Shown here: positions 1 to 64,000 of the stretch, piece after piece
Numbering within the stretch: the first letter of the stretch is position 1
Layout: every line of letters begins with the position of its first letter
Source: Qipengyuania pacifica
GTDB lineage: Bacteria > Pseudomonadota > Alphaproteobacteria > Sphingomonadales > Sphingomonadaceae
Assembly (NCBI RefSeq): GCF_019857205.1
Contig: NZ_JAHWXO010000001.1
Location: 1-64,000, forward strand
DNA length: 64,000 bases
Reading direction: 5' to 3'
Program-made: the position numbers and the translations under genes
Notes under the pieces: generated by a model
What the model was told of the DNA's origin: nothing
The model's input: the letters and a program-made list of their open reading frames with translations, nothing else
Databases searched by the model: none

Positions 1-2472
1 ACGCGGGGACAGATCGATATCGAGAGCTTCGCGTTCTTTCACGGTAAGGTCGGCAAGGCGCCGGTCGAGCATGGCCTCGGCGGTCGAGACCAGCTGCACG
101 ACAATCGAATGGTCTTCGCCAAGCGCTACTTCCATCGCGGGGATCAGGCTCGGCAATTTCATCGAAAGCAGGAGCTGGGCAAAGAAACGCTGCTTGGTGC
201 CTTCGAAAATCGACAGCGCCGCGGCCTTGGCATTGCGATTGAGCGTATCGCCGCTGTCCTCATCGACCACGCGGGTCGCTTCGAGCGCAGCTTCGAGGTT
301 GCGGTGAATGATCGCCCAGGCATCGGCATAGGCATCGTAGATCCGTACCTGCGCTTCGGTCAGGCTGTGTTCGAGGATTTCGTACTCTACCCCGGCGAAG
401 GACAGCGCGCGGGCGAGATAGAGGCCCTGGGCCTTGAGGTCACGGGCAACGAGCTCCATTGCCGCAACGCCGCCCGCGCGGATTTCGGTCATGAACGCCT
501 CGTGGGTCGGGAAAGCGGTCTCGGGTCCCCACAGGCCAAGCCGGGAAGTGTAACCGAGGTTGGCGATTTCCGAGGCACCTGTGGCAGACGCGTAGAGTAC
601 GCGGGCGCGCGGGAGATGGTTCTGCAGCCGGAGGCCCACTATCCCCTGTTCGGAGCCCTTGACCTTGCTGCGGGTTGAAGAGCCGCCGAGCGCATTGGCC
701 ATGGCGTGGGCTTCGTCGAAAGCGATCACGCCATCGAAACCCTCGCCCGCCCAGGCAAGGATCTGGTCGAGCCGCGTATCCTCGGCGCGCCCCGAGCGCA
801 GCGTCGGGTAGGTGACGAAGAGGATGCCTTCGGACATCGTGACAGGGTGTCCAAGTTTCCAGCGCGAGAGCGGCTGGACATCGAGCGGTAGCCCGCCAAG
901 CGCTTCCCAGTCGCGGCGTGCATCTTCGAGCAGCGCCTCGTTCTTGGTGATCCAGACATGGCGGCGTTCGCCTGCGAGCCAGCGGTCCATGATGACCGCG
1001 GCGATCTGCCGTCCCTTGCCCGCTCCGGTTCCGTCGCCAAGGAAGAAGCCTTGGCGGTATTCGCGACCATCTTCGGACAGTTCCAGTGCGGTGCCTTCCT
1101 GGCTGACCTTGAACTCGCCCGGAAGATCGCGCTCAAATGCCTGGGCAGCGTAGACCAGTGTCTCGCATTGCGCTTCGGACAAGAGGCCATTGGCCTGCCA
1201 GCAAGCGGGAAGGCGCGGTGTGACGTCCGGCCGGGGTGCTGCGACCGAACCCATGGCGACCGATTCCACGAGCGGGGTGGGATGAACCGGCGCATCCTCG
1301 AACGCGATGCGGCTCGGGCGGTAAGGCAGGTAGATGCCTGCCTGTTCGGGCACAGGCGCAGGGTCGGCGAGGACCGAATAGGCAAGGTCGATCGCATTCG
1401 CCGTGGCTGCTGGTGTCGCGGCGAACGGCGCCACCGGCCGAACCGGCGCGCGATCCGCTGAGCTATTGCCAACGAGGCGCACTGGCTTGCCGAGCGGCAG
1501 GCGATGGATGTTGGCGGAGGTCTGTACGCGTGGCGGAAGCGCAGTGATAAGCTCGTGGAGCGAGATGAGGTCGGCAGTATCTCCGGTGATCGCAGGCGAG
1601 GACGCAGTCGGCGTCTTGTCGAACACAACCAGGCGAACGGCGATCCCCGTCCCTGTCCGGCGAAACATCTGCTGCAAGCGAACATCAAGGAGCAGCGACA
1701 CTTCGTCCCGTGCCTTGGCGAAAGTGGAAGCATCGAAGCCGTCAGGCATGATGGCGACAATCCTCGCACCAGCGGCAGCGGCGCGGATTGCACTGCGAAG
1801 GTGGCGCTGCGCCGTCTCACCATCCTTGCCGCGTTCCTGGCTGCGAGCGAACGGCGGGTTCATCAGCACAACCGACGGGAGCGCGCCGCAATGCAGGTCA
1901 GCGATCAGTTCCCCGTCATGTGCAGTGATCGTGGCCGTGGGGAAGACGTGGACCAGACCGCCTCGTCTTGCCGGATCGATCTCGTTGAGGAAGAGCGAGG
2001 CGTTCTGGACGCTGCCCCGAAGAGCAAGGGCGCCATTGCCTGCGGACGGTTCGAGGAGCGTGTCTTGCGCGCAGACAGCTGCGGCCCCTGCCATCAGCCA
2101 GGCCAGCATTGGCGGGGTCGAGAACTGCTGGAGCTCGACCTGTGCTTCGCTGCGAACGTGCCGGGGCGGCAAGGCTGCTTCGAGCCAGTCGAAACGCGCT
2201 TCGGCTTCATGAACGTTGGTCGCCAGATCGATGCGCGAAGCTTCACGAAGCCAGAGCAGTGCGCCGATCTCGACCGCGTTGTTGTAATCATCGATGGTCC
2301 AGGCACTTCCCCAGTCCATGACGCCGGTCTCTTCGGCAAATAGGCCGGAAATGTCGGCACGGGTAAGATGACGTCTGGAAGCAAGAAGCTCGGCAATCCT
2401 GGCGCCGACTGCGTATGCCAGGGGCACTGACGACAGTTGCTCGCCGGGGGGAAACAGGTCTGATTGAAACAT
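1..2472 (-). CDS. Strawberry-notch-type methylase/helicase, 3' end cut by window edge
   Basis: The frame is open from the ATG at 2472 to the left edge (824 codons, no stop), so the C-terminus is missing. Residues about 140-230 hold an N6-type DNA methyltransferase signature, with EPSAGNGA as the SAM-binding motif and MNPPF as the catalytic motif. Further on come a Walker A-like GDGTGAGKGRQ and a Walker B box FDEAHAM, as in the SF2 helicase-like AAA domain of strawberry-notch proteins. Such fusions are typical of plasmids and integrative elements in alphaproteobacteria. The 74-bp gap to the Toprim gene upstream suggests one operon. Family assignment is good; the biological role (modification, conjugation support or defence) is not known from sequence. 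Confidence 0.85.
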   Translation of the reverse strand, partial: MFQSDLFPPGEQLSSVPLAYAVGARIAELLASRRHLTRADISGLFAEETGVMDWGSAWTIDDYNNAVEIGALLWLREASRIDLATNVHEAEARFDWLEAALPPRHVRSEAQVELQQFSTPPMLAWLMAGAAAVCAQDTLLEPSAGNGALALRGSVQNASLFLNEIDPARRGGLVHVFPTATITAHDGELIADLHCGALPSVVLMNPPFARSQERGKDGETAQRHLRSAIRAAAAGARIVAIMPDGFDASTFAKARDEVSLLLDVRLQQMFRRTGTGIAVRLVVFDKTPTASSPAITGDTADLISLHELITALPPRVQTSANIHRLPLGKPVRLVGNSSADRAPVRPVAPFAATPAATANAIDLAYSVLADPAPVPEQAGIYLPYRPSRIAFEDAPVHPTPLVESVAMGSVAAPRPDVTPRLPACWQANGLLSEAQCETLVYAAQAFERDLPGEFKVSQEGTALELSEDGREYRQGFFLGDGTGAGKGRQIAAVIMDRWLAGERRHVWITKNEALLEDARRDWEALGGLPLDVQPLSRWKLGHPVTMSEGILFVTYPTLRSGRAEDTRLDQILAWAGEGFDGVIAFDEAHAMANALGGSSTRSKVKGSEQGIVGLRLQNHLPRARVLYASATGASEIANLGYTSRLGLWGPETAFPTHEAFMTEIRAGGVAAMELVARDLKAQGLYLARALSFAGVEYEILEHSLTEAQVRIYDAYADAWAIIHRNLEAALEATRVVDEDSGDTLNRNAKAAALSIFEGTKQRFFAQLLLSMKLPSLIPAMEVALGEDHSIVVQLVSTAEAMLDRRLADLTVKEREALDIDLSPR

Positions 2473-2547
2473 GGCAATTCGTCCTCCTGATGAAGGCATC
2501 GGGACACGCCCTCTGCCGGATCAGGAATTCGAGAAGCCCTCTCTCCT

Positions 2548-3480
2548 CTACCGCGCCGCTTTGCGGCGCAGCCATGATGTAAGTTCATCGTTCCAGTCGG
2601 TGTCGCGTGAGGATGGTTTGCGAACGTGGATCGTCCGTCCATCGCGGGCATAAGCGGCCAGGCCACGCGACGCAGCCAGCTCGCCGCCCGCATCGTGATC
2701 GACGAAAAGGTGAAGCTCGGTCACGCTCTCAGGCACGCTGACGAGACCGAAGCGCTCATTGCCCAGGGTCGCCCAGACGGGAATGCCGGTGAGAGCATAA
2801 GCCGACATCGCGCTCTCGACCCCCTCGGCAAGGCCGAGCTTGCCGGAGGCCGGAGCGAAGAGGCGGACAGCAGATTCACCGAGCGCGCCAAGCGCGCGTT
2901 TCGGCTTGTCGAAAGCGGCCTTGGTATTGCCCGAAAGGAACGTGCGATGGATGGCGATCGGCCCCTTGTCGAGGCTGACCGCCGCAATCATGGCCGGCAA
3001 AAAGCGGGCGCGTTCCTTCGGACCCAGCGGCGTTCTTGGATGGAAGCGAAGAGCCGGAGATGCGGCGAGGATGCCGCGGCTCTCCAGATAAGCCTTTGCC
3101 GGACTGGCACGCAGTGGCTGTGTATCGCGCCAGATCCTCAGCGCTGCCGCCGAGGGTTTGCGGGTGCTGGCCGGTACGGGTTCGTTGGTGGTCTCAGAAC
3201 CTGAAAAAAGCGCCGGTGCCTCAAAACCTTCACGCGCCAGAGCAGCCAGTACGCTCTGCTGATCGCATCCCGCGAAACAGTGGAAGAGGATGGCCTTTTG
3301 GCCGAGCGTCACACCGAGTGACGGCGTGCGGTCATCATGCGCGGGGCAACAGGCCATGCCCTTTGTGCCGGACCATTTGCCCCCTCGCGATTCGCAGATG
3401 CGGCGGGCGGTTGCTTCTAAAGAGCTGTTCTGGGTCGAATATCGATTGGGGTATTGCACATCGCGATCCTTTCGGCTCAC
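2548..3480 (-). CDS. CHC2 zinc finger / Toprim primase-like protein
   Basis: A 310-residue protein. A zinc-finger-like segment (CPAHDDRTPSLGV ... CFAGC, about residues 45-72) is followed by a linker and a Toprim fold: the acidic glutamate in GLAEGVESAMSA and the DxD-type motif in LFVDHDAGG. This arrangement is found in P4-type and plasmid primases. The start is ambiguous. GTG at 3480 has GGAGGG nine bases upstream; GTG at 3459 has AAAGGA seven bases upstream. It lies just upstream of the methylase/helicase gene on the same strand, as in many mobile elements. It may prime replication of the element; that role is inferred. Confidence 0.82.
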   Translation of the reverse strand: MSRKDRDVQYPNRYSTQNSSLEATARRICESRGGKWSGTKGMACCPAHDDRTPSLGVTLGQKAILFHCFAGCDQQSVLAALAREGFEAPALFSGSETTNEPVPASTRKPSAAALRIWRDTQPLRASPAKAYLESRGILAASPALRFHPRTPLGPKERARFLPAMIAAVSLDKGPIAIHRTFLSGNTKAAFDKPKRALGALGESAVRLFAPASGKLGLAEGVESAMSAYALTGIPVWATLGNERFGLVSVPESVTELHLFVDHDAGGELAASRGLAAYARDGRTIHVRKPSSRDTDWNDELTSWLRRKAAR

Positions 3481-3712
3481 TCACGAAGGCCCTCCTCCCC
3501 TCCAGCCCTTCTGCATTGCGAGAACAGGTTTGAGGGGATTCACTTCTACACTGTGAAGCCCGTCTGTTTGAGCGTCGCTTCGCCATCGCCGCTCGGACGC
3601 GAAGTTACCCCTTTGTCACAGTGGCTTCTCACTAGCGCCATTGATTCCTTGCACAGGGGCGTTGAAGTATCTTCCTTCGATAAATCTGCTTCAAGCGAAT
3701 GAGCGTAAAAAC

Positions 3713-3756
3713 ATGACATATCATTTCTATTTGCGGAATTTCGCATGATATGTCAT
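3713..3756. promoter_or_regulatory. Paired palindromic operator of hipBA
   Basis: Two 12-bp boxes, ATGACATATCAT at 3713-3724 and ATGATATGTCAT at 3745-3756, are exact reverse complements of each other. Each is itself nearly palindromic (ATGAYATRTCAT). Their centres are 32 bp apart, about three helical turns, and the second ends 10 bp before the hipB start codon. This is the expected layout for cooperative binding of HipB dimers that repress their own operon. Confidence 0.75.
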
Positions 3757-3766
3757 ATATCGAGCC

Positions 3767-4108
3767 ATGCCCCGTTCGTCTCGTGCTGCTAGCGGACTAC
3801 CGCCCCAGAGCCAACGTGCAGTCGCACGGCTGGGCAAGGATATCGCACTGGCGCGCCGCCGGAGAAAACTCCCTCAGCGTTTGATGGCCGAGCGCATGAT
3901 CGTCTCGGTTCAAACGCTGCAACGCCTCGAAGCGGGAGATCCAACCGTAGGCCTCGCGGTTCTGGCGAGCGCCTTGCATGTCCTTGGGATGACCCAGCGC
4001 CTTGCTGAGTTGGTAACCCCAGACAGTGACCGCGCCGGAATCAGCGAGGATCTGTCCCGCCTGCCCCAAAAGACCCACGCTGTCAGCGACGATGATCTGG
4101 ACTTCTAG
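3767..4108 (+). CDS. hipB: HipB-type antitoxin, XRE-family regulator
   Basis: A 113-residue protein with a helix-turn-helix at about residues 28-75 (RRRRKLPQRLMAERMIVSVQTLQRLEAGDP), written here only to place it; the recognition helix contains VSVQTLQRLE. It is encoded 6 bp upstream of the hipA toxin gene and preceded by two palindromic operator boxes. In this family HipB neutralises the HipA kinase and represses the operon, usually as a HipA-HipB complex. The acidic C-terminal tail (DDDLDF) may be the flexible degradation-prone end. The HTH assignment is secure; pairing with HipA rests on position. Confidence 0.83.
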   Translation: MPRSSRAASGLPPQSQRAVARLGKDIALARRRRKLPQRLMAERMIVSVQTLQRLEAGDPTVGLAVLASALHVLGMTQRLAELVTPDSDRAGISEDLSRLPQKTHAVSDDDLDF

Positions 4109-4114
4109 CAAGCC

Positions 4115-5365
4115 GTGACGACCATCCGCACCTATGTCTTCGTGCATCTTGAGGAGGGGCCTGTTCCGGCAGGTCTTCTCACGATGACCGACGAACCGCG
4201 CAACCAGTTTGCTACCTTCGCCTACGGGCGGCGCTATCTTGAACGTGCCGATCGTATTCCGGTCGATCCTGTAGCTCTACCGTTGCACGAAGCTGGAACT
4301 TCTCGAACGTTCAGGACGGAAGAAGGCTTTGCCGTGTTCGGTGGCATTCGGGATGCTGCTCCCGATGGCTGGGGCCAATACCTGATGTACAAAGCGATGG
4401 GCGATCGCTTGCCGAGCGAAATCGATCTCATTCTGGCCTCGGGCGAACATCGTGTAGGGGCGATCGCCTTCGGGCCGACATCCGCGCAGCCGGAGAGAAT
4501 TACGCCATGGGGGGGTGGCCCTGCTCCGGGCGAAGAGTTCACGCTCGTAGAGCTAGCGGAAGCCGCCGAACGCGCGCAGCATGTCGACAAACTCGACGAG
4601 AACTTGAGAGCCTTGCTGGCAGCCGGATCATCTCTGGGCGGCGCCCGGCCGAAGGCTGCTACAAAAATCGGCGACCAACCCTGGATCGCGAAATTCCAGA
4701 AGCGGGGAGACAGCTTTCCCGAATGCAGAGTCGAACTAGCGACAATGCGGCTTGCCAGCGAATGTGGTCTCGACGTTCCGCCACTCGACTTCCGCTGTGT
4801 CCTTGATCGCGACATCTATCTGATCGAGCGGTTCGATCGGATTCCTCACGGCAACTGGCTGGAACGCAGGCCCTTTGCTTCGGGGCTCACAATGCTCGGG
4901 GCGCATGAGAGCGAGGTCAGCAGCTTCAGCTATGCGGATCTCGCAGGAGCGATCCGGCAATTCGGAACCGAAGTGCGCCAGGATCTACACGAGCTATTTC
5001 GTCGAATGCTGCTCAATATCCTCGTCACGAATGATGATGATCACCTACGTAATCATGGCTTCCTGTTCGATGGTGAGGGTTGGCGGCTATCGCCGCTTTA
5101 CGATGTAGTGCCGAAACCGCAGCTGGGACTGGAGCGACGGCTCGTCCTCGGCGTGGGGCCGGAAGGCCGCAATGCAACGATCGAAAATGCTCTCGCCGGT
5201 GCCGCGGTCTTCGACCTCGGCCATGATGACGCGAAAGCAATCGCCGAAAACATGAGCAGAACTGTAGCGACACGGTGGGAACAGCTATTCACAGAGGCTG
5301 GGATAAGCGCGGCTGACCGCAAGCGTTTCGCAACCTGCTTCCGATTGGCAGCGCCTGCATCATGA
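4115..5365 (+). CDS. hipA: HipA-type serine/threonine kinase toxin
   Basis: A 416-residue HipA-family kinase starting at GTG 4115. Visible kinase elements are the Gly/Ser loop SSLGGARPK (residues 172-180), which holds the likely autophosphorylated serine; the ATP-binding lysine in WIAKF (K193); the catalytic segment NDDDHLRN (306-313); and the metal-binding aspartate in SPLYD (D330). All catalytic residues appear intact. Characterised HipA proteins phosphorylate aminoacyl-tRNA synthetases and slow growth; the target here is unknown. It is the last gene before the core chromosome resumes, so it probably stabilises the mobile element. Confidence 0.9.
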   Translation: MTTIRTYVFVHLEEGPVPAGLLTMTDEPRNQFATFAYGRRYLERADRIPVDPVALPLHEAGTSRTFRTEEGFAVFGGIRDAAPDGWGQYLMYKAMGDRLPSEIDLILASGEHRVGAIAFGPTSAQPERITPWGGGPAPGEEFTLVELAEAAERAQHVDKLDENLRALLAAGSSLGGARPKAATKIGDQPWIAKFQKRGDSFPECRVELATMRLASECGLDVPPLDFRCVLDRDIYLIERFDRIPHGNWLERRPFASGLTMLGAHESEVSSFSYADLAGAIRQFGTEVRQDLHELFRRMLLNILVTNDDDHLRNHGFLFDGEGWRLSPLYDVVPKPQLGLERRLVLGVGPEGRNATIENALAGAAVFDLGHDDAKAIAENMSRTVATRWEQLFTEAGISAADRKRFATCFRLAAPAS

Positions 5366-5548
5366 TCGCAATCGCAGAAATCCGTTCATGGGGGCGCGTG
5401 CTTGCCAAATTTGACGTGGTGATTACCCGGTGATTGCTAGCCGAGATTATGGGCATCAAAAAATGCTAATTAATGATTATATTTCAGTGTATTATCATAG
5501 TATGACCACTAAGGTCTGGTACTTCAGGTTCAGGCGTAAATAACAGAA

Positions 5549-5577
5549 GGGGCCGCCCGGTCATCCCGAGCGGCCCC
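5549..5577 (-). terminator. Rho-independent terminator of the porin-like gene
   Basis: GGGGCCGC (5549-5556) pairs with GCGGCCCC (5570-5577). After one mismatch the stem continues with CGG/CCG around a TCATC loop. Read on the minus strand, the hairpin is followed by a T-rich tail (TTCTGTTATTT). It lies 24 bp past the stop codon of the outer membrane protein at 5602. Confidence 0.75.
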
Positions 5578-5601
5578 ACTGTCTGCTCTGCGAGCCCGGC
5601 G

Positions 5602-6210
5602 TCAGAAGCGCAGGCCGACCCCGGCCACGACCTGATCGGTCGAGACATCGCCGATTTCGGTGCCGGCGATACCCTTGTAGTTGGACCGGCGATATTCGAG
5701 CCGTCCCTCCAGAGGTCCGGGCAACTGCACCTGGAGGCCGCCGCCGAACCGCAGACCGTCCGTATTGTCATCGAGGTCGGACAGAGATCCGCTCTGCGTG
5801 AACGAGCGGGTATCGAGAGAGGTATACCCGATCTTGCCGTAGGCCGCGATGCCCGGCGTTACTGCGAAACCGGCACGCGCACCGATATAGTACTGGCCGC
5901 CTGCATCCAGGCCTTCGCGTGCTGCACCGAAGCTGCCGGGAAACTCCGTGGTTCCACCGCTCTTGGACAATTCACCCTCGACACCCACGAACGCGCTGCC
6001 GAGCGACAGATCGTAACCGGCGGTAATGCCGTAAACTGCGGAATCCGCGTCGGCGGAAACGCTGCCATCGTCCGACTCCACATCCAGCCCTTCATAACCG
6101 GCGAGAGCGCCGACGTAAAAGCCGCCCGGTGCAACATTCTGGCCCTGCGCCATCGCCGGAGTGGCGACCATACCGGTTGCAATTACGAGCCCTGCGATTG
6201 TCTTTTTCAT
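5602..6210 (-). CDS. Porin-family outer membrane beta-barrel protein
   Basis: A 202-residue protein. The signal peptide MKKTIAGLVIATGMVATPAMA ends in the cleavage motif AMA|QG. The mature part alternates short amphipathic strands with glycine- and aspartate-rich turns and ends in an aromatic C-terminal strand (VAGVGLRF), as expected for a small eight-stranded OMP_b-brl/Omp25-type barrel. The start at 6210 follows AAAGGAAT. A clear terminator lies downstream. It is transcribed away from an SDR gene across a 194-bp intergenic region that must hold both promoters. The molecular function is unknown; similar proteins are structural or adhesive. Confidence 0.85.
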   Translation of the reverse strand: MKKTIAGLVIATGMVATPAMAQGQNVAPGGFYVGALAGYEGLDVESDDGSVSADADSAVYGITAGYDLSLGSAFVGVEGELSKSGGTTEFPGSFGAAREGLDAGGQYYIGARAGFAVTPGIAAYGKIGYTSLDTRSFTQSGSLSDLDDNTDGLRFGGGLQVQLPGPLEGRLEYRRSNYKGIAGTEIGDVSTDQVVAGVGLRF

Positions 6211-6404
6211 CACTATTCCTTTCGCGTGCGGTTTTCTGCACGGCGGGCCCCTGCCCACCCCCCGCTTGCGCATGGATGAACCGGCGGATGATGCGAGGTG
6301 CCCGGACGACGGATGACGGCATTGATCGACCAATGCCCATGCATGATCCACGGAACGCGTTGCCGCTTTCGGCGCTTTGAATGGAGCAGAGCAAGGAAAT
6401 TCCA

Positions 6405-7076
6405 ATGGCAGATAAATCGATCTTCATCCTCGGCGCTTCACGCGGCATCGGACTGGGACTGGTAAAGACATTCCTCGACCGAGGCTGGGACGTGGTTGCA
6501 AGCGAACGATCCGAGAGCGCCGATCTCCACGCACTGGAATGCGATGCACTACGCATTGTGACTGCCGACGTGACCGAGCCTGACAGTTATGTCGATCTCG
6601 GCTTCGAAGATGGTCAGCTCGATGCCCTGATCATCAATGCCGGAATTACCGGAGCGAGCCATCAGGATGCATCGAAGGCGACCGCTGATGAAGTGTCGCA
6701 CGTGATGATGACCAATGCCTTTGGCCCGGCGCGCGCGGCGAAATCTCTGCTGCCTGCCATAAAGGATGGCGGCACGCTGGGCGTGATGTCCTCGTTGATG
6801 GGATCGATCAGCGACAGTTCGGGAGGCTATGAACTCTATCGCACCAGCAAGACGGCCCTGAACATGCTCGCCAAAGGCATTTCAGAACAAGATGCCAGCC
6901 CACGCGAAATCGAGGTTCTGGCGCTTCATCCAGGCTGGGTGCAGACCGACATGGGTGGGTCGAACGCCGCGCTGACCATCGAAGAAAGCGTGAACGGCCT
7001 TGCAGACGTTATCGAAAAATCCGGCGAGGGCGGGTTCAGGTTCGTCGATTACAGTGGGAAGGAGCTGGCGTTCTAG
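6405..7076 (+). CDS. SDR-family NAD(P)-dependent oxidoreductase
   Basis: A 223-residue short-chain dehydrogenase from ATG 6405, with AAGGAA nine bases upstream. The in-frame ATG at 6381 has no comparable ribosome site. Rossmann motif GASRGIG at about residues 9-15, the structural NAG near 80, and the catalytic Ser and YxxxK (Y-R-T-S-K) near 150 are all present. The length is typical of classical SDRs. The substrate cannot be inferred; the C-terminus (GGFRFVDYSGKELAF) resembles short carbonyl reductase/CsgA-type members. Its stop overlaps the stop of the convergent aminotransferase gene by 4 bp. Confidence 0.88.
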   Translation: MADKSIFILGASRGIGLGLVKTFLDRGWDVVASERSESADLHALECDALRIVTADVTEPDSYVDLGFEDGQLDALIINAGITGASHQDASKATADEVSHVMMTNAFGPARAAKSLLPAIKDGGTLGVMSSLMGSISDSSGGYELYRTSKTALNMLAKGISEQDASPREIEVLALHPGWVQTDMGGSNAALTIEESVNGLADVIEKSGEGGFRFVDYSGKELAF

Positions 7077-8209
7077 CCGAGGCACTCCCGCAAGGTTGTA
7101 ATTAGAGCGGTCGCATCCTCGATCGTGTTGTACACGTGCGGCGTAACGCGGAGTGAGGATCCGCGTAGCGATACATGCACTTGGGCAGCGGCCAGCCTGT
7201 CGGTAAGCCCGTCCGGCACTTTGTCCGGGAATTCCAGCGCAAGGAAATGGGGGGCGCGAATACCGATGGGCGCAGCAGAGAGGCCGAGTTCGCCTGCAGC
7301 GCCAGCAATCGATTGCGTCGCCGCGCCTAGTGTTTCGGCGATCCTTGCGACACCGAATTCGAGCAGGAAATCGAGTGCGGCGCTTGCCCCCATGAGCAGG
7401 GGCGGGTTCGATTTTTCGCCAACGTCAAAACGCCGCGCGCCAGGCTGGAAATCATCACGGTAATCAACCAGCCTAGAGAAATCTTCCGATCCTGCGCGAT
7501 TGATCCAATTATGTTCGATCGGATTTCCGCCATGATGTTTGGGCGCCACATACATCATGCCGATACCGTAAGGCCCCATGAGCCATTTGTAGCAGGCAGC
7601 GACGGCGAAGTCCGGCTGCACTGCGGCAAAATCTATCGGCATGGCGCCCAGCGACTGGGTCAGGTCCAGCACCAGAGCCGCGCCCATCTCGCGACACTTG
7701 GCGCCAACTGCGACCAGATCGACCACGCGGCCATCGGCCCAGTGGTTGTTCGGCAAGGCTACGATGGCGGTATCGGGGCCGATCGCGTCCATCACGGCTT
7801 CGGTCCAGCAGTCCTTCCGGGGTCTCCGAACCGCCACAATTTCCCCGCCGCGTTCCTGTGCCAGTTCGCGCCAGCCATAGACATTGGACGGGAACTGGTC
7901 GGCCAGAGTCACGATCTTCTGCCCGCGAGCCACGGGTAGATTCCTGGCCGCAACTGCAAGCGCGTAGCTGACGGACGGGACGATCGCGATACTGTCCGCC
8001 TCCACTCCGGCAAGCCGGGCCGCGCGACTGCGAAAATCTTCTGCCACCGAGAAGAAATCGGCCGGACGGAAATTCCACGGCTGTTCCTTCAACCGCGAAC
8101 CTTGGACCATCGCATCGCTGACGCTGCGCGATAACGGCGCCATGTAGGCACAGTTCAAATAGTGCACGCCTTCGGGGATGGCGAACCGGTCGCGCTGCGA
8201 TGCGATCAT
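7073..8209 (-). CDS. Class V aminotransferase (PLP-dependent)
   Basis: A 378-residue fold-type I PLP enzyme. The PLP-binding lysine is in CYKWLMGPYG. The aspartate contacting the pyridine nitrogen is in LDLTQSLG. The ATG at 8209 begins just after the maeB stop (4-bp gap), so the two genes are probably co-transcribed. The family covers cysteine desulfurases, kynureninase-like and isopenicillin-N epimerase-like enzymes. A true kynureninase is encoded elsewhere in this window, so this one probably has a different substrate, which sequence alone does not reveal. Confidence 0.85.
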   Translation of the reverse strand: MIASQRDRFAIPEGVHYLNCAYMAPLSRSVSDAMVQGSRLKEQPWNFRPADFFSVAEDFRSRAARLAGVEADSIAIVPSVSYALAVAARNLPVARGQKIVTLADQFPSNVYGWRELAQERGGEIVAVRRPRKDCWTEAVMDAIGPDTAIVALPNNHWADGRVVDLVAVGAKCREMGAALVLDLTQSLGAMPIDFAAVQPDFAVAACYKWLMGPYGIGMMYVAPKHHGGNPIEHNWINRAGSEDFSRLVDYRDDFQPGARRFDVGEKSNPPLLMGASAALDFLLEFGVARIAETLGAATQSIAGAAGELGLSAAPIGIRAPHFLALEFPDKVPDGLTDRLAAAQVHVSLRGSSLRVTPHVYNTIEDATALITTLRECLG

Positions 8210-8213
8210 ACGA

Positions 8214-10475
<2,262 letters not shown>

Positions 10476-10589
10476 CGGCGTTCCCTTGTCTTGCGCGGTG
10501 CTGCCCCTAACCGCTTGCGCCAAGAAGTCATAGGGGAAAGGCCGCATCGCCGACTCCCGAATCACGGCCACCCTCGCTAGGCCCGCCGC

Positions 10590-13214
10590 ATGGCCGACAC
10601 GCCCACCCCGATGATGCAGCAATACCTGGCCCTCAAGCAGGAAGCCGGAGACGCGCTCCTGTTCTACCGGATGGGCGATTTCTTCGAACTCTTCTTCGAC
10701 GATGCACGAGTGGCATCGAGAGTGCTGGACATCGCATTGACCACGCGCGGCGAACACGGCGGCCAGCCGGTTCCGATGTGCGGCGTTCCGGTCCATTCCG
10801 CGGAAGGTTATCTTGCCCGGCTGATCAAGGGCGGCTGCCGTGTCGCCATTGCCGAGCAGACGGAGACGCCCGACGAAGCGAGGGAACGGGCGAAGCGCGA
10901 AGGATCGCCCGTATCGAAGGCGCTGGTCGCGCGCGATATCGTGCGTTTGGTAACCGCCGGTACATTGACCGAAGAAGCGCTGCTGGAACCGCGACGCGCC
11001 AATCTGCTGGTGGCGATCGCTCCGGTTCGTGATGGGGTAGGTCTGGCCTCCTGCGACATCTCTACCGGGCGGATGGAGTTGGAGGAATGTACGGCAGACG
11101 CGCTCGACGCGGCGCTGGCGCGGCTCGGCGCCAGCGAGGTCGTGGCTCCCGACGATTGGGACGAGGCATTCCCGGACATCATCGCCCGCCCCCGCGCGGA
11201 CTTTCGCAGCGAAGCGGGTGAAGCCCGGCTCAAGGACATTCACAGTATCGCCACGCTCGATGGACTGGGCAGTTTTACCCGACCGATGCTGGCAGCAGCA
11301 GCGGGGCTCATTGCCTATCTCGATCATGCCGGGCGCGGGACGCTGCCGTTCCTGCTTCCACCAGTCGCGCGGGGGAGCGGTGCGCATCTGGCCATGGATG
11401 CCGCAACCCGCATGAGTCTCGAAATTCTGGAGGCGCAGGGCGGAGGTCGTGTCGGCAGCCTGATCGCCTGCGTCGATCGCTGTGCGACCGGGGCTGGAGC
11501 CCGGCAGATGGCGGAGGATCTTTCGGCGCCGCTGGCTGACCGCAACGCGATTGAACAGCGGCTGGCCGGTGTCCATTATTTTCACGCAGATCCCCTGCTG
11601 CGCGCCGACCTTCGCGCCATATTGCGGCAGGCGCCCGATATCGGTCGCGCACTCGGGCGGCTCGTCGCCGGGCGCGGCAGTCCGCGCGATCTTGGGCAGA
11701 TCCGCGACGGACTTTCCGAAGCACGGCGCATAAGAGACATTCTGGAATCCGGCATCGACCTGCCGCCCCTGCTCGGCCAGATGATCCACGCACTGGGCGG
11801 CCACGCTGCTTTGGTCGATCACTTGGCGCGGGCGCTGGTGCCCTCGCCTCCGACGGAACGCGGCCAGGGCGGCTTCATCGCCAGCGGCTACGACCATTCT
11901 CTGGATGCATTGCGCGAAACCAGCGGCAATGCGCGCAAGGCCATCGCCGCTCTCGAAGCGAAATATCGCGAGGAAACGGACACGGCATCGCTCAAGGTCA
12001 AGCATAACAAGGTGCTTGGCTATTTCATCGAAGTCCCCGCAAAACACGGTGACAAGCTGATGGCGGCGGAAAGCGGATTTACCCATCGCCAGACCATGGC
12101 CGGTGCGGTCCGTTTCAACTCGCTCGGCCTCCACGAAGAAGCGACCCGCATCGCCGAAGCAGGCGCCCATGCGCTCGCGGCAGAAGATGGCCATTTCGAA
12201 GAACTGGTCGGCGAAGTGGTCGCCGCTCGCGAAGCTATCGCGGCTACCGCAGCGGCTCTGGCACGCATCGATGTCTGCTCCGCCCTGGCCGAACGCGCGG
12301 TCGAAGGCGATTGGGCACGGCCCGAAATGCTTGACGAGCCCTGCCTCGAAATTAACGGCGGACGGCATCCAGTGGTCGAACAGGCGCTGGCCAAGACGGG
12401 CGAACGCTTTGTGGCCAACGACTGCACACTGGGTCCGGACGACAGATTGTGGCTGATCGGCGGTCCGAACATGGGCGGTAAATCCACTTTCCTGCGCCAG
12501 AATGCGATCATCATGCTGCTGGCGCAGGCGGGTAGTTTCGTGCCAGCGGCATCGGCCCGGATTGGATTGGCCGACAGGCTGTTCAGCCGCGTCGGAGCGA
12601 GCGACAATCTTGCGCGGGGCCGGTCTACGTTCATGGTCGAAATGGTGGAAACGGCGGCTATCCTCAGTCAGGCGACGGAGAAGAGCTTCGTCATCCTCGA
12701 CGAAGTGGGGCGCGGGACCAGCACTTACGACGGGATGGCCCTAGCCTGGGCGGTGGTAGAGGCGGTGCATGCGAACCTGCAGTGCCGCTGCCTGTTTGCG
12801 ACACATTATCACGAGCTCAGCCGTCTTGCCGATACCTGCGATGCGCTGAGCTTGCATCATGTTCGCGCACGGGAATGGAAGGGCGACCTCGTCCTGCTTC
12901 ACGAATTGGCCAAGGGGGCAGCCGACCGCAGCTATGGCCTTTCGGTGGCCAAGCTGGCCGGTGTCCCGCCGCCGGTCATCAAGCGCGCAAAGGCCGTGCT
13001 CGACAAGCTGGAAAAGGGGCGTGAAAAGACTGGTGGTCTTGTTGCGGGGCTTGGTGAATTACCTCTGTTTGCCGCCAGCGCGCAGGCGGAAGAAAAGGAC
13101 CGCGACGCGCTGCGCGATGCGCTGCACGCGCTCGATATCGATGCGCTCTCGCCGCGCGACGCGCTGGATAAACTGTACGAGTTGAAAGCGGTAGCCGAGG
13201 AAACCAAGGCTTAA
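10590..13214 (+). CDS. mutS: DNA mismatch repair protein MutS
   Basis: An 874-residue MutS. The mismatch-recognition motif FYRMGDFFELF, with the Phe-x-Glu wedge (F-F-E), lies near residue 30. The connector, core and clamp regions follow, then the ABC-type ATPase: Walker A GGPNMGGKST at 624-633, signature region SRVGASDNLARGRSTF, Walker B ILDEVGRGT and the switch ATHYHEL. The C-terminal segment carries the usual dimerisation tail. Length and motif order are normal. It recognises mispairs and recruits MutL; no mutL is in this window. Confidence 0.97.
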   Translation: MADTPTPMMQQYLALKQEAGDALLFYRMGDFFELFFDDARVASRVLDIALTTRGEHGGQPVPMCGVPVHSAEGYLARLIKGGCRVAIAEQTETPDEARERAKREGSPVSKALVARDIVRLVTAGTLTEEALLEPRRANLLVAIAPVRDGVGLASCDISTGRMELEECTADALDAALARLGASEVVAPDDWDEAFPDIIARPRADFRSEAGEARLKDIHSIATLDGLGSFTRPMLAAAAGLIAYLDHAGRGTLPFLLPPVARGSGAHLAMDAATRMSLEILEAQGGGRVGSLIACVDRCATGAGARQMAEDLSAPLADRNAIEQRLAGVHYFHADPLLRADLRAILRQAPDIGRALGRLVAGRGSPRDLGQIRDGLSEARRIRDILESGIDLPPLLGQMIHALGGHAALVDHLARALVPSPPTERGQGGFIASGYDHSLDALRETSGNARKAIAALEAKYREETDTASLKVKHNKVLGYFIEVPAKHGDKLMAAESGFTHRQTMAGAVRFNSLGLHEEATRIAEAGAHALAAEDGHFEELVGEVVAAREAIAATAAALARIDVCSALAERAVEGDWARPEMLDEPCLEINGGRHPVVEQALAKTGERFVANDCTLGPDDRLWLIGGPNMGGKSTFLRQNAIIMLLAQAGSFVPAASARIGLADRLFSRVGASDNLARGRSTFMVEMVETAAILSQATEKSFVILDEVGRGTSTYDGMALAWAVVEAVHANLQCRCLFATHYHELSRLADTCDALSLHHVRAREWKGDLVLLHELAKGAADRSYGLSVAKLAGVPPPVIKRAKAVLDKLEKGREKTGGLVAGLGELPLFAASAQAEEKDRDALRDALHALDIDALSPRDALDKLYELKAVAEETKA

Positions 13215-13226
13215 CGGGTCTGGGCT

Positions 13227-13628
13227 ATGTCGGCCATCATGGCAGGACATGTAATCGCCGGTCAGGGCAAGAAGCTCATCGTTATCGGGCTGTTTCTGGT
13301 GCTCGTGCTCATCCTTGTGGGCGGTGAAGACGATCCGGGTGTAATCGGTGGTCTGGCCGACGCAGATAACCCTGTCGTCGCCGCAGACGAACTAGCAGTC
13401 GCACAGACCAACAGCCCGCCACCCCCAGCGCGGCGCGAGGATCCGGCTTTGTCATCCTGGTATTCGCAATCGGCCGATAGTGGTGCGGCCGTCCCGCAGC
13501 CTTTGGTCCCAACGCCTGTAGACGATAGCCATCTGATCAATGATGCCAAACCCATGGTGTTGGTTGGCCCTCCAACTGCTCCTTCGGGGCCGACAATGAA
13601 CAGCCCTGACACCGCGGTGATCGAATAG
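13227..13628 (+). CDS. Hypothetical single-pass membrane protein
   Basis: A 133-residue protein with one strong hydrophobic segment at about residues 16-33 (KLIVIGLFLVLVLILVGG). The tail is Pro/Ser/Thr-rich, low-complexity and probably disordered. It begins 12 bp after mutS and could be co-transcribed. An ATG four codons downstream (13239) is an alternative start. No family recognised. The opposite strand is also open here but encodes a Ser/Thr/Pro-rich shadow without a hydrophobic core, so the plus strand is preferred. Confidence 0.55.
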   Translation: MSAIMAGHVIAGQGKKLIVIGLFLVLVLILVGGEDDPGVIGGLADADNPVVAADELAVAQTNSPPPPARREDPALSSWYSQSADSGAAVPQPLVPTPVDDSHLINDAKPMVLVGPPTAPSGPTMNSPDTAVIE

Positions 13629-13665
13629 GCACGGAACCGTGCAGACGCCCGCCCATTAATTCCGC

Positions 13666-14076
13666 ATGGCGCAGGACGATCCACCCGAGGACCCCGACAA
13701 ATCGACTGAGTGGGCAGAATTGCGCACCGACCTTGCCGAAGATCGCAACATCATGGCTATGGAGCGGACGTTTGCAGGATGGATGCGGACCGCCTTCGCA
13801 GCAATCGGGATCGGGCTGGGATTCAAGGCCGTGTTCGGCGCCTTCGACCCACCGTGGCTCGCCAAGGCAATAGCGACCGTATTCATTCTGGCGGGAGGCT
13901 GGCTCGCTATTACCGCACAAAAGCGCGCCTGCCGTACGCTTGAGCGGCTCGACACGCACAAGTTCGAGGCGATCTCCACCCCGAACTTCCGCGTGCTTGC
14001 TTATTCGGTTGCTGCCGGATCCATCTTGCTGACCGCAGGACTATGGATCCTGAATAACGGCACTATAACGGACTAG
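13666..14076 (+). CDS. DUF202 (YidH-family) inner membrane protein
   Basis: A 136-residue protein with three predicted transmembrane segments at about 40-55, 65-85 and 112-130. The DUF202 signature is seen in LAEDRNIMAMERTFAGWMRT and in ALGIGLGF-like residues (AAIGIGLGFKAVFG). Proteins of this family are small inner membrane proteins of unknown function. It lies 37 bp after a hypothetical membrane protein, and its stop overlaps that of the convergent gene at 14073. Confidence 0.85.
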   Translation: MAQDDPPEDPDKSTEWAELRTDLAEDRNIMAMERTFAGWMRTAFAAIGIGLGFKAVFGAFDPPWLAKAIATVFILAGGWLAITAQKRACRTLERLDTHKFEAISTPNFRVLAYSVAAGSILLTAGLWILNNGTITD

Positions 14077-14438
14077 CTGCCGTCTGAAGGAAGGTCGGGA
14101 TCGACCTTGGCCGACTTGCCGTATTTATCCTCATTATCATCGTGATTGTCCTCGCCGCGAAAGGCACCCATGTCGATCCGGCCCGAACTTTCCATGTCGC
14201 GCATGTGATCGACGGTATCCTGCGTCGAATCGTTCATTAGGCCGCTCTTGTTGTCGCTCTTGCGGCTTTCGGTCGGGGAGCCGGTTTGCCGGGTCGTCTC
14301 TCGCGCTTCTTCGGCGACTTCCTGCGCTTGGTTGCGGTGATCGTCCTGCTCGTCGTTATGGGTTTCCGGCGCGAGGCCAGCCTGACGGGCTTCCTGGCTT
14401 TCGCCCACAGGCGTATTTGTCTTGGTAGTATCGGTCAT
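14073..14438 (-). CDS. Small hydrophilic, probably disordered protein
   Basis: A 121-residue protein with almost no hydrophobic residues, rich in Asp, Glu, Asn, Gln, Ser, Thr and Lys, including repeated acidic/Asn runs (EDNHDDNEDKYG). AAAGGAGA lies 10 bp before the ATG, a strong ribosome site that supports real expression. The composition resembles hydrophilic stress or desiccation proteins, but no specific family is recognised, so the role stays open. Confidence 0.65.
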   Translation of the reverse strand: MTDTTKTNTPVGESQEARQAGLAPETHNDEQDDHRNQAQEVAEEARETTRQTGSPTESRKSDNKSGLMNDSTQDTVDHMRDMESSGRIDMGAFRGEDNHDDNEDKYGKSAKVDPDLPSDGS

Positions 14439-14536
14439 GATCGGAAAGTCTCCTTTGTCCGATCAACCGGTGGGCGGGCCCGCAGGTTCCATAAACACAG
14501 AATGCGCAGCGCCACTCTGCCCTTCCGGCCTTGACC

Positions 14537-15409
14537 CTAGCGCGTCGGCACGGGCTCCTCGCCCGAATAATCGTAGAAACCGCGCCCGGTCTTGCGGCCG
14601 AGCCACCCGGCTTCGACATATTTCACCAGCAGCGGGGCGGGCCGGTATTTGGCGTCGCGGGTGGTCTTGTAAAGCACCATGATAATGTCGAGGCAGGTAT
14701 CCAGCCCGACGAAATCGGCCAGCTGCAGCGGCCCCATCGGATGGTTGAGACCCAGGCGACAACCCTTGTCGATATCCTCGATGTCGGCGGTCGACTGGCC
14801 GAGCACGAAAATTGCCTCGTTGATCATCGGCAGCAGGATCCGGTTCACGACGAAGCCGGGTTCGTCCTGCGACAGGACTACTTCCTTGCCCAGGCTTTGC
14901 GCAAAGGCAGTGGTGCGTTCGGTCGTCGTCTGGTCGGTGGCGAGGCCCGGAATGACCTCGATCAGCTTCATCACCGGAACCGGGTTGAAGAAATGCAGCC
15001 CGATGAAACGCGCCGGATCGGGCGCGTAATTGGCCATGCGGGTGATCGGTATCGAACTGGTGTTCGAGGCCATGATCGCGTCGGGCGAAAGGAATTCCCC
15101 GGCCTTTTCGAAGATCGCCTGCTTGATCGCCTCCTTTTCGGTCGCCGCCTCGATGATGAGACCGGCATCCTTCATGCGCGAATAATCGGCAATCGGCGTG
15201 ATGCGTTTCATCGCCGCTTCGGCATCGGCGATTTCGATCTTGCCCTTGCCGACCAGCTTGCCGAACGCCTTGTCGATCCCGGCATGCGCCTTTTCGGCAA
15301 CGTCGAGGCTGACATCCGCCAGCAGAACATCCATGCCGTGCGCAGCCACGGTCTGCGCGATGCCGGAGCCCATCTGGCCCGCACCGATGATAGCGACCGT
15401 CTTGTCCAT
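14537..15409 (-). CDS. 3-hydroxybutyryl-CoA dehydrogenase
   Basis: A 290-residue L-3-hydroxyacyl-CoA dehydrogenase. The N-terminal Rossmann motif is [10 protein letters not shown] (residues 9-18). The catalytic His-Glu pair is in [16 protein letters not shown], and the substrate-binding serine is in ASNTSSI. The C-terminal dimerisation domain ends in the signature [18 protein letters not shown] lies just before ATG 15409; the in-frame codons upstream lack a ribosome site. It oxidises 3-hydroxybutyryl-CoA to acetoacetyl-CoA in butanoate/PHB or short-chain fatty acid metabolism. It follows the cobalamin adenosyltransferase gene by 71 bp. Confidence 0.92.
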
Positions 15410-15480
15410 CGAAACTTCCCTTCGCATGTGCAGCAAAACGCGTGCACTAGCGAAGGGGCGCGGCGCTGGCTAGCGCCGGC

Positions 15481-16059
15481 TTAGCGGTTGGCGCCGGGAA
15501 TCCACTTCACGTCGCCGCGCCCGTCGTCGTTTGCTACGCGGGCAAGGACGAAGAGATAGTCCGACAGCCGGTTGATATAGGCCAGCGCCTGCGGATTGGT
15601 GGGTACGTGCGACGCCATTGCGGTCATTGCGCGTTCCGCATGGCGAACCGCGCCGCGGGCCACATGCAGGCGTGCGGCAGCCTCGGTCCCGCCCGGAAGC
15701 ACGAAGCTGGTCAGCGGTTCGAGGCGGGTGTTCGCGGCGTCGATCGCCTGTTCCAACCACACGACCTGCGCCTCCACGACCCGCAGGACCATTTCCGACG
15801 GGGAAAAATCGTCTTCGTCTTTAGCCGGCGTGGCGAGATCGGCACCGAGATCGAACAGATCGTTCTGGATCCGGTACAGCGGTTCGGCATACTCACCGTC
15901 CGCCAGCACCACGGCTGCCAGTCCCAGCGCGCTGTTGGCTTCGTCCACCGCGCCGATCGCCGCCATGCGTGCATCGTGCTTGGGCAGGCGCGATCCGTCG
16001 ACGAGACCGGTGGTCCCGTCATCGCCGGTGCGGGTGTAGATCTTGTTGAGCTTGACCAC
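15481..16059 (-). CDS. Cob(I)yrinic acid a,c-diamide adenosyltransferase, PduO type
   Basis: A 192-residue PduO-type ATP:cob(I)alamin adenosyltransferase. The N-terminal ATP-binding motif is YTRTGDDGTTGL. The helical body carries the conserved FVLPGG and RLHVARGAVRHAER segments, in which the arginines bind the ATP triphosphate. It makes adenosylcobalamin from cob(I)alamin. It lies 9 bp after a small membrane protein gene and downstream of gluQRS in an apparent operon. No cobalamin riboswitch is evident upstream. Confidence 0.93.
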   Translation of the reverse strand: MVKLNKIYTRTGDDGTTGLVDGSRLPKHDARMAAIGAVDEANSALGLAAVVLADGEYAEPLYRIQNDLFDLGADLATPAKDEDDFSPSEMVLRVVEAQVVWLEQAIDAANTRLEPLTSFVLPGGTEAAARLHVARGAVRHAERAMTAMASHVPTNPQALAYINRLSDYLFVLARVANDDGRGDVKWIPGANR

Positions 16060-16068
16060 GCTTCTGGG

Positions 16069-16299
16069 TCAGCTGGCGATCGCTAGGATGACCGCCACGA
16101 CCACGATCGCCAATGCCTGATACTTGATGCGCGCGAACATCATCTTGTTCTGCAGCAATTGCATTTCGGTAGCATCGGTCTGCTCGCCGCTTTCGAGATC
16201 GATCTTCGTGCTTTTCAGAAAAGCCACGACGCCGCGCACAAGGCTTGCGACCACGAGAACCATGAGAATGACGAGCAGAATGGTGAGGAAGGTTGTCAT
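16069..16299 (-). CDS. Twin-transmembrane small inner membrane protein (HIG1-like)
   Basis: A 76-residue protein with two hydrophobic helices (about residues 4-28 and 58-75). They are separated by a polar loop ending in QLLQNKMMFARIKYQALAI. This topology and the QNKMMxxRxxxQ pattern match the small HIG1/twin-TM proteins common in Sphingomonadales. HIG1 proteins in other systems assist respiratory complexes; whether this one does is inference. It sits 12 bp after gluQRS. Confidence 0.75.
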   Translation of the reverse strand: MTTFLTILLVILMVLVVASLVRGVVAFLKSTKIDLESGEQTDATEMQLLQNKMMFARIKYQALAIVVVAVILAIAS

Positions 16300-16311
16300 A
16301 ACTGCCTCTAT

Positions 16312-17142
16312 CTAGGAGTTCGCCAGCGTAATGCCAGCGGGGAATTCGCCGGAACGCAGCGCGTCGGCCAGCGCCTGCCCGTTCTCCCCACTTCTACGCC
16401 GGTCCGCCAAGGACGGCGATCCGCGCCGCTTGGCGAGCTTCTGTCCGCTTTCATCGGTCAGCAGACCGTGGTGATACCAAAGGGGCACCGGCAGGCCGAG
16501 TAAGTCTTGCAGAAGGCGATGAATATGCGTTGCGTCGAACAGATCCGCACCCCGCGTCACCAGCGTGACTCCGTCAGCCGCATCGTCCAAGGTCGCGGCC
16601 AGGTGATAGCTTGCGGGTGAATCTTTTCGCACGATGACGACGTCCCCACCCCCGCGGGGGTCTGCGACCTGCTGCCCGGCCAGCGCATCCTCCCAGAAAA
16701 GATGCCCGCTTTCCGCCATCGCCCGGTCGATGTCGAGCCGCAGCGCAGCAGGCTTGCCAAGGTCGACCACGCTGCCCTTGCACGTTCCGGGGTAGATGGC
16801 GCCGTGCGATCCCAGACGCGGTTTCAACGCCTCTATGTCGGCGCGCGTGCAGGTGCAGGGATAAAGCAAACCGCGGTCGAGCAGGTTGCGTGCCGCCGCG
16901 TCGTATGTCGTCAGCCGGGTCGACTGCGCGGGCACTTCTTCCCATTCCAGTCCCAGCCACTCGAGATCGCGACGAAATTCGTCAGTCAGTTCAGGGCGCG
17001 AGCGCGGCCCGTCGATATCTTCGATCCGCAGCAGGAAGCGCCCGCGTTCCTCACGCGCCAGATCATGGGCCACGATAGCCGAGAACGCATGGCCGAGATG
17101 GAGCGGCCCGTTAGGGCTGGGGGCAAAGCGAGTGACGGTCAT
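16312..17142 (-). CDS. gluQ: Glutamyl-Q tRNA(Asp) synthetase
   Basis: A 276-residue truncated glutamyl-tRNA synthetase paralog that lacks the anticodon-binding domain. Class I motifs are HLGH (residues 17-20) and the KMSKS-equivalent KLAKR. The zinc site has the CxC ... YxxxC spacing diagnostic of GluQRS (YPCTCTR ... YPGTC). It activates glutamate and attaches it to queuosine at position 34 of tRNA-Asp, which fits the presence of queC at 54.4 kb. It begins a minus-strand operon with a small membrane protein and cobalamin adenosyltransferase. Confidence 0.94.
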   Translation of the reverse strand: MTVTRFAPSPNGPLHLGHAFSAIVAHDLAREERGRFLLRIEDIDGPRSRPELTDEFRRDLEWLGLEWEEVPAQSTRLTTYDAAARNLLDRGLLYPCTCTRADIEALKPRLGSHGAIYPGTCKGSVVDLGKPAALRLDIDRAMAESGHLFWEDALAGQQVADPRGGGDVVIVRKDSPASYHLAATLDDAADGVTLVTRGADLFDATHIHRLLQDLLGLPVPLWYHHGLLTDESGQKLAKRRGSPSLADRRRSGENGQALADALRSGEFPAGITLANS

Positions 17143-17256
17143 AGTGGCGAAAAAGATGCTCTTTCACTGGGCAAGCTTGTGGATAGCATGTGTGTAACAG
17201 GCTTGACGCTTTTCCTTGCAAGTGCATTTTCACTGCTATCGGGGAGGAACGCACTG

Positions 17257-17865
17257 GTGTTCAAGGCCGAACTGCTGGAACGGGCCGCAAGGTTCCGAAG
17301 TACCGCCGAGGATCCGACTCGCAATCTGCAGTCGTGTCCCAGCCTGGTTCTCAATGCCGACTACACGCCGCTGTCTTATTATCCGCTGAGCCTGTGGCCA
17401 TGGCAGACCGCGATCAAGGCCATCTTTCTCGACCGGGTCGACGTGATCGCCACCTACGAGCGCGAGGTGCACTCCCCCTCCCTCGACATGAAGATCCCGA
17501 GCGTGATAGCGCTCAAGCAATATGTTAAGCCGAGCGAGTTTCCCGCCTTCACCCGGTTTAACCTGTTCCTGCGCGACCGGTTCAGCTGCCAGTTCTGCGG
17601 CGACATGCACAATCTCACCTTCGATCACGTCGTTCCCCGCCGGTTGGGCGGCAAGACCACGTGGGAAAACATCGCCACCGCCTGCGCGCCCTGCAACATG
17701 AAGAAGGGCGGCCGTACGCCCAAGCAGGCCGGCATGCAGCTCTACAGCCAGCCGATCCGGCCGACCCACTGGCAGTTGCAGCAGCACGGCAAGATGTTTC
17801 CGCCCAACTACCTCCACGAAACTTGGCGCGATTGGCTCTACTGGGACATCGAACTAGAGGCTTGA
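17257..17865 (+). CDS. HNH endonuclease family protein
   Basis: A 202-residue protein from GTG 17257, chosen because GGGGAGGAAC ends 6 bp upstream. An in-frame ATG at 17190 would add an unlikely hydrophobic leader. The zinc-ribbon HNH fold is clear at about residues 110-150: CQFCG, then FDHVVPRRLGG with the catalytic His, then N in WENI and the second pair CAPCN. The upstream half (LNADYTPLSYYPLSLW) is typical of a conserved single-copy HNH family in alphaproteobacteria. Substrate and role are unknown. Divergent from gluQRS. Confidence 0.88.
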   Translation: MFKAELLERAARFRSTAEDPTRNLQSCPSLVLNADYTPLSYYPLSLWPWQTAIKAIFLDRVDVIATYEREVHSPSLDMKIPSVIALKQYVKPSEFPAFTRFNLFLRDRFSCQFCGDMHNLTFDHVVPRRLGGKTTWENIATACAPCNMKKGGRTPKQAGMQLYSQPIRPTHWQLQQHGKMFPPNYLHETWRDWLYWDIELEA

Positions 17866-18119
17866 TCCATTCAGCTTTGCAAGCGCGAAGCGCGAGACAT
17901 GGACCGCGTGTTACACTGTCCAAGCGATAAAAAGCAGAAAGGCAGTAAGCCCTATCTTTAGCCAGTAGTGAAAAGGGCAAGGTGTAACGCATCGTTTGCC
18001 AATGCATCAATATCACGGTGTAGGACAGAGCATGAGGTAACCGTTCTAAAGAACTGCGTACCATCCTATCTGGACCGTCATTGTCCTGTTACTCATCGAA
18101 CCGCGGCAAGGTGAGGCCT

Positions 18120-18392
18120 ATGACCATATTGATCTGGATAATTCCCGCAGCAATTATCGTCTTCTTACTGGCATTGATTTTCCGGCGCTTGATGCTGAGC
18201 TTTCTTCGCATTCCTCATGGAATGGTGCTGGTCTTGGCGGTTGTGGGCGCGACGGCGATCGCCATGGCGATAAACGCGTCGCTGTTGCCATCCGAGCTAG
18301 CGTCCAAGATCGGCGCGGCGGTCCTGATTGCCGGCTTGATGGTAGGCTCTGTTCTCACCGCGCAGGAGTTTCGGAGTCCAAAGAAGGATTGA
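18120..18392 (+). CDS. Hypothetical small membrane protein
   Basis: A 90-residue protein from ATG 18120, with AAGGTGAGG ending 2 bp upstream. It has three hydrophobic segments (about 2-22, 31-52 and 62-78). No family recognised. The 254 bp between the HNH gene and this one hold no gene that can be supported. The composition there is less GC-rich than its neighbours, and no repeat is obvious. Confidence 0.6.
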   Translation: MTILIWIIPAAIIVFLLALIFRRLMLSFLRIPHGMVLVLAVVGATAIAMAINASLLPSELASKIGAAVLIAGLMVGSVLTAQEFRSPKKD

Positions 18393-18494
18393 TCCGACCC
18401 ACGTGCTCTACAAGAAACACGGCTGTTAGAGGTATGGGTAAACGGCCAGGAGCAACGCGAGAAATTGGGCCTCACGGGGTCACAAGGCCGTAAA

Positions 18495-19715
18495 TCAGGT
18501 AACCGCCGCCCGTTCCTGAAATTCGCCGCGCTGCCATTCGCCGGTTTCCAGCACCTCGGCCAGATGCCGCGCGGCTTCGGCCATGTCCTCGAACCGCAGA
18601 TAGGCGGGCGCAAAGCCGAAGCGCAGGATATCGGGGTCGCGGAAGTCGCCGATGACACCTCGGGCGATCAGCGCCTGGCAGATGGCGTAGGCGTCCTGAT
18701 GGCGGAAGGACAGCTGGCTTCCGCGCCGCGCCGGATCGGTCGGACTGACGAGATCGATCGCCACGCCCCTTTCGGACAGGCACTGGCGGAAGAACTCGGA
18801 CAGCGCCTGCGACTTGGCATAGAGGCGATCGATGCCGATTTCGGCGATGAGATCGACGCCCACCTCCAGCGCGGCAAGCCCGAGGATCGGCGGCGTGCCG
18901 CACAGCAGTTTCTCGACGCCGGGCGCTGCCTCGTAATCGTCGCTGAAGGCGAAGGGCGCGGCGTGCCCCATCCAGCCGGTCAGGGGCTGACGTGCCGCTT
19001 CCAGGTGCTTTTCCGCCACGAAAGCGTAAGCCGGGGCGCCCGGGCCGCCGTTGAAGTATTTGTAGCCGCAACCGACCGCGAAATCCGCCGCGCACCCGTC
19101 GAGATCGACCGGCAGCGCGCCGCCCGAATGCGACAGGTCCCACAGCACCAGCGCGCCGGCATCATGCGCCGCGCGGGTCAGTTCGGCCATGTCGAACGTC
19201 TCGCCCGTCTTGTAATGCGTATGGGTGAGCATCAGCAGGGCAACGCTGTCGTCCAGCGCCTCGATCAGCCGGCCGCGCTCTGCCAGACGGCGCTCGGCCA
19301 GACCCTGCCGTTCCAGCCCGTCGATCATGTAGAGATCGGTGGGGAAATTGCCGGGTTCGCTCAGCACCACCTTGCGCCCGGGCTGCATGGCCAGCGCGGC
19401 GGAGATCAGCTTGAACAGGTTCACGCTGGTGGAATCGCAGGCGATCACCTCGTGCGGACGGGCGCCGATCAGCGGCGCGATCTTCGCCCCCAAACGCGCC
19501 GGCAGATCGATCCAGCCGGCGGTGTTCCAGCTGCGGATGAGATCGCGGCCCCATTCTTCGCGCACGACCCCTTCCAGCCGTGCGGGCGTCGCTTTCGGCA
19601 GGCAGCCGAGCGAATTGCCGTCGAGATAGATGACGCCATCCGGCAGCATGAACCGGTCGCGAAATCCGCGCAGCGGATCGCCGGCGTCGAGGAAGCGGGC
19701 GCGTTCCAGCATCAT
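18495..19715 (-). CDS. kynU: Kynureninase
   Basis: A 406-residue PLP enzyme that cleaves kynurenine to anthranilate and alanine. The PLP-binding lysine is in GCGYKYFNGGPGAP. YLDGNSLG near the N-terminus and the aspartate of LWDLSHSGGALP are family hallmarks. The ATG at 19715 overlaps the kynB stop by four bases (ATGA), indicating translational coupling. It is the last gene of a kynA-kynB-kynU operon. The first and second codons are both ATG; the first is used here. Confidence 0.95.
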   Translation of the reverse strand: MMLERARFLDAGDPLRGFRDRFMLPDGVIYLDGNSLGCLPKATPARLEGVVREEWGRDLIRSWNTAGWIDLPARLGAKIAPLIGARPHEVIACDSTSVNLFKLISAALAMQPGRKVVLSEPGNFPTDLYMIDGLERQGLAERRLAERGRLIEALDDSVALLMLTHTHYKTGETFDMAELTRAAHDAGALVLWDLSHSGGALPVDLDGCAADFAVGCGYKYFNGGPGAPAYAFVAEKHLEAARQPLTGWMGHAAPFAFSDDYEAAPGVEKLLCGTPPILGLAALEVGVDLIAEIGIDRLYAKSQALSEFFRQCLSERGVAIDLVSPTDPARRGSQLSFRHQDAYAICQALIARGVIGDFRDPDILRFGFAPAYLRFEDMAEAARHLAEVLETGEWQRGEFQERAAVT

Positions 19716-20353
19716 GCCAGTTCCCTCAGGATCGCGCGGCACAGGCCTGCATCGCCGCCGCCAACCTTGAGCGGCAGGGCGACAAGTTCGTAGCGCCCCT
19801 CGTCCACGTCATCGAGCACCAGCCCTTCGAGAATGCGCATGTCGTGTTTCAGCACTGCGTGATGCGCGTCCATCGTCTTGCTCTCCTGCGGATCGACGCT
19901 GGGTGCATCGGTGCCGATCAGCTTGACCCCCTGCAGCGCCAGCCAATCGATTGTCTCGGCTGCGATCGGCAGCCAGTCGCTGCGCCATTCGTCGTGCGGG
20001 AAACTGTCCCAGGTGCGGAACAGGACGCGGTCGGCGCTGTCGATATGCGGCAGGTCGGCAATGTCGATCGCGCCGTTCACGCCGCGCGCGTCCAGCACCA
20101 GGCAGGTGCCGATATAGGGGTCGATTTCCATGCTGGCGGCATCCAGCGCGCCTTGCGCGTAATGCAGCGGTGCATCGGCATGGGTGCCCGAATGCGTGCT
20201 CATCGTCATCCGGCCGACATTGACGGGCGAGCCTTCGTCCATCCGCCATGTCCGCTCGAACCCGAACCTTGTATCGCCCGGCCAGACGGGCAGGTCCGGG
20301 CGCAGGGTCTGCGAGATGTCCCAGATCCGGCGGGTGCTTTTCCAGCTGCTCAT
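19712..20353 (-). CDS. kynB: Arylformamidase (kynurenine formamidase)
   Basis: A 213-residue cyclase-family metal-dependent hydrolase. The HxGTHxDAPxH signature (STHSGTHADAPLHY) supplies the zinc ligands, and WDISQTLRPDLPVWPGD at the start is typical of KynB. It hydrolyses N-formylkynurenine to kynurenine and formate. The start ATG overlaps the kynA stop by four bases, and its own stop overlaps the kynU start in the same way, so all three enzymes are coupled. Confidence 0.95.
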   Translation of the reverse strand: MSSWKSTRRIWDISQTLRPDLPVWPGDTRFGFERTWRMDEGSPVNVGRMTMSTHSGTHADAPLHYAQGALDAASMEIDPYIGTCLVLDARGVNGAIDIADLPHIDSADRVLFRTWDSFPHDEWRSDWLPIAAETIDWLALQGVKLIGTDAPSVDPQESKTMDAHHAVLKHDMRILEGLVLDDVDEGRYELVALPLKVGGGDAGLCRAILRELA

Positions 20354-21141
20354 ATCGCGGTCCGCACGCTCAGGAGTTCGGGGAAGAAAGCCGCTTTCAA
20401 CACGTTGGCGAGATAGGGCACGCCGGGCGTTCCGCCGGTGCCCTTCTTGAAGCCGATGATCCGTTCGACCGTCTTGAGATGGCCGAAGCGCCAGCGCTGG
20501 AAATGATATTCCAGATCGACCAGCTTTTCGGCGAGTTCGTAGAGGTCCCAATATTCCTTCGGGTCGCGGTAGATCTGCGCCCAGGCGGCCTCGACCGCGG
20601 GCGAATGTTCCCACGGGCTGCCGTGATCGCGCGCGAGGATTTCGTCGGGAATGTCGAACCCGCGCCGCGCCAGCAGCGCGATGACTTCGGCGTAGATCGA
20701 CTTGCGGTCGAGTTCCTCGCGCAGTTCGCGCGCCACCTCGGGCGTCGCCTCGTGCATGGTGACCATGTCGGGATTGCGCCCGCCGAGCAGGAATTCCATC
20801 ATCCGGTACTGCGCGCTCTGGAAGCCGCTCGACCCGCCAAGATGCGGGCGGATGGTGGAATAATCGTGCGGGGTCATGGTGCTGAGCACGTCCCAGCTCT
20901 GGATCAGCTGCCCCTGGGCGCGCGCCACCCGGGCGAGCATCTTGAACGACGGGCGCAGCCGGTCTTCCTGGATGCACATCCGCGCTTCGAACAGTTCGTG
21001 CAGGCACAGCTTGAGCCACAGCTCGCTCGCCTGGTGGACGATGATGAACAGCATCTCGTCATGCGCATCGGACGCAGGGTGCTGCGCCGACAGGATGCGG
21101 TCGAGATCGAGATAGCCGGAATAGGTGACGTCGGATGCCAT
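20350..21141 (-). CDS. kynA: Tryptophan 2,3-dioxygenase
   Basis: A 263-residue heme dioxygenase. The distal-side helix with HDEMLFIIVHQASELWLK, with active-site Phe and His, is diagnostic, as are FQSAQYRMMEF and the proximal-histidine region WRFGHLKTVERIIG with the GTGG loop. It converts tryptophan to N-formylkynurenine, the first step of the kynurenine pathway. It heads the operon, so the promoter should lie in the 36 bp upstream or within the end of the DUF4112 gene. The product of the operon is anthranilate; no anthranilate-degrading genes are in the window. Confidence 0.96.
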   Translation of the reverse strand: MASDVTYSGYLDLDRILSAQHPASDAHDEMLFIIVHQASELWLKLCLHELFEARMCIQEDRLRPSFKMLARVARAQGQLIQSWDVLSTMTPHDYSTIRPHLGGSSGFQSAQYRMMEFLLGGRNPDMVTMHEATPEVARELREELDRKSIYAEVIALLARRGFDIPDEILARDHGSPWEHSPAVEAAWAQIYRDPKEYWDLYELAEKLVDLEYHFQRWRFGHLKTVERIIGFKKGTGGTPGVPYLANVLKAAFFPELLSVRTAI

Positions 21142-21177
21142 GCGCGCAGCCCTAGCGCGCAATCGCCGCCAGCGAAA

Positions 21178-21597
21178 CTACTGGTCGATCACCATGGTGT
21201 GCGGGTGATGCTTGTCGAGATGCTTGCGCACGATGCGCAGGTTCTTCGTGTTCGATCGATAGACCACGTCGAAGGCATCGCCGACGAGCGGAACCGCACC
21301 GATAGCGCCGTCGATCGCTATGTTGCCGGCCATGCGCCACAGTTTCCATTTCGGCAGACCGAGGTTCTTGGCTTCCCACACGATATAGGCGCCCATGGCA
21401 GCCGCCACAAGATCGCCAATGATCGGCACGAGACCGATGATCGCATCGAGCCCGATGGGAAACTTCGTCCCGGGAATGACCAGGCTGCGTTCGAGGAGAT
21501 GCTCCATCGCCTCGATCCGTTTGCGGATCGACACGGGGTCGCTGCCGATCGGCAATTCAAACCCCATGGGGCGCGGCGGATCCTGATTGTCCATCAA
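21178..21597 (-). CDS. DUF4112 domain membrane protein
   Basis: A 139-residue protein with the DUF4112 pattern: an N-terminal polar helix with R-R-I-x-A-x-E-x-L-L-E, then the repeated hydrophobic hairpins GLDAIIGLVPIIGDLVAA and GAIGAVPLVGDAFDVVYRSN. These resemble membrane-inserting re-entrant loops. Function unknown. It lies 3 bp after the solute-binding lipoprotein gene on the same strand, so it is probably co-transcribed with it and possibly reads into kynA. Confidence 0.88.
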   Translation of the reverse strand: MMDNQDPPRPMGFELPIGSDPVSIRKRIEAMEHLLERSLVIPGTKFPIGLDAIIGLVPIIGDLVAAAMGAYIVWEAKNLGLPKWKLWRMAGNIAIDGAIGAVPLVGDAFDVVYRSNTKNLRIVRKHLDKHHPHTMVIDQ

Positions 21598-21600
21598 ACC

Positions 21601-23061
21601 CTAGATGGGAGCGCGGGACAGCGGGAACAAGGGATGCACGTTCCACGGGTTCTCGCTGAACCCCTCCAACCCGGCGCGAACCATCGACCAGCGGATCGGC
21701 GCGCCAATCGGAATGTAAAGATTCGCCGCGAGAAGCGTATTTTCCGCCTCCAGCAGATAGGATGCTTCTTCCGCAGGATCGCGCGCATCGAGCGCGAGAG
21801 ACACGAGATAATCCGCGTCTTCGCTACATTGCGTTTTGTCGATCGTGCAGTTGAACTGGTTGAGGAACCAGCGCGGAGAGGGATAGCGCGCCACCCGGTC
21901 GCGCAATGCGAGATCGGCCTTGCCCACGGTCTCGCTGCGCGTGGTTGACACGCCGATAGCGGCGAAATCCTCTGCCAGACCATCGAACAGGAGGTCCGAG
22001 CCGGGCCCCGGTGGCAGATAGATGCGCACTCTCGGTTCCTGCCCGCTGGCAGCTCGCCATTGAGCCACCCGCTGACGGGCTTCGCTCCGGCGTTCTTCGA
22101 TCGACTGGATGACCCAGCGTTCCACCGGCAGGCCGCCCGAACTGGACAGTTCGACCGGAACGATCCGGGTTGAAGGGAACCAGCCGCCGATATTGAACGG
22201 CTGCATCAGTCCCTGCCGGTCCAGCGCCATCGCAAGCGCTTCGCGGTTGGCCGTGACACCGAGGAAACCGGCGGGCTTCAGAACATCGAGACCGAACAGG
22301 CCGATTGCCGCGTCGAGACGCACATTGCCGCGCGACAGCGGCCCCGTGCTGGCCAGCGGGAGATTAGCCAGCCGCCCACCGAGCACGGCATCGAAATCGC
22401 CCTGAGAGAATCCTTCGGTCGCCTGCTCGGCATTGACTGCACGAATGCGCACTTCGCCCACCGTATCTTCCCATCCCGGCTGTTCAGGCAAGCCGCGCAA
22501 CTGCGGCGGCAGCGGTGCCAGCATCACTCCATCATCACCCACGCCGCGCGCCATCAGGGCGGCGCTCTGATCGCCGATGTCGATCCCAAGTTCAGGCTGA
22601 GCCAGCAGGCGCAGAAAGTCGGGCATCGGGCTGGTTAGGCGGATTTCGACGACCCGCCCGGTCATGGCGCGAATATCCCGCACCTTCGCCAGATCGAGGC
22701 CAAGGGATGTGCCGCGCAATTGGCGCAACCGTTGCTGGAGCGCATTGCGCACTGCCTGCGCGGTCAGCGGTGTCCCATCGCGCAGGTCGAATTCGTTGAT
22801 CCGGAAAATATAGCTGGCACCGTCATCGGTAACGATCCAGCGCTCGGCCACGCCGGGAACCACCTCGCCGCGCGGATCGATCCGGACCAGGCCCATCGAA
22901 ATCGCGGCACGAACGTGTTGTCCGGCAGGGTCGAGCCTGACCCCGTCGGCATCCAGTTCGCCAGGGTCTGCAATAAAGGCGACTTCGACCACGCCATCGT
23001 CAGTTGCCGAGCCACACGCAGCCAACAGGACGAAGAAAAAAGCGAGAAAGGAAAGACGCAT
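21601..23061 (-). CDS. Family 5 extracellular solute-binding lipoprotein
   Basis: A 486-residue SBP_bac_5-type protein. The lipoprotein signal peptide ends in the lipobox LAAC (residues 13-16). VRAAISMGLVRID, VVPGVAERWIVTDDG and FDLRDGTPLTAQAV match the peptide/nickel-binding fold. No permease or ATPase genes are adjacent, so it is an orphan binding protein; a signalling or scavenging role is possible. It is 3 bp upstream of DUF4112. Confidence 0.85.
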   Translation of the reverse strand: MRLSFLAFFFVLLAACGSATDDGVVEVAFIADPGELDADGVRLDPAGQHVRAAISMGLVRIDPRGEVVPGVAERWIVTDDGASYIFRINEFDLRDGTPLTAQAVRNALQQRLRQLRGTSLGLDLAKVRDIRAMTGRVVEIRLTSPMPDFLRLLAQPELGIDIGDQSAALMARGVGDDGVMLAPLPPQLRGLPEQPGWEDTVGEVRIRAVNAEQATEGFSQGDFDAVLGGRLANLPLASTGPLSRGNVRLDAAIGLFGLDVLKPAGFLGVTANREALAMALDRQGLMQPFNIGGWFPSTRIVPVELSSSGGLPVERWVIQSIEERRSEARQRVAQWRAASGQEPRVRIYLPPGPGSDLLFDGLAEDFAAIGVSTTRSETVGKADLALRDRVARYPSPRWFLNQFNCTIDKTQCSEDADYLVSLALDARDPAEEASYLLEAENTLLAANLYIPIGAPIRWSMVRAGLEGFSENPWNVHPLFPLSRAPI

Positions 23062-23107
23062 GGCTGACGGTTAGCAGCGCATGTGCGTGGCGTCAGCAAG
23101 CCATTTG

Positions 23108-23479
23108 TCAGATACTTCGAACCGGGTGGTCGCTGCTGTAAAGAGGAGCCGAAGTCACCGAGCGGGCATAGCGCCGGGGGGCCGCGTCTGCGGCGGCCGG
23201 TCCGCGAACTTCCTTCGGATCGATTGTGCAGTCGAAAGCGATCCCTATCCGCGCGCCCTGCACCCAGGCAACGCTGCCCTTCACGCTACCCACCGCGCGT
23301 AGCTCCACTGAAACGCGATCGCCGCGGGACATCTCCAGCCCGCCTGCATCCGCCATCATCCCGCCAGCGGAAAGGTTGCGCACCTTCACCCGCACGGCGT
23401 CCGGCTGGCCGTCCAGCGTAAGTTCCGCAAATAGAAACAGGCTGTCGCGCGCAACATCGCGTGTATCGAGCGAGGACAT
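23108..23479 (-). CDS. PilZ domain protein
   Basis: A 123-residue protein with a PilZ-type barrel: a relaxed RDSLFLFAEL start, VRNLSAGGMMAD (the D/NxSxxG motif) and VAWVQGARIGIAFD. The usual RxxxR arginine patch for cyclic-di-GMP is poorly conserved (ARDSL), so ligand binding is uncertain. Such proteins are common and of unknown target in Sphingomonadales. The C-terminal ~40 residues are basic and low-complexity. Confidence 0.82.
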   Translation of the reverse strand: MSSLDTRDVARDSLFLFAELTLDGQPDAVRVKVRNLSAGGMMADAGGLEMSRGDRVSVELRAVGSVKGSVAWVQGARIGIAFDCTIDPKEVRGPAAADAAPRRYARSVTSAPLYSSDHPVRSI

Positions 23480-23586
23480 GGCGTGCTTGGTACCCTTTGT
23501 GTTCGTCTTCGCGAGAGCGGACAGAAACCGGTCCGCCAGGCGAATGACGCTAAGGCCCAGACGTTAAGAATTTGGAAAGCGGGCGG

Positions 23587-24042
23587 TCAGTCGTCGCGCG
23601 AAATCTTCTCTTTTCGCTCGTGCGCTTCCTGCGCTTCCACTGTCATTGTGGCGACCGGGCGGGCGATGAGGCGTTTTAGCCCGATCGGGTCCCCGGAAAC
23701 TTCGCACCAGCCATATTCCCCCTGATCGATACGGCGCAGAGCGGCGTCGATCTTGGAGATCAGTTTACGCTGGCGATCGCGCGTGCGCAGTTCGATTCCC
23801 CAATCGGTTTCGGACGACGCGCGGTCGTTGAGATCGGGTTCGCGCATGGGCCCGTCCTGAAGAGACTGAAGCGTCTGGCCGGCAGCGTCGTGGATCGATT
23901 TCTTCCAGTCGAGCAGAAGCATGCGGAAGTATTCCTGCTGCCGCTCGTTCATATATTCTTCGCTGTCGTCGGGGACGTAATCAGCACCGACCGCAGCGCG
24001 TGCTCTGGCCAGTTTCTCATTGTCGCTTGCCATAGAGGCCAT
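23587..24042 (-). CDS. dksA: DksA/TraR-family RNA polymerase-binding factor
   Basis: A 151-residue DksA. The coiled-coil region (about 40-115) includes the acidic tip and is followed by the globular zinc-finger module (YGWCEVSGDPIGLKRLIARP). Only one of the four zinc cysteines remains, as in many alphaproteobacterial DksA proteins, so it probably folds without zinc and is less redox-sensitive. The start at 24042 follows GAGGG; an upstream in-frame ATG at 24057 is less favoured. DksA with ppGpp adjusts rRNA and amino acid promoters in starvation. Confidence 0.92.
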   Translation of the reverse strand: MASMASDNEKLARARAAVGADYVPDDSEEYMNERQQEYFRMLLLDWKKSIHDAAGQTLQSLQDGPMREPDLNDRASSETDWGIELRTRDRQRKLISKIDAALRRIDQGEYGWCEVSGDPIGLKRLIARPVATMTVEAQEAHERKEKISRDD

Positions 24043-24252
24043 TGAGGACCCTCTCATCCTGCAAATTCGATCGTGCCGGTCACCACCGTCCCGCGGACCC
24101 GAATTTTTTCCGGCACCCCGATGACCCGATGGGCGCGCCTATAGGCAAGCCTCCCGAGGCGCACAAGCAGCAATCCGACGAGCCGTTGATTTGCCCGCCA
24201 TGGTCCCGGAAGGCGCTGAAATCGTTTGGTCGGCGATAAATCGCGCTACGCG

Positions 24253-24268
24253 TTAACCCTTTCTTGAC
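24253..24268 (+). promoter_or_regulatory. Possible CtrA-binding site
   Basis: TTAA-N7-TTGAC at 24253-24268 matches eight of nine positions of the alphaproteobacterial CtrA consensus TTAA-N7-TTAAC. It lies 62 bp upstream of the Sel1-like gene in the divergent region shared with dksA. No experimental support; single-site matches occur by chance. Confidence 0.4.
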
Positions 24269-24330
24269 CATAATCTTGGCATTCCCGACTCGTCCGGCAG
24301 GGGGTGCCGGTCCTTTATGGGGGAATGACC

Positions 24331-24660
24331 ATGCAACTTTCAGGTATCGAAGGTGGCTACGGCAAGATCATCCAGACCGAGCAGGCCGATGCACTCATCG
24401 CTTCCTGCCTTGGCAGGTACGAAAAGGGCAACCTCGACGCGCTATACGACCTGGGCGTAGCTTTTTCGACCGGCAGCCATGGAACGGTCTGCGACATGAT
24501 CGAAGCGCATAAATGGTTCAATATCGCTGCCTCGAAGGGGCATGAAGAAGCCAGCTGGTGTCGGGCAGATGTGGCAGACGAAATGACTGCGCGGGAAATC
24601 GCCGAAGCGCAGCGGCGGGCCCGTGAGTGGCTGGCCGAAGGGCAACGCCACGCCGCCTGA
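24331..24660 (+). CDS. Small Sel1-repeat-like protein
   Basis: A 109-residue protein from ATG 24331. GGGGGA at 24319-24324 is correctly spaced for this codon but abuts the ATG at 24325. The segment with A-L-x-x-L-G and DMIEAHKWFNIAASKGHEEA matches one Sel1-like repeat, and the rest is helical. Such short Sel1 proteins near dksA are seen in alphaproteobacteria. The role is unknown; a protein-protein contact function is likely. Confidence 0.8.
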   Translation: MQLSGIEGGYGKIIQTEQADALIASCLGRYEKGNLDALYDLGVAFSTGSHGTVCDMIEAHKWFNIAASKGHEEASWCRADVADEMTAREIAEAQRRAREWLAEGQRHAA

Positions 24661-24663
24661 CAA

Positions 24664-25800
24664 TCACGCCTGCCTGAAGGGCGTCCGCGTAGCCAGGTAG
24701 TTCCGATCTGCCGCGACGCCGGCGCGCTCGCGTTCGAGGAAATCCTCGATAGCCTCGCGAAATCCGGGATCGGCGATCCAGTGTGCGGAGACGGTTTCAA
24801 CCGGTTCATATCCGCGGGCCAGCTTGTGCCCGCCCTGCGCACCGGCTTCGACCCGAGACAAGCCGAGCTCGATCGCCGCATCAATCGCCTGATAGTAACA
24901 AAGCTCGAAATGCAGGAAGCGAATGTCGCGCGTGCAGCCCCAATAACGGCCGTAGAGCGCGTCCCCGCCGATGAAATTCAATGCGCCCGCGACAGGCTCT
25001 TCATCCTGAAATGCCAGGACTAAGACTATCTTTTCGCCCATTCGCTGGCCAAACAGGTCGAACGCATCGCGCGTGAGATAGGGCGTTCCCCATTTGCGTG
25101 CGCCGGTATCTTGATAGAATTGCCAGATAGCGTCCCAGTGTTCGGATCGGATATCGTCGCCGTTTAGCCGACGGATTTCGACTTCTGCCTGCGCCGCAGC
25201 GCGTTCCTTGCGTAAATCCTTGCGTTTGCGCGAGGCAAGGGTTTCGAGAAACTCGTCGAAACTGGCAAATCCGTGATTGTGCCAATGGAACTGGATATCG
25301 GCCCGCAGCATCCATCCCGCAGCTTCGAACAAGGGCTGCTGCGCAGGTTCGATGAAAGTCGCATGCGCGCCGGAAAAACGGTTCTGGAGGCATAACTGCT
25401 CGGCAGCCGCCAGCAGTGGAGGCGCAAAGGCATCGTCCGACAGCAACAGCCGCGGACCGGTTGCAGGAGTGAACGGCGCTGCGATCTGAAGCTTCGGGTA
25501 GTAATTGCCGCCAGCGCGCTCGTACGCATCGGCCCAGTTATGGTCGAAAACATATTCGCCCTGGCTATGGCCCTTGAGATAGGCAGGCATGGCCGCGAGC
25601 AGCGGGCCGTCATCTTCGCTGATCACGAGCGGCGCGGGCTGCCAGCCGGTCCCCGCTCCGACACTTCCCGAATCTTCGAGCGCGGTCAGGAATTCGTAGG
25701 ATACGAAGGGGTTGTCCGTTCCCGCCAGCGCATTCCACTGGTCACGATCGAAGGCGCCGACCGACCCGCCGACCCGTGCGGCGAGGCCGCCATCGCTCAT
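24664..25800 (-). CDS. GNAT-family acyltransferase of the COG3146/DUF482 type
   Basis: A 378-residue protein. Conserved blocks WNALAGTDNPFVSYEFL, YVFDHNWADAYERAG, HWHNHGFASFDEFL and KRKDLRKERAAA, then ALYGRYWGCTRDIRFLHFELCYYQ and GHKLARGYEP, are diagnostic of the COG3146 family (two GNAT folds, FemAB-like). The biochemical activity is not established. The ATG at 25800 overlaps the stop of the upstream phosphodiesterase gene (ATGA). Last gene of a five-gene operon. Confidence 0.9.
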   Translation of the reverse strand: MSDGGLAARVGGSVGAFDRDQWNALAGTDNPFVSYEFLTALEDSGSVGAGTGWQPAPLVISEDDGPLLAAMPAYLKGHSQGEYVFDHNWADAYERAGGNYYPKLQIAAPFTPATGPRLLLSDDAFAPPLLAAAEQLCLQNRFSGAHATFIEPAQQPLFEAAGWMLRADIQFHWHNHGFASFDEFLETLASRKRKDLRKERAAAQAEVEIRRLNGDDIRSEHWDAIWQFYQDTGARKWGTPYLTRDAFDLFGQRMGEKIVLVLAFQDEEPVAGALNFIGGDALYGRYWGCTRDIRFLHFELCYYQAIDAAIELGLSRVEAGAQGGHKLARGYEPVETVSAHWIADPGFREAIEDFLERERAGVAADRNYLATRTPFRQA

Positions 25801-26567
25801 GGTACACCGGGCCCTTCGGCGATTGGAGCATCGGCGTGTATCTGCGCGCGTGCCAGCAGTTCCGCAGAGTCCACCGTCCAGGTGAGAATAGGCATTCCGG
25901 CTTTGCGAAGGCCGCAAGTCATCGGATTTGGCAGGGCCATGACGTGATAAGCGACGAAATCGGGCCTCGCGAGCCACAGTGCGAAATGGCGCTGCCAGGC
26001 CTTTTGGGTCATCCCTTTCTCATCCTCTCTGATGACAAGGCCGTGTAAGGTTTGCGGCGAATTCCTGCGAAACCACCGCGAAACCCGCGGATCGAAGCTC
26101 ATCACCGCATGAGCGCCGCGATAGTTCTTCAGCGCATCGCGAACGGCAATGCAGCTCTCTTCGACATCGTAGCGGCGCCGCGACTTGATTTCGATCAGGA
26201 GCGGAACCTTGCCGTCCACCAGGCCGAGAAGGTCGGCCAGCTGCGCCAGCTTGTGTTCGCTGTCGAGAAAGGCGATCTGCGCCAGCTCGTCCGCCGAATA
26301 GGAAGCCGTTGGCCCGGTTACCCCGGTCAGCCTGTCCAGTTCCCAGTCGTGTACCAGCATGGCGGCATTGTCGCGGCTGCGCTGGATATCGCATTCGATA
26401 CCCATGCCGCGCTCTACCGCGCCTGCGTATGCAGCGAGCGAGTTTTCCGGAACCCCATTCCCATGCAATCCGCGATGGGCATAGGTCCACTCGCTCAGCC
26501 AGCCGACCCGCCCGGGGGCGGGTGGCGGGGCGAAGAAGCGATCAAGCCTTGAGAGCAACGATCGCAT
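25797..26567 (-). CDS. Glycerophosphodiester phosphodiesterase
   Basis: A 256-residue GDPD-family TIM-barrel enzyme. AHRGLHGNGVPENSLAAY contains the catalytic His-Arg and Glu. IECDIQRSRDN gives the metal-binding Glu and Asp, and LVHDWELDRLTG the second catalytic His. LLIEIKSR and the terminal WTVDSAELLARA are also typical. The likely ATG at 26567 lies 26 bp inside the end of ridA in another frame. It releases glycerol-3-phosphate from deacylated phospholipids. Confidence 0.9.
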   Translation of the reverse strand: MRSLLSRLDRFFAPPPAPGRVGWLSEWTYAHRGLHGNGVPENSLAAYAGAVERGMGIECDIQRSRDNAAMLVHDWELDRLTGVTGPTASYSADELAQIAFLDSEHKLAQLADLLGLVDGKVPLLIEIKSRRRYDVEESCIAVRDALKNYRGAHAVMSFDPRVSRWFRRNSPQTLHGLVIREDEKGMTQKAWQRHFALWLARPDFVAYHVMALPNPMTCGLRKAGMPILTWTVDSAELLARAQIHADAPIAEGPGVP

Positions 26568-26997
26568 CGACCTCGACCGCTGCATCCAGCGGCAGGACAG
26601 GAACGCCGACCGCGCTGCGGGCATGCTTGCCAGCATCGCCAAAGACTTCGGCCATCAGGTCGCTGCAACCGTTCACCACCTTTGGCTGGTCCGAGAAGGA
26701 TGGCACACTGGCGACGAAACCGCCAAGCTTGACCACGCGTTCGACGCGTTCGAGCAGACCTGCCGCCTTGAGCTGGGCAAGAATCATCATACCGCAGGCT
26801 CGTGCCGCTTCCTGCCCCTTCTCGAGGCTGACACCGTCGCCGAGCTTGCCGGTTACGAGATTGCCGTCGACGAAGGGAAGCTGCCCCGACACATACGCAG
26901 TATTCCCGCTGACGACGAGCGGCTGATAACTGGCCACGGGCGCCGCCGCCTCGGGCAGTTCTATGCCGAGTTCGGCGAGTTTTGCTTCGATCGTCAT
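26542..26997 (-). CDS. RidA-family protein
   Basis: A 151-residue protein of the YjgF/YER057c/UK114 superfamily. VVSGNTAYVSGQLPF and the C-terminal HARSAVGVPVLPLDAAVEVDAI are signatures; the latter has the conserved Arg that binds the imine/enamine carboxylate. It is somewhat longer than canonical RidA (~130). It probably deaminates reactive enamines from PLP enzymes. ATG 26997 overlaps the stop of the HAD gene by four bases. Confidence 0.92.
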   Translation of the reverse strand: MTIEAKLAELGIELPEAAAPVASYQPLVVSGNTAYVSGQLPFVDGNLVTGKLGDGVSLEKGQEAARACGMMILAQLKAAGLLERVERVVKLGGFVASVPSFSDQPKVVNGCSDLMAEVFGDAGKHARSAVGVPVLPLDAAVEVDAIVALKA

Positions 26998-27635
26998 GCA
27001 TTTTCCCTTTCGATTTCGTTCATCAGCCACGGTAGCGCGTCATCCCAGCTGTCGATCCGCGCATCGGCATGACCGGAGGTATGCGCGCAGTCGATATGGG
27101 GGGCCAGCAGCGGCTCGCCGCACAGATGCAGCGTGGCGATGGGTGTGCCCGACGCGGCCAGAGTTTCGCGGGCGGAGCGATGATGTTGCGCCAGATCGTC
27201 GATGAAGATCGCCTTCGACGGCTGATATTCCTTCAGGATCGCTTCCAACGCCGGGCCCTTGGGTCCCTGATTGGTGAACACGCGGGCGTCGAGGCCATGT
27301 CCGAGCAATTGCTCGGTGCGCATAGCCTGACGCTTGTCCACGAGATTGGTAAGGATCACCACATCGGCGTGATCGCGCAAAGACGCGATCCCCTCGAGAG
27401 CACCGGGGATGGGCGTCTGGCGGTGCATTTCGGTATCGAAAAAACCACCCAGCTTCTTCCAGATTTCTTCCGGGGCGAGGATCTCGCCACTGTCCTGCCA
27501 GCGCAGGGCTTGGGAAAAATCATTCCCTTCCATGCGGAATTCGACGCCCTGCGTTTCGGCCAGCCAGTCGCGGAAGGGCGAGACCATGTAGAGCAGGACT
27601 TCATCGCAATCGGAGATGATGAGCGGACGATTCAT
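26994..27635 (-). CDS. HAD-family hydrolase
   Basis: A 213-residue haloacid-dehalogenase-like protein. The first motif reads ISDCDEVLL, with D in the nucleophile position and the second acid at +2. TNL is the second motif, a conserved lysine (QGPKG) the third, and FIDDL the fourth acidic motif. All four motifs are intact, so phosphatase activity is plausible; substrate unknown. Start and stop both overlap neighbours by ATGA. Confidence 0.85.
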   Translation of the reverse strand: MNRPLIISDCDEVLLYMVSPFRDWLAETQGVEFRMEGNDFSQALRWQDSGEILAPEEIWKKLGGFFDTEMHRQTPIPGALEGIASLRDHADVVILTNLVDKRQAMRTEQLLGHGLDARVFTNQGPKGPALEAILKEYQPSKAIFIDDLAQHHRSARETLAASGTPIATLHLCGEPLLAPHIDCAHTSGHADARIDSWDDALPWLMNEIERENA

Positions 27636-27868
27636 GCAGACAACTTTCCAGCAGCCGCCACGAGCGCTTCGGGCGTGGTGTTGAGCGCATCGGCGGCGAG
27701 GACGAGATCGGGTTCGTGATTGGCGAGGAATTCGAGCACTGCTGCCTGAACGCCGCGATCGCCCAGCCCGTTCCGCAACCGATCCGGCGTAAGCCCGGTC
27801 AGCGACAGCAGCCGTTCGGCGCGCCGGTCATCTGCCAGCGCCCAGCCGAGCGCTTCGAGCGCGAGCAC
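27632..27868 (-). CDS. DUF3572 domain protein
   Basis: A small helical protein whose core (VLALEALGWALADDRRAERLL, then LTGLTPDRLRNG and FLANHEPDLVLAADAL) matches DUF3572. The start is uncertain because no ATG is available. GTG 27868 with GAGGAA about 11 bp upstream gives 78 residues. TTG 27979 gives 115 residues but overlaps the divergent divK start and its ribosome site. DUF3572 next to divK is a recurrent arrangement in Sphingomonadales. It heads the five-gene coupled operon. Confidence 0.8.
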   Translation of the reverse strand: MLALEALGWALADDRRAERLLSLTGLTPDRLRNGLGDRGVQAAVLEFLANHEPDLVLAADALNTTPEALVAAAGKLSA

Positions 27869-27972
27869 TTCGGGGGCCCGTTCCTCGCCTTTACCTGTCG
27901 ATCCGTCGCGAATAATTGTCAGCGCTCCCGCTTTTGCATAAGGCCCTCGCGCATTCGCGAAGGAGCCGCCAA

Positions 27973-28341
27973 GTGGCAAAGAGAATCCTCGTTGTCGAGG
28001 ACAACGATCTCAATCGTAAGCTGTTCTGTGACGTGCTGAAGGCAAACGGATACGAAGTCGTGCCCGTGGCCGACGGACAGAACGTGCTGGGCACGGCCAA
28101 GCGCTTCCAGCCGCATCTCGTGATCATGGACATCCAGTTACCCAATGTCAGCGGCATCGACCTGATCGCCGAACTCAAGGGGGAAGGAGACCTGGCGAAG
28201 GTGCCGGTGCTGGCCGTTACCGCCTATGCCGGCAAGGGCGACGAAGAACGGATTCGCGATGCCGGCGCGGCCGATTATCTCGCCAAACCGGTGTCGATCG
28301 GCCCCTTCATGGCCGCGGTACGCGCCCTGCTTCCCGAATAG
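27973..28341 (+). CDS. divK: Single-domain response regulator DivK
   Basis: A 122-residue receiver domain with no output domain. It starts at GTG 27973 after AGGAG at 27961-27965. Acidic pocket ED (9-10), phospho-acceptor D53 in VIMDIQLP, Thr in VTAYAG and Lys in AKPVS are present. Sequence and context match DivK of the alphaproteobacterial cell-cycle pathway, where phospho-DivK acts on the DivL-CckA-CtrA cascade. A possible CtrA box in this window is consistent. Confidence 0.92.
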   Translation: MAKRILVVEDNDLNRKLFCDVLKANGYEVVPVADGQNVLGTAKRFQPHLVIMDIQLPNVSGIDLIAELKGEGDLAKVPVLAVTAYAGKGDEERIRDAGAADYLAKPVSIGPFMAAVRALLPE

Positions 28342-28438
28342 CTGCGCTTGACAAGCGGCCCAACAAACCGCTTTGCCGGGCGTTTGACACAGGCCCGCAT
28401 CATGCGAGCCACACCACGATACAGGACTGGACCCCGAA

Positions 28439-28681
28439 ATGGACCGTAGCGACGTCGACACCAAGATCCGCGAACTGGCCGAGCCCTTCAACAAGAAGGG
28501 TGTGACGATCACCGAAGACACCACCTTCGCCAACGACCTCGAATTCGATAGCCTTACGGTCATGGACTTCGTCGCCGAGATCGAAGACGAATTCGACATC
28601 ATCATTTCGATGAACCAGCAGGCCGAAATCGAGAATTACGGTCAGTTGGTCGATGCCGTCACCAAGCTGCAGGCCGACTGA
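28439..28681 (+). CDS. Acyl carrier protein of the sphingolipid locus
   Basis: An 80-residue ACP. The phosphopantetheine-attachment serine is in EFDSLTVMDFV. It is strongly acidic and of normal length. Its stop overlaps the serine palmitoyltransferase start by one base (TGATG), so it is probably the dedicated acyl donor carrier for that enzyme and not the fatty-acid-synthesis ACP. That dedicated role is inferred from position. Confidence 0.93.
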   Translation: MDRSDVDTKIRELAEPFNKKGVTITEDTTFANDLEFDSLTVMDFVAEIEDEFDIIISMNQQAEIENYGQLVDAVTKLQAD

Positions 28682-29931
28682 TGAGCGAAGGCATCATCCA
28701 GTCGGACCAGCCGCAGGACATCGAAGGAGAGGGCAAGGACCTGTTCTCCAAATTCGATGACATCATTGCCCTGCGCGAAGGATTGCTGTCGAGCGGCCAG
28801 GAAGATCCGTTCAACCTGGTGATGGAGAAGGTCCTGTCGCCGACCCGTGCGATCTGCAACGGGCGCGACACGATCCTGCTCGGCACCTACAATTACATGG
28901 GCATGACCTTCGATCCCGACGTGGTCGAGGCAGGCCGGCAGGCATTGTCCGATTTCGGAGCGGGGACCACCGGTAGCCGCGTGCTGAACGGCACATATCA
29001 GGGCCACAAGGAAGTCGAGCAGGCGCTCATGGACTTCTATGCCATGGACCATGCCATGGTTTTTTCGACCGGATACCAGGCCAATCTCGGGATTATTTCG
29101 ACGATTGCCGGCAAAGGCGATTACATCGTCCTCGACATCGACAGCCATGCCAGCATCTGGGACGGCTGCGCTCTGGGCAATGCCGAAGTCGTGCCGTTCA
29201 AGCACAACGATATCGAAGCGATGGAAAAGCGCCTGAAGCGCATTCCCGAAGGCGCCGGCAAGCTGGTGGTGCTGGAAGGCGTCTATTCGATGCTGGGCGA
29301 TATCGCTCCGCTGAAGGAAATGGTCTCCGTCGCCAAGAAATACGGCGCCATGGTGCTGGTCGACGAAGCGCATTCGATGGGCTTTATCGGCGAGAACGGT
29401 CGCGGCGTGGTGGAACAGGCGGGCGTGATCGACGATGTCGATTTCATTATCGGCACCTTTTCCAAAAGCGTGGGTACGGTCGGCGGCTTCTGCGTCTCCA
29501 ACCATCCCAAATTCGAAATCATGCGGCTGGTCTGCCGCCCGTATGTGTTCACTGCCAGCCTGCCGCCCAGCGTAGTGGCAACAGCCTGCACGTCCATTCG
29601 CAAGCTGATGCAGGGATCGAACAAGCGCGCGCATCTGTGGGAAAATTCCAAGATGCTGCACAAGGGGCTGAAGGAACTCGGCTTCCAACTCGGCACCGAG
29701 GAACCGCAGAGCGCCATCATCGCCGTGATCATGCCCGATCTGGAAAAGGGCGCGGCCATGTGGGAAGCGCTGATCAAGGGCGGCCTCTATGTCAATCTGG
29801 CGCGCCCCCCGGCAACTCCTGCCAACATGACCCTACTGCGCTGCTCGCTATGCGCAGAGCATAGCGAGGAAGAGGTCGGCGAAATCCTGTCGATATTCGA
29901 AACCGCGGGTAAGGACGTCGGGATCATCTGA
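28681..29931 (+). CDS. spt: Serine palmitoyltransferase
   Basis: A 416-residue alpha-oxoamine synthase. The PLP lysine is in GTFSKSVGTVGGF, and the cofactor-stacking histidine region is DIDSHASIWDG. LVDEAHSMGFIG provides the pyridine-binding Asp and His. YNYMGM and SRVLNGTYQGHKEVE are typical of SPT. It condenses serine with palmitoyl thioester to 3-ketodihydrosphingosine, the committed step for the glycosphingolipids that replace LPS in Sphingomonadales. Coupled to the upstream ACP. Confidence 0.95.
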   Translation: MSEGIIQSDQPQDIEGEGKDLFSKFDDIIALREGLLSSGQEDPFNLVMEKVLSPTRAICNGRDTILLGTYNYMGMTFDPDVVEAGRQALSDFGAGTTGSRVLNGTYQGHKEVEQALMDFYAMDHAMVFSTGYQANLGIISTIAGKGDYIVLDIDSHASIWDGCALGNAEVVPFKHNDIEAMEKRLKRIPEGAGKLVVLEGVYSMLGDIAPLKEMVSVAKKYGAMVLVDEAHSMGFIGENGRGVVEQAGVIDDVDFIIGTFSKSVGTVGGFCVSNHPKFEIMRLVCRPYVFTASLPPSVVATACTSIRKLMQGSNKRAHLWENSKMLHKGLKELGFQLGTEEPQSAIIAVIMPDLEKGAAMWEALIKGGLYVNLARPPATPANMTLLRCSLCAEHSEEEVGEILSIFETAGKDVGII

Positions 29932-29932
29932 T

Positions 29933-29953
29933 CGTGCGATAGCGTGTCGCACG
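29933..29953 (+). terminator. Weak hairpin after spt
   Basis: CGTGCGA (29933-29939) and TCGCACG (29947-29953) form a 7-bp stem with a 7-base loop just after the spt stop. The following bases are only mildly T-rich, so this may be an mRNA-stabilising or weak termination structure. Confidence 0.35.
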
Positions 29954-30023
29954 GCTGTCTTGATGGCGTAACATGGGATCGCGAACGAACGGCGATCCCG
30001 TGACCGCCGCCAAGAGAGACTTC

Positions 30024-31298
30024 ATGCGTTCTGCCCTCGCCGCCCTGACTCCCGCTCTGCTACTGTCTGCCTCCGCGCTCGTGCCTCAGGCCGCAGCCGC
30101 GCAAGGCGGTGGCCCGGCGAAGACCCACGAGATTTCCTTCGTGGCGCTTGGCGATACCGGGTACATTCCCGCTTACGATACGCCAGACGACGATGATCCC
30201 CGTTTTCGCACGCTGGGTGAATATCTGGGCAACGAAGCGGCCGACTGGCTGGAGCACAATCGCGACCTCTCCGGCTTCCGCGCCACTCCTTGGCAATTCG
30301 AACCCGCCATCGGCGGCTTCGTGCCTGCCAGCGGAATGTACCCGGTCGCCATGGCTGCAGCGGAGGTGTGCAAGCGCGAGGATTGCGATTTCGGCGCGTT
30401 GATGGGCGACAATATCTATCCCGACGGGGCCACACTGGGCGCGGACGGCATTTCGGACGAGCGCCGCTTCCGCGAGATGCTGGATCAGCCCTTCGGCACC
30501 TTCGGTGAGGGCAAGGCGGGCTTCACGCTTTACGCCATGATGGGCAATCACGACTGGCACATCTCGCGCGAGGCGACCGAGGCACAGCTCGAATATCTGA
30601 AAGCCCATCCAGCGTTCACCATGCCCGACCTGTTTTACCGTGCGGTGCCGCAGGGTATGGAAGGCAAGCTCGAAATCTTCGTCGTCGATACCGAAATGCT
30701 GCTTGCCGGTACGCAGGTCCACAAGGACGATCTGGATGCCGAAGGTAACGAGATCCGGAACACGCCGCTGGAGGAATGGCCCGATTACGTCCGTGCGTCG
30801 AACGCGCGTGAGCGCAGCATGATCGAATGGCTGACTGCAGCGCTGCAATCCTCCACTGCCAAGTGGAAGATCGTGATGGGCCACCATGCGCTGTGGTCCA
30901 GCGGAGGCAGCAAGTATGAAAAGGCCCGCGCACTGCGCAAGCTGATGCTCGATCCGATCTGCCGTTATGCCGACGCCTATATCGCCGGAGACGACCATCT
31001 GATCGAAGCCTATACCGACGATTGTTCGACCGTATCGGGCGCGCCCGCCGAGCCTGTGCCGATGTTCGTTTCCGGCGCGGGATCGAAATACCGGCAGCAG
31101 CATGTCCCGTTTGCGGAAAAGCAAATCGCGGCCAATCCGCAGATGACCAATCTGTTCTCACGGGGCTCGACCTGGGGGTTCCTGCATGTCGGGATTGGCG
31201 CAGATACTCTCGACGCGACGCTCTATTCGACGCCGGCCGACCAGTCGGGTCGTCCGGTCGAAGAAGCGCGCTTCACCTTTCCCCACCGCAGTAAATAG
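30024..31298 (+). CDS. Secreted metallophosphoesterase (acid phosphatase-like)
   Basis: A 424-residue protein from ATG 30024 (AAGAGAG upstream). A signal peptide runs to about residue 26, ending AAAAQ. Calcineurin-like motifs appear in order: GDTGYI, GDNIYPDG, GNHDWH, GHHALWSSG and AGDDHLIE. These supply the dinuclear metal site. Residues 40-130 contain an insertion with two cysteines (VCKREDC). Probably a periplasmic phosphatase related to purple acid/tartrate-resistant phosphatases. Substrate unknown. Confidence 0.88.
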   Translation: MRSALAALTPALLLSASALVPQAAAAQGGGPAKTHEISFVALGDTGYIPAYDTPDDDDPRFRTLGEYLGNEAADWLEHNRDLSGFRATPWQFEPAIGGFVPASGMYPVAMAAAEVCKREDCDFGALMGDNIYPDGATLGADGISDERRFREMLDQPFGTFGEGKAGFTLYAMMGNHDWHISREATEAQLEYLKAHPAFTMPDLFYRAVPQGMEGKLEIFVVDTEMLLAGTQVHKDDLDAEGNEIRNTPLEEWPDYVRASNARERSMIEWLTAALQSSTAKWKIVMGHHALWSSGGSKYEKARALRKLMLDPICRYADAYIAGDDHLIEAYTDDCSTVSGAPAEPVPMFVSGAGSKYRQQHVPFAEKQIAANPQMTNLFSRGSTWGFLHVGIGADTLDATLYSTPADQSGRPVEEARFTFPHRSK

Positions 31299-31405
31299 CA
31301 CCTTTGGACGGCTCGTTCGGCAGATGAACGGTGGCTGACCGATAATTCAGAGCGAGTTCAATGGCCTATCCCTAGACCTGATTCCAACGAACAGGAGAAC
31401 CCGGG

Positions 31406-32068
31406 ATGGGACTTACGAAACGAACAGCATTTGCCCTTGCCGCCACAACCACTCTGCTGGGTGCGTGCAGCACCGGCTATGGCGGCGGATATGGCATGGC
31501 GAGCGCCGGATATTACGGCGACTCCTATTACGACGACGGATATTACGGCTGGTACGACAACTTCTATTATCCCGGCACCGGATATTACGTTTACGACCGC
31601 CAGCGCCGTGCGCACCGCTGGAACGACCGGCAGCGCCAATACTGGCAGGCTCGCCGCGCTGCGATCCGCGATCAGCGCAATATCCGCGCCAACTGGAACA
31701 GGTGGGAACGCCGGGCGGAACGTCGCCGTGATGCTCGTCAGCATCAGCGCGCTGAACGACGCCGAGACTATCGCCAGCGCCAGCGCGCCGAAAGGCGCCG
31801 CGAGGTGCGGCAGGAACGCCGTGCGGCTCAACGCCGCGAAGTACGCCGCGACCGCCGTGAAGACGCCCGCCGCGAAGCCCGCAGGGATCGTCGTCAGGAT
31901 GCGCGCCGCGATGCCCGCAGGGACCGGCGCCAGGATGCCCGGCGCGACGCTCGCCGCGACCGGCGGCAGGAAGCGCGGCGCGAAATTCGCCGCGACCGCC
32001 GACAGGATGCGCGTCGCGACCAGCGACGGGACAGGCGGGGCGAACGGCGCCGTACTCGGCCCAACTGA
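31406..32068 (+). CDS. Arg-rich tandem-repeat lipoprotein
   Basis: A 220-residue protein with AGGAGA before the ATG. The lipoprotein signal ends in LLGAC (C21). Next come a Gly/Tyr-rich stretch (about 22-65) and a long, extremely Arg-rich helix-forming tail. Residues 149-208 are five consecutive 12-residue units of the pattern DRRxDARRxxRR, partly repeated again at the end. The tail alternates Arg with Asp/Glu/Gln, like a charged single alpha helix. No named family recognised beyond loose similarity to periplasmic Arg-rich proteins. The other two open frames over this region are consequences of the repeat composition. Confidence 0.75.
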   Translation: MGLTKRTAFALAATTTLLGACSTGYGGGYGMASAGYYGDSYYDDGYYGWYDNFYYPGTGYYVYDRQRRAHRWNDRQRQYWQARRAAIRDQRNIRANWNRWERRAERRRDARQHQRAERRRDYRQRQRAERRREVRQERRAAQRREVRRDRREDARREARRDRRQDARRDARRDRRQDARRDARRDRRQEARREIRRDRRQDARRDQRRDRRGERRRTRPN

Positions 32069-32099
32069 TCGACGTCTTCGCTGATCACAGGAACATTTG

Positions 32100-32138
32100 C
32101 TCCTTTCGGGACGTCTCAATCCCGAAAGGAGTTTTTTT
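32100..32138 (+). terminator. Terminator/attenuator hairpin overlapping the osmC ribosome site
   Basis: CTCCTTTCGGGA (32100-32111) and TCCCGAAAGGAG (32120-32131) form a perfect 12-bp stem with an 8-base loop, followed by seven T residues (32132-32138). It has full intrinsic-terminator form. The 3' arm contains AAAGGAG, the only good ribosome site for osmC, whose ATG begins immediately after the T run. Confidence 0.88.
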
Positions 32139-32570
32139 ATGGCAATCGTAAAATCAGGCAGCGCGCGTTACGAGGGACTGGGCAAGGACGGCAAAGGCCA
32201 CGTCAGCACTCAGTCGGGCGCGCTCGACAATCAACCCTACGGCTTTCAGACCCGGTTCGAGGACAAGGCCGGGACCAATCCCGAAGAACTGATCGCAGCG
32301 GCACATGCGAGCTGCTTCACCATGGCCCTGAGCTTCAAGCTGGCCGAAGCGGGACACACGGATGGATCCATTGAAACCGACGCCAAGGTATCGCTCGAGA
32401 AAGACGATGGTGGGTTCACCGTGACCAAGTCCGCCCTGTCGACCAAGGCCAAGGTGCCGGGCCTCGACAAGGCGAAGTTCGAGGAACTGGCCGCCGATGC
32501 CAAGGCGACCTGCCCGATCTCGAAACTGCTCGACACGGAAATCACGCTGGAAACCAGCTTCGAAGGCTGA
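32139..32570 (+). CDS. OsmC-family peroxiredoxin
   Basis: A 143-residue OsmC/Ohr-like protein. The two reactive cysteines are in HASCFTMAL and ATCPISKLL, and NPEELIAAAHASCF is the family signature. The length equals E. coli OsmC. It detoxifies organic hydroperoxides using Cys thiols. The ATG at 32139 directly follows the U-tract of a terminator-like hairpin that also contains its Shine-Dalgarno sequence, so expression must depend on readthrough, a start inside the hairpin or opening of the stem. Confidence 0.93.
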   Translation: MAIVKSGSARYEGLGKDGKGHVSTQSGALDNQPYGFQTRFEDKAGTNPEELIAAAHASCFTMALSFKLAEAGHTDGSIETDAKVSLEKDDGGFTVTKSALSTKAKVPGLDKAKFEELAADAKATCPISKLLDTEITLETSFEG

Positions 32571-32591
32571 TCCCGCGCTTAGCAGGGATGC

Positions 32592-33446
32592 TTACACGGC
32601 GCTCCGGACCGTCGCTTCGGCGACCGGCTCGGGCGCCGTTTCTTCGCGCGGGATCCGCCCGAAGATCGGCCAGGCCAGCTGTTCGCCCAGCGACGTTGCC
32701 GGCAAATTCTCCACTCCGTAGCTGGTGGGGTACGTCCGGGTAATCCGCGCGGTGCCGAACAGGACATCCCAGAAGAACAGCAGATTGCCGTAATTGCCCT
32801 TGTAGTGGACGGCGGGATCGCTGGCGTGGCGGCCGTGATGGGCATGATGCGTGGCAGGCGTGGATATGGTCCGTTCGACCAGCCACATCACGGGCGACAG
32901 CCACGCGATGTGGTAAAGCGGCCGGTCCCAGGCAAGATCCGAATGGGCCCCGGTGATCACCGCCAGCTTGACCACGATATAGCCCGCATAGACCCAGCCC
33001 AGGCCGAGGTAGATCAGCACGCCCGACAGCCAGATGCCCGGCATCATGGCGTAGTAAAACAAATTGTTCCGGTAGACGAGCCGCACGCTCATGTAGCGCG
33101 CGTTGTGGTGCGGGCGGTGCAGATTGTAGAGCCACGGGAAAGTATGCGCCGCGCGGTGCCACCAGTATTGCATCAGATCGTCGAATATCAGGAACAGCGC
33201 GATGGCGGCAAAAACGTTCAGCCCGGCCAGCGCGCCTGCATATTGCGGCGCGACGAGCTTTGCGAGGGCAGCGGAAGCGAACAGGATCGCCGGCTGGGTC
33301 AGGCCGAGCAGCGCGATGATGCTGACCGCTTCGACAATCCCGTCGTCGCGGGTCTGTTCGGGCTTCGCAAACAGGTTCGAGCGCCACAGTTCGAGCAGCG
33401 CGAAGCCGAGATAGATGGCCAGGATGGCAAGGGTCGATGCGGACAT
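32592..33446 (-). CDS. Sterol desaturase / fatty acid hydroxylase family membrane protein
   Basis: A 284-residue integral membrane protein with several hydrophobic segments and the di-iron histidine clusters HRAAH, HRPHHN and HHAHHGRH. The acidic segment FDDLMQYWWHR is typical. It probably hydroxylates or desaturates a lipid; with sphingolipid genes nearby, ceramide or fatty-acid hydroxylation is plausible but unproven. Divergent from a Crp-type regulator across 66 bp. Confidence 0.88.
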   Translation of the reverse strand: MSASTLAILAIYLGFALLELWRSNLFAKPEQTRDDGIVEAVSIIALLGLTQPAILFASAALAKLVAPQYAGALAGLNVFAAIALFLIFDDLMQYWWHRAAHTFPWLYNLHRPHHNARYMSVRLVYRNNLFYYAMMPGIWLSGVLIYLGLGWVYAGYIVVKLAVITGAHSDLAWDRPLYHIAWLSPVMWLVERTISTPATHHAHHGRHASDPAVHYKGNYGNLLFFWDVLFGTARITRTYPTSYGVENLPATSLGEQLAWPIFGRIPREETAPEPVAEATVRSAV

Positions 33447-33512
33447 GGGCTCTCTCCCGAGTTTTTTAGCTTTCTTGTCGATTGCCCTTCTAGCGTTTAC
33501 CCGGATGCAAGA

Positions 33513-34199
33513 ATGTCCAGATCTTTACATTTGGATGCGACTCGCCGGTCGCTGGTCACGCCGATGCTGTTTTCGGCGCTCGACCGCGGGTTGCAGGCGC
33601 ATCTCGTGCGCATCTCGCAGCTGCGGGAATTTGCCGACGGGCAGATCATCCAGCAGCGCGGCGATGCCGCCGATGGCTTCTGGCTGATCGACGAGGGCGC
33701 GGTGCGCGTGGGGCAGTTCATGCCCGATGGCGAGTTTCGCGCCGTGGCGTTGCTGGGGCCGGGCGATTCCTATGGCGAGCTGGCGGTCTTCGCCGACAAG
33801 CCGCGGATCGTCGATGCCATATCGCGGGGCGACAGCCGGTTGCGGCTGATCGGGGCGCGGCCCTTTCTCGATGCGCTGGGTAATTATCCCGCGTCGAGCC
33901 GGGCGCTGCTGGGCGCGCTGTCGCAGCAGTTGCAGGATACGCTGTCGATCCTGGCGGGGCTGCGCCGCGGGACCAATCCGCAGCGGCTGGCGGGCATGCT
34001 CGCCACGATGGCGGGCGAAGCGGCCGGGCCGGCCAGCGTCACGATCACGCAGCAGGAACTGGCGGACCTTCTCGGCGTGACCCGCGCGACCGCCAACGCC
34101 GCGCTCGGCGATTTGCAGAAGCGCCGGTTGATCGAACGCGGTTACGGCACCATCCGCATTCCGGACCGGGATGCGCTGGCGGCCCATGCCATGCGCTAG
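33513..34199 (+). CDS. Crp/Fnr-family transcriptional regulator
   Basis: A 228-residue regulator. The cyclic-nucleotide-binding fold (about 20-130) has GDAADGFWLIDEGAVRV and LLGPGDSYGELAVF. The winged helix at the C-terminus has ITQQELADLLGVTRATANAAL as its HTH. No N-terminal or central Cys cluster, so it is not an oxygen-sensing FNR. The divergent hydroxylase gene is a natural target. Confidence 0.88.
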   Translation: MSRSLHLDATRRSLVTPMLFSALDRGLQAHLVRISQLREFADGQIIQQRGDAADGFWLIDEGAVRVGQFMPDGEFRAVALLGPGDSYGELAVFADKPRIVDAISRGDSRLRLIGARPFLDALGNYPASSRALLGALSQQLQDTLSILAGLRRGTNPQRLAGMLATMAGEAAGPASVTITQQELADLLGVTRATANAALGDLQKRRLIERGYGTIRIPDRDALAAHAMR

Positions 34200-34414
34200 T
34201 CCCCAGCCCCCGACACAAGTTCGAAGAGGCGGTCCACCGGCTGGCCGAGGGCGGCGGCGAATTTCAGGGCCACGATCACGGACGGCGAGAAGATGCCGTT
34301 CTCGACCGTGTTCACCGTCTTGCGGCTGACGCCCATTTCCTCGGCCAGCTCGGCCTGCGTCCAGCCCCGCTGCTCGCGGAACTGGCGCACGTGGTTCTCA
34401 AGCGTCTCCGGCAT
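34196..34414 (-). CDS. Small XRE-family helix-turn-helix regulator
   Basis: A 72-residue protein that is nearly all HTH: QFREQRGWTQAELAEEMGV, SRKTVNTVENG and FSPSVIVALKFAAAL. This size and sequence match YozG-like regulators usually paired with a small membrane protein. Its start lies 17 bp inside the end of the upstream membrane protein gene. Likely represses its own operon through the palindrome at 34860. Confidence 0.9.
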   Translation of the reverse strand: MPETLENHVRQFREQRGWTQAELAEEMGVSRKTVNTVENGIFSPSVIVALKFAAALGQPVDRLFELVSGAGD

Positions 34415-34838
34415 TGGTCACCATTTCCGCCACGCCGTAGGAGACGAAGGCGCAGCCCAGCCCCATGCTGACAATGATGTTTGCCGCGCGCTGGGCGTGG
34501 AGCGGTTCGAAGGGCGAGACTGCCCAGACCAGGAAGCCGGTGATCATCGCGGCGACGAAGCCGACGGTGATGCCGCGCTGGCGATTGGCTTTCGTGACCT
34601 CGTCATTGGCGAGGGTGCGGGCGCGTTTCGGGAGGAACCAGCCGCCGCCGGTAAGCAGCAGGCCGAGCATGATCAGCGCGAAGGCGAGCCACACGAAAAT
34701 CTGCACCAGAGAATCGCTACCCCAGTCCCAGGAGAAGAAGATCCCCTGCTGCATCAGCAGTACCAGCAGCCCCAGGAAGGGAGCCATGATGGCGCGGGTC
34801 TGCGCGAAATTTTCGGCGGTTTCGTAATCGTCGGCCAT
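34398..34838 (-). CDS. Four-helix membrane protein paired with HTH regulator
   Basis: A 146-residue protein from ATG 34838 (GAGGAAT upstream) with four hydrophobic segments at about 18-32, 44-64, 88-106 and 116-135. No catalytic motif seen. The gene overlaps the downstream XRE regulator by 17 bp. This two-gene unit (membrane protein plus YozG-like regulator) recurs in bacteria, and the target signal is unknown. Confidence 0.78.
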   Translation of the reverse strand: MADDYETAENFAQTRAIMAPFLGLLVLLMQQGIFFSWDWGSDSLVQIFVWLAFALIMLGLLLTGGGWFLPKRARTLANDEVTKANRQRGITVGFVAAMITGFLVWAVSPFEPLHAQRAANIIVSMGLGCAFVSYGVAEMVTNAGDA

Positions 34839-34859
34839 GCTGAATTCCTCGATTCGCTT

Positions 34860-34893
34860 GTAACTCATAGGTTACATGTAACCTGTGGGTTAC
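34860..34893. promoter_or_regulatory. 34-bp dyad, probable operator
   Basis: A perfect 16-bp palindrome AGGTTACATGTAACCT (34869-34884) is flanked symmetrically by GTAAC (34860-34864) and GTTAC (34889-34893), centre 34876.5. It lies 21 bp upstream of the membrane protein start and should overlap its promoter. Autoregulation by the XRE protein is the likely use. Confidence 0.72.
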
Positions 34894-34911
34894 TTAGCTG
34901 TCAAGGCAGGC

Positions 34912-35550
34912 TCAGCGGGCCGGCTTCACCTCGGTCGCAGTGGCGCATACGCCGCCCTCTTCCTTGCTGCCGCCGAGCTGGGTGAGGACGAGAACCCCGC
35001 CGACCACCAGGAGCACGAAGACGGTGGTCACTATGCCGAGATACTTGTCGATCATACGTTTGATCGCGGCGCCGAACACGCGGAACAGTATGCCGACGGT
35101 CATGAAGATCAGCGCGCGGGCGAACAGGCTGGAGAGCACGAAGGTGACCAGGTTCATCCCGACGAAGCCGGCGGTGATGGTCAGCAGCTTGAACGGCACG
35201 GGCGTGGCGCCCGCGATCAGGATCGCTTCGAAATCATATTCGCGCAAATGGCAGGCCGCGACGGGAAAGGCATCGGTGAGGCCGAGAGCGCCGATGAGCC
35301 AGACGCCCACGCTGTCGTAAAGGCCCCAGCCGATCGCATAGCCGAGCAGCGCGCCTGCAACCGAAGCCAGCGTGCAGACGAGGGCGAACTTCACCGCCTT
35401 TTTCGGTTCGGCGAGGCACATCAGGCCCAGCAGCGGATGGGGCGGGATCGGGAAGAAAGAGGATTCGACGAAGGCGAACAGCGCCAGCCACCACACCGCA
35501 TGCGGATGCGAGGCCTTGTCCATCGTCCAGTTGTAGAGCCCGCGCAGCAT
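34912..35550 (-). CDS. YqaA/DedA-type membrane protein
   Basis: A 212-residue membrane protein of the SNARE-associated (VTT) superfamily. FVESSFFPIPPHPLLG, ALLGYAIGWGLYDSVG and ILIAGATPVPFKLLTITAGF with re-entrant helices are conserved blocks. GGGGAAG precedes ATG 35550. The family includes lipid and selenite transporters or scramblases; the function here is unknown. The next gene starts the GTA cluster on the other strand. Confidence 0.88.
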   Translation of the reverse strand: MLRGLYNWTMDKASHPHAVWWLALFAFVESSFFPIPPHPLLGLMCLAEPKKAVKFALVCTLASVAGALLGYAIGWGLYDSVGVWLIGALGLTDAFPVAACHLREYDFEAILIAGATPVPFKLLTITAGFVGMNLVTFVLSSLFARALIFMTVGILFRVFGAAIKRMIDKYLGIVTTVFVLLVVGGVLVLTQLGGSKEEGGVCATATEVKPAR

Positions 35551-35674
35551 CGCTTCCCCATCCCGTCCTTGCGAGCGGCGCAGCCGCCCCCTCCACGATG
35601 GAGGAGGCCAAGCTCTAAGCGAGCCACCCCCTGTTGGCAATCGTCTGCGTAAGAACCTATTTGGTACTTTTGTA

Positions 35675-35703
35675 TTGACATCGTAACGCTGTTTCGGTAC
35701 ATA
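35675..35703 (+). promoter_or_regulatory. Probable sigma-70 promoter of the GTA operon
   Basis: TTGACA at 35675-35680 is a perfect -35 box, then a 17-bp spacer and TACATA at 35698-35703. The region is AT-rich in an otherwise GC-rich neighbourhood and lies about 105 bp before the first GTA gene. No other equally good promoter was seen between 35550 and 35809. Confidence 0.55.
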
Positions 35704-35808
35704 TACAGAACATCGCGATAGTGTGATTCGAACGGGCGGGGCCGGGTCTTGAACCAACCGGGCCACCGCCCTTTGTCGTGCCCGCTATCGCCGCAGACGG
35801 AGGGACAG

Positions 35809-36483
35809 ATGAGCAAGGCGATGGACAGTATGGAAGGCCCGGCGTGGGCGGCCCGTTTTCTCGAGGCGCTGAAAGACGGCAATGGCGTGCGCGCCGCAGC
35901 CCGCGAAGCCGGTGTGACGGGGTCCACCCCCTATGACAGGAGGCGCAAGAACCAGGCATTCCGCGAGGCATGGGATGCGATCCAGCCGGTCGACGGGCGG
36001 AAGGCAAAAGCGCGCACGGCCCGCCCGATCGCCCCGCGCGATGCACAGCGGATCGAGCAATTCCTGCACGAACTGGCGGAAACATCGAATGTGGCGGCCG
36101 CCGCGGCGGTGGCGGGTCTTCCCGTGAACCGCATCTATCGCCTGCGCCGCACCGACCCGGACTTTGCCCGCCAGTGGTACGCCGCGCTGGCGGAAGGATA
36201 CGACAATCTGGAGATGGAACTGCTGCATCACTTGCGCAGCGGGGAAACCCCCGGCGATGGCACGCCGCCGCGCAAATTCGACACCGCCATTGCCCTGCGC
36301 TGCCTGACCGCGCACCGCGAAAGCGTGGCGCGGGAAAAGGGCCGCCGCACGCTGGCCGACGAGGTTGCCACCATCGCATCGATCAATGCGAAGATCGACG
36401 ATATGCGCGCCCGCAGCAAGGCGGGCGATGCCGCGGTGCGCAAGGCGCGCCGGGACGCGGCAAAGGCCCGCGGCAATGGCTAA
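35809..36483 (+). CDS. GTA small terminase-like protein (gp1)
   Basis: A 224-residue protein from ATG 35809 (GGAGGGAC upstream). The N-terminal third resembles a terminase small-subunit helix-turn-helix (WAARFLEAL, GVRAAAREAGVTGSTPYDRR), with a second similar motif at about 95-125 (TSNVAAAAAVAGLPVNRIYR). The tail is helical and basic. It overlaps the large terminase by 8 bp. In RcGTA, gp1 is the TerS that has lost sequence-specific recognition, which explains random packaging. Confidence 0.78.
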   Translation: MSKAMDSMEGPAWAARFLEALKDGNGVRAAAREAGVTGSTPYDRRRKNQAFREAWDAIQPVDGRKAKARTARPIAPRDAQRIEQFLHELAETSNVAAAAAVAGLPVNRIYRLRRTDPDFARQWYAALAEGYDNLEMELLHHLRSGETPGDGTPPRKFDTAIALRCLTAHRESVAREKGRRTLADEVATIASINAKIDDMRARSKAGDAAVRKARRDAAKARGNG

Positions 36484-37828
36484 CCGGCGCAGCCTGTCCC
36501 GCGGAGGGTGGCTGCGGCGCCCGGGCGATGAGGCCGATGGCGAACGCGAGGAGCTGGCCCGCCGGCTGAAGCCGCACGAGCTGGCCGCGCTGGGCAGCTA
36601 TTACTGGGAAGGCTGGGCCCGCGATGCGCAGCTACCGCCGAGCGAGGCCTGGCGCACCTGGCTGATCTGTGCCGGACGCGGTTTTGGCAAGACGCGGGCG
36701 GGGGCCGAATGGGTGCGCGACGTGGCCCGGCACGACGGTTCGGCACGCATCGCGCTGGTGGGCGCCAATCTGGCGGAAATCCGCAATGTCATGGTGGAAG
36801 GCGACAGCGGCGTACTGGCCGCATCGCCGGGTGCGCTGGCCCCGGAGTTCGAGCCGAGCCTGCGCCGGCTGACGTGGGAAAACGGCGCGATCGCCTGGCT
36901 CTATTCCGCCGGGGAGCCGGAAACGCTGCGCGGGCCGCAGCATAGCCATGCCTGGTGCGATGAAATAGCCAAATGGGATAATTCAAGCGAGCGGGCCATG
37001 TCTGCCTGGAACAATTTGCAACTGACGATGCGGCTGGGGGACGGCCCGCGCGTGGTCGCCACCACCACCCCGCGCCAGACCGCGCTGATGCGCCGGATCA
37101 TGGCGGATGCGAAGGCAGGCAAGGTCGCCGTGGCGTGCGGCGGCACGCTGGACAATCGGGAAGTGCTGCCCGCCGATTACCTCGCCGCGATGGTCGAACA
37201 GTTCGAACAGAGCAATTTCGGGCGGCAGGAACTGGACGGGGAGATGATCGCCGCAGTCGAAGGCGCGCTGTGGAGCCGCGCGCTGATCGAACGATACCGG
37301 CACATGGACGCGGTACCGCAGGCACGGCGCGTCATCGTGGCGGTCGACCCACCGGCCAGTTCTTCCGGCGATGCCTGCGGGATCGTGGTGGCGATGCTGG
37401 GCGTGGACGGCACCGCCTATGTCAGGGCCGACTGTTCCGTGACGAATGCGACGCCCGAACGCTGGGCCCGCGCCGTAGCGGATGCGGCCCATGCCTGGCA
37501 GGCCGACCGCGTGGTGGCCGAAGCCAACCAGGGCGGACAGATGGTCGCCAGCGTGCTGCGCGCGGCCGATATCGCACTGCCGGTCAAGCTGGTCCACGCC
37601 AGCCGCGGCAAGACGGCGCGCGCCGAGCCGATCGCCGCGCTGTATGAAGCGGGACGCGTGCGCCACACCGGCCTGTTCGCCGCGCTGGAAGACGAGATGT
37701 GCGGATTGGTGGCAGGCGGCGGTTACGAAGGGCCGGGACGTTCGCCGGACCGGGCCGATGCGCTGGTTTGGGCGCTGACGGAACTGATGCTGGTGAAGCG
37801 CGCCGCGCCGCGGGTGCGGTGGATTTAG
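36476..37828 (+). CDS. GTA large terminase (gp2)
   Basis: A 450-residue TerL. The ATPase has Walker A CAGRGFGKTRAG (about residue 64) and Walker B HAWCDEIAKW. The coupling motif is ATTTPR, and the RNase H-like nuclease has VDPPASSSGDACG and PDRADALVWALTEL. It cuts and packages host DNA into GTA heads. The ATG at 36476 lies within the end of gp1. The next 1,071 bp to the portal gene are an insertion of repeats and unrelated genes. Confidence 0.95.
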   Translation: MANRRSLSRGGWLRRPGDEADGEREELARRLKPHELAALGSYYWEGWARDAQLPPSEAWRTWLICAGRGFGKTRAGAEWVRDVARHDGSARIALVGANLAEIRNVMVEGDSGVLAASPGALAPEFEPSLRRLTWENGAIAWLYSAGEPETLRGPQHSHAWCDEIAKWDNSSERAMSAWNNLQLTMRLGDGPRVVATTTPRQTALMRRIMADAKAGKVAVACGGTLDNREVLPADYLAAMVEQFEQSNFGRQELDGEMIAAVEGALWSRALIERYRHMDAVPQARRVIVAVDPPASSSGDACGIVVAMLGVDGTAYVRADCSVTNATPERWARAVADAAHAWQADRVVAEANQGGQMVASVLRAADIALPVKLVHASRGKTARAEPIAALYEAGRVRHTGLFAALEDEMCGLVAGGGYEGPGRSPDRADALVWALTELMLVKRAAPRVRWI

Positions 37829-37866
37829 GGTGGGTGCGTTTACCGGATCGCTCTGCGGCCTTTTAG

Positions 37867-37964
37867 CCCCGGAACAAGTCCGGGGTGACGAGGGTGGATG
37901 ACGTACCGGGTGACGCAAGAAGGACCGGTTTTCGCTTTCTGGTCACCCCGGACCTGTTCCGGGG
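37867..37964. repeat. Inverted pair of REP-like palindromes
   Basis: CCCCGGA-N5-TCCGGGG at 37867-37885, followed by GTGACG, and its opposite-orientation partner at 37946-37964, preceded by GTCA. They form an inverted pair immediately downstream of the GIY-YIG gene. The same core appears in the tandem array at 38310, in the protease gene at 40375 and at 44719. Confidence 0.85.
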
Positions 37965-37970
37965 TGGTGC

Positions 37971-38285
37971 TTACTTGTGGGGCAGCGGCGGGAAACCATG
38001 TTCTTCCGCAAGATCGATCCAGTCGGGGTTGTTCTGTTCGATGACGTTGAACTTCCACTGGCGGGGCCAGCGTTTGACCGTCTTTTCGCGAGCGATGGCA
38101 TTCTCGATATCGTCATGCGCTTCGAACCACACGAGGCGTTTGATGTCGCGCTCGCTCGTGTAACCGCCGAAGGTGTCGGCGCGGTGCTGGTGAACCCGCG
38201 AAAGGAGATCTGACGTTACGCCGGTATAGAGCCGCCCGCGGTAATGACTGGCAAGGATGTAGACCGTCGGTTCGAACGTTCGCAT
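37971..38285 (-). CDS. GIY-YIG nuclease family protein
   Basis: A 104-residue protein. GIY-YIG motif variant VYILASHYRGRLYTGVTSDL, the catalytic Arg region (LLSRVHQH), a downstream Glu-containing WFEAHDDIENAIAREK (active-site Glu) and KRWPRQWK are typical of the short UPF0213-like COG2827 group. It is flanked on both sides by copies of one palindromic repeat and sits on the minus strand inside the plus-strand GTA operon. Whether it acts on these repeats is an open inference. Confidence 0.9.
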   Translation of the reverse strand: MRTFEPTVYILASHYRGRLYTGVTSDLLSRVHQHRADTFGGYTSERDIKRLVWFEAHDDIENAIAREKTVKRWPRQWKFNVIEQNNPDWIDLAEEHGFPPLPHK

Positions 38286-38309
38286 CTTGGATTAGTGAAA
38301 GAAGCACCG

Positions 38310-38434
38310 CCCCGGAACAAGTCCGGGGTGACGAGTCCGGAACAAGTCCGGGGTGACGAGTCCGGAACAAGTCCGGGGTGACGAGGCCGGAACAAGTCCG
38401 GGGTGACGAGGCCGGAACACGTCCGGGGTGACGG
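38310..38434. repeat. Five tandem copies of a 25-bp palindromic unit
   Basis: The core CCGGAACAAGTCCGGGG, followed by TGACGAG, recurs with a period of exactly 25 bp (GGAAC at 38314, 38339, 38364, 38389 and 38414). The fifth copy has one change (ACACG for ACAAG). A degraded sixth unit follows. Each unit can form a small GC-rich hairpin. It lies 25 bp upstream of the GIY-YIG start codon. Confidence 0.92.
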
Positions 38435-38463
38435 AGCCGGGACGGGTCTGCGTTGCCCCGCCC

Positions 38464-38781
38464 TTACCCGCGGCCGCGGAGGGTGCGCAGTAGAGCTTTG
38501 AGGCCGGCGCCGAGGCGGCTTTCGTCCCTGGTGCGGTCTTCCTGGCGCTTGAGCTGGCGGGCCATGTGTTCGTGGCGGACCGCGCTTTCGCGCAGGCGGC
38601 GGGCGACGTCGGGATCGGTGTGTTCGGCGGCGAGGCGGCGGGCCTGCCGGGCGAGCTGGAGATAGTAGATTGCATCGCGGGGGGCGCCCGCGGCGCGGTC
38701 TTCCCCGCACTTGTCGGCGCGCACGAAAGCCAGGCCCGGACCGGGCTGGTGTGTGCCATCGAATCGAGATCGGTGCGCCAT
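38464..38781 (-). CDS. Hypothetical helical protein inside the GTA operon
   Basis: A 105-residue, Arg- and Ala-rich protein. The central helix (DAIYYLQLARQARRLAAEHT, then DPDVARRLRESAVRHEHMARQL) is like short conserved hypothetical proteins frequent in Sphingomonadales. A modest AAGG precedes the ATG. It is on the minus strand between the repeat array and the portal gene. It may have entered with the GIY-YIG segment. No function assigned. Confidence 0.55.
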   Translation of the reverse strand: MAHRSRFDGTHQPGPGLAFVRADKCGEDRAAGAPRDAIYYLQLARQARRLAAEHTDPDVARRLRESAVRHEHMARQLKRQEDRTRDESRLGAGLKALLRTLRGRG

Positions 38782-38899
38782 AGCCGTACCTTGTGACCCA
38801 TTGCGGGGCCGCCCTCCATCGCGGACCCGTCACCGTACCAATTCCGCACAATTGTGGGCGGCGCCCGTGCTGCGCGGCCCCCGCATCCGGAGAACTACC

Positions 38900-40069
38900 A
38901 TGAGCTTTCTCACCAGTCTCGTCTCCGCCTTCAAGGGCGGGGGCGGCGCCCGCGTGCCTGTGTCGCGCGGGTTCGTTTCGCCCTGGTCGCACTGGGGCGC
39001 GACCGCTTTCGATGGCGGGCCGCCGGGACGCAGCCCCTTCGATTATGCCCGCGAGGTGGCCGAGGCCTATCTTGCCAACCCCGTGGCGCAGCGCGCCGTG
39101 CGGATCGTGGCGGAAGGGGTCGGCAGCGCGCCGATCGCCTGCGCGGACGAACGGCTTTCGGCGCTGATCCGCTGTTCGTGCGGGGCGCAGCCGCTGCTGG
39201 AGGTGCTGGCCGCGCAATTGAGCCTGCATGGCAATGCCTATGTCCAGATCGTGAAGGACGGGAGCGGCGTGCCGGTGGACCTGTTTCCCCTGCGGCCCGA
39301 GCGCGTGCAGGTGGTGGCGGGCGAGGACGGGTGGCCCGCCGCCTATCGCTATATCCTGGCCGACCGGACGATCACCCTGCCGCTTGAGGACGAGGACGGG
39401 TGGCCGTGCGTCATCCATCTCAAGGGCTTTCACCCCACCGACGATCATTACGGCGCGGGATGCCTGGCCGCAGCCGCGCCCGCCGTGGCGATCCACAATG
39501 CGGCGAGCGAGTGGAACCGTGCGCTGCTGGCCAATGCCGCGCGGCCGAGCGGTGCGCTGGTTTACGACGGCGGCGATACGGGCGGGCTGACGGGCGAGCA
39601 GTTCGACCGGCTGAAGGCCGAGCTGCTGGCCGCCTATCAGGGTCACGGCAACGCCGGGCGACCGATGCTGCTGGAAGGCGGGCTGGACTGGAAGGCGATG
39701 AGCCTGAGCCCTGCGGACATGGATTTCGCCACGCTGAAGGCAGCGGCGGCGCGCGACATTGCGCTGGCGTTCGGCGTGCCGCCCATGCTGCTCGGCCTGC
39801 CGGGCGACAATACCTATGCCAATTACCGCGAGGCCAACCGGGCGCTGTGGCGGCTGACCCTGTTGCCGCTGGCGGGCAAGATCCTGGCCGGTCTGCATAG
39901 CGGGCTGGCGGACTGGTTTGCCGAGGCGCCGACTGTCGATCTGGACCGCGTGCCCGCGCTGGCGGAGGATCGCGAGCGGCTGTGGACGCAGGTCAGCGGG
40001 GCAAGTTTTCTAACCGATCTGGAAAAACGCGAGCTGTTGGGGCTGGCGACAATGGAGAGTGGCCGATGA
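38900..40069 (+). CDS. GTA portal protein (gp3)
   Basis: A 389-residue HK97-type portal protein from ATG 38900, with CGGAGAAC 5 bp upstream. AEAYLANPVAQRAVRIVAEG, LSLHGNAYVQIV, IHLKGFHP and IALAFGVPPMLLGLPGDNTY, YREANRALWR are family blocks. It forms the dodecameric DNA channel at the head vertex. The stop overlaps the start of the next gene by ATGA. Confidence 0.95.
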   Translation: MSFLTSLVSAFKGGGGARVPVSRGFVSPWSHWGATAFDGGPPGRSPFDYAREVAEAYLANPVAQRAVRIVAEGVGSAPIACADERLSALIRCSCGAQPLLEVLAAQLSLHGNAYVQIVKDGSGVPVDLFPLRPERVQVVAGEDGWPAAYRYILADRTITLPLEDEDGWPCVIHLKGFHPTDDHYGAGCLAAAAPAVAIHNAASEWNRALLANAARPSGALVYDGGDTGGLTGEQFDRLKAELLAAYQGHGNAGRPMLLEGGLDWKAMSLSPADMDFATLKAAAARDIALAFGVPPMLLGLPGDNTYANYREANRALWRLTLLPLAGKILAGLHSGLADWFAEAPTVDLDRVPALAEDRERLWTQVSGASFLTDLEKRELLGLATMESGR

Positions 40070-40374
40070 CGCGGGAAGACATGCTGGCGCGGCTGATCGC
40101 GCAGGCGGGCCATGAGGGCGGCGAGCTGATCACGCTGCGCGCCATCGTGGAGGAAGCGAGCGAACTGGGCGCGAACCGCGTGCTCGACCGGCTGGGCCTG
40201 GGCGATCCGTCGGCGCAGGAGGACATCGACGAATTGCGCGAATTGCTGGGCGCCTGGCGCGATGCCAAGGCCAGCGCGTGGAAGGCGGCCGTGGACTGGC
40301 TGGTCAAGGGCGTGCTGGCGCTGCTGCTGGTCGGCATCGCGGTGCGGCTGGGCGTGGGGGACATGCTGTCGTGA
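40066..40374 (+). CDS. DUF6127 protein of the GTA operon
   Basis: A 102-residue protein. The N-terminal segment (MLARLIAQAGHEGGELITLR AIVEEASELGA) and the C-terminal transmembrane helix (LVKGVLALLLVGIAVRLG) match a small family found between portal and protease in alphaproteobacterial GTAs (near gp3.5). It overlaps both neighbours (ATGA upstream, GTGA downstream). Function unknown. Confidence 0.82.
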   Translation: MTREDMLARLIAQAGHEGGELITLRAIVEEASELGANRVLDRLGLGDPSAQEDIDELRELLGAWRDAKASAWKAAVDWLVKGVLALLLVGIAVRLGVGDMLS

Positions 40375-40877
40375 CCCCGGAACAGATCCGGGGTGACATT
40401 CCGAAACAGGTCCGGGGTGACAGGGCGGCGCCGGTCCTGCGCATTGCGGGTTATGCGGCGTTGTTCGACCGGCCCGACGGTGCGCGCGATACGATCCGGC
40501 CCGGGGCATTCACGCGCACGCTGGCCGAACGCGAAGGGCGCTTTCCTCTATACTGGCAGCACCGGCCCGAGCGCCGCATCGGCTGGGTCGAGATGGCGGG
40601 CGAGGATGGGTGCGGGCTGCGGATCATTGCCAGCATCGACAATCCGGGCGGGCGCGCTGCCATGCTGCTGCGCCGGCGCGCGGTGAGCGGCCTGAGCTTC
40701 GGCTACCGTGCGCGGGCCTATCGCCACACGCCGCAAGGCCGCGAACTGGCCGAGATCGATCTGTTCGAGGTGAGCGTGGTGACGCATCCGCTGCAACACG
40801 GGGCGCGCGTGCATTTTTTATCTGCGCCCTCAAACGCCGGGCGCGAGCCGTCCGGCTCGCTTGGCTTCGCGGCATAA
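40371..40877 (+). CDS. GTA prohead protease, HK97 family (gp4)
   Basis: A 168-residue U35-type protease starting at GTG 40371. The core (IAGYAALFDRPDGARDTIRP, then the catalytic His in LYWQHRPERRIG and the catalytic Ser in VSGLSFGYRAR) is complete. Two repeats of 24 bp in the N-terminus encode PEQIRGDI and PKQVRGDR, which are in-frame copies of the REP-like palindrome. It matures the capsid by cleaving its N-terminal delta domain. The C-terminus is followed by a 240-nt spacer. Confidence 0.92.
   Translation: MTPEQIRGDIPKQVRGDRAAPVLRIAGYAALFDRPDGARDTIRPGAFTRTLAEREGRFPLYWQHRPERRIGWVEMAGEDGCGLRIIASIDNPGGRAAMLLRRRAVSGLSFGYRARAYRHTPQGRELAEIDLFEVSVVTHPLQHGARVHFLSAPSNAGREPSGSLGFAA
40375..40424. repeat. 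REP-like palindromes within the protease coding sequence
   Basis: Two adjacent units (CCGGAACAGATCCGGGG and CCGAAACAGGTCCGGGG, each followed by TGACA) have a period of 24 bp, unlike the 25-bp period of the array at 38310. A 24-bp period preserves the reading frame through both copies. The first begins four bases after the start of the GTG codon. Confidence 0.88.
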
Positions 40878-41117
40878 GCCGCGGCGGCCAGTCGGCCTTG
40901 CCTCGCCGGGGCTCGGAACTTTCTCCATTTTGCCACCTCGCGATTGATCCGGGCCGGAGGAGGTCCGGCAAGCACGGAAGTGCACCTTTGGTGCGCTGCC
41001 AAGGGCCACCCGCACGTGCGGCCGCAGCGGGTGCAGCTGGCTGCCCGTCCAGCGAGGACGAACCCGCGGATGCGGGTTCGAAACACCAAGAATCTACCCT
41101 GAGAAAAGGAACATCTG
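40878..41117 (+). other. Hairpin-rich leader between protease and capsid genes
   Basis: A 240-nt gene-free stretch in an otherwise overlapping operon. Predicted stems: GCCGGA/TCCGGC (40953-40969), GCAC-GGAA-GTGC with a GNRA loop (40972-40983), GCACC-TTT-GGTGC (40982-40994, alternative), a CCGCACGTGCGG palindrome (41010-41021), GCAGC/GCTGC (41033-41044) and a 9-bp stem CGAACCCGC-GGAT-GCGGGTTCG (41059-41080). There is no T run after any, so it is not a simple terminator. A candidate structured RNA or capsid mRNA leader. Confidence 0.5.
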
Positions 41118-42269
41118 ATGGACGTAACTACGCCTGACCAACCCACCGCTACCGCTACGCCCATCGACCCCGCCGAAGCGAGTTTCGACATCGTTGCGCG
41201 GCAGGAAAGCACCGAAGCCGCGGTGGCGGATCTGCGATCCGACCTCGACCGGGTGAAGGCGCGGATCGGGCGGGCGGCCCGCCCTGCCCTTGGCACCGGC
41301 GACGAGGCGGCGCCCGAAGTGAAGGGCTTTGTCGATGGCTATCTGCGCCGCGGTGCGACGCAGGAAATCAAGTCGATTACGGCGGGCGTGCCGGGCGATG
41401 GCGGCTATGCCGTGCCGCGCCAGATCGATGCGGCGATCGCCCGCCAGCTGACCGAGATCAGCCCGATCCGCGCCATCGCGCAGGTCGTGCAGACCGGCAG
41501 CGCGGATTATCGCAAGCTGGTGACGCTGGGCGGGACCGCGAGCGGCTGGGTGAGCGAGAGCGCCGGGCGGCCCGAAACCGCCACGCCCAATTTCAGCGAG
41601 ATCGCGCCGCCGACGGGCGAGCTCTATGCCAATCCGGCGGCAAGCCAGGCGATGCTGGACGATGCGGGCTTCGACCTCGAAAGCTGGCTGGCGAGCGAGA
41701 TCGGGCAGGAATTCGCGCGGGCGGAAGGCGCCGCCTTCGTCAACGGCAGCGGCGTGAACCAGCCGCGCGGGTTCCTGGCAGCACCCATGGCGGAGGAATT
41801 CGACGAAGATCGCCCCTTCGGCACGCTGCAGTATATCGCCAGCGGGGATGCGGGCGGCTTCGGCGCGGAGCCCGATGCGATGCTGATCGACCTCGTCCAC
41901 TCGCTGAAGGCCGGGCACCGGCAGGGGGCGAACTTCGTGATGAATTCGGCCACGCTGGCCGAAGTGCGCAAGCTGAAGACGGCGAACGGCGCGTTCCTGT
42001 GGCAGCCGGGCATGGTGGACGGCCAGCCCGACCGCCTGCTGGGCTATCCCGTGGTCGAGGCGGAGGACATGCCCGATATCGCGGCGGGCACCTGCCCCAT
42101 CGCCTTCGGCAATTTCCGTCACGGCTATCTGATCGCCGAACGCAGCGCGACGCAGGTGCTGCGCGATCCCTTCACCAACAAGCCCTTCGTCCATTTCTAC
42201 GCCACCAAGCGCGTGGGCGGGCAGGTGCTGGATAGCAATGCGATCAAGCTGCTGAAGATCGCCGTGTGA
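41118..42269 (+). CDS. GTA major capsid protein (gp5)
   Basis: A 383-residue HK97-fold capsid protein after AAAAGGAAC. The N-terminal ~65 residues form the coiled delta/scaffold region, and the mature domain starts near the VKGFVDGYLRRG segment. GDGGYAVPRQ, ASGWVSESAGRPE, NPAASQAMLDDAGFDLESWL, FVNGSGVNQPRGFL and the C-terminal RDPFTNKPFVHFYATKRVGG are classical blocks. A strong GC hairpin follows the stop, which could keep capsid mRNA abundant relative to distal genes. Confidence 0.96.
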   Translation: MDVTTPDQPTATATPIDPAEASFDIVARQESTEAAVADLRSDLDRVKARIGRAARPALGTGDEAAPEVKGFVDGYLRRGATQEIKSITAGVPGDGGYAVPRQIDAAIARQLTEISPIRAIAQVVQTGSADYRKLVTLGGTASGWVSESAGRPETATPNFSEIAPPTGELYANPAASQAMLDDAGFDLESWLASEIGQEFARAEGAAFVNGSGVNQPRGFLAAPMAEEFDEDRPFGTLQYIASGDAGGFGAEPDAMLIDLVHSLKAGHRQGANFVMNSATLAEVRKLKTANGAFLWQPGMVDGQPDRLLGYPVVEAEDMPDIAAGTCPIAFGNFRHGYLIAERSATQVLRDPFTNKPFVHFYATKRVGGQVLDSNAIKLLKIAV

Positions 42270-42277
42270 TCGCCCTC

Positions 42278-42306
42278 GCCCGCGCCGTGTCCCCTGCGGC
42301 GCGGGC
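42278..42306 (+). terminator. 10-bp GC hairpin after the capsid gene
   Basis: GCCCGCGCCG (42278-42287) pairs perfectly with CGGCGCGGGC (42297-42306) across a 9-base loop, 8 bp after the capsid stop. It is followed by ACTCTTTCCTG, only partly T-rich. It is likely a partial terminator or 3'-end stabiliser. Confidence 0.6.
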
Positions 42307-42337
42307 ACTCTTTCCTGACAATCGGGACGTGTTTTTC

Positions 42338-42625
42338 ATGACACCAGACCTATCCGGCCAGGCTCTGGCCGACCTCAAGCAGTGGCTGGCGATCGGCGTT
42401 GCGGGCGAGGATGCGCTGCTGCTGCGCCTGCTCGACACGGCGTGGCAGATATGTGCGCGCTTTACCGGCCACGGCGCGGCCGAGTGGAATGCGCTCGACG
42501 AGACGCTGCGGCACGGGATCGTGCGCTTTGCCGCGCATCAATATCGCGAGCGGGACGAAGGCACGGCGCCCCTGCCCGCAGCCATCGCGGCGCTGTGGCG
42601 GCCGTACCGGCCGGTGCGGCTGTGA
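42338..42625 (+). CDS. GTA head-tail connector (gp6)
   Basis: A 95-residue helical protein. LADLKQWLAIGVAGEDALLL, then ICARFTGH and a C-terminal WRPYRPVRL match gp6-like adaptor proteins. ATG 42338 is chosen because the GTG at 42266 would place coding sequence over the capsid 3' hairpin; the earlier start remains possible. It joins portal to stopper/tail. Confidence 0.85.
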   Translation: MTPDLSGQALADLKQWLAIGVAGEDALLLRLLDTAWQICARFTGHGAAEWNALDETLRHGIVRFAAHQYRERDEGTAPLPAAIAALWRPYRPVRL

Positions 42626-42747
42626 CCTTCGCCGACCTGGCCGAGCGGCTGACCCGCCGCGCCGCGGCACTTGCACGGCGGCGCGGGCGTGGCTGGTGGC
42701 ACCGCGCCGACCTGCTGTGGCCCCTCTTCGCCAAGGGAGAACGGTAG
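42622..42747 (+). CDS. Short reading frame in the position of GTA gp7
   Basis: A 41-residue frame from GTG 42622, coupled to gp6 by GTGA. VTFADLAERLTRRAA, ARRRGRGWWHRADLLWPL is basic and Trp-containing, not recognisable as the usual ~110-residue head-tail stopper. It could be a remnant or a replacement of gp7, or a non-gene. The spacing supports translation, but there is no homology evidence. Confidence 0.4.
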   Translation: MTFADLAERLTRRAAALARRRGRGWWHRADLLWPLFAKGER

Positions 42748-43140
42748 ATGGAAACCGCCCTGCGCAGCGCGATCGCCGGCTGGCTGGCGAGCGATCCGGT
42801 CCTGTCCGAGCGCGTGAACGCCATCGCCGAGGAAGCCCCGGCGGCGGCCAGCCCGCCTGCCATCGCCATTGCCGCCAGCGCCAGCACCGACTGGTCGACC
42901 AAAACCGCCACGGGGCGCGAGGTGCGTCTGGCGCTGGAGCTGGTCGGGCGCGGGGACGATCCCGCCGAAACCGCAGCCCTTGCCGGCCGCATCGAACAGC
43001 GCATCGCCACGCTGGCCCCGCAGCAGGCGGGTTTCCGCGTGGTGGTGACCCGCTTCCTGCGCAGCCGCGTGGAGCGCCGACGGCGCAATGGCCGCGCGGT
43101 GCTGCTGGAATTCGCCTTCAAACTCATCGCAACGGAGTAA
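42748..43140 (+). CDS. GTA tail terminator / DUF3168 protein (gp8)
   Basis: A 130-residue DUF3168 protein after GGGAGAAC. The N-terminal AIAGWLASDPVLSERV, the central STKTATGREVRLALEL, and LAGRIEQRIATL, FRVVVTRFLRSRVERR are family blocks. It caps the tail tube at the head-proximal end. Normal length. Confidence 0.9.
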   Translation: METALRSAIAGWLASDPVLSERVNAIAEEAPAAASPPAIAIAASASTDWSTKTATGREVRLALELVGRGDDPAETAALAGRIEQRIATLAPQQAGFRVVVTRFLRSRVERRRRNGRAVLLEFAFKLIATE

Positions 43141-43145
43141 TCGAC

Positions 43146-43553
43146 ATGACAGCCCAGAAAGGGGCGGCCTTCCTGCTGAAAATCGGCAGTGGCGGCGCGC
43201 CCGTTATATACGAGGCCGTCGCGGGCCTCAGGACCACGCAAATGAGCGTGAACGGCGACACGGTGGTCGTCACGCACAAGGAAAGCGGCGGCTGGCGCGA
43301 GCTGCTGTCGGGCGCGGGGACGCGGTCGGTTTCTGTATCCGCCAGCGGGATTTTCCTGGGATCGGATGCCGAGCACGCGATCCGCAACCACGCACTGGCC
43401 GGAACCATCGACCAGTACGAGCTGAGTTTCGAGGACGGCGCGAAGATGCGCGGCCGCTTCCTCGTACAGCGACTGGACTATGCGGGCGATTTCAATGGCG
43501 AGCGGACCTATTCGGTGCAGCTCGAAAGCTCCGGACCGGTTGTGCCGTCATGA
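43146..43553 (+). CDS. GTA major tail protein (gp9)
   Basis: A 135-residue tail-tube protein. GAAFLLKIGSG and RTTQMSVNGDTVVVTHKESG, followed by WRELLSGAGTRSVSVSASGIF, are typical of the TP901-1/gp9 family. Beta-rich with polymerisation loops. The stop is overlapped by the next ATG (ATGA). Confidence 0.93.
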   Translation: MTAQKGAAFLLKIGSGGAPVIYEAVAGLRTTQMSVNGDTVVVTHKESGGWRELLSGAGTRSVSVSASGIFLGSDAEHAIRNHALAGTIDQYELSFEDGAKMRGRFLVQRLDYAGDFNGERTYSVQLESSGPVVPS

Positions 43554-43855
43554 GCAATGCGGCGAGAGGCGAAGCGGCGCTGACGATCAACGGGAGGGCC
43601 TGTCTGCTGCGGCCGAGTTTCGATGCGCTGGTACAGGCGGAGGAGGAACTGGGTCCGCTGTTCGATCTGGTGGAGCGTGCAGGCGAAGGCAAGCTGCGCC
43701 TTACCGATATGGCGGCGCTGTTCTGGTATTGCTTGGCCGAACGCGGGGATCTGACGCGGGACGCCGTGGGCGAAGCGGTCGTCGCACAAGGCCTGGCCGC
43801 ATCGACGAAACCGCTGCGGATATTGCTGGGCGAAATCCTGAAGGGACGGGTGTGA
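43550..43855 (+). CDS. GTA gp10-family tail chaperone-like protein
   Basis: A 101-residue protein. ALTINGRACLLRPSFDALVQ AEEELG, LTDMAALFWYCLAERGD and LRILLGEILKGR match the GTA-gp10 (GAM-like) family, thought to assist tape measure folding. The frame ends at 43855, 44 bp before the small second chaperone. Confidence 0.9.
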   Translation: MSNAARGEAALTINGRACLLRPSFDALVQAEEELGPLFDLVERAGEGKLRLTDMAALFWYCLAERGDLTRDAVGEAVVAQGLAASTKPLRILLGEILKGRV

Positions 43856-43898
43856 CGTCGCCCACCCGCGATCCCACCCACAAGCGGGGGCGAAGTTG

Positions 43899-44090
43899 GT
43901 GAGCAAGCCCTTCACCAAGGGGGCGCTTCGGCTGGCGGGGCTGGCGGCTACGCATCTGGGGTGGAGGCCCGGTACGTTCTGGCATGCCACACCGTCAGAG
44001 CTTGCCGCCTGCCTTTCCGCGCCCGCGCCTGCCTTTCCGCGCCCGCGCCTGCCGGAAGCCCGCCCACACGCGCCGAGGTTGCCGCGCTGA
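43899..44090 (+). CDS. Small tail assembly chaperone, C-terminus frameshifted
   Basis: A 63-residue protein from GTG 43899. FTKGALRLAGLAATHLGWRP, then FWHATPSELAACL, match the TAC family that follows gp10 in GTAs (C-terminal partner). A 20-bp tandem duplication at 44011-44050 shifts the frame, so the present tail reads FPRPRLPEARPHAPRLPR. Removing one copy restores GSPPTRAEVAALIERDAHG, which fits the R-x-E-x-x-A-L-I consensus end of the family, stopping at 44113. Possibly inactive, or a frameshift signal. Confidence 0.7.
   Translation: MSKPFTKGALRLAGLAATHLGWRPGTFWHATPSELAACLSAPAPAFPRPRLPEARPHAPRLPR
44011..44050. repeat. 20-bp perfect tandem duplication in the tail chaperone gene
   Basis: GCCTTTCCGCGCCCGCGCCT occurs twice in tandem at 44011-44030 and 44031-44050, without a single mismatch. 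Since 20 is not a multiple of three, it shifts the reading frame. Perfect identity suggests a recent slippage event or an assembly artefact. Confidence 0.95.
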
Positions 44091-44105
44091 TCGAAAGGGA
44101 TGCCC

Positions 44106-44678
44106 ATGGATGACGAGATCGAGGAAATGATCGTGGCGGTTCGCGCGGATACGCAGGCCTTCGGAGCGGACATGCGCGCCATGCGAAGCACATTCGATGC
44201 AACCCTGCTGGACGGCTTCGACCGCGCGGGAACGGTGTTGGAACGAGGGTTGCTGTCCGCGATCCGCAAAGGCAGCGTCGGCTTCGACGATCTGCAACGC
44301 GTAGCGGCGCGCGCGCTCGACCAGATTGCCGCGCAGGCGCTGCGGCTGGGCCTGGACGAAGTATTCGGCGGCGGCGGTAGCGGCGGCGGATTTGCCGGCT
44401 TGATCGGTACTGCGGCCGGGGCGCTGTTCGGCCTGCCCGGCCGTGCGACCGGCGGGACCGTTTCGCCGCAGCGACCCTATCTGGTCGGCGAGCGGGGGCC
44501 CGAACTGTTCGTGCCCGCCAGCGCGGGTCGGGTGGAAGCGAATGCGGGCACCGGCACGAGCCGCGACGTAAAGGTTTCGATCGCCATCGCCGCACCGCGC
44601 GGCACCCCTGCGCCGGTAGCGATGCAGCGCAGCGCGCGGCAGGTCGCGAGCGCGGTTCGCCGGGCCCTGGGCACTTAG
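44106..44678 (+). CDS. GTA tail tape measure-like protein (gp11)
   Basis: A 190-residue protein after AAAGGGA. FDATLLDGFDRAGTVLERGL and DQIAAQALRLGLDEVF are helical; a Gly-rich stretch and the conserved GRATGGTVSPQRPYLVGERGPELFVP form the C-terminal module. Very short for a tape measure, as in RcGTA with its short tail. The stop is followed by 89 bp that include a REP-like palindrome. Confidence 0.88.
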   Translation: MDDEIEEMIVAVRADTQAFGADMRAMRSTFDATLLDGFDRAGTVLERGLLSAIRKGSVGFDDLQRVAARALDQIAAQALRLGLDEVFGGGGSGGGFAGLIGTAAGALFGLPGRATGGTVSPQRPYLVGERGPELFVPASAGRVEANAGTGTSRDVKVSIAIAAPRGTPAPVAMQRSARQVASAVRRALGT

Positions 44679-44718
44679 CCTTCGGCAACGGACACCCTCC
44701 CCCAAACGAGACGCACTG

Positions 44719-44743
44719 CCCCGGACCATGTCCGGGATGACGG
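44719..44743. repeat. Single REP-like palindrome between gp11 and gp12
   Basis: CCCCGGACCATGTCCGGG followed by ATGACGG. Same family as the units at 37867, 38310 and 40375, with a changed loop. It sits in the only sizable gap of the tail-gene block. Confidence 0.8.
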
Positions 44744-44767
44744 CACGCATTTCACAGGAGTTTCGCA

Positions 44768-47083
44768 ATGAGTTTCTGGCTTGCCCGCAAACGCAGCGGG
44801 CAACATTCCGATCATATCCAGCGGTTCGATCCGCGGTTCTGGACGGTCAATTTCCCGCGACCGATGATGGCGAGTGTCGTCACCACCGCGGCCGACGCGC
44901 TGCGGGTGGAGTGCAGCTTCCACCACGAGGGCGAGCTGGCCGGACTTATCTGGGAGAGCGAGGATACGCTCGACCACCCGCTGCTGGCGTATGAAACGCG
45001 GTCCGATTACGCACATTGCGTGCTGCGTTTTCGCTGGCGCAGCGGCGCGGTGCTGGCGCTGGACGTGCCGCATGGTCCGACGCTGACGATCGAGGGCCGC
45101 GATGCAGAAGGCAGGAAACGGGCCTGGTATGTGCGCCTGTGGAACTATGCCAACGGTTCGCCGACCGATGCGCAGATCGAGCTGCGGTTTTCCGAACTGG
45201 AATCGGGTTTTTCCCTGCCCGGCGAGGCGATCCATCCGCATGATATCGAGCGCATGTTCATCAGCCTGGCCCCGCAGGGCTATGTCGAGGGTAGCGAGGC
45301 AGTGTTGCCGACACGCGTGGATGGCTGGGCCGAAATGTCCGCCATAGGGTGCGAAGGCGCAGGCGCCATGCTGGCCATCGGCGACGTGCTGATCCCCGCG
45401 CATGGCGAGCAGATCGCCACCGCCTATGACGACAGTTTCAACCAGACCCCCGCACGACTGCTACGCAGCGCCGAAGGCCTCGGCTACCGCGGACGGATCG
45501 TCCATTATGTAGGGATGAGCCATTTTTTCCGGCTCGAGCCGCTGGGCGGCGGACATTACGTGAGCCTTGCCGGCGGAGTGTTGAACGAACCCTGCGCGGC
45601 CTGGCACCGATCCTTTGCCGAACAAGCGAAGATCCGCGATTTCGACGTGATCTGGTCGCTATCCTACGAATTGTTCGACGCGCATTGCTGGAACGACTGG
45701 AAGCAGCGCGCGCATGACGGATCGCCCGCGCTGACCGGGTGGGAACCGCCATCGACCCTGTTGTCGCCCGCGCATGAGGGCGCGATGAGCTATCTGCGGC
45801 AGGTCGCAAACGCCTTCGTTGCGATTGCGCAGGCCGCGGGCCTTCCGGTGCTGTTCCAAATCGGCGAGCCGTGGTGGTGGGTCCAGCCTGACAGCGGCGC
45901 GCCCTGCCTGTACGATAATGCGACGCGGGCCGCGCTGGGCGGATCGCCTGCGATAATCGCGGATATGCGTGCGCCCATCGACGAAGCGCAGCGCAATGTG
46001 CTGGACGCAGCGGGCGCATTGCTGGCCCAGTCGACCGCCGCGCTGGCGCAATCCGTGCGCGATGCGGCAGGCGGCGCGGCGGAAATCCTGCTGCTGGCCT
46101 TTACGCCGACCGTGCTGAACCCGAGCATGCCGGAACTTTACCGCGCGAACCTGCCCACGGGCTGGGCATGGCCCGCCTTCGACCGGCTGCAGCTGGAAGA
46201 TTACGACTGGCTGACGGACGGGGCCGATGCCGAACGGCGGCGCGGCATCGCCTTTGTTACCCAGCGGCTCGGCTATCCGGTCGCCCGGCAGGATTACATG
46301 GCCGGTTTCGTGCTGCTGGCAGAGGATGCCGAAACCTACTGGCCACGGATCGACGCCGCGCTGGACGAGGCGCGCGAGCGCGGCGTGACGCAGCGGTTCG
46401 TCTGGGCGATGCCGCAGATTTCGCGCGACGGTTACACCCGCCTGCCCCCACCCGGAGAAGACACAATGATCCCGTTCGACGATGTCGCCTATCCGCTTAC
46501 GCTGGGCCGGGACGCGGCGGCGAGCCCTGAATTTTCGACCTCTGTCGCGGTGACCGCATCGGGGCACGAATATCGCAATGCGCTGTGGTCCGATGCCCGG
46601 ATGCGATACGATGTCGGTCCGGGGATAAGGTCCGAAGCGGAACTGGGCACGCTGATCGCCTTCTTTCGCGCGAGATACGGCCCTGCCCGCGGTTTTCGCC
46701 TGCGCGATCCTTTCGATTTCAGTTCCGCCGCGATGACCGGCACGCCGACGGCCAGCGATCAGCGCATAGGAACGGGCGACGGCATGGCCAGCCGGTTCCG
46801 GCTGGTGAAGAATTACGGCGGGCAGCAGCGCCGGATCACCCGCCCGCAACCCGGCAGCATACGCATTGCCGTGGGCGCTGTGGAGACTGCGGCATGGCGA
46901 TACGAGACAGGCGGCTGGATCGTGTTCGACAGCGCGCCGGCAGCGGGCGCGCCGATCACGGCTGGCTATCTGTTCGATGTGCCGGTGCGCTTTGCCGAGG
47001 ACCGGCTGGACGTCAGCGGCGTGTCCTTTGCCGCAGGCGAGGCGCCTTCCGTTGCGCTGATCGAGATACGCGAGGCCGCATGA
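44768..47083 (+). CDS. GTA distal tail protein (gp12, DUF2460) fused to a large N-terminal domain
   Basis: A 771-residue protein after AGGAG. Residues 567-771 are a complete DUF2460/TIGR02217 unit (IPFDDVAYPLTLGRDAAASP ... GFRLRDPFDFSS ... GQQRRITRP), about the size of a stand-alone gp12. Residues 1-566 are an added module. The N-terminal beta-rich part is followed by a probable TIM-barrel, glycosidase-like region (IWSLSYELFDAHCWNDWK, FQIGEPWWWVQPD, FDRLQLEDYDWLT). A second ATG at 46466, with GGAGAAG upstream, coincides with the domain boundary. Similar fused or non-contractile tail-sheath proteins are known in some siphophages. Confidence 0.85.
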   Translation: MSFWLARKRSGQHSDHIQRFDPRFWTVNFPRPMMASVVTTAADALRVECSFHHEGELAGLIWESEDTLDHPLLAYETRSDYAHCVLRFRWRSGAVLALDVPHGPTLTIEGRDAEGRKRAWYVRLWNYANGSPTDAQIELRFSELESGFSLPGEAIHPHDIERMFISLAPQGYVEGSEAVLPTRVDGWAEMSAIGCEGAGAMLAIGDVLIPAHGEQIATAYDDSFNQTPARLLRSAEGLGYRGRIVHYVGMSHFFRLEPLGGGHYVSLAGGVLNEPCAAWHRSFAEQAKIRDFDVIWSLSYELFDAHCWNDWKQRAHDGSPALTGWEPPSTLLSPAHEGAMSYLRQVANAFVAIAQAAGLPVLFQIGEPWWWVQPDSGAPCLYDNATRAALGGSPAIIADMRAPIDEAQRNVLDAAGALLAQSTAALAQSVRDAAGGAAEILLLAFTPTVLNPSMPELYRANLPTGWAWPAFDRLQLEDYDWLTDGADAERRRGIAFVTQRLGYPVARQDYMAGFVLLAEDAETYWPRIDAALDEARERGVTQRFVWAMPQISRDGYTRLPPPGEDTMIPFDDVAYPLTLGRDAAASPEFSTSVAVTASGHEYRNALWSDARMRYDVGPGIRSEAELGTLIAFFRARYGPARGFRLRDPFDFSSAAMTGTPTASDQRIGTGDGMASRFRLVKNYGGQQRRITRPQPGSIRIAVGAVETAAWRYETGGWIVFDSAPAAGAPITAGYLFDVPVRFAEDRLDVSGVSFAAGEAPSVALIEIREAA

Positions 47084-47895
47084 GACGCGCGTTCTTTGCA
47101 AGCGAGCTCGATACGACGGCAAGCTGGTGGCGCATCTATCGCTGCGACGGCGTTACGCTGGGCTTTACCACGCACGACCGCGATCTGTGGTTCGACGGCA
47201 TCGTCCACCGCGCCGGACCGGGCATGCTGCCATCGGCCATTCGCGTGACATCGGGGTTCGAAGGCGATCCCGGCGATATCGAAGGCGCATTAAGCCATGC
47301 GAGCGTGACGGCGGCCGATCTGGCCGGTGGCCGCTTCGATGCAGCGGAAGTCGAATGTGGCGTGGTCGATTGGGAGACGCTGGAACGCGCATCGCTTTAT
47401 TCAGGGTCCATCGCGGGCGTCACCAGCGAGGGGGCGGGGTTCCGCGCCGAACTGGAATCGGCGAAGGCGCGACTGGCGCATGACCCGATCCCGGTGACCG
47501 GCCCGACTTGCCGGGCACGGTTCTGCGGCCCGGGCTGCGGATTGAACCCGGCAGCGTTCGAAAAGCGTGTGCGCGTGACGGCGATCGACCGGGACACGCA
47601 GACCTTGCGCGTCGATCTGGCCGATGCATCGGCCTATCGCTTCGGGAGCCTGCGCTGGATGGATGGCCCCGCCAACGGGCTTTCAGCGCGGATCGTCGAC
47701 ACGGACGGGCCGGTACTGATGCTGGCGGGACGGATCGACCCCGACTGGTCGCCGGGCCTGCGGGTACAATTGCGCGAGGGCTGCGACCGGACCGTGGCCA
47801 CCTGCGCCGCCCGCTTCGACAATGCCGTGAACTTTCAGGGTGAGCCGTTCCTGCCGGGCAACGACATGCTGGCGCAATATCCGGTCGCCCGATGA
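47080..47895 (+). CDS. GTA tail hub protein (gp13, DUF2163)
   Basis: A 271-residue protein. ASWWRIYRCDGVTLGFTTHD and the C-terminal CDRTVATC, NFQGEPFLPGND are DUF2163 hallmarks. CRARFCGPGC and CDRTVATC form a four-cysteine set consistent with the iron-sulfur cluster known in related hub proteins. ATG overlaps the gp12 stop. It connects the distal tail to the fibre hub. Confidence 0.94.
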   Translation: MRRAFFASELDTTASWWRIYRCDGVTLGFTTHDRDLWFDGIVHRAGPGMLPSAIRVTSGFEGDPGDIEGALSHASVTAADLAGGRFDAAEVECGVVDWETLERASLYSGSIAGVTSEGAGFRAELESAKARLAHDPIPVTGPTCRARFCGPGCGLNPAAFEKRVRVTAIDRDTQTLRVDLADASAYRFGSLRWMDGPANGLSARIVDTDGPVLMLAGRIDPDWSPGLRVQLREGCDRTVATCAARFDNAVNFQGEPFLPGNDMLAQYPVAR

Positions 47896-48323
47896 GCCTG
47901 TGCGGCGACGCGCTCGCCCAGGCGGCACAAAACCTGATCGGGTCCCCTTTTCGCCTGCACGGACGCAACCGGGAAACCGGGCTCGATTGTATCGGGGTGG
48001 TAGGGGCCGCGCTGGCCGATTGCGGACTGCAGGTGCGCTGGCCGGAGGGGTACCGGTTGCGCAATAGCGGCATCGCGCGGTGGCTGCAGTTTGCCGGGAT
48101 TAACGGGCTGCAAAGCTGCACCGGCAATATCCGGCGCGGCGATGTCCTGCTGACCCGGCCCGGCCCGGCGCAGCACCACCTTCTCATCGCGCTGGGGGCC
48201 GACGGCTTCGTCCACGCCCATGCAGGGCTGCGGCGGGTCGTCTGCCAGCAGCTTGTCACCCTTGATCCTCTGCTCGCGCAGTGGCGGATCGATCCCGATC
48301 AGGAGCAGACATGGCAACTCTAG
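47892..48323 (+). CDS. GTA NlpC/P60 cell wall peptidase (gp14)
   Basis: A 143-residue NlpC/P60 domain. Catalytic Cys in LDCIGVVGAAL, His in GPAQHHLLIALG and a further His in FVHAHAG; IGSPFRLHGRNRETGLDC is the lead-in. It should degrade peptidoglycan during delivery. Coupled by ATGA to gp13; its last 13 bp contain the gp15 start. Confidence 0.94.
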   Translation: MSLCGDALAQAAQNLIGSPFRLHGRNRETGLDCIGVVGAALADCGLQVRWPEGYRLRNSGIARWLQFAGINGLQSCTGNIRRGDVLLTRPGPAQHHLLIALGADGFVHAHAGLRRVVCQQLVTLDPLLAQWRIDPDQEQTWQL

Positions 48324-50503
48324 TTCTCGGCGCCTTCGGGACGCTGGTGGGCGGCCCGCTGGGCGGCGCCATCGGTGCGACGCTGGGCCGCAGTCTCGAT
48401 GCGGGCATCATCGGTTCGCCACGCCGCGAAGGCCCGCGGCTGAAGGAGCTGGCGGTGAGCACGTCGAGCTATGGCAGCGCCATCCCCGCGCTATACGGCA
48501 GGGTCCGCGTGCCCGGCACGATTATCTGGGCGAGCGACCTGAGCGAAAGGCGCGAATCCAGCGGGGGCGGCAAGGGCCGGCCTGCAACGACGCGTTACGC
48601 CTATTCCGTATCGCTCGCCGTGGCGCTGTCGAGCCGGCCGATCGACGGCGTGGGCCGTATCTGGGCGGATGGCAATCTGCTGCGCGGTGCGGCAGGCGAC
48701 CTCAAGACCGGAGGGGTGCTGCGCATTCATACCGGCCATGCCGACCAGTTGCCCGATCCGCTGATGGCCGCCAGCATCGGTGCGCGATGTCCTGCCTATC
48801 GCGGCTGCGCCTACGCCGTGTTCGAGGATCTGGCGCTGGAAGATTTCGGCAACCGCATACCGGCGATCAGCTTCGAAGTGTTCGCCGGAACGGCGCAGGC
48901 GGTGGTGGAAGACATTGCGCGGCAGGCCAGCATGGAGTGCGAGGGAACCGGGTTTCCCGAACTTGGCGGCTTCGTACACGAGGGCGGCGGGCTGGTAGCG
49001 GTACTGTCGCAGGTGAAGGGCCTGCGACCCATACATGCCGCAATGCGCGACGGGTATGTCATCGTCGCAGGGGATATGGCGCCGGAGGACGTGCCGATGC
49101 TGCCGCCCGCCGTGGCCGCACCGGACGGCGAGTTCGGGCGCGCGAGCGGTACGGCGCTGTCGCGTCGGCAGGGCGCATCGCAAGGGGCCAGCTTGCTGCG
49201 CTATTACGATCCGACCCGCGATTACCAGCCTGGACTGCAGCGATCCGAAGGCGAGGATGGGGGCGGAACTATGGAGTTTCCCGGCGTCTTTCAGCCTGAA
49301 GCCGCACGATCTCTTCTGGCAGGAGCGGCAAGGCGGGAATGGCTGCGCGGCGAAAGGCTGGCGTGGCGGACGAACCGGATCGACCCGGCGCTGGGCCCCG
49401 GCAGCATCGTGCGGGCACCCGGTCATCCTGGGCTGTGGCAGATCACCGCCTGGGAATGGCGCGACACGGGAATCGAGCTGGACCTCGCCCGCTACGCACC
49501 CGCGGTAGGGGCCAGCCAGCCAGCGGATGGCGGCGCGGCCTGGTCGCCGCCCGATCGCTTGCCGGTCGAAACGCGGCTGCGCGCCTTCGAACTGCCGTGG
49601 GACGGCACGGGGCAGAGCAGCGTGCCGCAACGCTTTGCCGCGGTGAGCGCGCCAGCGGGGCGCTGGGGCGGCGCGATGCTGTATCGCGAGAGCGCCGACA
49701 CGCTGGTGCCGATCGGGCACAGCGGCCCGCAGCGCGCCGTGGGCGGGATATTGGCGGAAGCCCTGCCGCCCAGCCCCGGTCTGCGGTTCGACGCGACTGC
49801 GCGAGTGAGGGTGCGGCTGGACGATTACGAAGCGGCATTGGAACCGGCCGGGCTCGATGCGATTGCGCGGGGATCGAACCGCCTGCTGATCGGCGGGGAG
49901 ATCGTGCAGTTCGCGCAGTGCCAGCTCGAAGGTAACGGGATCTGGCAGCTCTGCGGGCTGCTACGGGGCCGCGGCGGAACCGAGATCGAGGCGCTGGCAG
50001 GGCATGAGCCGGGTGCACCGGTCACGCTTCTCGACGATCGGCTGGTTCCGCTTCCCGCGAATCCATATCTGGGCGATGGCGACCGGATCGCGGCGATCGG
50101 AGCGGGAGACGACGCGCCCGTTCTGGCCGAATTCGAGAACAGCGGCCGGACGTGCCGCCCCCTGCTGCCAGTGCATCCGCGCAGCGAGCAGGATGCGCTC
50201 GGCAATTTGGCCTTGCGCTGGACGCGCCGGGCGCGTGGCGGCTGGAGCTGGCCTGACGGGGTCGAACAGCCGCTGGTCGAACAGGATGAACTGTATGAAG
50301 TGGGGCTGGGCGACCCGGATCGACCCGTCCGAATATGGACGACGGCCGGACCGCAGCTGGTCCTCGAAGCGGGCGAGATCGCCGCGCTCGGCGAATCATA
50401 CGAGGGCGCGGCCCTGTGGGTCCGGCAGAAGGGCAGCTTTGCAGTTTCGCCTCCACTGCATCTCATTTCTCTATCAACTTTGGCTGAAAGGAAGATGCCA
50501 TGA
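48311..50503 (+). CDS. GTA megatron-type tail tip protein (gp15), short form
   Basis: A 730-residue protein from ATG 48311 with AGGAG 5 bp upstream. The N-terminal glycine-rich hydrophobic leader (LVLGAFGTLVGGPLGGAIGA) and SYGSAIPALYGRVRVPGTII, then the phage tail-3-type domain and the C-terminal beta-rich Rcc01698_C-like segment, are present. RcGTA gp15 is over 1,300 residues and carries a GTA TIM barrel. That barrel is missing here, while gp12 carries an added TIM-like module. Confidence 0.88.
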   Translation: MATLVLGAFGTLVGGPLGGAIGATLGRSLDAGIIGSPRREGPRLKELAVSTSSYGSAIPALYGRVRVPGTIIWASDLSERRESSGGGKGRPATTRYAYSVSLAVALSSRPIDGVGRIWADGNLLRGAAGDLKTGGVLRIHTGHADQLPDPLMAASIGARCPAYRGCAYAVFEDLALEDFGNRIPAISFEVFAGTAQAVVEDIARQASMECEGTGFPELGGFVHEGGGLVAVLSQVKGLRPIHAAMRDGYVIVAGDMAPEDVPMLPPAVAAPDGEFGRASGTALSRRQGASQGASLLRYYDPTRDYQPGLQRSEGEDGGGTMEFPGVFQPEAARSLLAGAARREWLRGERLAWRTNRIDPALGPGSIVRAPGHPGLWQITAWEWRDTGIELDLARYAPAVGASQPADGGAAWSPPDRLPVETRLRAFELPWDGTGQSSVPQRFAAVSAPAGRWGGAMLYRESADTLVPIGHSGPQRAVGGILAEALPPSPGLRFDATARVRVRLDDYEAALEPAGLDAIARGSNRLLIGGEIVQFAQCQLEGNGIWQLCGLLRGRGGTEIEALAGHEPGAPVTLLDDRLVPLPANPYLGDGDRIAAIGAGDDAPVLAEFENSGRTCRPLLPVHPRSEQDALGNLALRWTRRARGGWSWPDGVEQPLVEQDELYEVGLGDPDRPVRIWTTAGPQLVLEAGEIAALGESYEGAALWVRQKGSFAVSPPLHLISLSTLAERKMP

Positions 50504-50958
50504 CCACGCCCGTTTCTTTCGACGCGACCACTCCCCGCCATGCGCTTGCCATGCTGGTTCCCGGCCAGGCGCAGAAAGAATTATCCGTCAACGAGACCTT
50601 CGCGCGGATCGATGCGCTGCTGCATCCCGCCGTGGAGGGTGAGGCGACAACACCGGCTCAGAATCCCACCGCGGGCGAATGCTGGATCGTGGCGCAACCA
50701 GCCAGCGGCGCATGGCAGGGGCATGAGGGAGACCTCGCCTGCTGGGATGGCACCCAATGGACGCTCTGTACTGCGATCGAAGGCATGCAGGTGTTCGATC
50801 GATCGGAAAGTAGCCGGATGGTTTATGCGGGCGGATGGAACCGGGTCGAGCGGCTGTCGCCTCCCTCGGGAGGGGGAGTTGTCGATGTCGAGGCACGGGC
50901 TGCGATCGAGGCAATTATCGACATCTTTGCAACACTATCGATCTTTCCACGAGCCTGA
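50500..50958 (+). CDS. DUF2793 protein, probable GTA tail fibre-associated
   Basis: A 152-residue protein. TTPRHALAMLVPGQAQKELS VNETFARIDALLHP and NPTAGECWIVA, GHEGDLACWDGTQW are the DUF2793 signature, seen at the end of GTA and phage tail operons. Helical C-terminal tail. Overlaps gp15 by ATGA. It is the last gene of the cluster; the 192 bp to the OmpA gene hold that gene's probable promoter. Confidence 0.86.
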   Translation: MTTPVSFDATTPRHALAMLVPGQAQKELSVNETFARIDALLHPAVEGEATTPAQNPTAGECWIVAQPASGAWQGHEGDLACWDGTQWTLCTAIEGMQVFDRSESSRMVYAGGWNRVERLSPPSGGGVVDVEARAAIEAIIDIFATLSIFPRA

Positions 50959-51050
50959 TGGGAACCCGATCCGGGCGTCGCCGTTCGGCACAATACGGAA
51001 GGGGTCCAAATTCCCGGAACTCATTCTTACAATAAGGGAAAGCGGCAATA

Positions 51051-51079
51051 TTGTCACAGTTCCCACCTATTGTTTACTT
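51051..51079 (+). promoter_or_regulatory. Possible promoter of the OmpA-type gene
   Basis: TTGTCA at 51051-51056, a 17-bp spacer and TTACTT at 51074-51079, about 72 bp before the gene start. Only moderate matches; the region is AT-rich relative to its surroundings. Confidence 0.35.
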
Positions 51080-51150
51080 GCCACCTAGGGGCCTGAAAGA
51101 TAGATATGTTCCACTCGGTGGCTCCAATTTCGCAAAAAGGGGAAATTATA

Positions 51151-52227
51151 ATGCGCAAACTCGTCATAGGAATGGCGATGGCCTCTACGGCCTTTGCATC
51201 GCCAGCCCTGGCAAAAGATGACACTTGGTACGTTGAACTCAACGCCGGTGGTATGATTGTCGAAGATATCGACAACCTTTCGGGTTCCAATGAAGTCGGC
51301 ACGCTCGACACCAAGATCGGTTACGACGTCGGCGGCATCGTCGGTTACGACTTCGGCCCGTTCCGTCTGGAAGCCGAAGCCAGCTTCCGCCGTGCTGAAG
51401 AAAAGGGTTACGTTGATAACAATGTATCGCTCGACAACTCGCAGGTTGGTGGCGGTGCTGAAGCTCTGAGCTTCATGATCAACGGCCTGGTAGACTTCGG
51501 TCCCGATGACGGCCTGCAGGGCTTCGTCGGCGGTGGTGCCGGTGTTGGCCGCGTCAAGGTTGGCGTGCTGACTGCATTCCCGTCGATCGACATCGTCGAC
51601 AGCGACACGGGCTTCGCATGGCAGGCACTCGCCGGCGTGCGCGCACCGATCAACGACAACGTCGACATCGGTCTGAAGTATCGCTTCTACAACCAGTTCG
51701 GCAACGACTTGGTGGCATTCGACGGCCGCGACGCCCGCGTCGGTTTCCGTTCGCACTCGCTGATGGCAACGCTGGCTTACAACTTCGGCGAACCGGCAGC
51801 TCCGCCGCCGCCTCCGCCGCCGCCGCCGCCGCCGCCTCCCCCGCCGCCTCCGCCCCCGCCGCCGCCGGCGCCGGTCTGCGAGACGGGTCCGTACATCGTC
51901 TTCTTCAACTGGGACAAGTCGGACATCACTCCGGAAGCAGCGACCATCCTCGACAACGCCGTGTCGGCTTACGCAGACTGCGGTACGGCAGCAATCATGC
52001 TCGCCGGCTACACCGACCGTTCGGGTTCGGCGACCTACAACATGGGTCTCGCAGAACGTCGTAACGCTTCGGTCCGTGGTTACCTGACCTCGCGCGGTGT
52101 GCCTGATGGCCGCATCACCAGCGAAGCGTTCGGTGAAGCCAACCCGCGCGTCCCGACTGCTGACGGTGTCCGCGAGCTGCAGAACCGCCGCGTCGAAATC
52201 ACTTACGGTCCGGGTTCGGGCATGTAA
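51151..52227 (+). CDS. OmpA-family outer membrane protein with a 22-proline linker
   Basis: A 358-residue protein after GGGGAAAT. Signal peptide to about residue 22 (SPALA|KD). A beta-barrel of about 190 residues ending in LMATLAYNFGEP, then 22 consecutive prolines. The peptidoglycan-binding OmpA C-domain follows: FFNWDKSDITPEAATIL, LAGYTDRSGSATYNMGLAERR, GVRELQNRRVEITY. It anchors the outer membrane to the wall. The proline codons form a mixed CCG/CCT/CCC tract prone to in-frame length change. Confidence 0.93.
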   Translation: MRKLVIGMAMASTAFASPALAKDDTWYVELNAGGMIVEDIDNLSGSNEVGTLDTKIGYDVGGIVGYDFGPFRLEAEASFRRAEEKGYVDNNVSLDNSQVGGGAEALSFMINGLVDFGPDDGLQGFVGGGAGVGRVKVGVLTAFPSIDIVDSDTGFAWQALAGVRAPINDNVDIGLKYRFYNQFGNDLVAFDGRDARVGFRSHSLMATLAYNFGEPAAPPPPPPPPPPPPPPPPPPPPPPAPVCETGPYIVFFNWDKSDITPEAATILDNAVSAYADCGTAAIMLAGYTDRSGSATYNMGLAERRNASVRGYLTSRGVPDGRITSEAFGEANPRVPTADGVRELQNRRVEITYGPGSGM

Positions 52228-52252
52228 GCGACTGGCATTAGCCAAATTCGAG

Positions 52253-52281
52253 AAGGGCCCGGAGCAATCCGGGCCCTTTTT
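52253..52281 (+). terminator. Rho-independent terminator of the OmpA gene
   Basis: GGGCCCGGA (52255-52263) and TCCGGGCCC (52268-52276) with a GCAA loop, extended by AA/TT, then five T residues. It ends 42 bp before the sodC start. Confidence 0.9.
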
Positions 52282-52322
52282 CGTTGCATGGTAAGATCCC
52301 TGTTCGAACCGAGAGGACTTCC

Positions 52323-52850
52323 ATGAATAAACTGTTCCTGCTGCCGCCCATCACAGCCATCGCCCTTGCCGGTTGCACGACGATGGACGACCTTCCCACT
52401 GAACGTGTTGGAGAGACGACGCTGCTGTTCGCCAACGGCACGCCTGCCGGAACCGTTCAACTGTTGAGCAGCGGCCAGACCGTGACGGTCGCCGTCGCTG
52501 CCGTGGGCATGTCACCCGGTGAACATGGCTTTCACCTTCACACTACGGGCAGCTGCACCGCGCCCGATTTCACGAGTGCAGGCGGCCATCTCAACCCCGG
52601 CAATAACACACACGGATCAATGTCCCCCGGCGGTCAGCATCTTGGCGATATGCCCAATCTTACAATTGCAGCGAACGGCACCGGACGCGCAGAAGTGCAA
52701 CTTGAAGGTAACGCCACTGATGTTCTGGCTGACATCTTCGATGCCGATGGTACTGCCGTTGTCGTCCATGAAGGACCCGATGACTACCGCACCGACCCAG
52801 CGGGCGACGCCGGATCACGGATAGCATGCGGCGTTATGAAAAGGGTCTAA
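52323..52850 (+). CDS. sodC: Cu/Zn superoxide dismutase lipoprotein
   Basis: A 175-residue protein. The N-terminal lipobox is ALAGC. HGFHLHTTGSCTAPDFTSAG GHLNP carries copper and zinc histidines, followed by HLGDMPNLTIAANGTG and the second cysteine in SRIACGVM. FHLH and the two cysteines (disulfide) are intact. It removes periplasmic superoxide. It stops in overlap with the convergent MFS gene. Confidence 0.93.
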   Translation: MNKLFLLPPITAIALAGCTTMDDLPTERVGETTLLFANGTPAGTVQLLSSGQTVTVAVAAVGMSPGEHGFHLHTTGSCTAPDFTSAGGHLNPGNNTHGSMSPGGQHLGDMPNLTIAANGTGRAEVQLEGNATDVLADIFDADGTAVVVHEGPDDYRTDPAGDAGSRIACGVMKRV

Positions 52851-54436
52851 ACCTCTTCGCCAGCGTCACGTGCACGTTCGACCACGGTGGCTGCAGCCTG
52901 AGGCACAAGCTTCAGCGCAGCCACCAGCAGGATGAAACCGAATGGCGCGGCGACAAAGGTGGATAGCACCCCTAGAGAAAGATCGTCTTCATTGGTGGCC
53001 GATACATAGCCAGCCATGAAGGGGCCGAGGCCTAGGCCGATTAGCGTCGTCGCAAGGAAGAACGTCGCTGTGGCAAGACCGCGCATGCGCGGAAGCACGA
53101 GAGCCTGGCTTGAGGCGGCCGCAGCGCCGAGCGCGGAAGCGCTGAGCAATTGGGCAAGAAAAGCGCCCACGTAGAAGACAGCCACGTCCGAGGTCGTATA
53201 TGCAACCCACATGGCAGGCAGGGGCATTACGAGCCCGAACAAGATCACCCAAACGCGTCCTTCGGGGCGCCGTTCCAGGAGATAGTCCGCCATGCGTCCG
53301 CCAAGGATGACCCCGAGAAATCCGGCAACGGCCCCAGGGGCCCCGAGAAACCAGCCCAATTCCGTCTTGTCGGCCCCAAGTGCCCGTTCAGCATAAGGCG
53401 CGCCCCAATAGGACGCCGCATAGGCCATGAAGGCGACCGTGCCGTATCCCAGAATTACGCAGAGAAATGCCGGTGAACCCCAGGTCAGGCGATAGGTGGG
53501 AAGGTCGCGCGCGCGCAGCCCCATCGTCCAGCTGAATACAGCATAATACCCCACGCCGAGGAACAGCCACTGCTCGAAGACGCCGGTCCAAAGCCACAGT
53601 GCCCAAGCCACCGCCGCAAAAAAGGCAGCGCCGCATAAATTGACGACCAGCGCACCGGTCCCGCGTGCCGCCGCCCCGAATACGGTGAATGGCGGGATGA
53701 CCTGAAAAAGTTCACGTACGAAGCCGCGAAAGGGTTCGGGATCTTCCGGAGTCGGGAGGCCATCGATCGCGCCGCGGACCGGCTCTCGCAAGGTCAGAAC
53801 CCATAGTGCCAGCACCAGACCGGGAATGCCGACCGCGAGAAACGCGGCCTGCCATCCGACCAGGCCAAGCGGACCGCCGCCCGGATAGGCTGCATTCCAG
53901 TTTTCGACGATCAGCCCGCCGATGAGAAGCGAAATGCCCCCGCCGATGTAAAGGCCCGAGGAATATATCGCCAGTGCAGTCGCGCGCAGGCGAGCGGGAA
54001 ACCAGTCGGAAATCAGCGAATAAGCCGACGGGCTGGCTGTGGCTTCGCCCACCCCGACACCGATACGCGCCACGGTGAGTGTAGTCGCATTTTTCGCAAA
54101 TCCGGACAGCGCCGTCATGGTGGACCACAGCGCAAGACCCAAACTCATCAGGCGGACGCGTTTCCAGCTATCGGCCAGCTTGCCTAGCGGGATGCCGAAC
54201 AGGGCGTAGAATACCGCAAACGCCGTGCCATACAGAAAGCCGAGATAATCGTCCTCGACCCCGAGATCGGCCTTGATATCGTTGGCAAGGATCGAAAGGA
54301 TCTGCCGGTCGATGAAGTTCAGAACATAGATGAGAACGAGGACGCCCAAGGCATACCAGCTATAGGCAGGTACCTTGTCCGGGCCGCTGCCTGCCGCCTC
54401 TCCCTTGATCGGGGCGGCGTCCTTTAGTTCTGTCAA
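52847..54436 (-). CDS. MFS transporter (spinster-like)
   Basis: A 529-residue, roughly 12-TM transporter. Motif A-like GKLADSWKRVRL between helices 2 and 3 and LNFIDRQILSILANDIKADL near the start are typical of the spinster/Spns-like MFS group in alphaproteobacteria. The central loop is long. Substrate unknown. It begins 4 bp after queC, so it could be co-transcribed and might move a pathway intermediate, but that is weak inference. Confidence 0.9.
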   Translation of the reverse strand: MTELKDAAPIKGEAAGSGPDKVPAYSWYALGVLVLIYVLNFIDRQILSILANDIKADLGVEDDYLGFLYGTAFAVFYALFGIPLGKLADSWKRVRLMSLGLALWSTMTALSGFAKNATTLTVARIGVGVGEATASPSAYSLISDWFPARLRATALAIYSSGLYIGGGISLLIGGLIVENWNAAYPGGGPLGLVGWQAAFLAVGIPGLVLALWVLTLREPVRGAIDGLPTPEDPEPFRGFVRELFQVIPPFTVFGAAARGTGALVVNLCGAAFFAAVAWALWLWTGVFEQWLFLGVGYYAVFSWTMGLRARDLPTYRLTWGSPAFLCVILGYGTVAFMAYAASYWGAPYAERALGADKTELGWFLGAPGAVAGFLGVILGGRMADYLLERRPEGRVWVILFGLVMPLPAMWVAYTTSDVAVFYVGAFLAQLLSASALGAAAASSQALVLPRMRGLATATFFLATTLIGLGLGPFMAGYVSATNEDDLSLGVLSTFVAAPFGFILLVAALKLVPQAAATVVERARDAGEEV

Positions 54437-54440
54437 ATCC

Positions 54441-55157
54441 TCACTCCGTCAAAGCCGGTGCATCCCTCGAATAGGTGGTGGTATCGGCTAGTCCCGCTTC
54501 GGCAAAGCCTTTTCGGCGCAGCCGGCACGAATCGCACGCGCCGCATGCCTCGCCCTCTGGCGTCGGATCGTAGCACGACCAGCTCCATGAAGGATCGAGA
54601 CCGAGCCGATCGCATTCCAGTGCGATATCCGCTTTCGACATATGTTGAAGCGGCGCATGGATCGTGAATGGCCGTCCCGCAACACCCTGCTTCGTGCCGA
54701 GCCGTGCCGTTTCTGCAAAGCTGGCAATGAATTCCGGCCGGCAATCCGGGTAGCCCGAATAATCGAGCGCATTGACGCCGATGAATATGTCGCGAGAGTT
54801 CGACGTTTCGGCGAACGCCGTCGTCAGTGCCAGGAAAACGAGGTTGCGCGCCGGCACATAGGTGATGGGTATATCCTCCCCCTCGCCGATACCGCCCTTG
54901 GGTACATCGATGTCGTCAGTCAGGGCCGATCCGCCGAACTGCCGCAGATCCAGCGGCAATTCGACGTGACGTTTCACGCCGAGCTTTTCTGCAATCGAGC
55001 GCGCCGATTGCAGTTCGCGGATATGCCGCTGACCATAATCGATCGTCAGCGCGTGCACCGCCATCCCGCGTTCGCGCGCGATAGCAGCAGTGACCATGGA
55101 ATCGAGCCCGCCGGAAAGCAGGACCACGGCGGGGCCGGATGTGTCTGTTTCACTCAT
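54441..55157 (-). CDS. queC: 7-cyano-7-deazaguanine synthase
   Basis: A 238-residue QueC. LLSGGLDSMVTAA is the PP-loop ATP pyrophosphatase motif. The zinc-binding SCYDPTPEGEACGACDSC has the required four cysteines. PARNLVFLALTTAFAET and GVNALDYSGYPDCRPEF are conserved. It makes preQ0 in queuosine synthesis, complementing gluQRS found at 16.3 kb. Confidence 0.96.
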   Translation of the reverse strand: MSETDTSGPAVVLLSGGLDSMVTAAIARERGMAVHALTIDYGQRHIRELQSARSIAEKLGVKRHVELPLDLRQFGGSALTDDIDVPKGGIGEGEDIPITYVPARNLVFLALTTAFAETSNSRDIFIGVNALDYSGYPDCRPEFIASFAETARLGTKQGVAGRPFTIHAPLQHMSKADIALECDRLGLDPSWSWSCYDPTPEGEACGACDSCRLRRKGFAEAGLADTTTYSRDAPALTE

Positions 55158-55201
55158 AGGGCTCCGCTATGCGCGAAGCAGCAGACCTGCAAGTGGGCCG
55201 C

Positions 55202-55603
55202 TCAGTTACATCTACCCGTCTGGCGTGCTTCGGCCGTGAACTGGAATGGCTTCCCGTCGGCAATTCCCTGGCTATCGATCTGCACCAAGCTGGGCGATTC
55301 CTTGCGGATATGAGTGCGGCCATAGCCATTGCCGCGGCACGTATACTGTACCGTCACATTACGATCCGCGTCTTCAACCACGAAGCGGTTGCAATTGCCG
55401 CCGCTGTGGCGAAGCCGGATGAATTCGCGCCCCGAGCGAATGCAGACCTTGCGCATGCTGTTATCGTCGCGGAAACGGACTTCCCATCCGCCGCGATCCA
55501 GCGTGTCGAGCATGGCAAGCGATGCCTGCGCCAGTGCAGGCGATGCCAGCCCCGCAAACGGGACCAGTAAAGCAGCCATCAGGACAGCCCGGGTACGAGC
55601 CAT
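55202..55603 (-). CDS. Secreted DUF3617-like hypothetical protein
   Basis: A 133-residue protein with a signal peptide (cleavage near ASPALA|QA) and three to four cysteines in the mature part. Pattern WEVRFRDDNS, CIRSGREFIRLRHSGGNCNR, TVQYTCRGNGYGRTHIRKES resembles DUF3617 periplasmic proteins. Function unknown. Confidence 0.78.
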   Translation of the reverse strand: MARTRAVLMAALLVPFAGLASPALAQASLAMLDTLDRGGWEVRFRDDNSMRKVCIRSGREFIRLRHSGGNCNRFVVEDADRNVTVQYTCRGNGYGRTHIRKESPSLVQIDSQGIADGKPFQFTAEARQTGRCN

Positions 55604-55695
55604 ATCATTCCACCTTTCGTCAGACGACGCGTGTTGTCTCTGATCTTTCGTACATCAAGATAGCGATGAACCGTTGTATAGCAACGACACGCCGA

Positions 55696-56601
55696 TCAAA
55701 TTTCGATGCCGAACTGTTTCGAACAGAATGCACAGTCTACGAGGACGATCCCGTTTTCATCGCGCATCTCGGCGCGCTGGTCTTCGGGAAAGCGCTCCAG
55801 AACATCCTTGTAATGTTCGACCGAGCACCTGCATCCACGACCGATGGCGGCCCCGGGTTGAACGAGAACTTGATCTTCTTCGTGGAACAACCGCCAGGCG
55901 ATCGCTTCAAGCGAAAGTTCGGGATCGAGCAGTTCTTCGTGCCGTAGCGATCCAGCGAGAATTGCAACATGTTCCCATTCGGGATGATCCAGCTTGGCAT
56001 GAAGCCGCTCGCGCCCTTCTTCGCCCTCGGGGAGATGCTGCACGAGCAGTCCTGCCGCCTTTACCCCGGCGCCATCTGAGCGCACGGCGCATCTGATCAG
56101 CGTCGGCACCTGTTCTGATTGGTAGAAATAGCGCTCGCACGCTTCCGCAAGACTATCGCCTTCGAGGGGAACGATACCCTGATATCGCCCCTGCCCCCCG
56201 ACGAGATCGAAGGTTATGGCAAGATATCCTTTGCCGAATAGCGCGAAAAGCGAAGGGTTGGCACCGAGTTCCGCAAGTTTACCCTCGTCGAACTCGACAT
56301 AGCCTCGCAGTTCGCCGCCTTTGTAATCGCAGACCAGCAGGCTTACGGCGCCCGCTTCGGTCTGGGCCTGCATCGTAACTTGCGACCCGTCATCCTTCAC
56401 CAGCCCGCCGATCAGCACGGCTAGCACAAGCGCTTCGGCGAGAAGATGAGTAACGGGCGCCGGATAGTCATGCGCGGCAAGGATCTCGTCTAGCACATCG
56501 TCGAGCCGCACCAGACGGCCCCGCGCGTGGCGCGCAGGGATCGTGAAGGCCAGCAGACGACCAGTGTAGGTTTCTTCGTTTTTGGAGGAGGTAGCGTTCA
56601 T
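55696..56601 (-). CDS. hslO: Hsp33 redox-regulated chaperone
   Basis: A 301-residue Hsp33. LLAEALVLAVLIGGLVKDDG and LLVCDYKGGELRGY are N-domain blocks. The redox switch uses CRCS and CAFC (CxC and CxxC) to bind zinc. Oxidation releases zinc and activates the holdase. Start at 56601 chosen over the ATG at 56610; either is possible. It follows argF by 52 bp on the same strand. Confidence 0.95.
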   Translation of the reverse strand: MNATSSKNEETYTGRLLAFTIPARHARGRLVRLDDVLDEILAAHDYPAPVTHLLAEALVLAVLIGGLVKDDGSQVTMQAQTEAGAVSLLVCDYKGGELRGYVEFDEGKLAELGANPSLFALFGKGYLAITFDLVGGQGRYQGIVPLEGDSLAEACERYFYQSEQVPTLIRCAVRSDGAGVKAAGLLVQHLPEGEEGRERLHAKLDHPEWEHVAILAGSLRHEELLDPELSLEAIAWRLFHEEDQVLVQPGAAIGRGCRCSVEHYKDVLERFPEDQRAEMRDENGIVLVDCAFCSKQFGIEI

Positions 56602-56653
56602 GCCCGCCATATGGGGCGGGCTGTGGAAAATGGTAGGGTTCGGAAATTTCGCG

Positions 56654-57583
56654 TCAGATACGGTCGAAACACCAGAGGAGGACCGACTTTTGCGCGTGAA
56701 TGCGATTTTCGGCCTCGTCGAAAACGACGGATTGCTCGCCCTCGAAGACCTCTTCGCTCACTTCTTCGCCGACGTGGGCCGGCAGGCAATGCAGGAATTT
56801 CGCATCGGGCTTGGCCGCCCCCATGAGGCTTTGCGAAACCTGAAACGGCGCCATCGCCGCCAGCTTGTTGTGGACGTGCTCCTGCCCCATGGAAATCCAG
56901 GTATCCGTGACCACGATGTCGGCCCCGACTACCGCTTCTTTAGCATCCTGCGTCAATGTTACCGTGGCACCGCCACTGCGCGCCCTTTCGACGAATTCGG
57001 TTTCCGGCTCATACCCCTGCGGAATGCCGACGCGGACGTTGAACTTCATCAGTCCCGCAGCTTCGAGAATGGAATGAAGCACATTGTTGCCGTCGCCCAG
57101 CCAGGCCATTTCCAACCCGGGCAATGCCTTGCCATGTTCGACCACGGTCAGGAGATCGGCGACGATCTGGCACGGGTGCGAGCGGTCCGTCAGGCCGTTG
57201 ATCACCGGAACGGTCGCATGGCGCGCCATTTCCAGAGCCTTGTCGTGATCGTCGGTCCGGATCATGATCGCATCGACCATCCGGCTGAGCACGCGCGCCG
57301 TGTCGGCGATGCTTTCACCCCGGCCCAGCTGGCTCGTACCGGAATCCAGGATAAGCGCCGATCCGCCCAGTTGGCGCATGGCGATATCGAAACTCACCCG
57401 CGTACGGGTGGAGCTCTTCTCAAAGATCATCCCCAGCACATGACCAGCAAGCGGCGCATCGGCATCGGGCCTGCCCTTGGCCCAGCCCAATCGCGCCGCC
57501 TTGCGGTCCTGCGCATCGTTGATCATGGCGGCAATCGCGTCCCCGCCTGCATCGGAAAGATCGAGGAAGTGCCGCATTGCCAT
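56654..57583 (-). CDS. argF: Ornithine carbamoyltransferase
   Basis: A 309-residue OTCase. [13 protein letters not shown] binds carbamoyl phosphate; [11 protein letters not shown] and [10 protein letters not shown] are further motifs. DTWISMGQE and [18 protein letters not shown] complete the ornithine site. It makes citrulline. ATG 57583 lies 7 bp after the argD stop, so argD-argF is one operon leading to hslO. Confidence 0.97.
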
Positions 57584-57590
57584 AACCCTA

Positions 57591-58778
57591 TCAGCCTGCC
57601 GGATCGTAACTTGCGGCACCAGCCGAAAGCTTGTCGAAGAATTCGTCGAATTCTGCATCACCGGCTACCAGCGGCGGAAGAACGCGGAGCGTGTTGTCGC
57701 CTGCGGCCACCGTCAGAAGCTGGTGATTGTCGCGCAGGTGCACGAAGAACGGGCGGCTCTCGACCTTCATCTTGAGCCCCAGCATCAGCCCCTTGCCGCG
57801 AACCAGTTCGAACAGGTCGGGATAGTTGCCAATGAACTGCTCAAGGCGCGAACGCAGCCGTTCGCCTTTCTCCGTAACTTCGGCGAGGAATTCATCATTC
57901 GCTACAGCGTCCATCACCGCGGTGCCTGCGGCCATGGCGAGCGGATTACCGCCATAGGTCGATCCGTGCGTGCCGAAGCCCATGCCCCGCGCGGCCTTTT
58001 CGGTCGCAAGGCAGGCCCCGAGCGGGAACCCGCCGCCGATACCCTTGGCGGTCGCCATGATATCCGGCTCTATCCCGTAGTGCTCGTAAGCGTACAGCTT
58101 GCCGGTGCGCGCCACGCCGCACTGAACCTCGTCGAAGATCAGCATCAGATCGTTCTCATCGGCAAGCGCGCGCAGACCGTGCATGAATTCATCGCTGGCA
58201 GGGCGGATACCGCCTTCGCCCTGGATCGGTTCGACGAGGAAGCCGGCCGTCTTGTCGCTCATCAGCGACTTGGCATGTTCGAGATTGTCGAACTCGGCAT
58301 ACTGGAAGCCTGCGAGCAGGGGCATGAAACCCTTGTGCATCTTTTCCTGATTGGACGCGCTGATGGTCGCCATAGTGCGGCCATGGAAAGCATTCGTGAA
58401 GGTGATCAGTTCGGTCCGATTGCCATCGCCATCTTCATGCTGATGGTAGGCACGTGCCGTCTTGATCGCGGCCTCGACCGCTTCGGCGCCGGAATTGGTG
58501 AAAAAGACTGTGTCGGCAAAGGTCTTGTCGACCAGACGCTGCGCCAGCGCCTCGCCCTGCGGGCTGCCGTAAAGGTTGGAGACGTGCATCAGCGTCTCTG
58601 CCTGCTGCTGGATTGCGCCGATCAGGCCCGCATGGCTGTGACCGAGCAGATTGACCGCAATGCCGCTGGCGAAATCGAGGTAACGCGTGCCGTCTTCGTC
58701 GATCAGATGGCAATGCTCACCCTTGACCGGGCGAACGCCGCAGCGGGGATAGACGGGCATTAGCGGTGAAATCGACAT
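57591..58778 (-). CDS. argD: Acetylornithine transaminase
   Basis: A 395-residue class III aminotransferase. PLP lysine in [29 protein letters not shown] is the Asp motif; [18 protein letters not shown] and [15 protein letters not shown] are signatures. It transfers the amino group from glutamate to N-acetylglutamate semialdehyde and may also serve lysine synthesis. Upstream of argF. Confidence 0.96.
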
Positions 58779-58828
58779 AGGGCCTCCTGCTGCGCCTCTT
58801 GGCGGGCGCGTTTCAACTTCAAAGACAA

Positions 58829-58854
58829 ATGGCGGTCCCTTGAGGAACCGCCAT
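58829..58854 (-). terminator. Terminator of the cold-shock gene
   Basis: ATGGCGGT (58829-58836) pairs with ACCGCCAT (58847-58854); after one mismatch CC pairs with GG around a TTGA loop. On the minus strand it is followed by TTGTCTTTG. It lies about 70 bp past the stop of the cold-shock protein. Confidence 0.65.
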
Positions 58855-58922
58855 CTGCGTGTTTGCCAGCGATCTATTGCGTCGCGCCTTGCGGGTCAAA
58901 CCCCCAAGACGGCCTGCTCTTC

Positions 58923-59684
<762 letters not shown>

Positions 59685-59930
59685 AACTCGAACAATACCT
59701 TGTCGTGCAGCCGCAAATCAGAAGCCACCGATACGAGGACTGCATGCCGTATCGACGCGGGCGGGCACGTAACCCTCCCTTTATGGAGCCATCATAGCGC
59801 GAAAGATCGTCAGGTGCGAATGATTTACGTGCAACAGTGAGCAAACCCTACAATTGTGACATTTTCGCATAGAAGATATTGCGCAAAACACATCTTGAAC
59901 GAAGCGAAGGGCGCAGGCAGAGGCGCATCG

Positions 59931-60731
59931 ATGGAATTTTTGACCCTTCTTTCGGACCCGTCTGCATGGCTGGCGCTCCTGACCCTCATCGCGCTCGAGG
60001 TCGTGCTGGGCGTCGACAACCTGATCTTCATCGCGATCCTTTCGAACAAGTTGCCCGAACACCAGCAGCAGCGCGCTCGCCGGATCGGGCTGACACTCGC
60101 GCTCGTCATGCGGATCGGCCTGCTGATGCTCATCGGCTGGCTCGTCACATTGCAGACGCCGATCTTCGATCTCGGGCTGGTCGGTGCGCCGAACGAATAC
60201 GGCAAGCCGAGTTTCGAAACCGCCTTTTCCGGGCGCGACCTTATCCTGCTGGTGGGCGGCCTTTTCCTGTTGTGGAAGGCGACCAAGGAAATCCATCACG
60301 CGATGGAACCGGAAGACAATTCGGGCGAACTGCTGGACAAGACGCCCGGCGCGGGCGACGCGGCCAAGGCGACGTTCGGCACCGTCATCGCGCAGATCGT
60401 CGCTATCGATATCGTATTCTCGGTCGATTCGATTCTTACGGCCGTCGGCATGACGGACCAGATCCCGATCATGGTCACCGCGGTCGTCATCACGGTCGGG
60501 ATAATGCTGGTGGCAGCCGACCCGCTGGCCAAATTCATCGAGAAGAACCCGACGCTGGTCATGCTCGCCCTTGCCTTCCTGGTCATGATCGGGCTCGTGC
60601 TGATCGCCGATGGCTTCGGCTTTCATGTGCCCAAGGGTTATATCTATGCCGCCATGGGCTTTTCGGTCGGAGTCGAAATTCTCAACATCGTTCAGCGCAA
60701 GCGCCGTGCGGCGAAATCAAATCCTGTCTAG
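59931..60731 (+). CDS. TerC/Alx-family integral membrane protein
   Basis: A 266-residue protein with seven or more TM helices. The duplicated acidic motifs ALEVVLGVDNLIFIA and AIDIVFSVDSILTAVG are the family hallmark, with Asp in each likely contacting metal ions. Family members export manganese or other metals. No yybP-ykoY riboswitch is seen in the 246-bp divergent region shared with the cold-shock gene. Confidence 0.92.
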   Translation: MEFLTLLSDPSAWLALLTLIALEVVLGVDNLIFIAILSNKLPEHQQQRARRIGLTLALVMRIGLLMLIGWLVTLQTPIFDLGLVGAPNEYGKPSFETAFSGRDLILLVGGLFLLWKATKEIHHAMEPEDNSGELLDKTPGAGDAAKATFGTVIAQIVAIDIVFSVDSILTAVGMTDQIPIMVTAVVITVGIMLVAADPLAKFIEKNPTLVMLALAFLVMIGLVLIADGFGFHVPKGYIYAAMGFSVGVEILNIVQRKRRAAKSNPV

Positions 60732-60741
60732 GAACCCCATC

Positions 60742-61182
60742 ATGAGCGAATTCCGCAAACTGTCCGACAGCTTCTATGCCAGCCCCCAGGTAACGCCGCA
60801 GGAAATCTCCGAAGCGGCAGCGATGGGCATCACGCTGGTGGTCAACAATCGTCCCGACGGCGAAGCGCCGGACCAGCCTGAGGGCGCGGCTATCGAGGCG
60901 GCAACCCGTGCAGCCGGGATGGATTACCTCGCCATCCCGATCGGTAGCGCCGGCTTCAGCGAACCGCAGGTCGAGCAGTTGCAGGATGCGCTTGCCGCTG
61001 CAAGCGGGCCGGTGCTCGGCTTTTGCCGTTCGGGCACGCGCTCGACCCTGCTCTGGTCGCTCGCACGCGCACGGACGGGCGAGGACCCGGAAGAAATCAG
61101 CGAAGCTGCAGCCTCGGCCGGTTACGACGTCAGCCCGGTTCGCCCGGCCATGGACATGTTCGCCGCCAGCGCCCGCAGCTGA
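60742..61182 (+). CDS. TIGR01244-family beta-lactamase-hydrolase-like phosphatase/sulfurtransferase
   Basis: A 146-residue protein. SFYASPQVTPQEISEAAAMG and VNNRPDGEAPDQPEG are the N-terminal block, and GFCRSGTRSTLLW contains the CX5R-type cysteine phosphatase loop. BLH family members are linked to sulfide oxidation and phosphatase activity; the activity here is unproven. It begins 10 bp after the TerC-type gene. Confidence 0.87.
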   Translation: MSEFRKLSDSFYASPQVTPQEISEAAAMGITLVVNNRPDGEAPDQPEGAAIEAATRAAGMDYLAIPIGSAGFSEPQVEQLQDALAAASGPVLGFCRSGTRSTLLWSLARARTGEDPEEISEAAASAGYDVSPVRPAMDMFAASARS

Positions 61183-62604
61183 TCATTTGCGATAATCGAG
61201 CGGCGGGGCGCGATCGCCGAGCAGCGATTCGTAGACGTAATCCTCGCCGCGCGCCGCAATGAATTCCGCCTTGGCGGTCTCGCGCAATTGCGGGTTGGTA
61301 TAAAGTTCTACCGCAGCGAGCATCATCGCCTTCGCCGCATGCTGGGTGCCTTTGGCACCATAGCTGTGGCCGCTTGCGGCGACTGCCTGCCAGCTATGCG
61401 CCGCCGTTCCCGGAACCCAAGTGGCGGTGCGCACGCTGACGGTCGGCACGGCCCGGCTGACATCGCCGACGTCGGTCGATCCGTATCCCGTAAGTACCGC
61501 GTAATCTTCGATCTGCGCCGCTTCCGCCAGCTCTGGCGCGTCGTCGCCTAGGCTTTCGCGAATCGTGGCGGCCCAGGCCAATTCATCTGCAGTGTATTTG
61601 AGCGGCTCGAGCTGACGCAGCTTGGCGTCCATCATTTTCTGCAGCGATTCGACCGGCAGCGTGGGGTTGTTGCCGTGGATGATCTCCCAGTCCACTTCGG
61701 TCCCCGTCCCCATCGCGGCACCCTTGGCCGCCGCCTCCAGGCGAGGCCACAAGGCCCGCACTTCGTCCGCATCGGAATGACGCACGTAATAGAATACTTC
61801 GGCGAAATCGGGGACGACATTGGGCGCCTTGCCACCATCGGTGATGACATAATGGATGCGCGTATCCATCGATGTGTGTTCGCGCATCATATTGACCATC
61901 ATGTTCATCGCCTCGACCCCGTCGAGTGCGCTTCGCCCACGCTCCGGTGCACCGGCGGCATGGGCCGAAACACCGCGGAACCGGAACTTGCCCGACCGGT
62001 TGGCGAGGCTCATCCGCGATGCGGCGGAATTGCGGTCCGCCGGATGCCAGTCGATCACGAAGTCGGCATCGTCGAACAGGCCCGCCCGCGCCATATAGAC
62101 CTTGCCCGATCCGCCTTCTTCGGCAGGCGTCCCATACAGGCGTACGCGTCCCGGTGTGCCGGTCGCCTCCAGCCAGTTGCGGATGGCGATTGCCGCACTG
62201 AGAGAGCCGGCGCCGAACAGATTGTGCCCGCAGGCATGGCCGGCATGCTTGTCCGCAACCGGATCACGCGTCGGCTCGGCGGACTGGGTGATTCCGGGCA
62301 AGGCGTCGAATTCCGCCAGCAGCCCGATGACAGGACCGCCTTCGCCCCATTCCGCGATGAAGGCGGTCGGAATGTCGGCAACGCCCGGCCGGATCGTGAA
62401 TCCTTCCTTTTGCAGTTCGTCGACCAGCAACCCGCTGGAGCGCGTTTCGAGATAACCCAGTTCCGCAAATTGCCATATCTGCTGGGCCACGCGCTCGGTG
62501 CGTTCTGCCTCCGCTTCCACCTGCGCGATGGGGTCGGCGGTCTGCGCACACACGGGCGCTGCGATGAGCGCCGCGCCGGCAGCGAGGATGGCGATCGGTT
62601 TCAT
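61183..62604 (-). CDS. Secreted M20 amidohydrolase (AbgB-like)
   Basis: A 473-residue protein with a signal peptide (about 20 residues, cleavage near CAQ). AEFDALPGITQ and GHACGHNLFGAGS are metal-site motifs; GTPAEEGGSGK carries the catalytic Glu; DWHPAD contributes another metal ligand. It matches p-aminobenzoyl-glutamate hydrolase-like peptidases. RBS AGGGAGAA upstream of ATG 62604. Confidence 0.9.
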   Translation of the reverse strand: MKPIAILAAGAALIAAPVCAQTADPIAQVEAEAERTERVAQQIWQFAELGYLETRSSGLLVDELQKEGFTIRPGVADIPTAFIAEWGEGGPVIGLLAEFDALPGITQSAEPTRDPVADKHAGHACGHNLFGAGSLSAAIAIRNWLEATGTPGRVRLYGTPAEEGGSGKVYMARAGLFDDADFVIDWHPADRNSAASRMSLANRSGKFRFRGVSAHAAGAPERGRSALDGVEAMNMMVNMMREHTSMDTRIHYVITDGGKAPNVVPDFAEVFYYVRHSDADEVRALWPRLEAAAKGAAMGTGTEVDWEIIHGNNPTLPVESLQKMMDAKLRQLEPLKYTADELAWAATIRESLGDDAPELAEAAQIEDYAVLTGYGSTDVGDVSRAVPTVSVRTATWVPGTAAHSWQAVAASGHSYGAKGTQHAAKAMMLAAVELYTNPQLRETAKAEFIAARGEDYVYESLLGDRAPPLDYRK

Positions 62605-62664
62605 GTTTTTCTCCCTGTTGCGGCCTGCTTGCCGCAAAGCGCGGCGCGTGCCAACGTCTGCCGC

Positions 62665-63069
62665 ATGGAATTGCCACCGGCCCTGCTCCAGTTCCTCGGA
62701 TCCCTGGCGGCGATCTTCGCGCTGGCCGGCGTGGCCGTGTGGCTGAAACTGGGCCCCGCCCCCCGCCTCGCCGATGAAACGGAAGCCCGGATTGCTGCCG
62801 AAGAGGCCGTCAGCGGTTTTGAACCGGTCGCGATCGGGCTGGATCGCGATGGCCGCGGCGCATTGTTGCGCGACGCTGCCGGGCGCGTACTGCTCCTGCG
62901 CCCGCATGGCGTGCATTTCGCGGGCCGGATCCTGTCGGGCGCCGCCAGTGTTCGGCGCGATGGCGACATGCTCGTCATCGACACTGCGGAAAGGCGTTAC
63001 GGCGCGGCGCGGTTGGCGCTCGATGACGCTTCCGCTTGGGTCGATGCAATAGAAGCGGTAAAGAGCTGA
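62665..63069 (+). CDS. Hypothetical membrane-anchored protein
   Basis: A 134-residue protein. One N-terminal TM helix (about 6-27), then a small soluble domain with IGLDRDGRGALLRDAAGRVLLLRPHG and HFAGRIL patterns. Its position before a sterol desaturase gene with a 5-bp gap suggests a common operon. No defined family. Confidence 0.7.
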   Translation: MELPPALLQFLGSLAAIFALAGVAVWLKLGPAPRLADETEARIAAEEAVSGFEPVAIGLDRDGRGALLRDAAGRVLLLRPHGVHFAGRILSGAASVRRDGDMLVIDTAERRYGAARLALDDASAWVDAIEAVKS

Positions 63070-63074
63070 TCGCC

Positions 63075-64000
63075 ATGCCCGATTTCTCGCCTACCGAACT
63101 GGCAGTACCCGGCTTCATCGCTCTCGTGCTGATGGAGATGGTCTGGGCCTGGCGTAAACGCCCCGACGCCTATGAACCAAGGGATACGCTCACCAGCCTT
63201 GCCTTCGGTCTCGGCAGCACCGTGGCTGGCCTGCTCTCCGGCGGGGTGTTTCTCGCGCTGTTCATCTGGCTTTGGCAGTTTCGCCTGTTCGATGTGCCGT
63301 GGACCTGGTGGGCCTTTGTCCTGTGCTTCGTGCTCGACGACCTGAAATATTACTGGGTACACCGTTTCGGCCACCGCGTCCGCTGGTTCTGGGCGAGCCA
63401 TGTGAACCACCACTCGAGCCAGCACTACAATCTCTCAACCGCACTGCGGCAGACGTGGACCGGCTTTCTCACGCTGGGGTTCGCCTTCGCGCTCCCGCTG
63501 GTCCTTCTTGGCTTTCATCCCGTCATGATAGCCATCTGCAGCGGGTTCAACCTGATCTACCAGTTCTGGATTCACACCGAAGCGATCAATCGCATGCCAC
63601 GCTGGTTCGAAGCAGTGATGAACACGCCCAGCCATCACCGCGTCCACCATGCGACCAATCCGCGCTATCTCGATCGCAACTATGCCGGCGTCTTCATCGT
63701 CTGGGACAAGATGTTCGGCACCTTCGAGCCGGAGGTGAAAGGCGAAAAGATCCGGTACGGCATCGTCAAACAACTCGGCAGCTTCAATCTGGTCTGGGCG
63801 GTGTTCCATGAATGGGTGGGCATTGTGCAGGATATGTGGCGAGCGCCATGGAAGCACAAATTGTCCTATCTCTTGCGCGAACCCGGCTGGACCCATGACG
63901 GAAGCCGCGAAACGTCCGACCAGATAAGGGCGCGCTGGCTGGAACGGCAGGGCATGCAGGAAAATTCCGTTTCATCGGAAAACCCGATTGCGGGCGAGGC
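63075..64000 (+). CDS. Sterol desaturase family protein, 3' end cut by window edge
   Basis: 308 complete codons are visible with no stop before the edge. TM-rich N-terminus; di-iron histidine boxes HRFGH, HVNHHSS and HHRVHH are intact. LDDLKYYWVHR is the acidic lead-in. Related to membrane fatty-acid hydroxylases and alkylglycerol monooxygenase-like enzymes. It pairs with the hypothetical membrane protein upstream. The substrate is unknown. Confidence 0.88.
   Translation, partial: MPDFSPTELAVPGFIALVLMEMVWAWRKRPDAYEPRDTLTSLAFGLGSTVAGLLSGGVFLALFIWLWQFRLFDVPWTWWAFVLCFVLDDLKYYWVHRFGHRVRWFWASHVNHHSSQHYNLSTALRQTWTGFLTLGFAFALPLVLLGFHPVMIAICSGFNLIYQFWIHTEAINRMPRWFEAVMNTPSHHRVHHATNPRYLDRNYAGVFIVWDKMFGTFEPEVKGEKIRYGIVKQLGSFNLVWAVFHEWVGIVQDMWRAPWKHKLSYLLREPGWTHDGSRETSDQIRARWLERQGMQENSVSSENPIAGE

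Follow-up and report, generated by a model that had tools for sequence, protein, structure and literature searches.

A conserved in-frame start inside gp12 points to long and short distal tail proteins in sphingomonad gene transfer agents

A barrel-Dit fusion gene in a gene transfer agent cluster

In the window, by which we mean the whole 64,000-nucleotide stretch analysed here, positions 44768–47083 of the forward strand hold one 771-aa open reading frame, gp12 of an RcGTA-like gene transfer agent (GTA) cluster. The cluster is co-linear, running terminase, portal, protease, capsid, tape measure, gp12, hub, peptidase, megatron. Portal, protease, capsid, gp12 and hub score above their NCBIfam cut-offs; terminase, tape measure, peptidase and megatron are in order but below them, although the peptidase is above its Pfam cut-off. 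Recognized here from its genes, this is an RcGTA-like GTA cluster of a Qipengyuania-like sphingomonad, and the best plausibly named isolate relative of gp12 is in Qipengyuania qiaonensis (86% over residues 1–565), in searches that may omit records of the window's own genome. Downstream on the same strand lie gp13, the hub protein (47080–47895; TIGR02218, PF09931/PF09356), whose start overlaps the gp12 stop in an ATGA, gp14, an NlpC/P60 peptidase (47892–48323; PF00877), and gp15, the megatron (48311–50503). The gp15 frame is open from a GTG at 48281, but an AGGAG followed by the ATG at 48311 looks like the true start and gives 730 aa.

The full-length gp12 (84.7 kDa) starts at the ATG at 44768, behind a Shine-Dalgarno (SD) sequence AGGAG at 44756–44760 (duplex energy −6.9 kcal/mol). 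An NCTSP_N domain (residues 17–205, 44816–45382; PF23844, E 9.7e-94) is followed by an NCTSP TIM barrel (residues 210–556, 45395–46435; PF23845, E 2.6e-172), a short disordered linker (46436–46465) and a DUF2460 distal tail protein (Dit). The NCTSP_N and TIM-barrel_NCTSP matches score 312 and 573 bits against curated cut-offs of 27, and the latter spans its full 348-position profile. The DUF2460 match, at residues 571–768, likewise covers all 205 profile positions, and this part passes the curated cut-off of TIGR02217 (192.2 against 136.65 bits), its NCBIfam name being 'phage distal tail protein, Rcc01695 family'. The stand-alone Dit of about 210 aa that TIGR02217 describes is matched in size only by the predicted short product discussed below, not by the 771-aa frame.

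The first-pass annotation of this DNA had read the 566-residue extension in front of the Dit part as TIM-barrel-like and had called for a structure prediction and for comparison with GTA barrels and non-contractile tail sheath proteins. The Pfam matches and a confident AlphaFold2 model made from 61 aligned sequences (pLDDT 91.3) both bear the reading out: the extension forms a β/α barrel behind NCTSP_N. Confidence falls below 50 only at the junction (residues 563–567) and in two segments of the Dit part (593–596 and 599–604). Among the matches listed by Foldseek against the PDB, phage N4 gp64 came first (TM 0.64 by target length; E 2.4e-23) and N4 gp65 next, then R4C Dit (0.82) and many glycoside hydrolases, including the PgaB hydrolase domain; RcGTA gp15 was absent among those listed. 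Two acidic residues, Glu367 (codon 45866–45868) in a GEPWWW motif and Glu477 (codon 46196–46198) in a QLEDYDW motif, are invariant in 61/61 aligned rows and follow predicted strands 361–366 and 473–477, which makes them candidate active-site acids. Two conserved acids after strands would be expected of a glycoside hydrolase barrel, and many of the fold matches are to such enzymes, although no glycoside hydrolase family was assigned. The glycosidase-like barrel would probably bind or cleave a surface polysaccharide as the particle attaches.

The relatives of the barrel are phage non-contractile tail sheath (NCTSP) proteins. In N4 (PDB 9lc0, 9yf4) the start of gp65 resembles NCTSP_N and gp64 resembles the barrel (E 5e-47 by sequence). 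The available text of PMC12633501 describes the N4 tail as surrounded by a six-fold sheath of gp64:gp65 heterodimers, with gp65 (1382 aa, ten domains) as the receptor-binding protein. N4 differs from gp12 in dividing the module between two proteins of a podovirus tail, with no fusion to Dit. The same module also occurs in the tail cluster of Lokivirus-type siphophages (Acinetobacter phage Loki gp17, Halfdan, IMEAB3, Pavpe01), where the gene order is tape measure, Dit, NCTSP fusion.

The gap before gp12 also carries a palindromic repeat, CCCGGACCATGTCCGGG, at 44720–44736 (no strand assigned), which stands outside the mechanism proposed below. The pattern CCCGGAC-N4-TCCGGG with at most one mismatch has 14 matches, both strands counted, against 0.27 expected. 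They fall at 37868–38427, 40376–40392 and 44720–44736, the last directly upstream of gp12, and include five places at 25-bp steps between the terminase and portal genes. Amid the repeat clusters of that terminase-portal gap, a 104-aa antisense frame (37971–38285, reverse strand) has no NCBIfam match but looks, from a motif, like a GIY-YIG nuclease.

An in-frame start at the domain junction

The stand-alone-sized Dit unit begins, as had been proposed, at M567, the ATG at 46466–46468, with 566 residues before it. A GGAGAAG lies at 46454–46460 (duplex −6.6 kcal/mol), so that the SD site noted earlier is present, but 5 nt rather than 7 bp separate it from the ATG (8 nt counted from GGAG). The predicted product of this start (46466–47083) is a stand-alone Dit of 205 aa and 22.0 kDa. 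It resembles RcGTA g12 (Rcc01695, PDB 6tba) in its sequence, its place in the cluster and its full DUF2460 profile, and the internal start lies no more than about one codon from that of RcGTA g12 (query residue 569 aligns to chain residue 2). RcGTA g12 itself, unlike gp12 of the window, is a stand-alone protein of 210 aa with no barrel in front.

To follow the junction among relatives, we aligned gp12 genes from the bacterial order. Of the 99 order genomes with an NCTSP-TIM match, 92 were taken besides the window's own, giving 94 places; with one class-sample genome (G352) these make 95 loci, and with the window 96 rows. NCTSP and DUF2460 share a single frame in 92 of these rows (the window and 91 genomes). 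The four set aside are L115, with a stop in its barrel part, and L129–L131, which have another architecture. Six genomes with fragmentary matches (G035, G047, G072, G098, G140, G144) were kept out of the alignment and inspected by tblastn, and L045 and L072 stay in the 92-row counts despite a shortened NCTSP part in that frame.

The internal GGAGAAG-ATG arrangement is conserved beyond chance across these 92 aligned gp12 genes. The codon at the M567 column is ATG in 62, GTG in 27, TTG in 2 and CCT in 1, and the CCT row (L101) has an ATG one codon later, so that a start codon stands exactly at the junction in 91/92. All 27 junction valines are encoded by GTG, against a GTG share of 48% among valines gene-wide; among the 66 columns with at least 25 valines the junction alone is all GTG, and the next highest reaches 78%. 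The codon has also changed often: with the junction columns excluded from the FastTree tree and L101 from the count, at least 18 changes among the three start codons are needed. Where ATG is substituted, GTG or TTG takes its place in 29/30 cases at the junction, compared with 31/182 at seven other Met-rich columns. A start codon with an SD occurs there in 90/92 rows exactly and in 91/92 within one codon, the best of 768 well-filled columns, and the runner-up unrelated column has one in 42/92 rows. Furthermore, the start lies in a linker of low model confidence, and a constraint of the fold is therefore an unlikely cause of its conservation.

SD pairing at the junction is strong, with a mean of −7.7 kcal/mol compared with −2.1 at 1137 other in-frame ATGs. 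However, acidic linker codons are SD-like by nature: a synonymous-codon null with the protein held fixed already averages −5.7 against the observed −7.7, and only 4/92 rows fall individually below 0.05 (70/92 below 0.5). SD strength was therefore rejected as the main evidence, and it is the restriction to ATG, GTG and TTG that carries the argument. Compared with the SD of the long start, the internal one is the stronger on average (−7.8 against −6.3 kcal/mol; stronger in 55/87 genes), and in the window the two are about equal. Near the internal start the mRNA has less structure than the gene has on average in 92/92 rows, to which the base make-up of the linker could contribute.

Wider collections gave the same picture. 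In the best 80 genome-collection loci and the best 80 viral-collection loci, NCTSP and Dit are fused in 154/160; the junction carries a start codon in 153/154 of these (77/78 and 76/76) and an SD-like 4-mer in 152/154. When the viral collection was scanned again with a distant query, 79 of the best 80 loci were fused, with an SD-like 4-mer in 79/79 and a start codon exactly at the junction in 74/79 and one codon off in 5/79. These sets overlap one another and the 92-row set (L134 and G169, for example), so we pooled all four, 325 loci in total, into 288 distinct 60-nt junctions. A start within one codon with an SD of −4 or better is present in 284/288; three of the exceptions have an ATG with a weaker SD and one has no start. 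This last, L150 of Pontixanthobacter aquaemixtae (near 7693), is the sole locus of the 325 without a start at or beside the junction, having AAG there with the SD kept.

Distribution of the barrel and its relation to gp15

The fusion is not particular to the window's genome. NCTSP-TIM was found in 99/196 order genomes sampled and DUF2460 in 102/196, the same 99 and three without NCTSP-TIM (G021, G039, G065). In a sample of the class, NCTSP-TIM is present in 4/289 genomes, of which three belong to the window's family and the fourth, G352, is of a hub type described below, and GTA_TIM (PF13547), the barrel family of RcGTA g15, in 29/289. No separate NCTSP and Dit genes were seen in GTA-type relatives: three split frames (L145, L196, L237) arise from a frame break or stop inside the Dit part and not at a gene border, and L223, L272, L283 and L368 lack the Dit part at what the match and locus ends suggest is a contig end. 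In the order sample the NCTSP part is interrupted or shortened in G010, G035, G047, G072, G140 and G144, and at L045 and L072, and the long form has thus not been retained in every genome. In six pairs that part is under purifying selection, with dN/dS of 0.09–0.30 for the NCTSP part and 0.09–0.16 for Dit (synonymous distances near or above 1 in some), and the long form therefore seems to matter.

Several database records of such genes have unexpected labels. A contig filed as a Dehalococcoidia MAG (L211) carries an NCTSP-Dit gp12 97% identical to the window's, and one filed as a Rhodobiaceae MAG (L204) carries such a gene at 59%; both are perhaps mislabelled or contaminants. Viral-collection contigs reach 98% identity to the window's gp12, and many of the short IMG/VR 'virus' contigs with NCTSP-Dit genes (L214–L293, L304–L383) may be cellular GTA clusters.

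The NCTSP module is also found on other tail proteins. At L129, L130 and L131 and on nine viral contigs (L387–L395) it is fused to gp13 instead; because the figures for L388 and L395 match those for L387 and L129, these hub-type fusions count as 10 distinct ones. Dit was found in all but L390, each time as a separate frame. Loki, Halfdan, IMEAB3, Pavpe01 and Lebethron have the module at the N-terminal end of the gene that follows Dit, and Dit is separate (about 205 aa); 'hub' rests here on gene position because the gp13 profile missed the C-terminal part. In a tree of 40 barrels, the gp12-type (23), hub-type (10) and Loki-type (5) sequences each fall on one side of a branch (SH-aLRT 87, 98 and 100). 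A start with an SD of −4 or better was found in the linker of 0/10 hub fusions, two of which (L391, L394) have a start with a moderate SD just inside the barrel's end, and in 1/5 Loki-type genes (Lebethron, GTG with a strong SD). The predicted dual start therefore sets gp12-type fusions clearly apart from the other two types, albeit on few sequences (10 and 5). Two genomes, G013 (L129/L102) and G026 (L130/L107), hold both architectures, an NCTSP-Dit fusion and a separate Dit with an NCTSP-hub fusion. On the viral contig L392 the DUF2460 frame spans 489 aa between stops, some 280 of them ahead of the Dit domain, possibly another N-terminal fusion.

In RcGTA the barrel sits on the megatron g15 and not on gp12; the peripheral domain, residues 230–744 in the available text of PMC7296036, is called a TIM-barrel domain in that of PMC13420450. 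It is likewise a baseplate barrel, and there would be three per particle if each megatron carries one. The first-pass annotation was right that gp15 lacks such a barrel here: GTA_TIM matches neither gp12, gp15 nor anything else in the window's genome, nor any of the 196 order genomes sampled. The window's gp15 aligns to RcGTA gp15 over 11–200 (to 23–211) and 343–666 (to 913–1248), leaving about 143 residues where RcGTA has about 702; the roughly 560 missing residues fall in the stretch that holds the peripheral domain, most of which is thus absent. A gp15 frame lies nearby in 88/92 rows, the longest of 958 codons stop to stop and none above 1100, compared with 1304 aa in RcGTA. It had been suggested that the gp15 barrel moved into gp12, and the sizes would suit this, with 566 extra residues in gp12, as would the finding that none of the 196 order or 289 class genomes sampled has both barrels. 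However, hhalign gave no homology between NCTSP-TIM and GTA_TIM (probability 0.5%), a comparison of small alignments (10 and 4 sequences) that leaves room for very distant homology; the gp12 barrel instead matches phage NCTSP proteins, and in phages that barrel sits on the hub or on a gene in hub position. We consider relocation highly improbable. Of the comparisons called for at the outset, that with phage tail sheath proteins thus gave a match and that with GTA_TIM none, and because the profiles do not match, this looks like replacement, one barrel class standing in for another, unrelated in sequence, between alphaproteobacterial groups.

A proposed pair of Dit forms in the tail tip

Taken together, a conserved in-frame internal start with an SD stands at a domain boundary, the pattern of a dual-start gene, and this favours the earlier suggestion of two products. 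On this sequence evidence gp12 very probably encodes a long (85 kDa) and a short (22 kDa) Dit, and we are confident that both would be made. The best explanation, which we regard as likely, is that gp12 is a dual-start gene. Ribosomes starting at 44768 would make NCTSP_N and the glycosidase-like barrel, a flexible linker and Dit, and those starting at 46466 Dit alone. Both forms share the Dit domain, and a six-membered ring could therefore mix them; we think it somewhat more probable than the contrary that both enter it. Fusing 566 residues to the Dit N-terminus would place a large module near the baseplate contact, while the short form would keep the free N-terminus that touches the baseplate in RcGTA, where the available text of PMC7296036 lists Ala2 of Dit among the parts binding it. 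Mixing in the short form would also bring the count of bulky barrels below six per particle, plausibly to three, as many as RcGTA would carry on its three megatrons.

A 3:3 ratio of long to short forms is a tentative extension of this model. The same text describes the RcGTA Dit hexamer meeting a baseplate of threefold symmetry made up of trimers of hub and megatron, and that of PMC10276861 gives six Dit, three hubs and three megatrons for R4C. Three long and three short Dit might alternate as a symmetry adaptor, letting the six-fold tail meet the three-fold baseplate with exactly three barrels, although we hold this to be speculative. A barrel on a trimeric protein, such as a phage hub or the RcGTA megatron, would need no second start, and only fusion to the hexameric Dit would have required one, kept across a bacterial order. 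Two-polypeptide phage endolysins offer a parallel: in the available text of PMC9430671, a single gene with an in-frame internal start gives a full-length and a C-terminal product, and some of these assemble together, at 1:5 in one case. They are, however, other proteins, lytic enzymes rather than parts of a virion ring or a GTA.

Two other readings of the conserved junction have to be weighed against this dual-form ring. The element might act in the protein or in translation, an SD-like sequence in the acidic linker slowing ribosomes at the domain boundary, and the SD-like nature of the linker codons under the synonymous null would fit this. However, pausing predicts neither an ATG, GTG or TTG after the element nor a valine that is always GTG (27/27) at a nearly fixed distance, and the linker is otherwise variable and modelled with low confidence; we judge this reading improbable. 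A more serious alternative, if still an unlikely one, is that the internal start works but only the short Dit enters the ring, the long form being made in small amounts or serving as a separate accessory, a decoration or chaperone-like protein, so that fusion merely tethers or doses the module. Stand-alone Dit occurs in RcGTA, Loki-type phages and hub-type loci, and so suffices in them; of the two SDs the internal one is stronger on average, and the NCTSP part is interrupted in some genomes. Against this, NCTSP and Dit share one frame in 154/160 and 79/80 loci, contig ends or breaks accounting for the others, and purifying selection acts on the NCTSP part in the six pairs, so the covalent link seems to matter.

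The domains are known from Pfam and the in-frame isoform strategy is likewise known. Their combination in a GTA, as a dual-start Dit of sphingomonads, was not found in the available text of the literature searched, GTA comparative papers included. If the dual-start reading is true, the tail tip of sphingomonad GTAs, unlike that of the solved RcGTA, is built with two forms of the same protein, for which barrel dose and the six-to-three symmetry step offer a checkable reason. As an in-frame initiation site within a structural gene of viral descent, the internal start would be unusually well conserved, and annotation of gp12 as one frame hides its predicted short product. L150, with AAG at the junction, provides a natural test case for loss of the short form.
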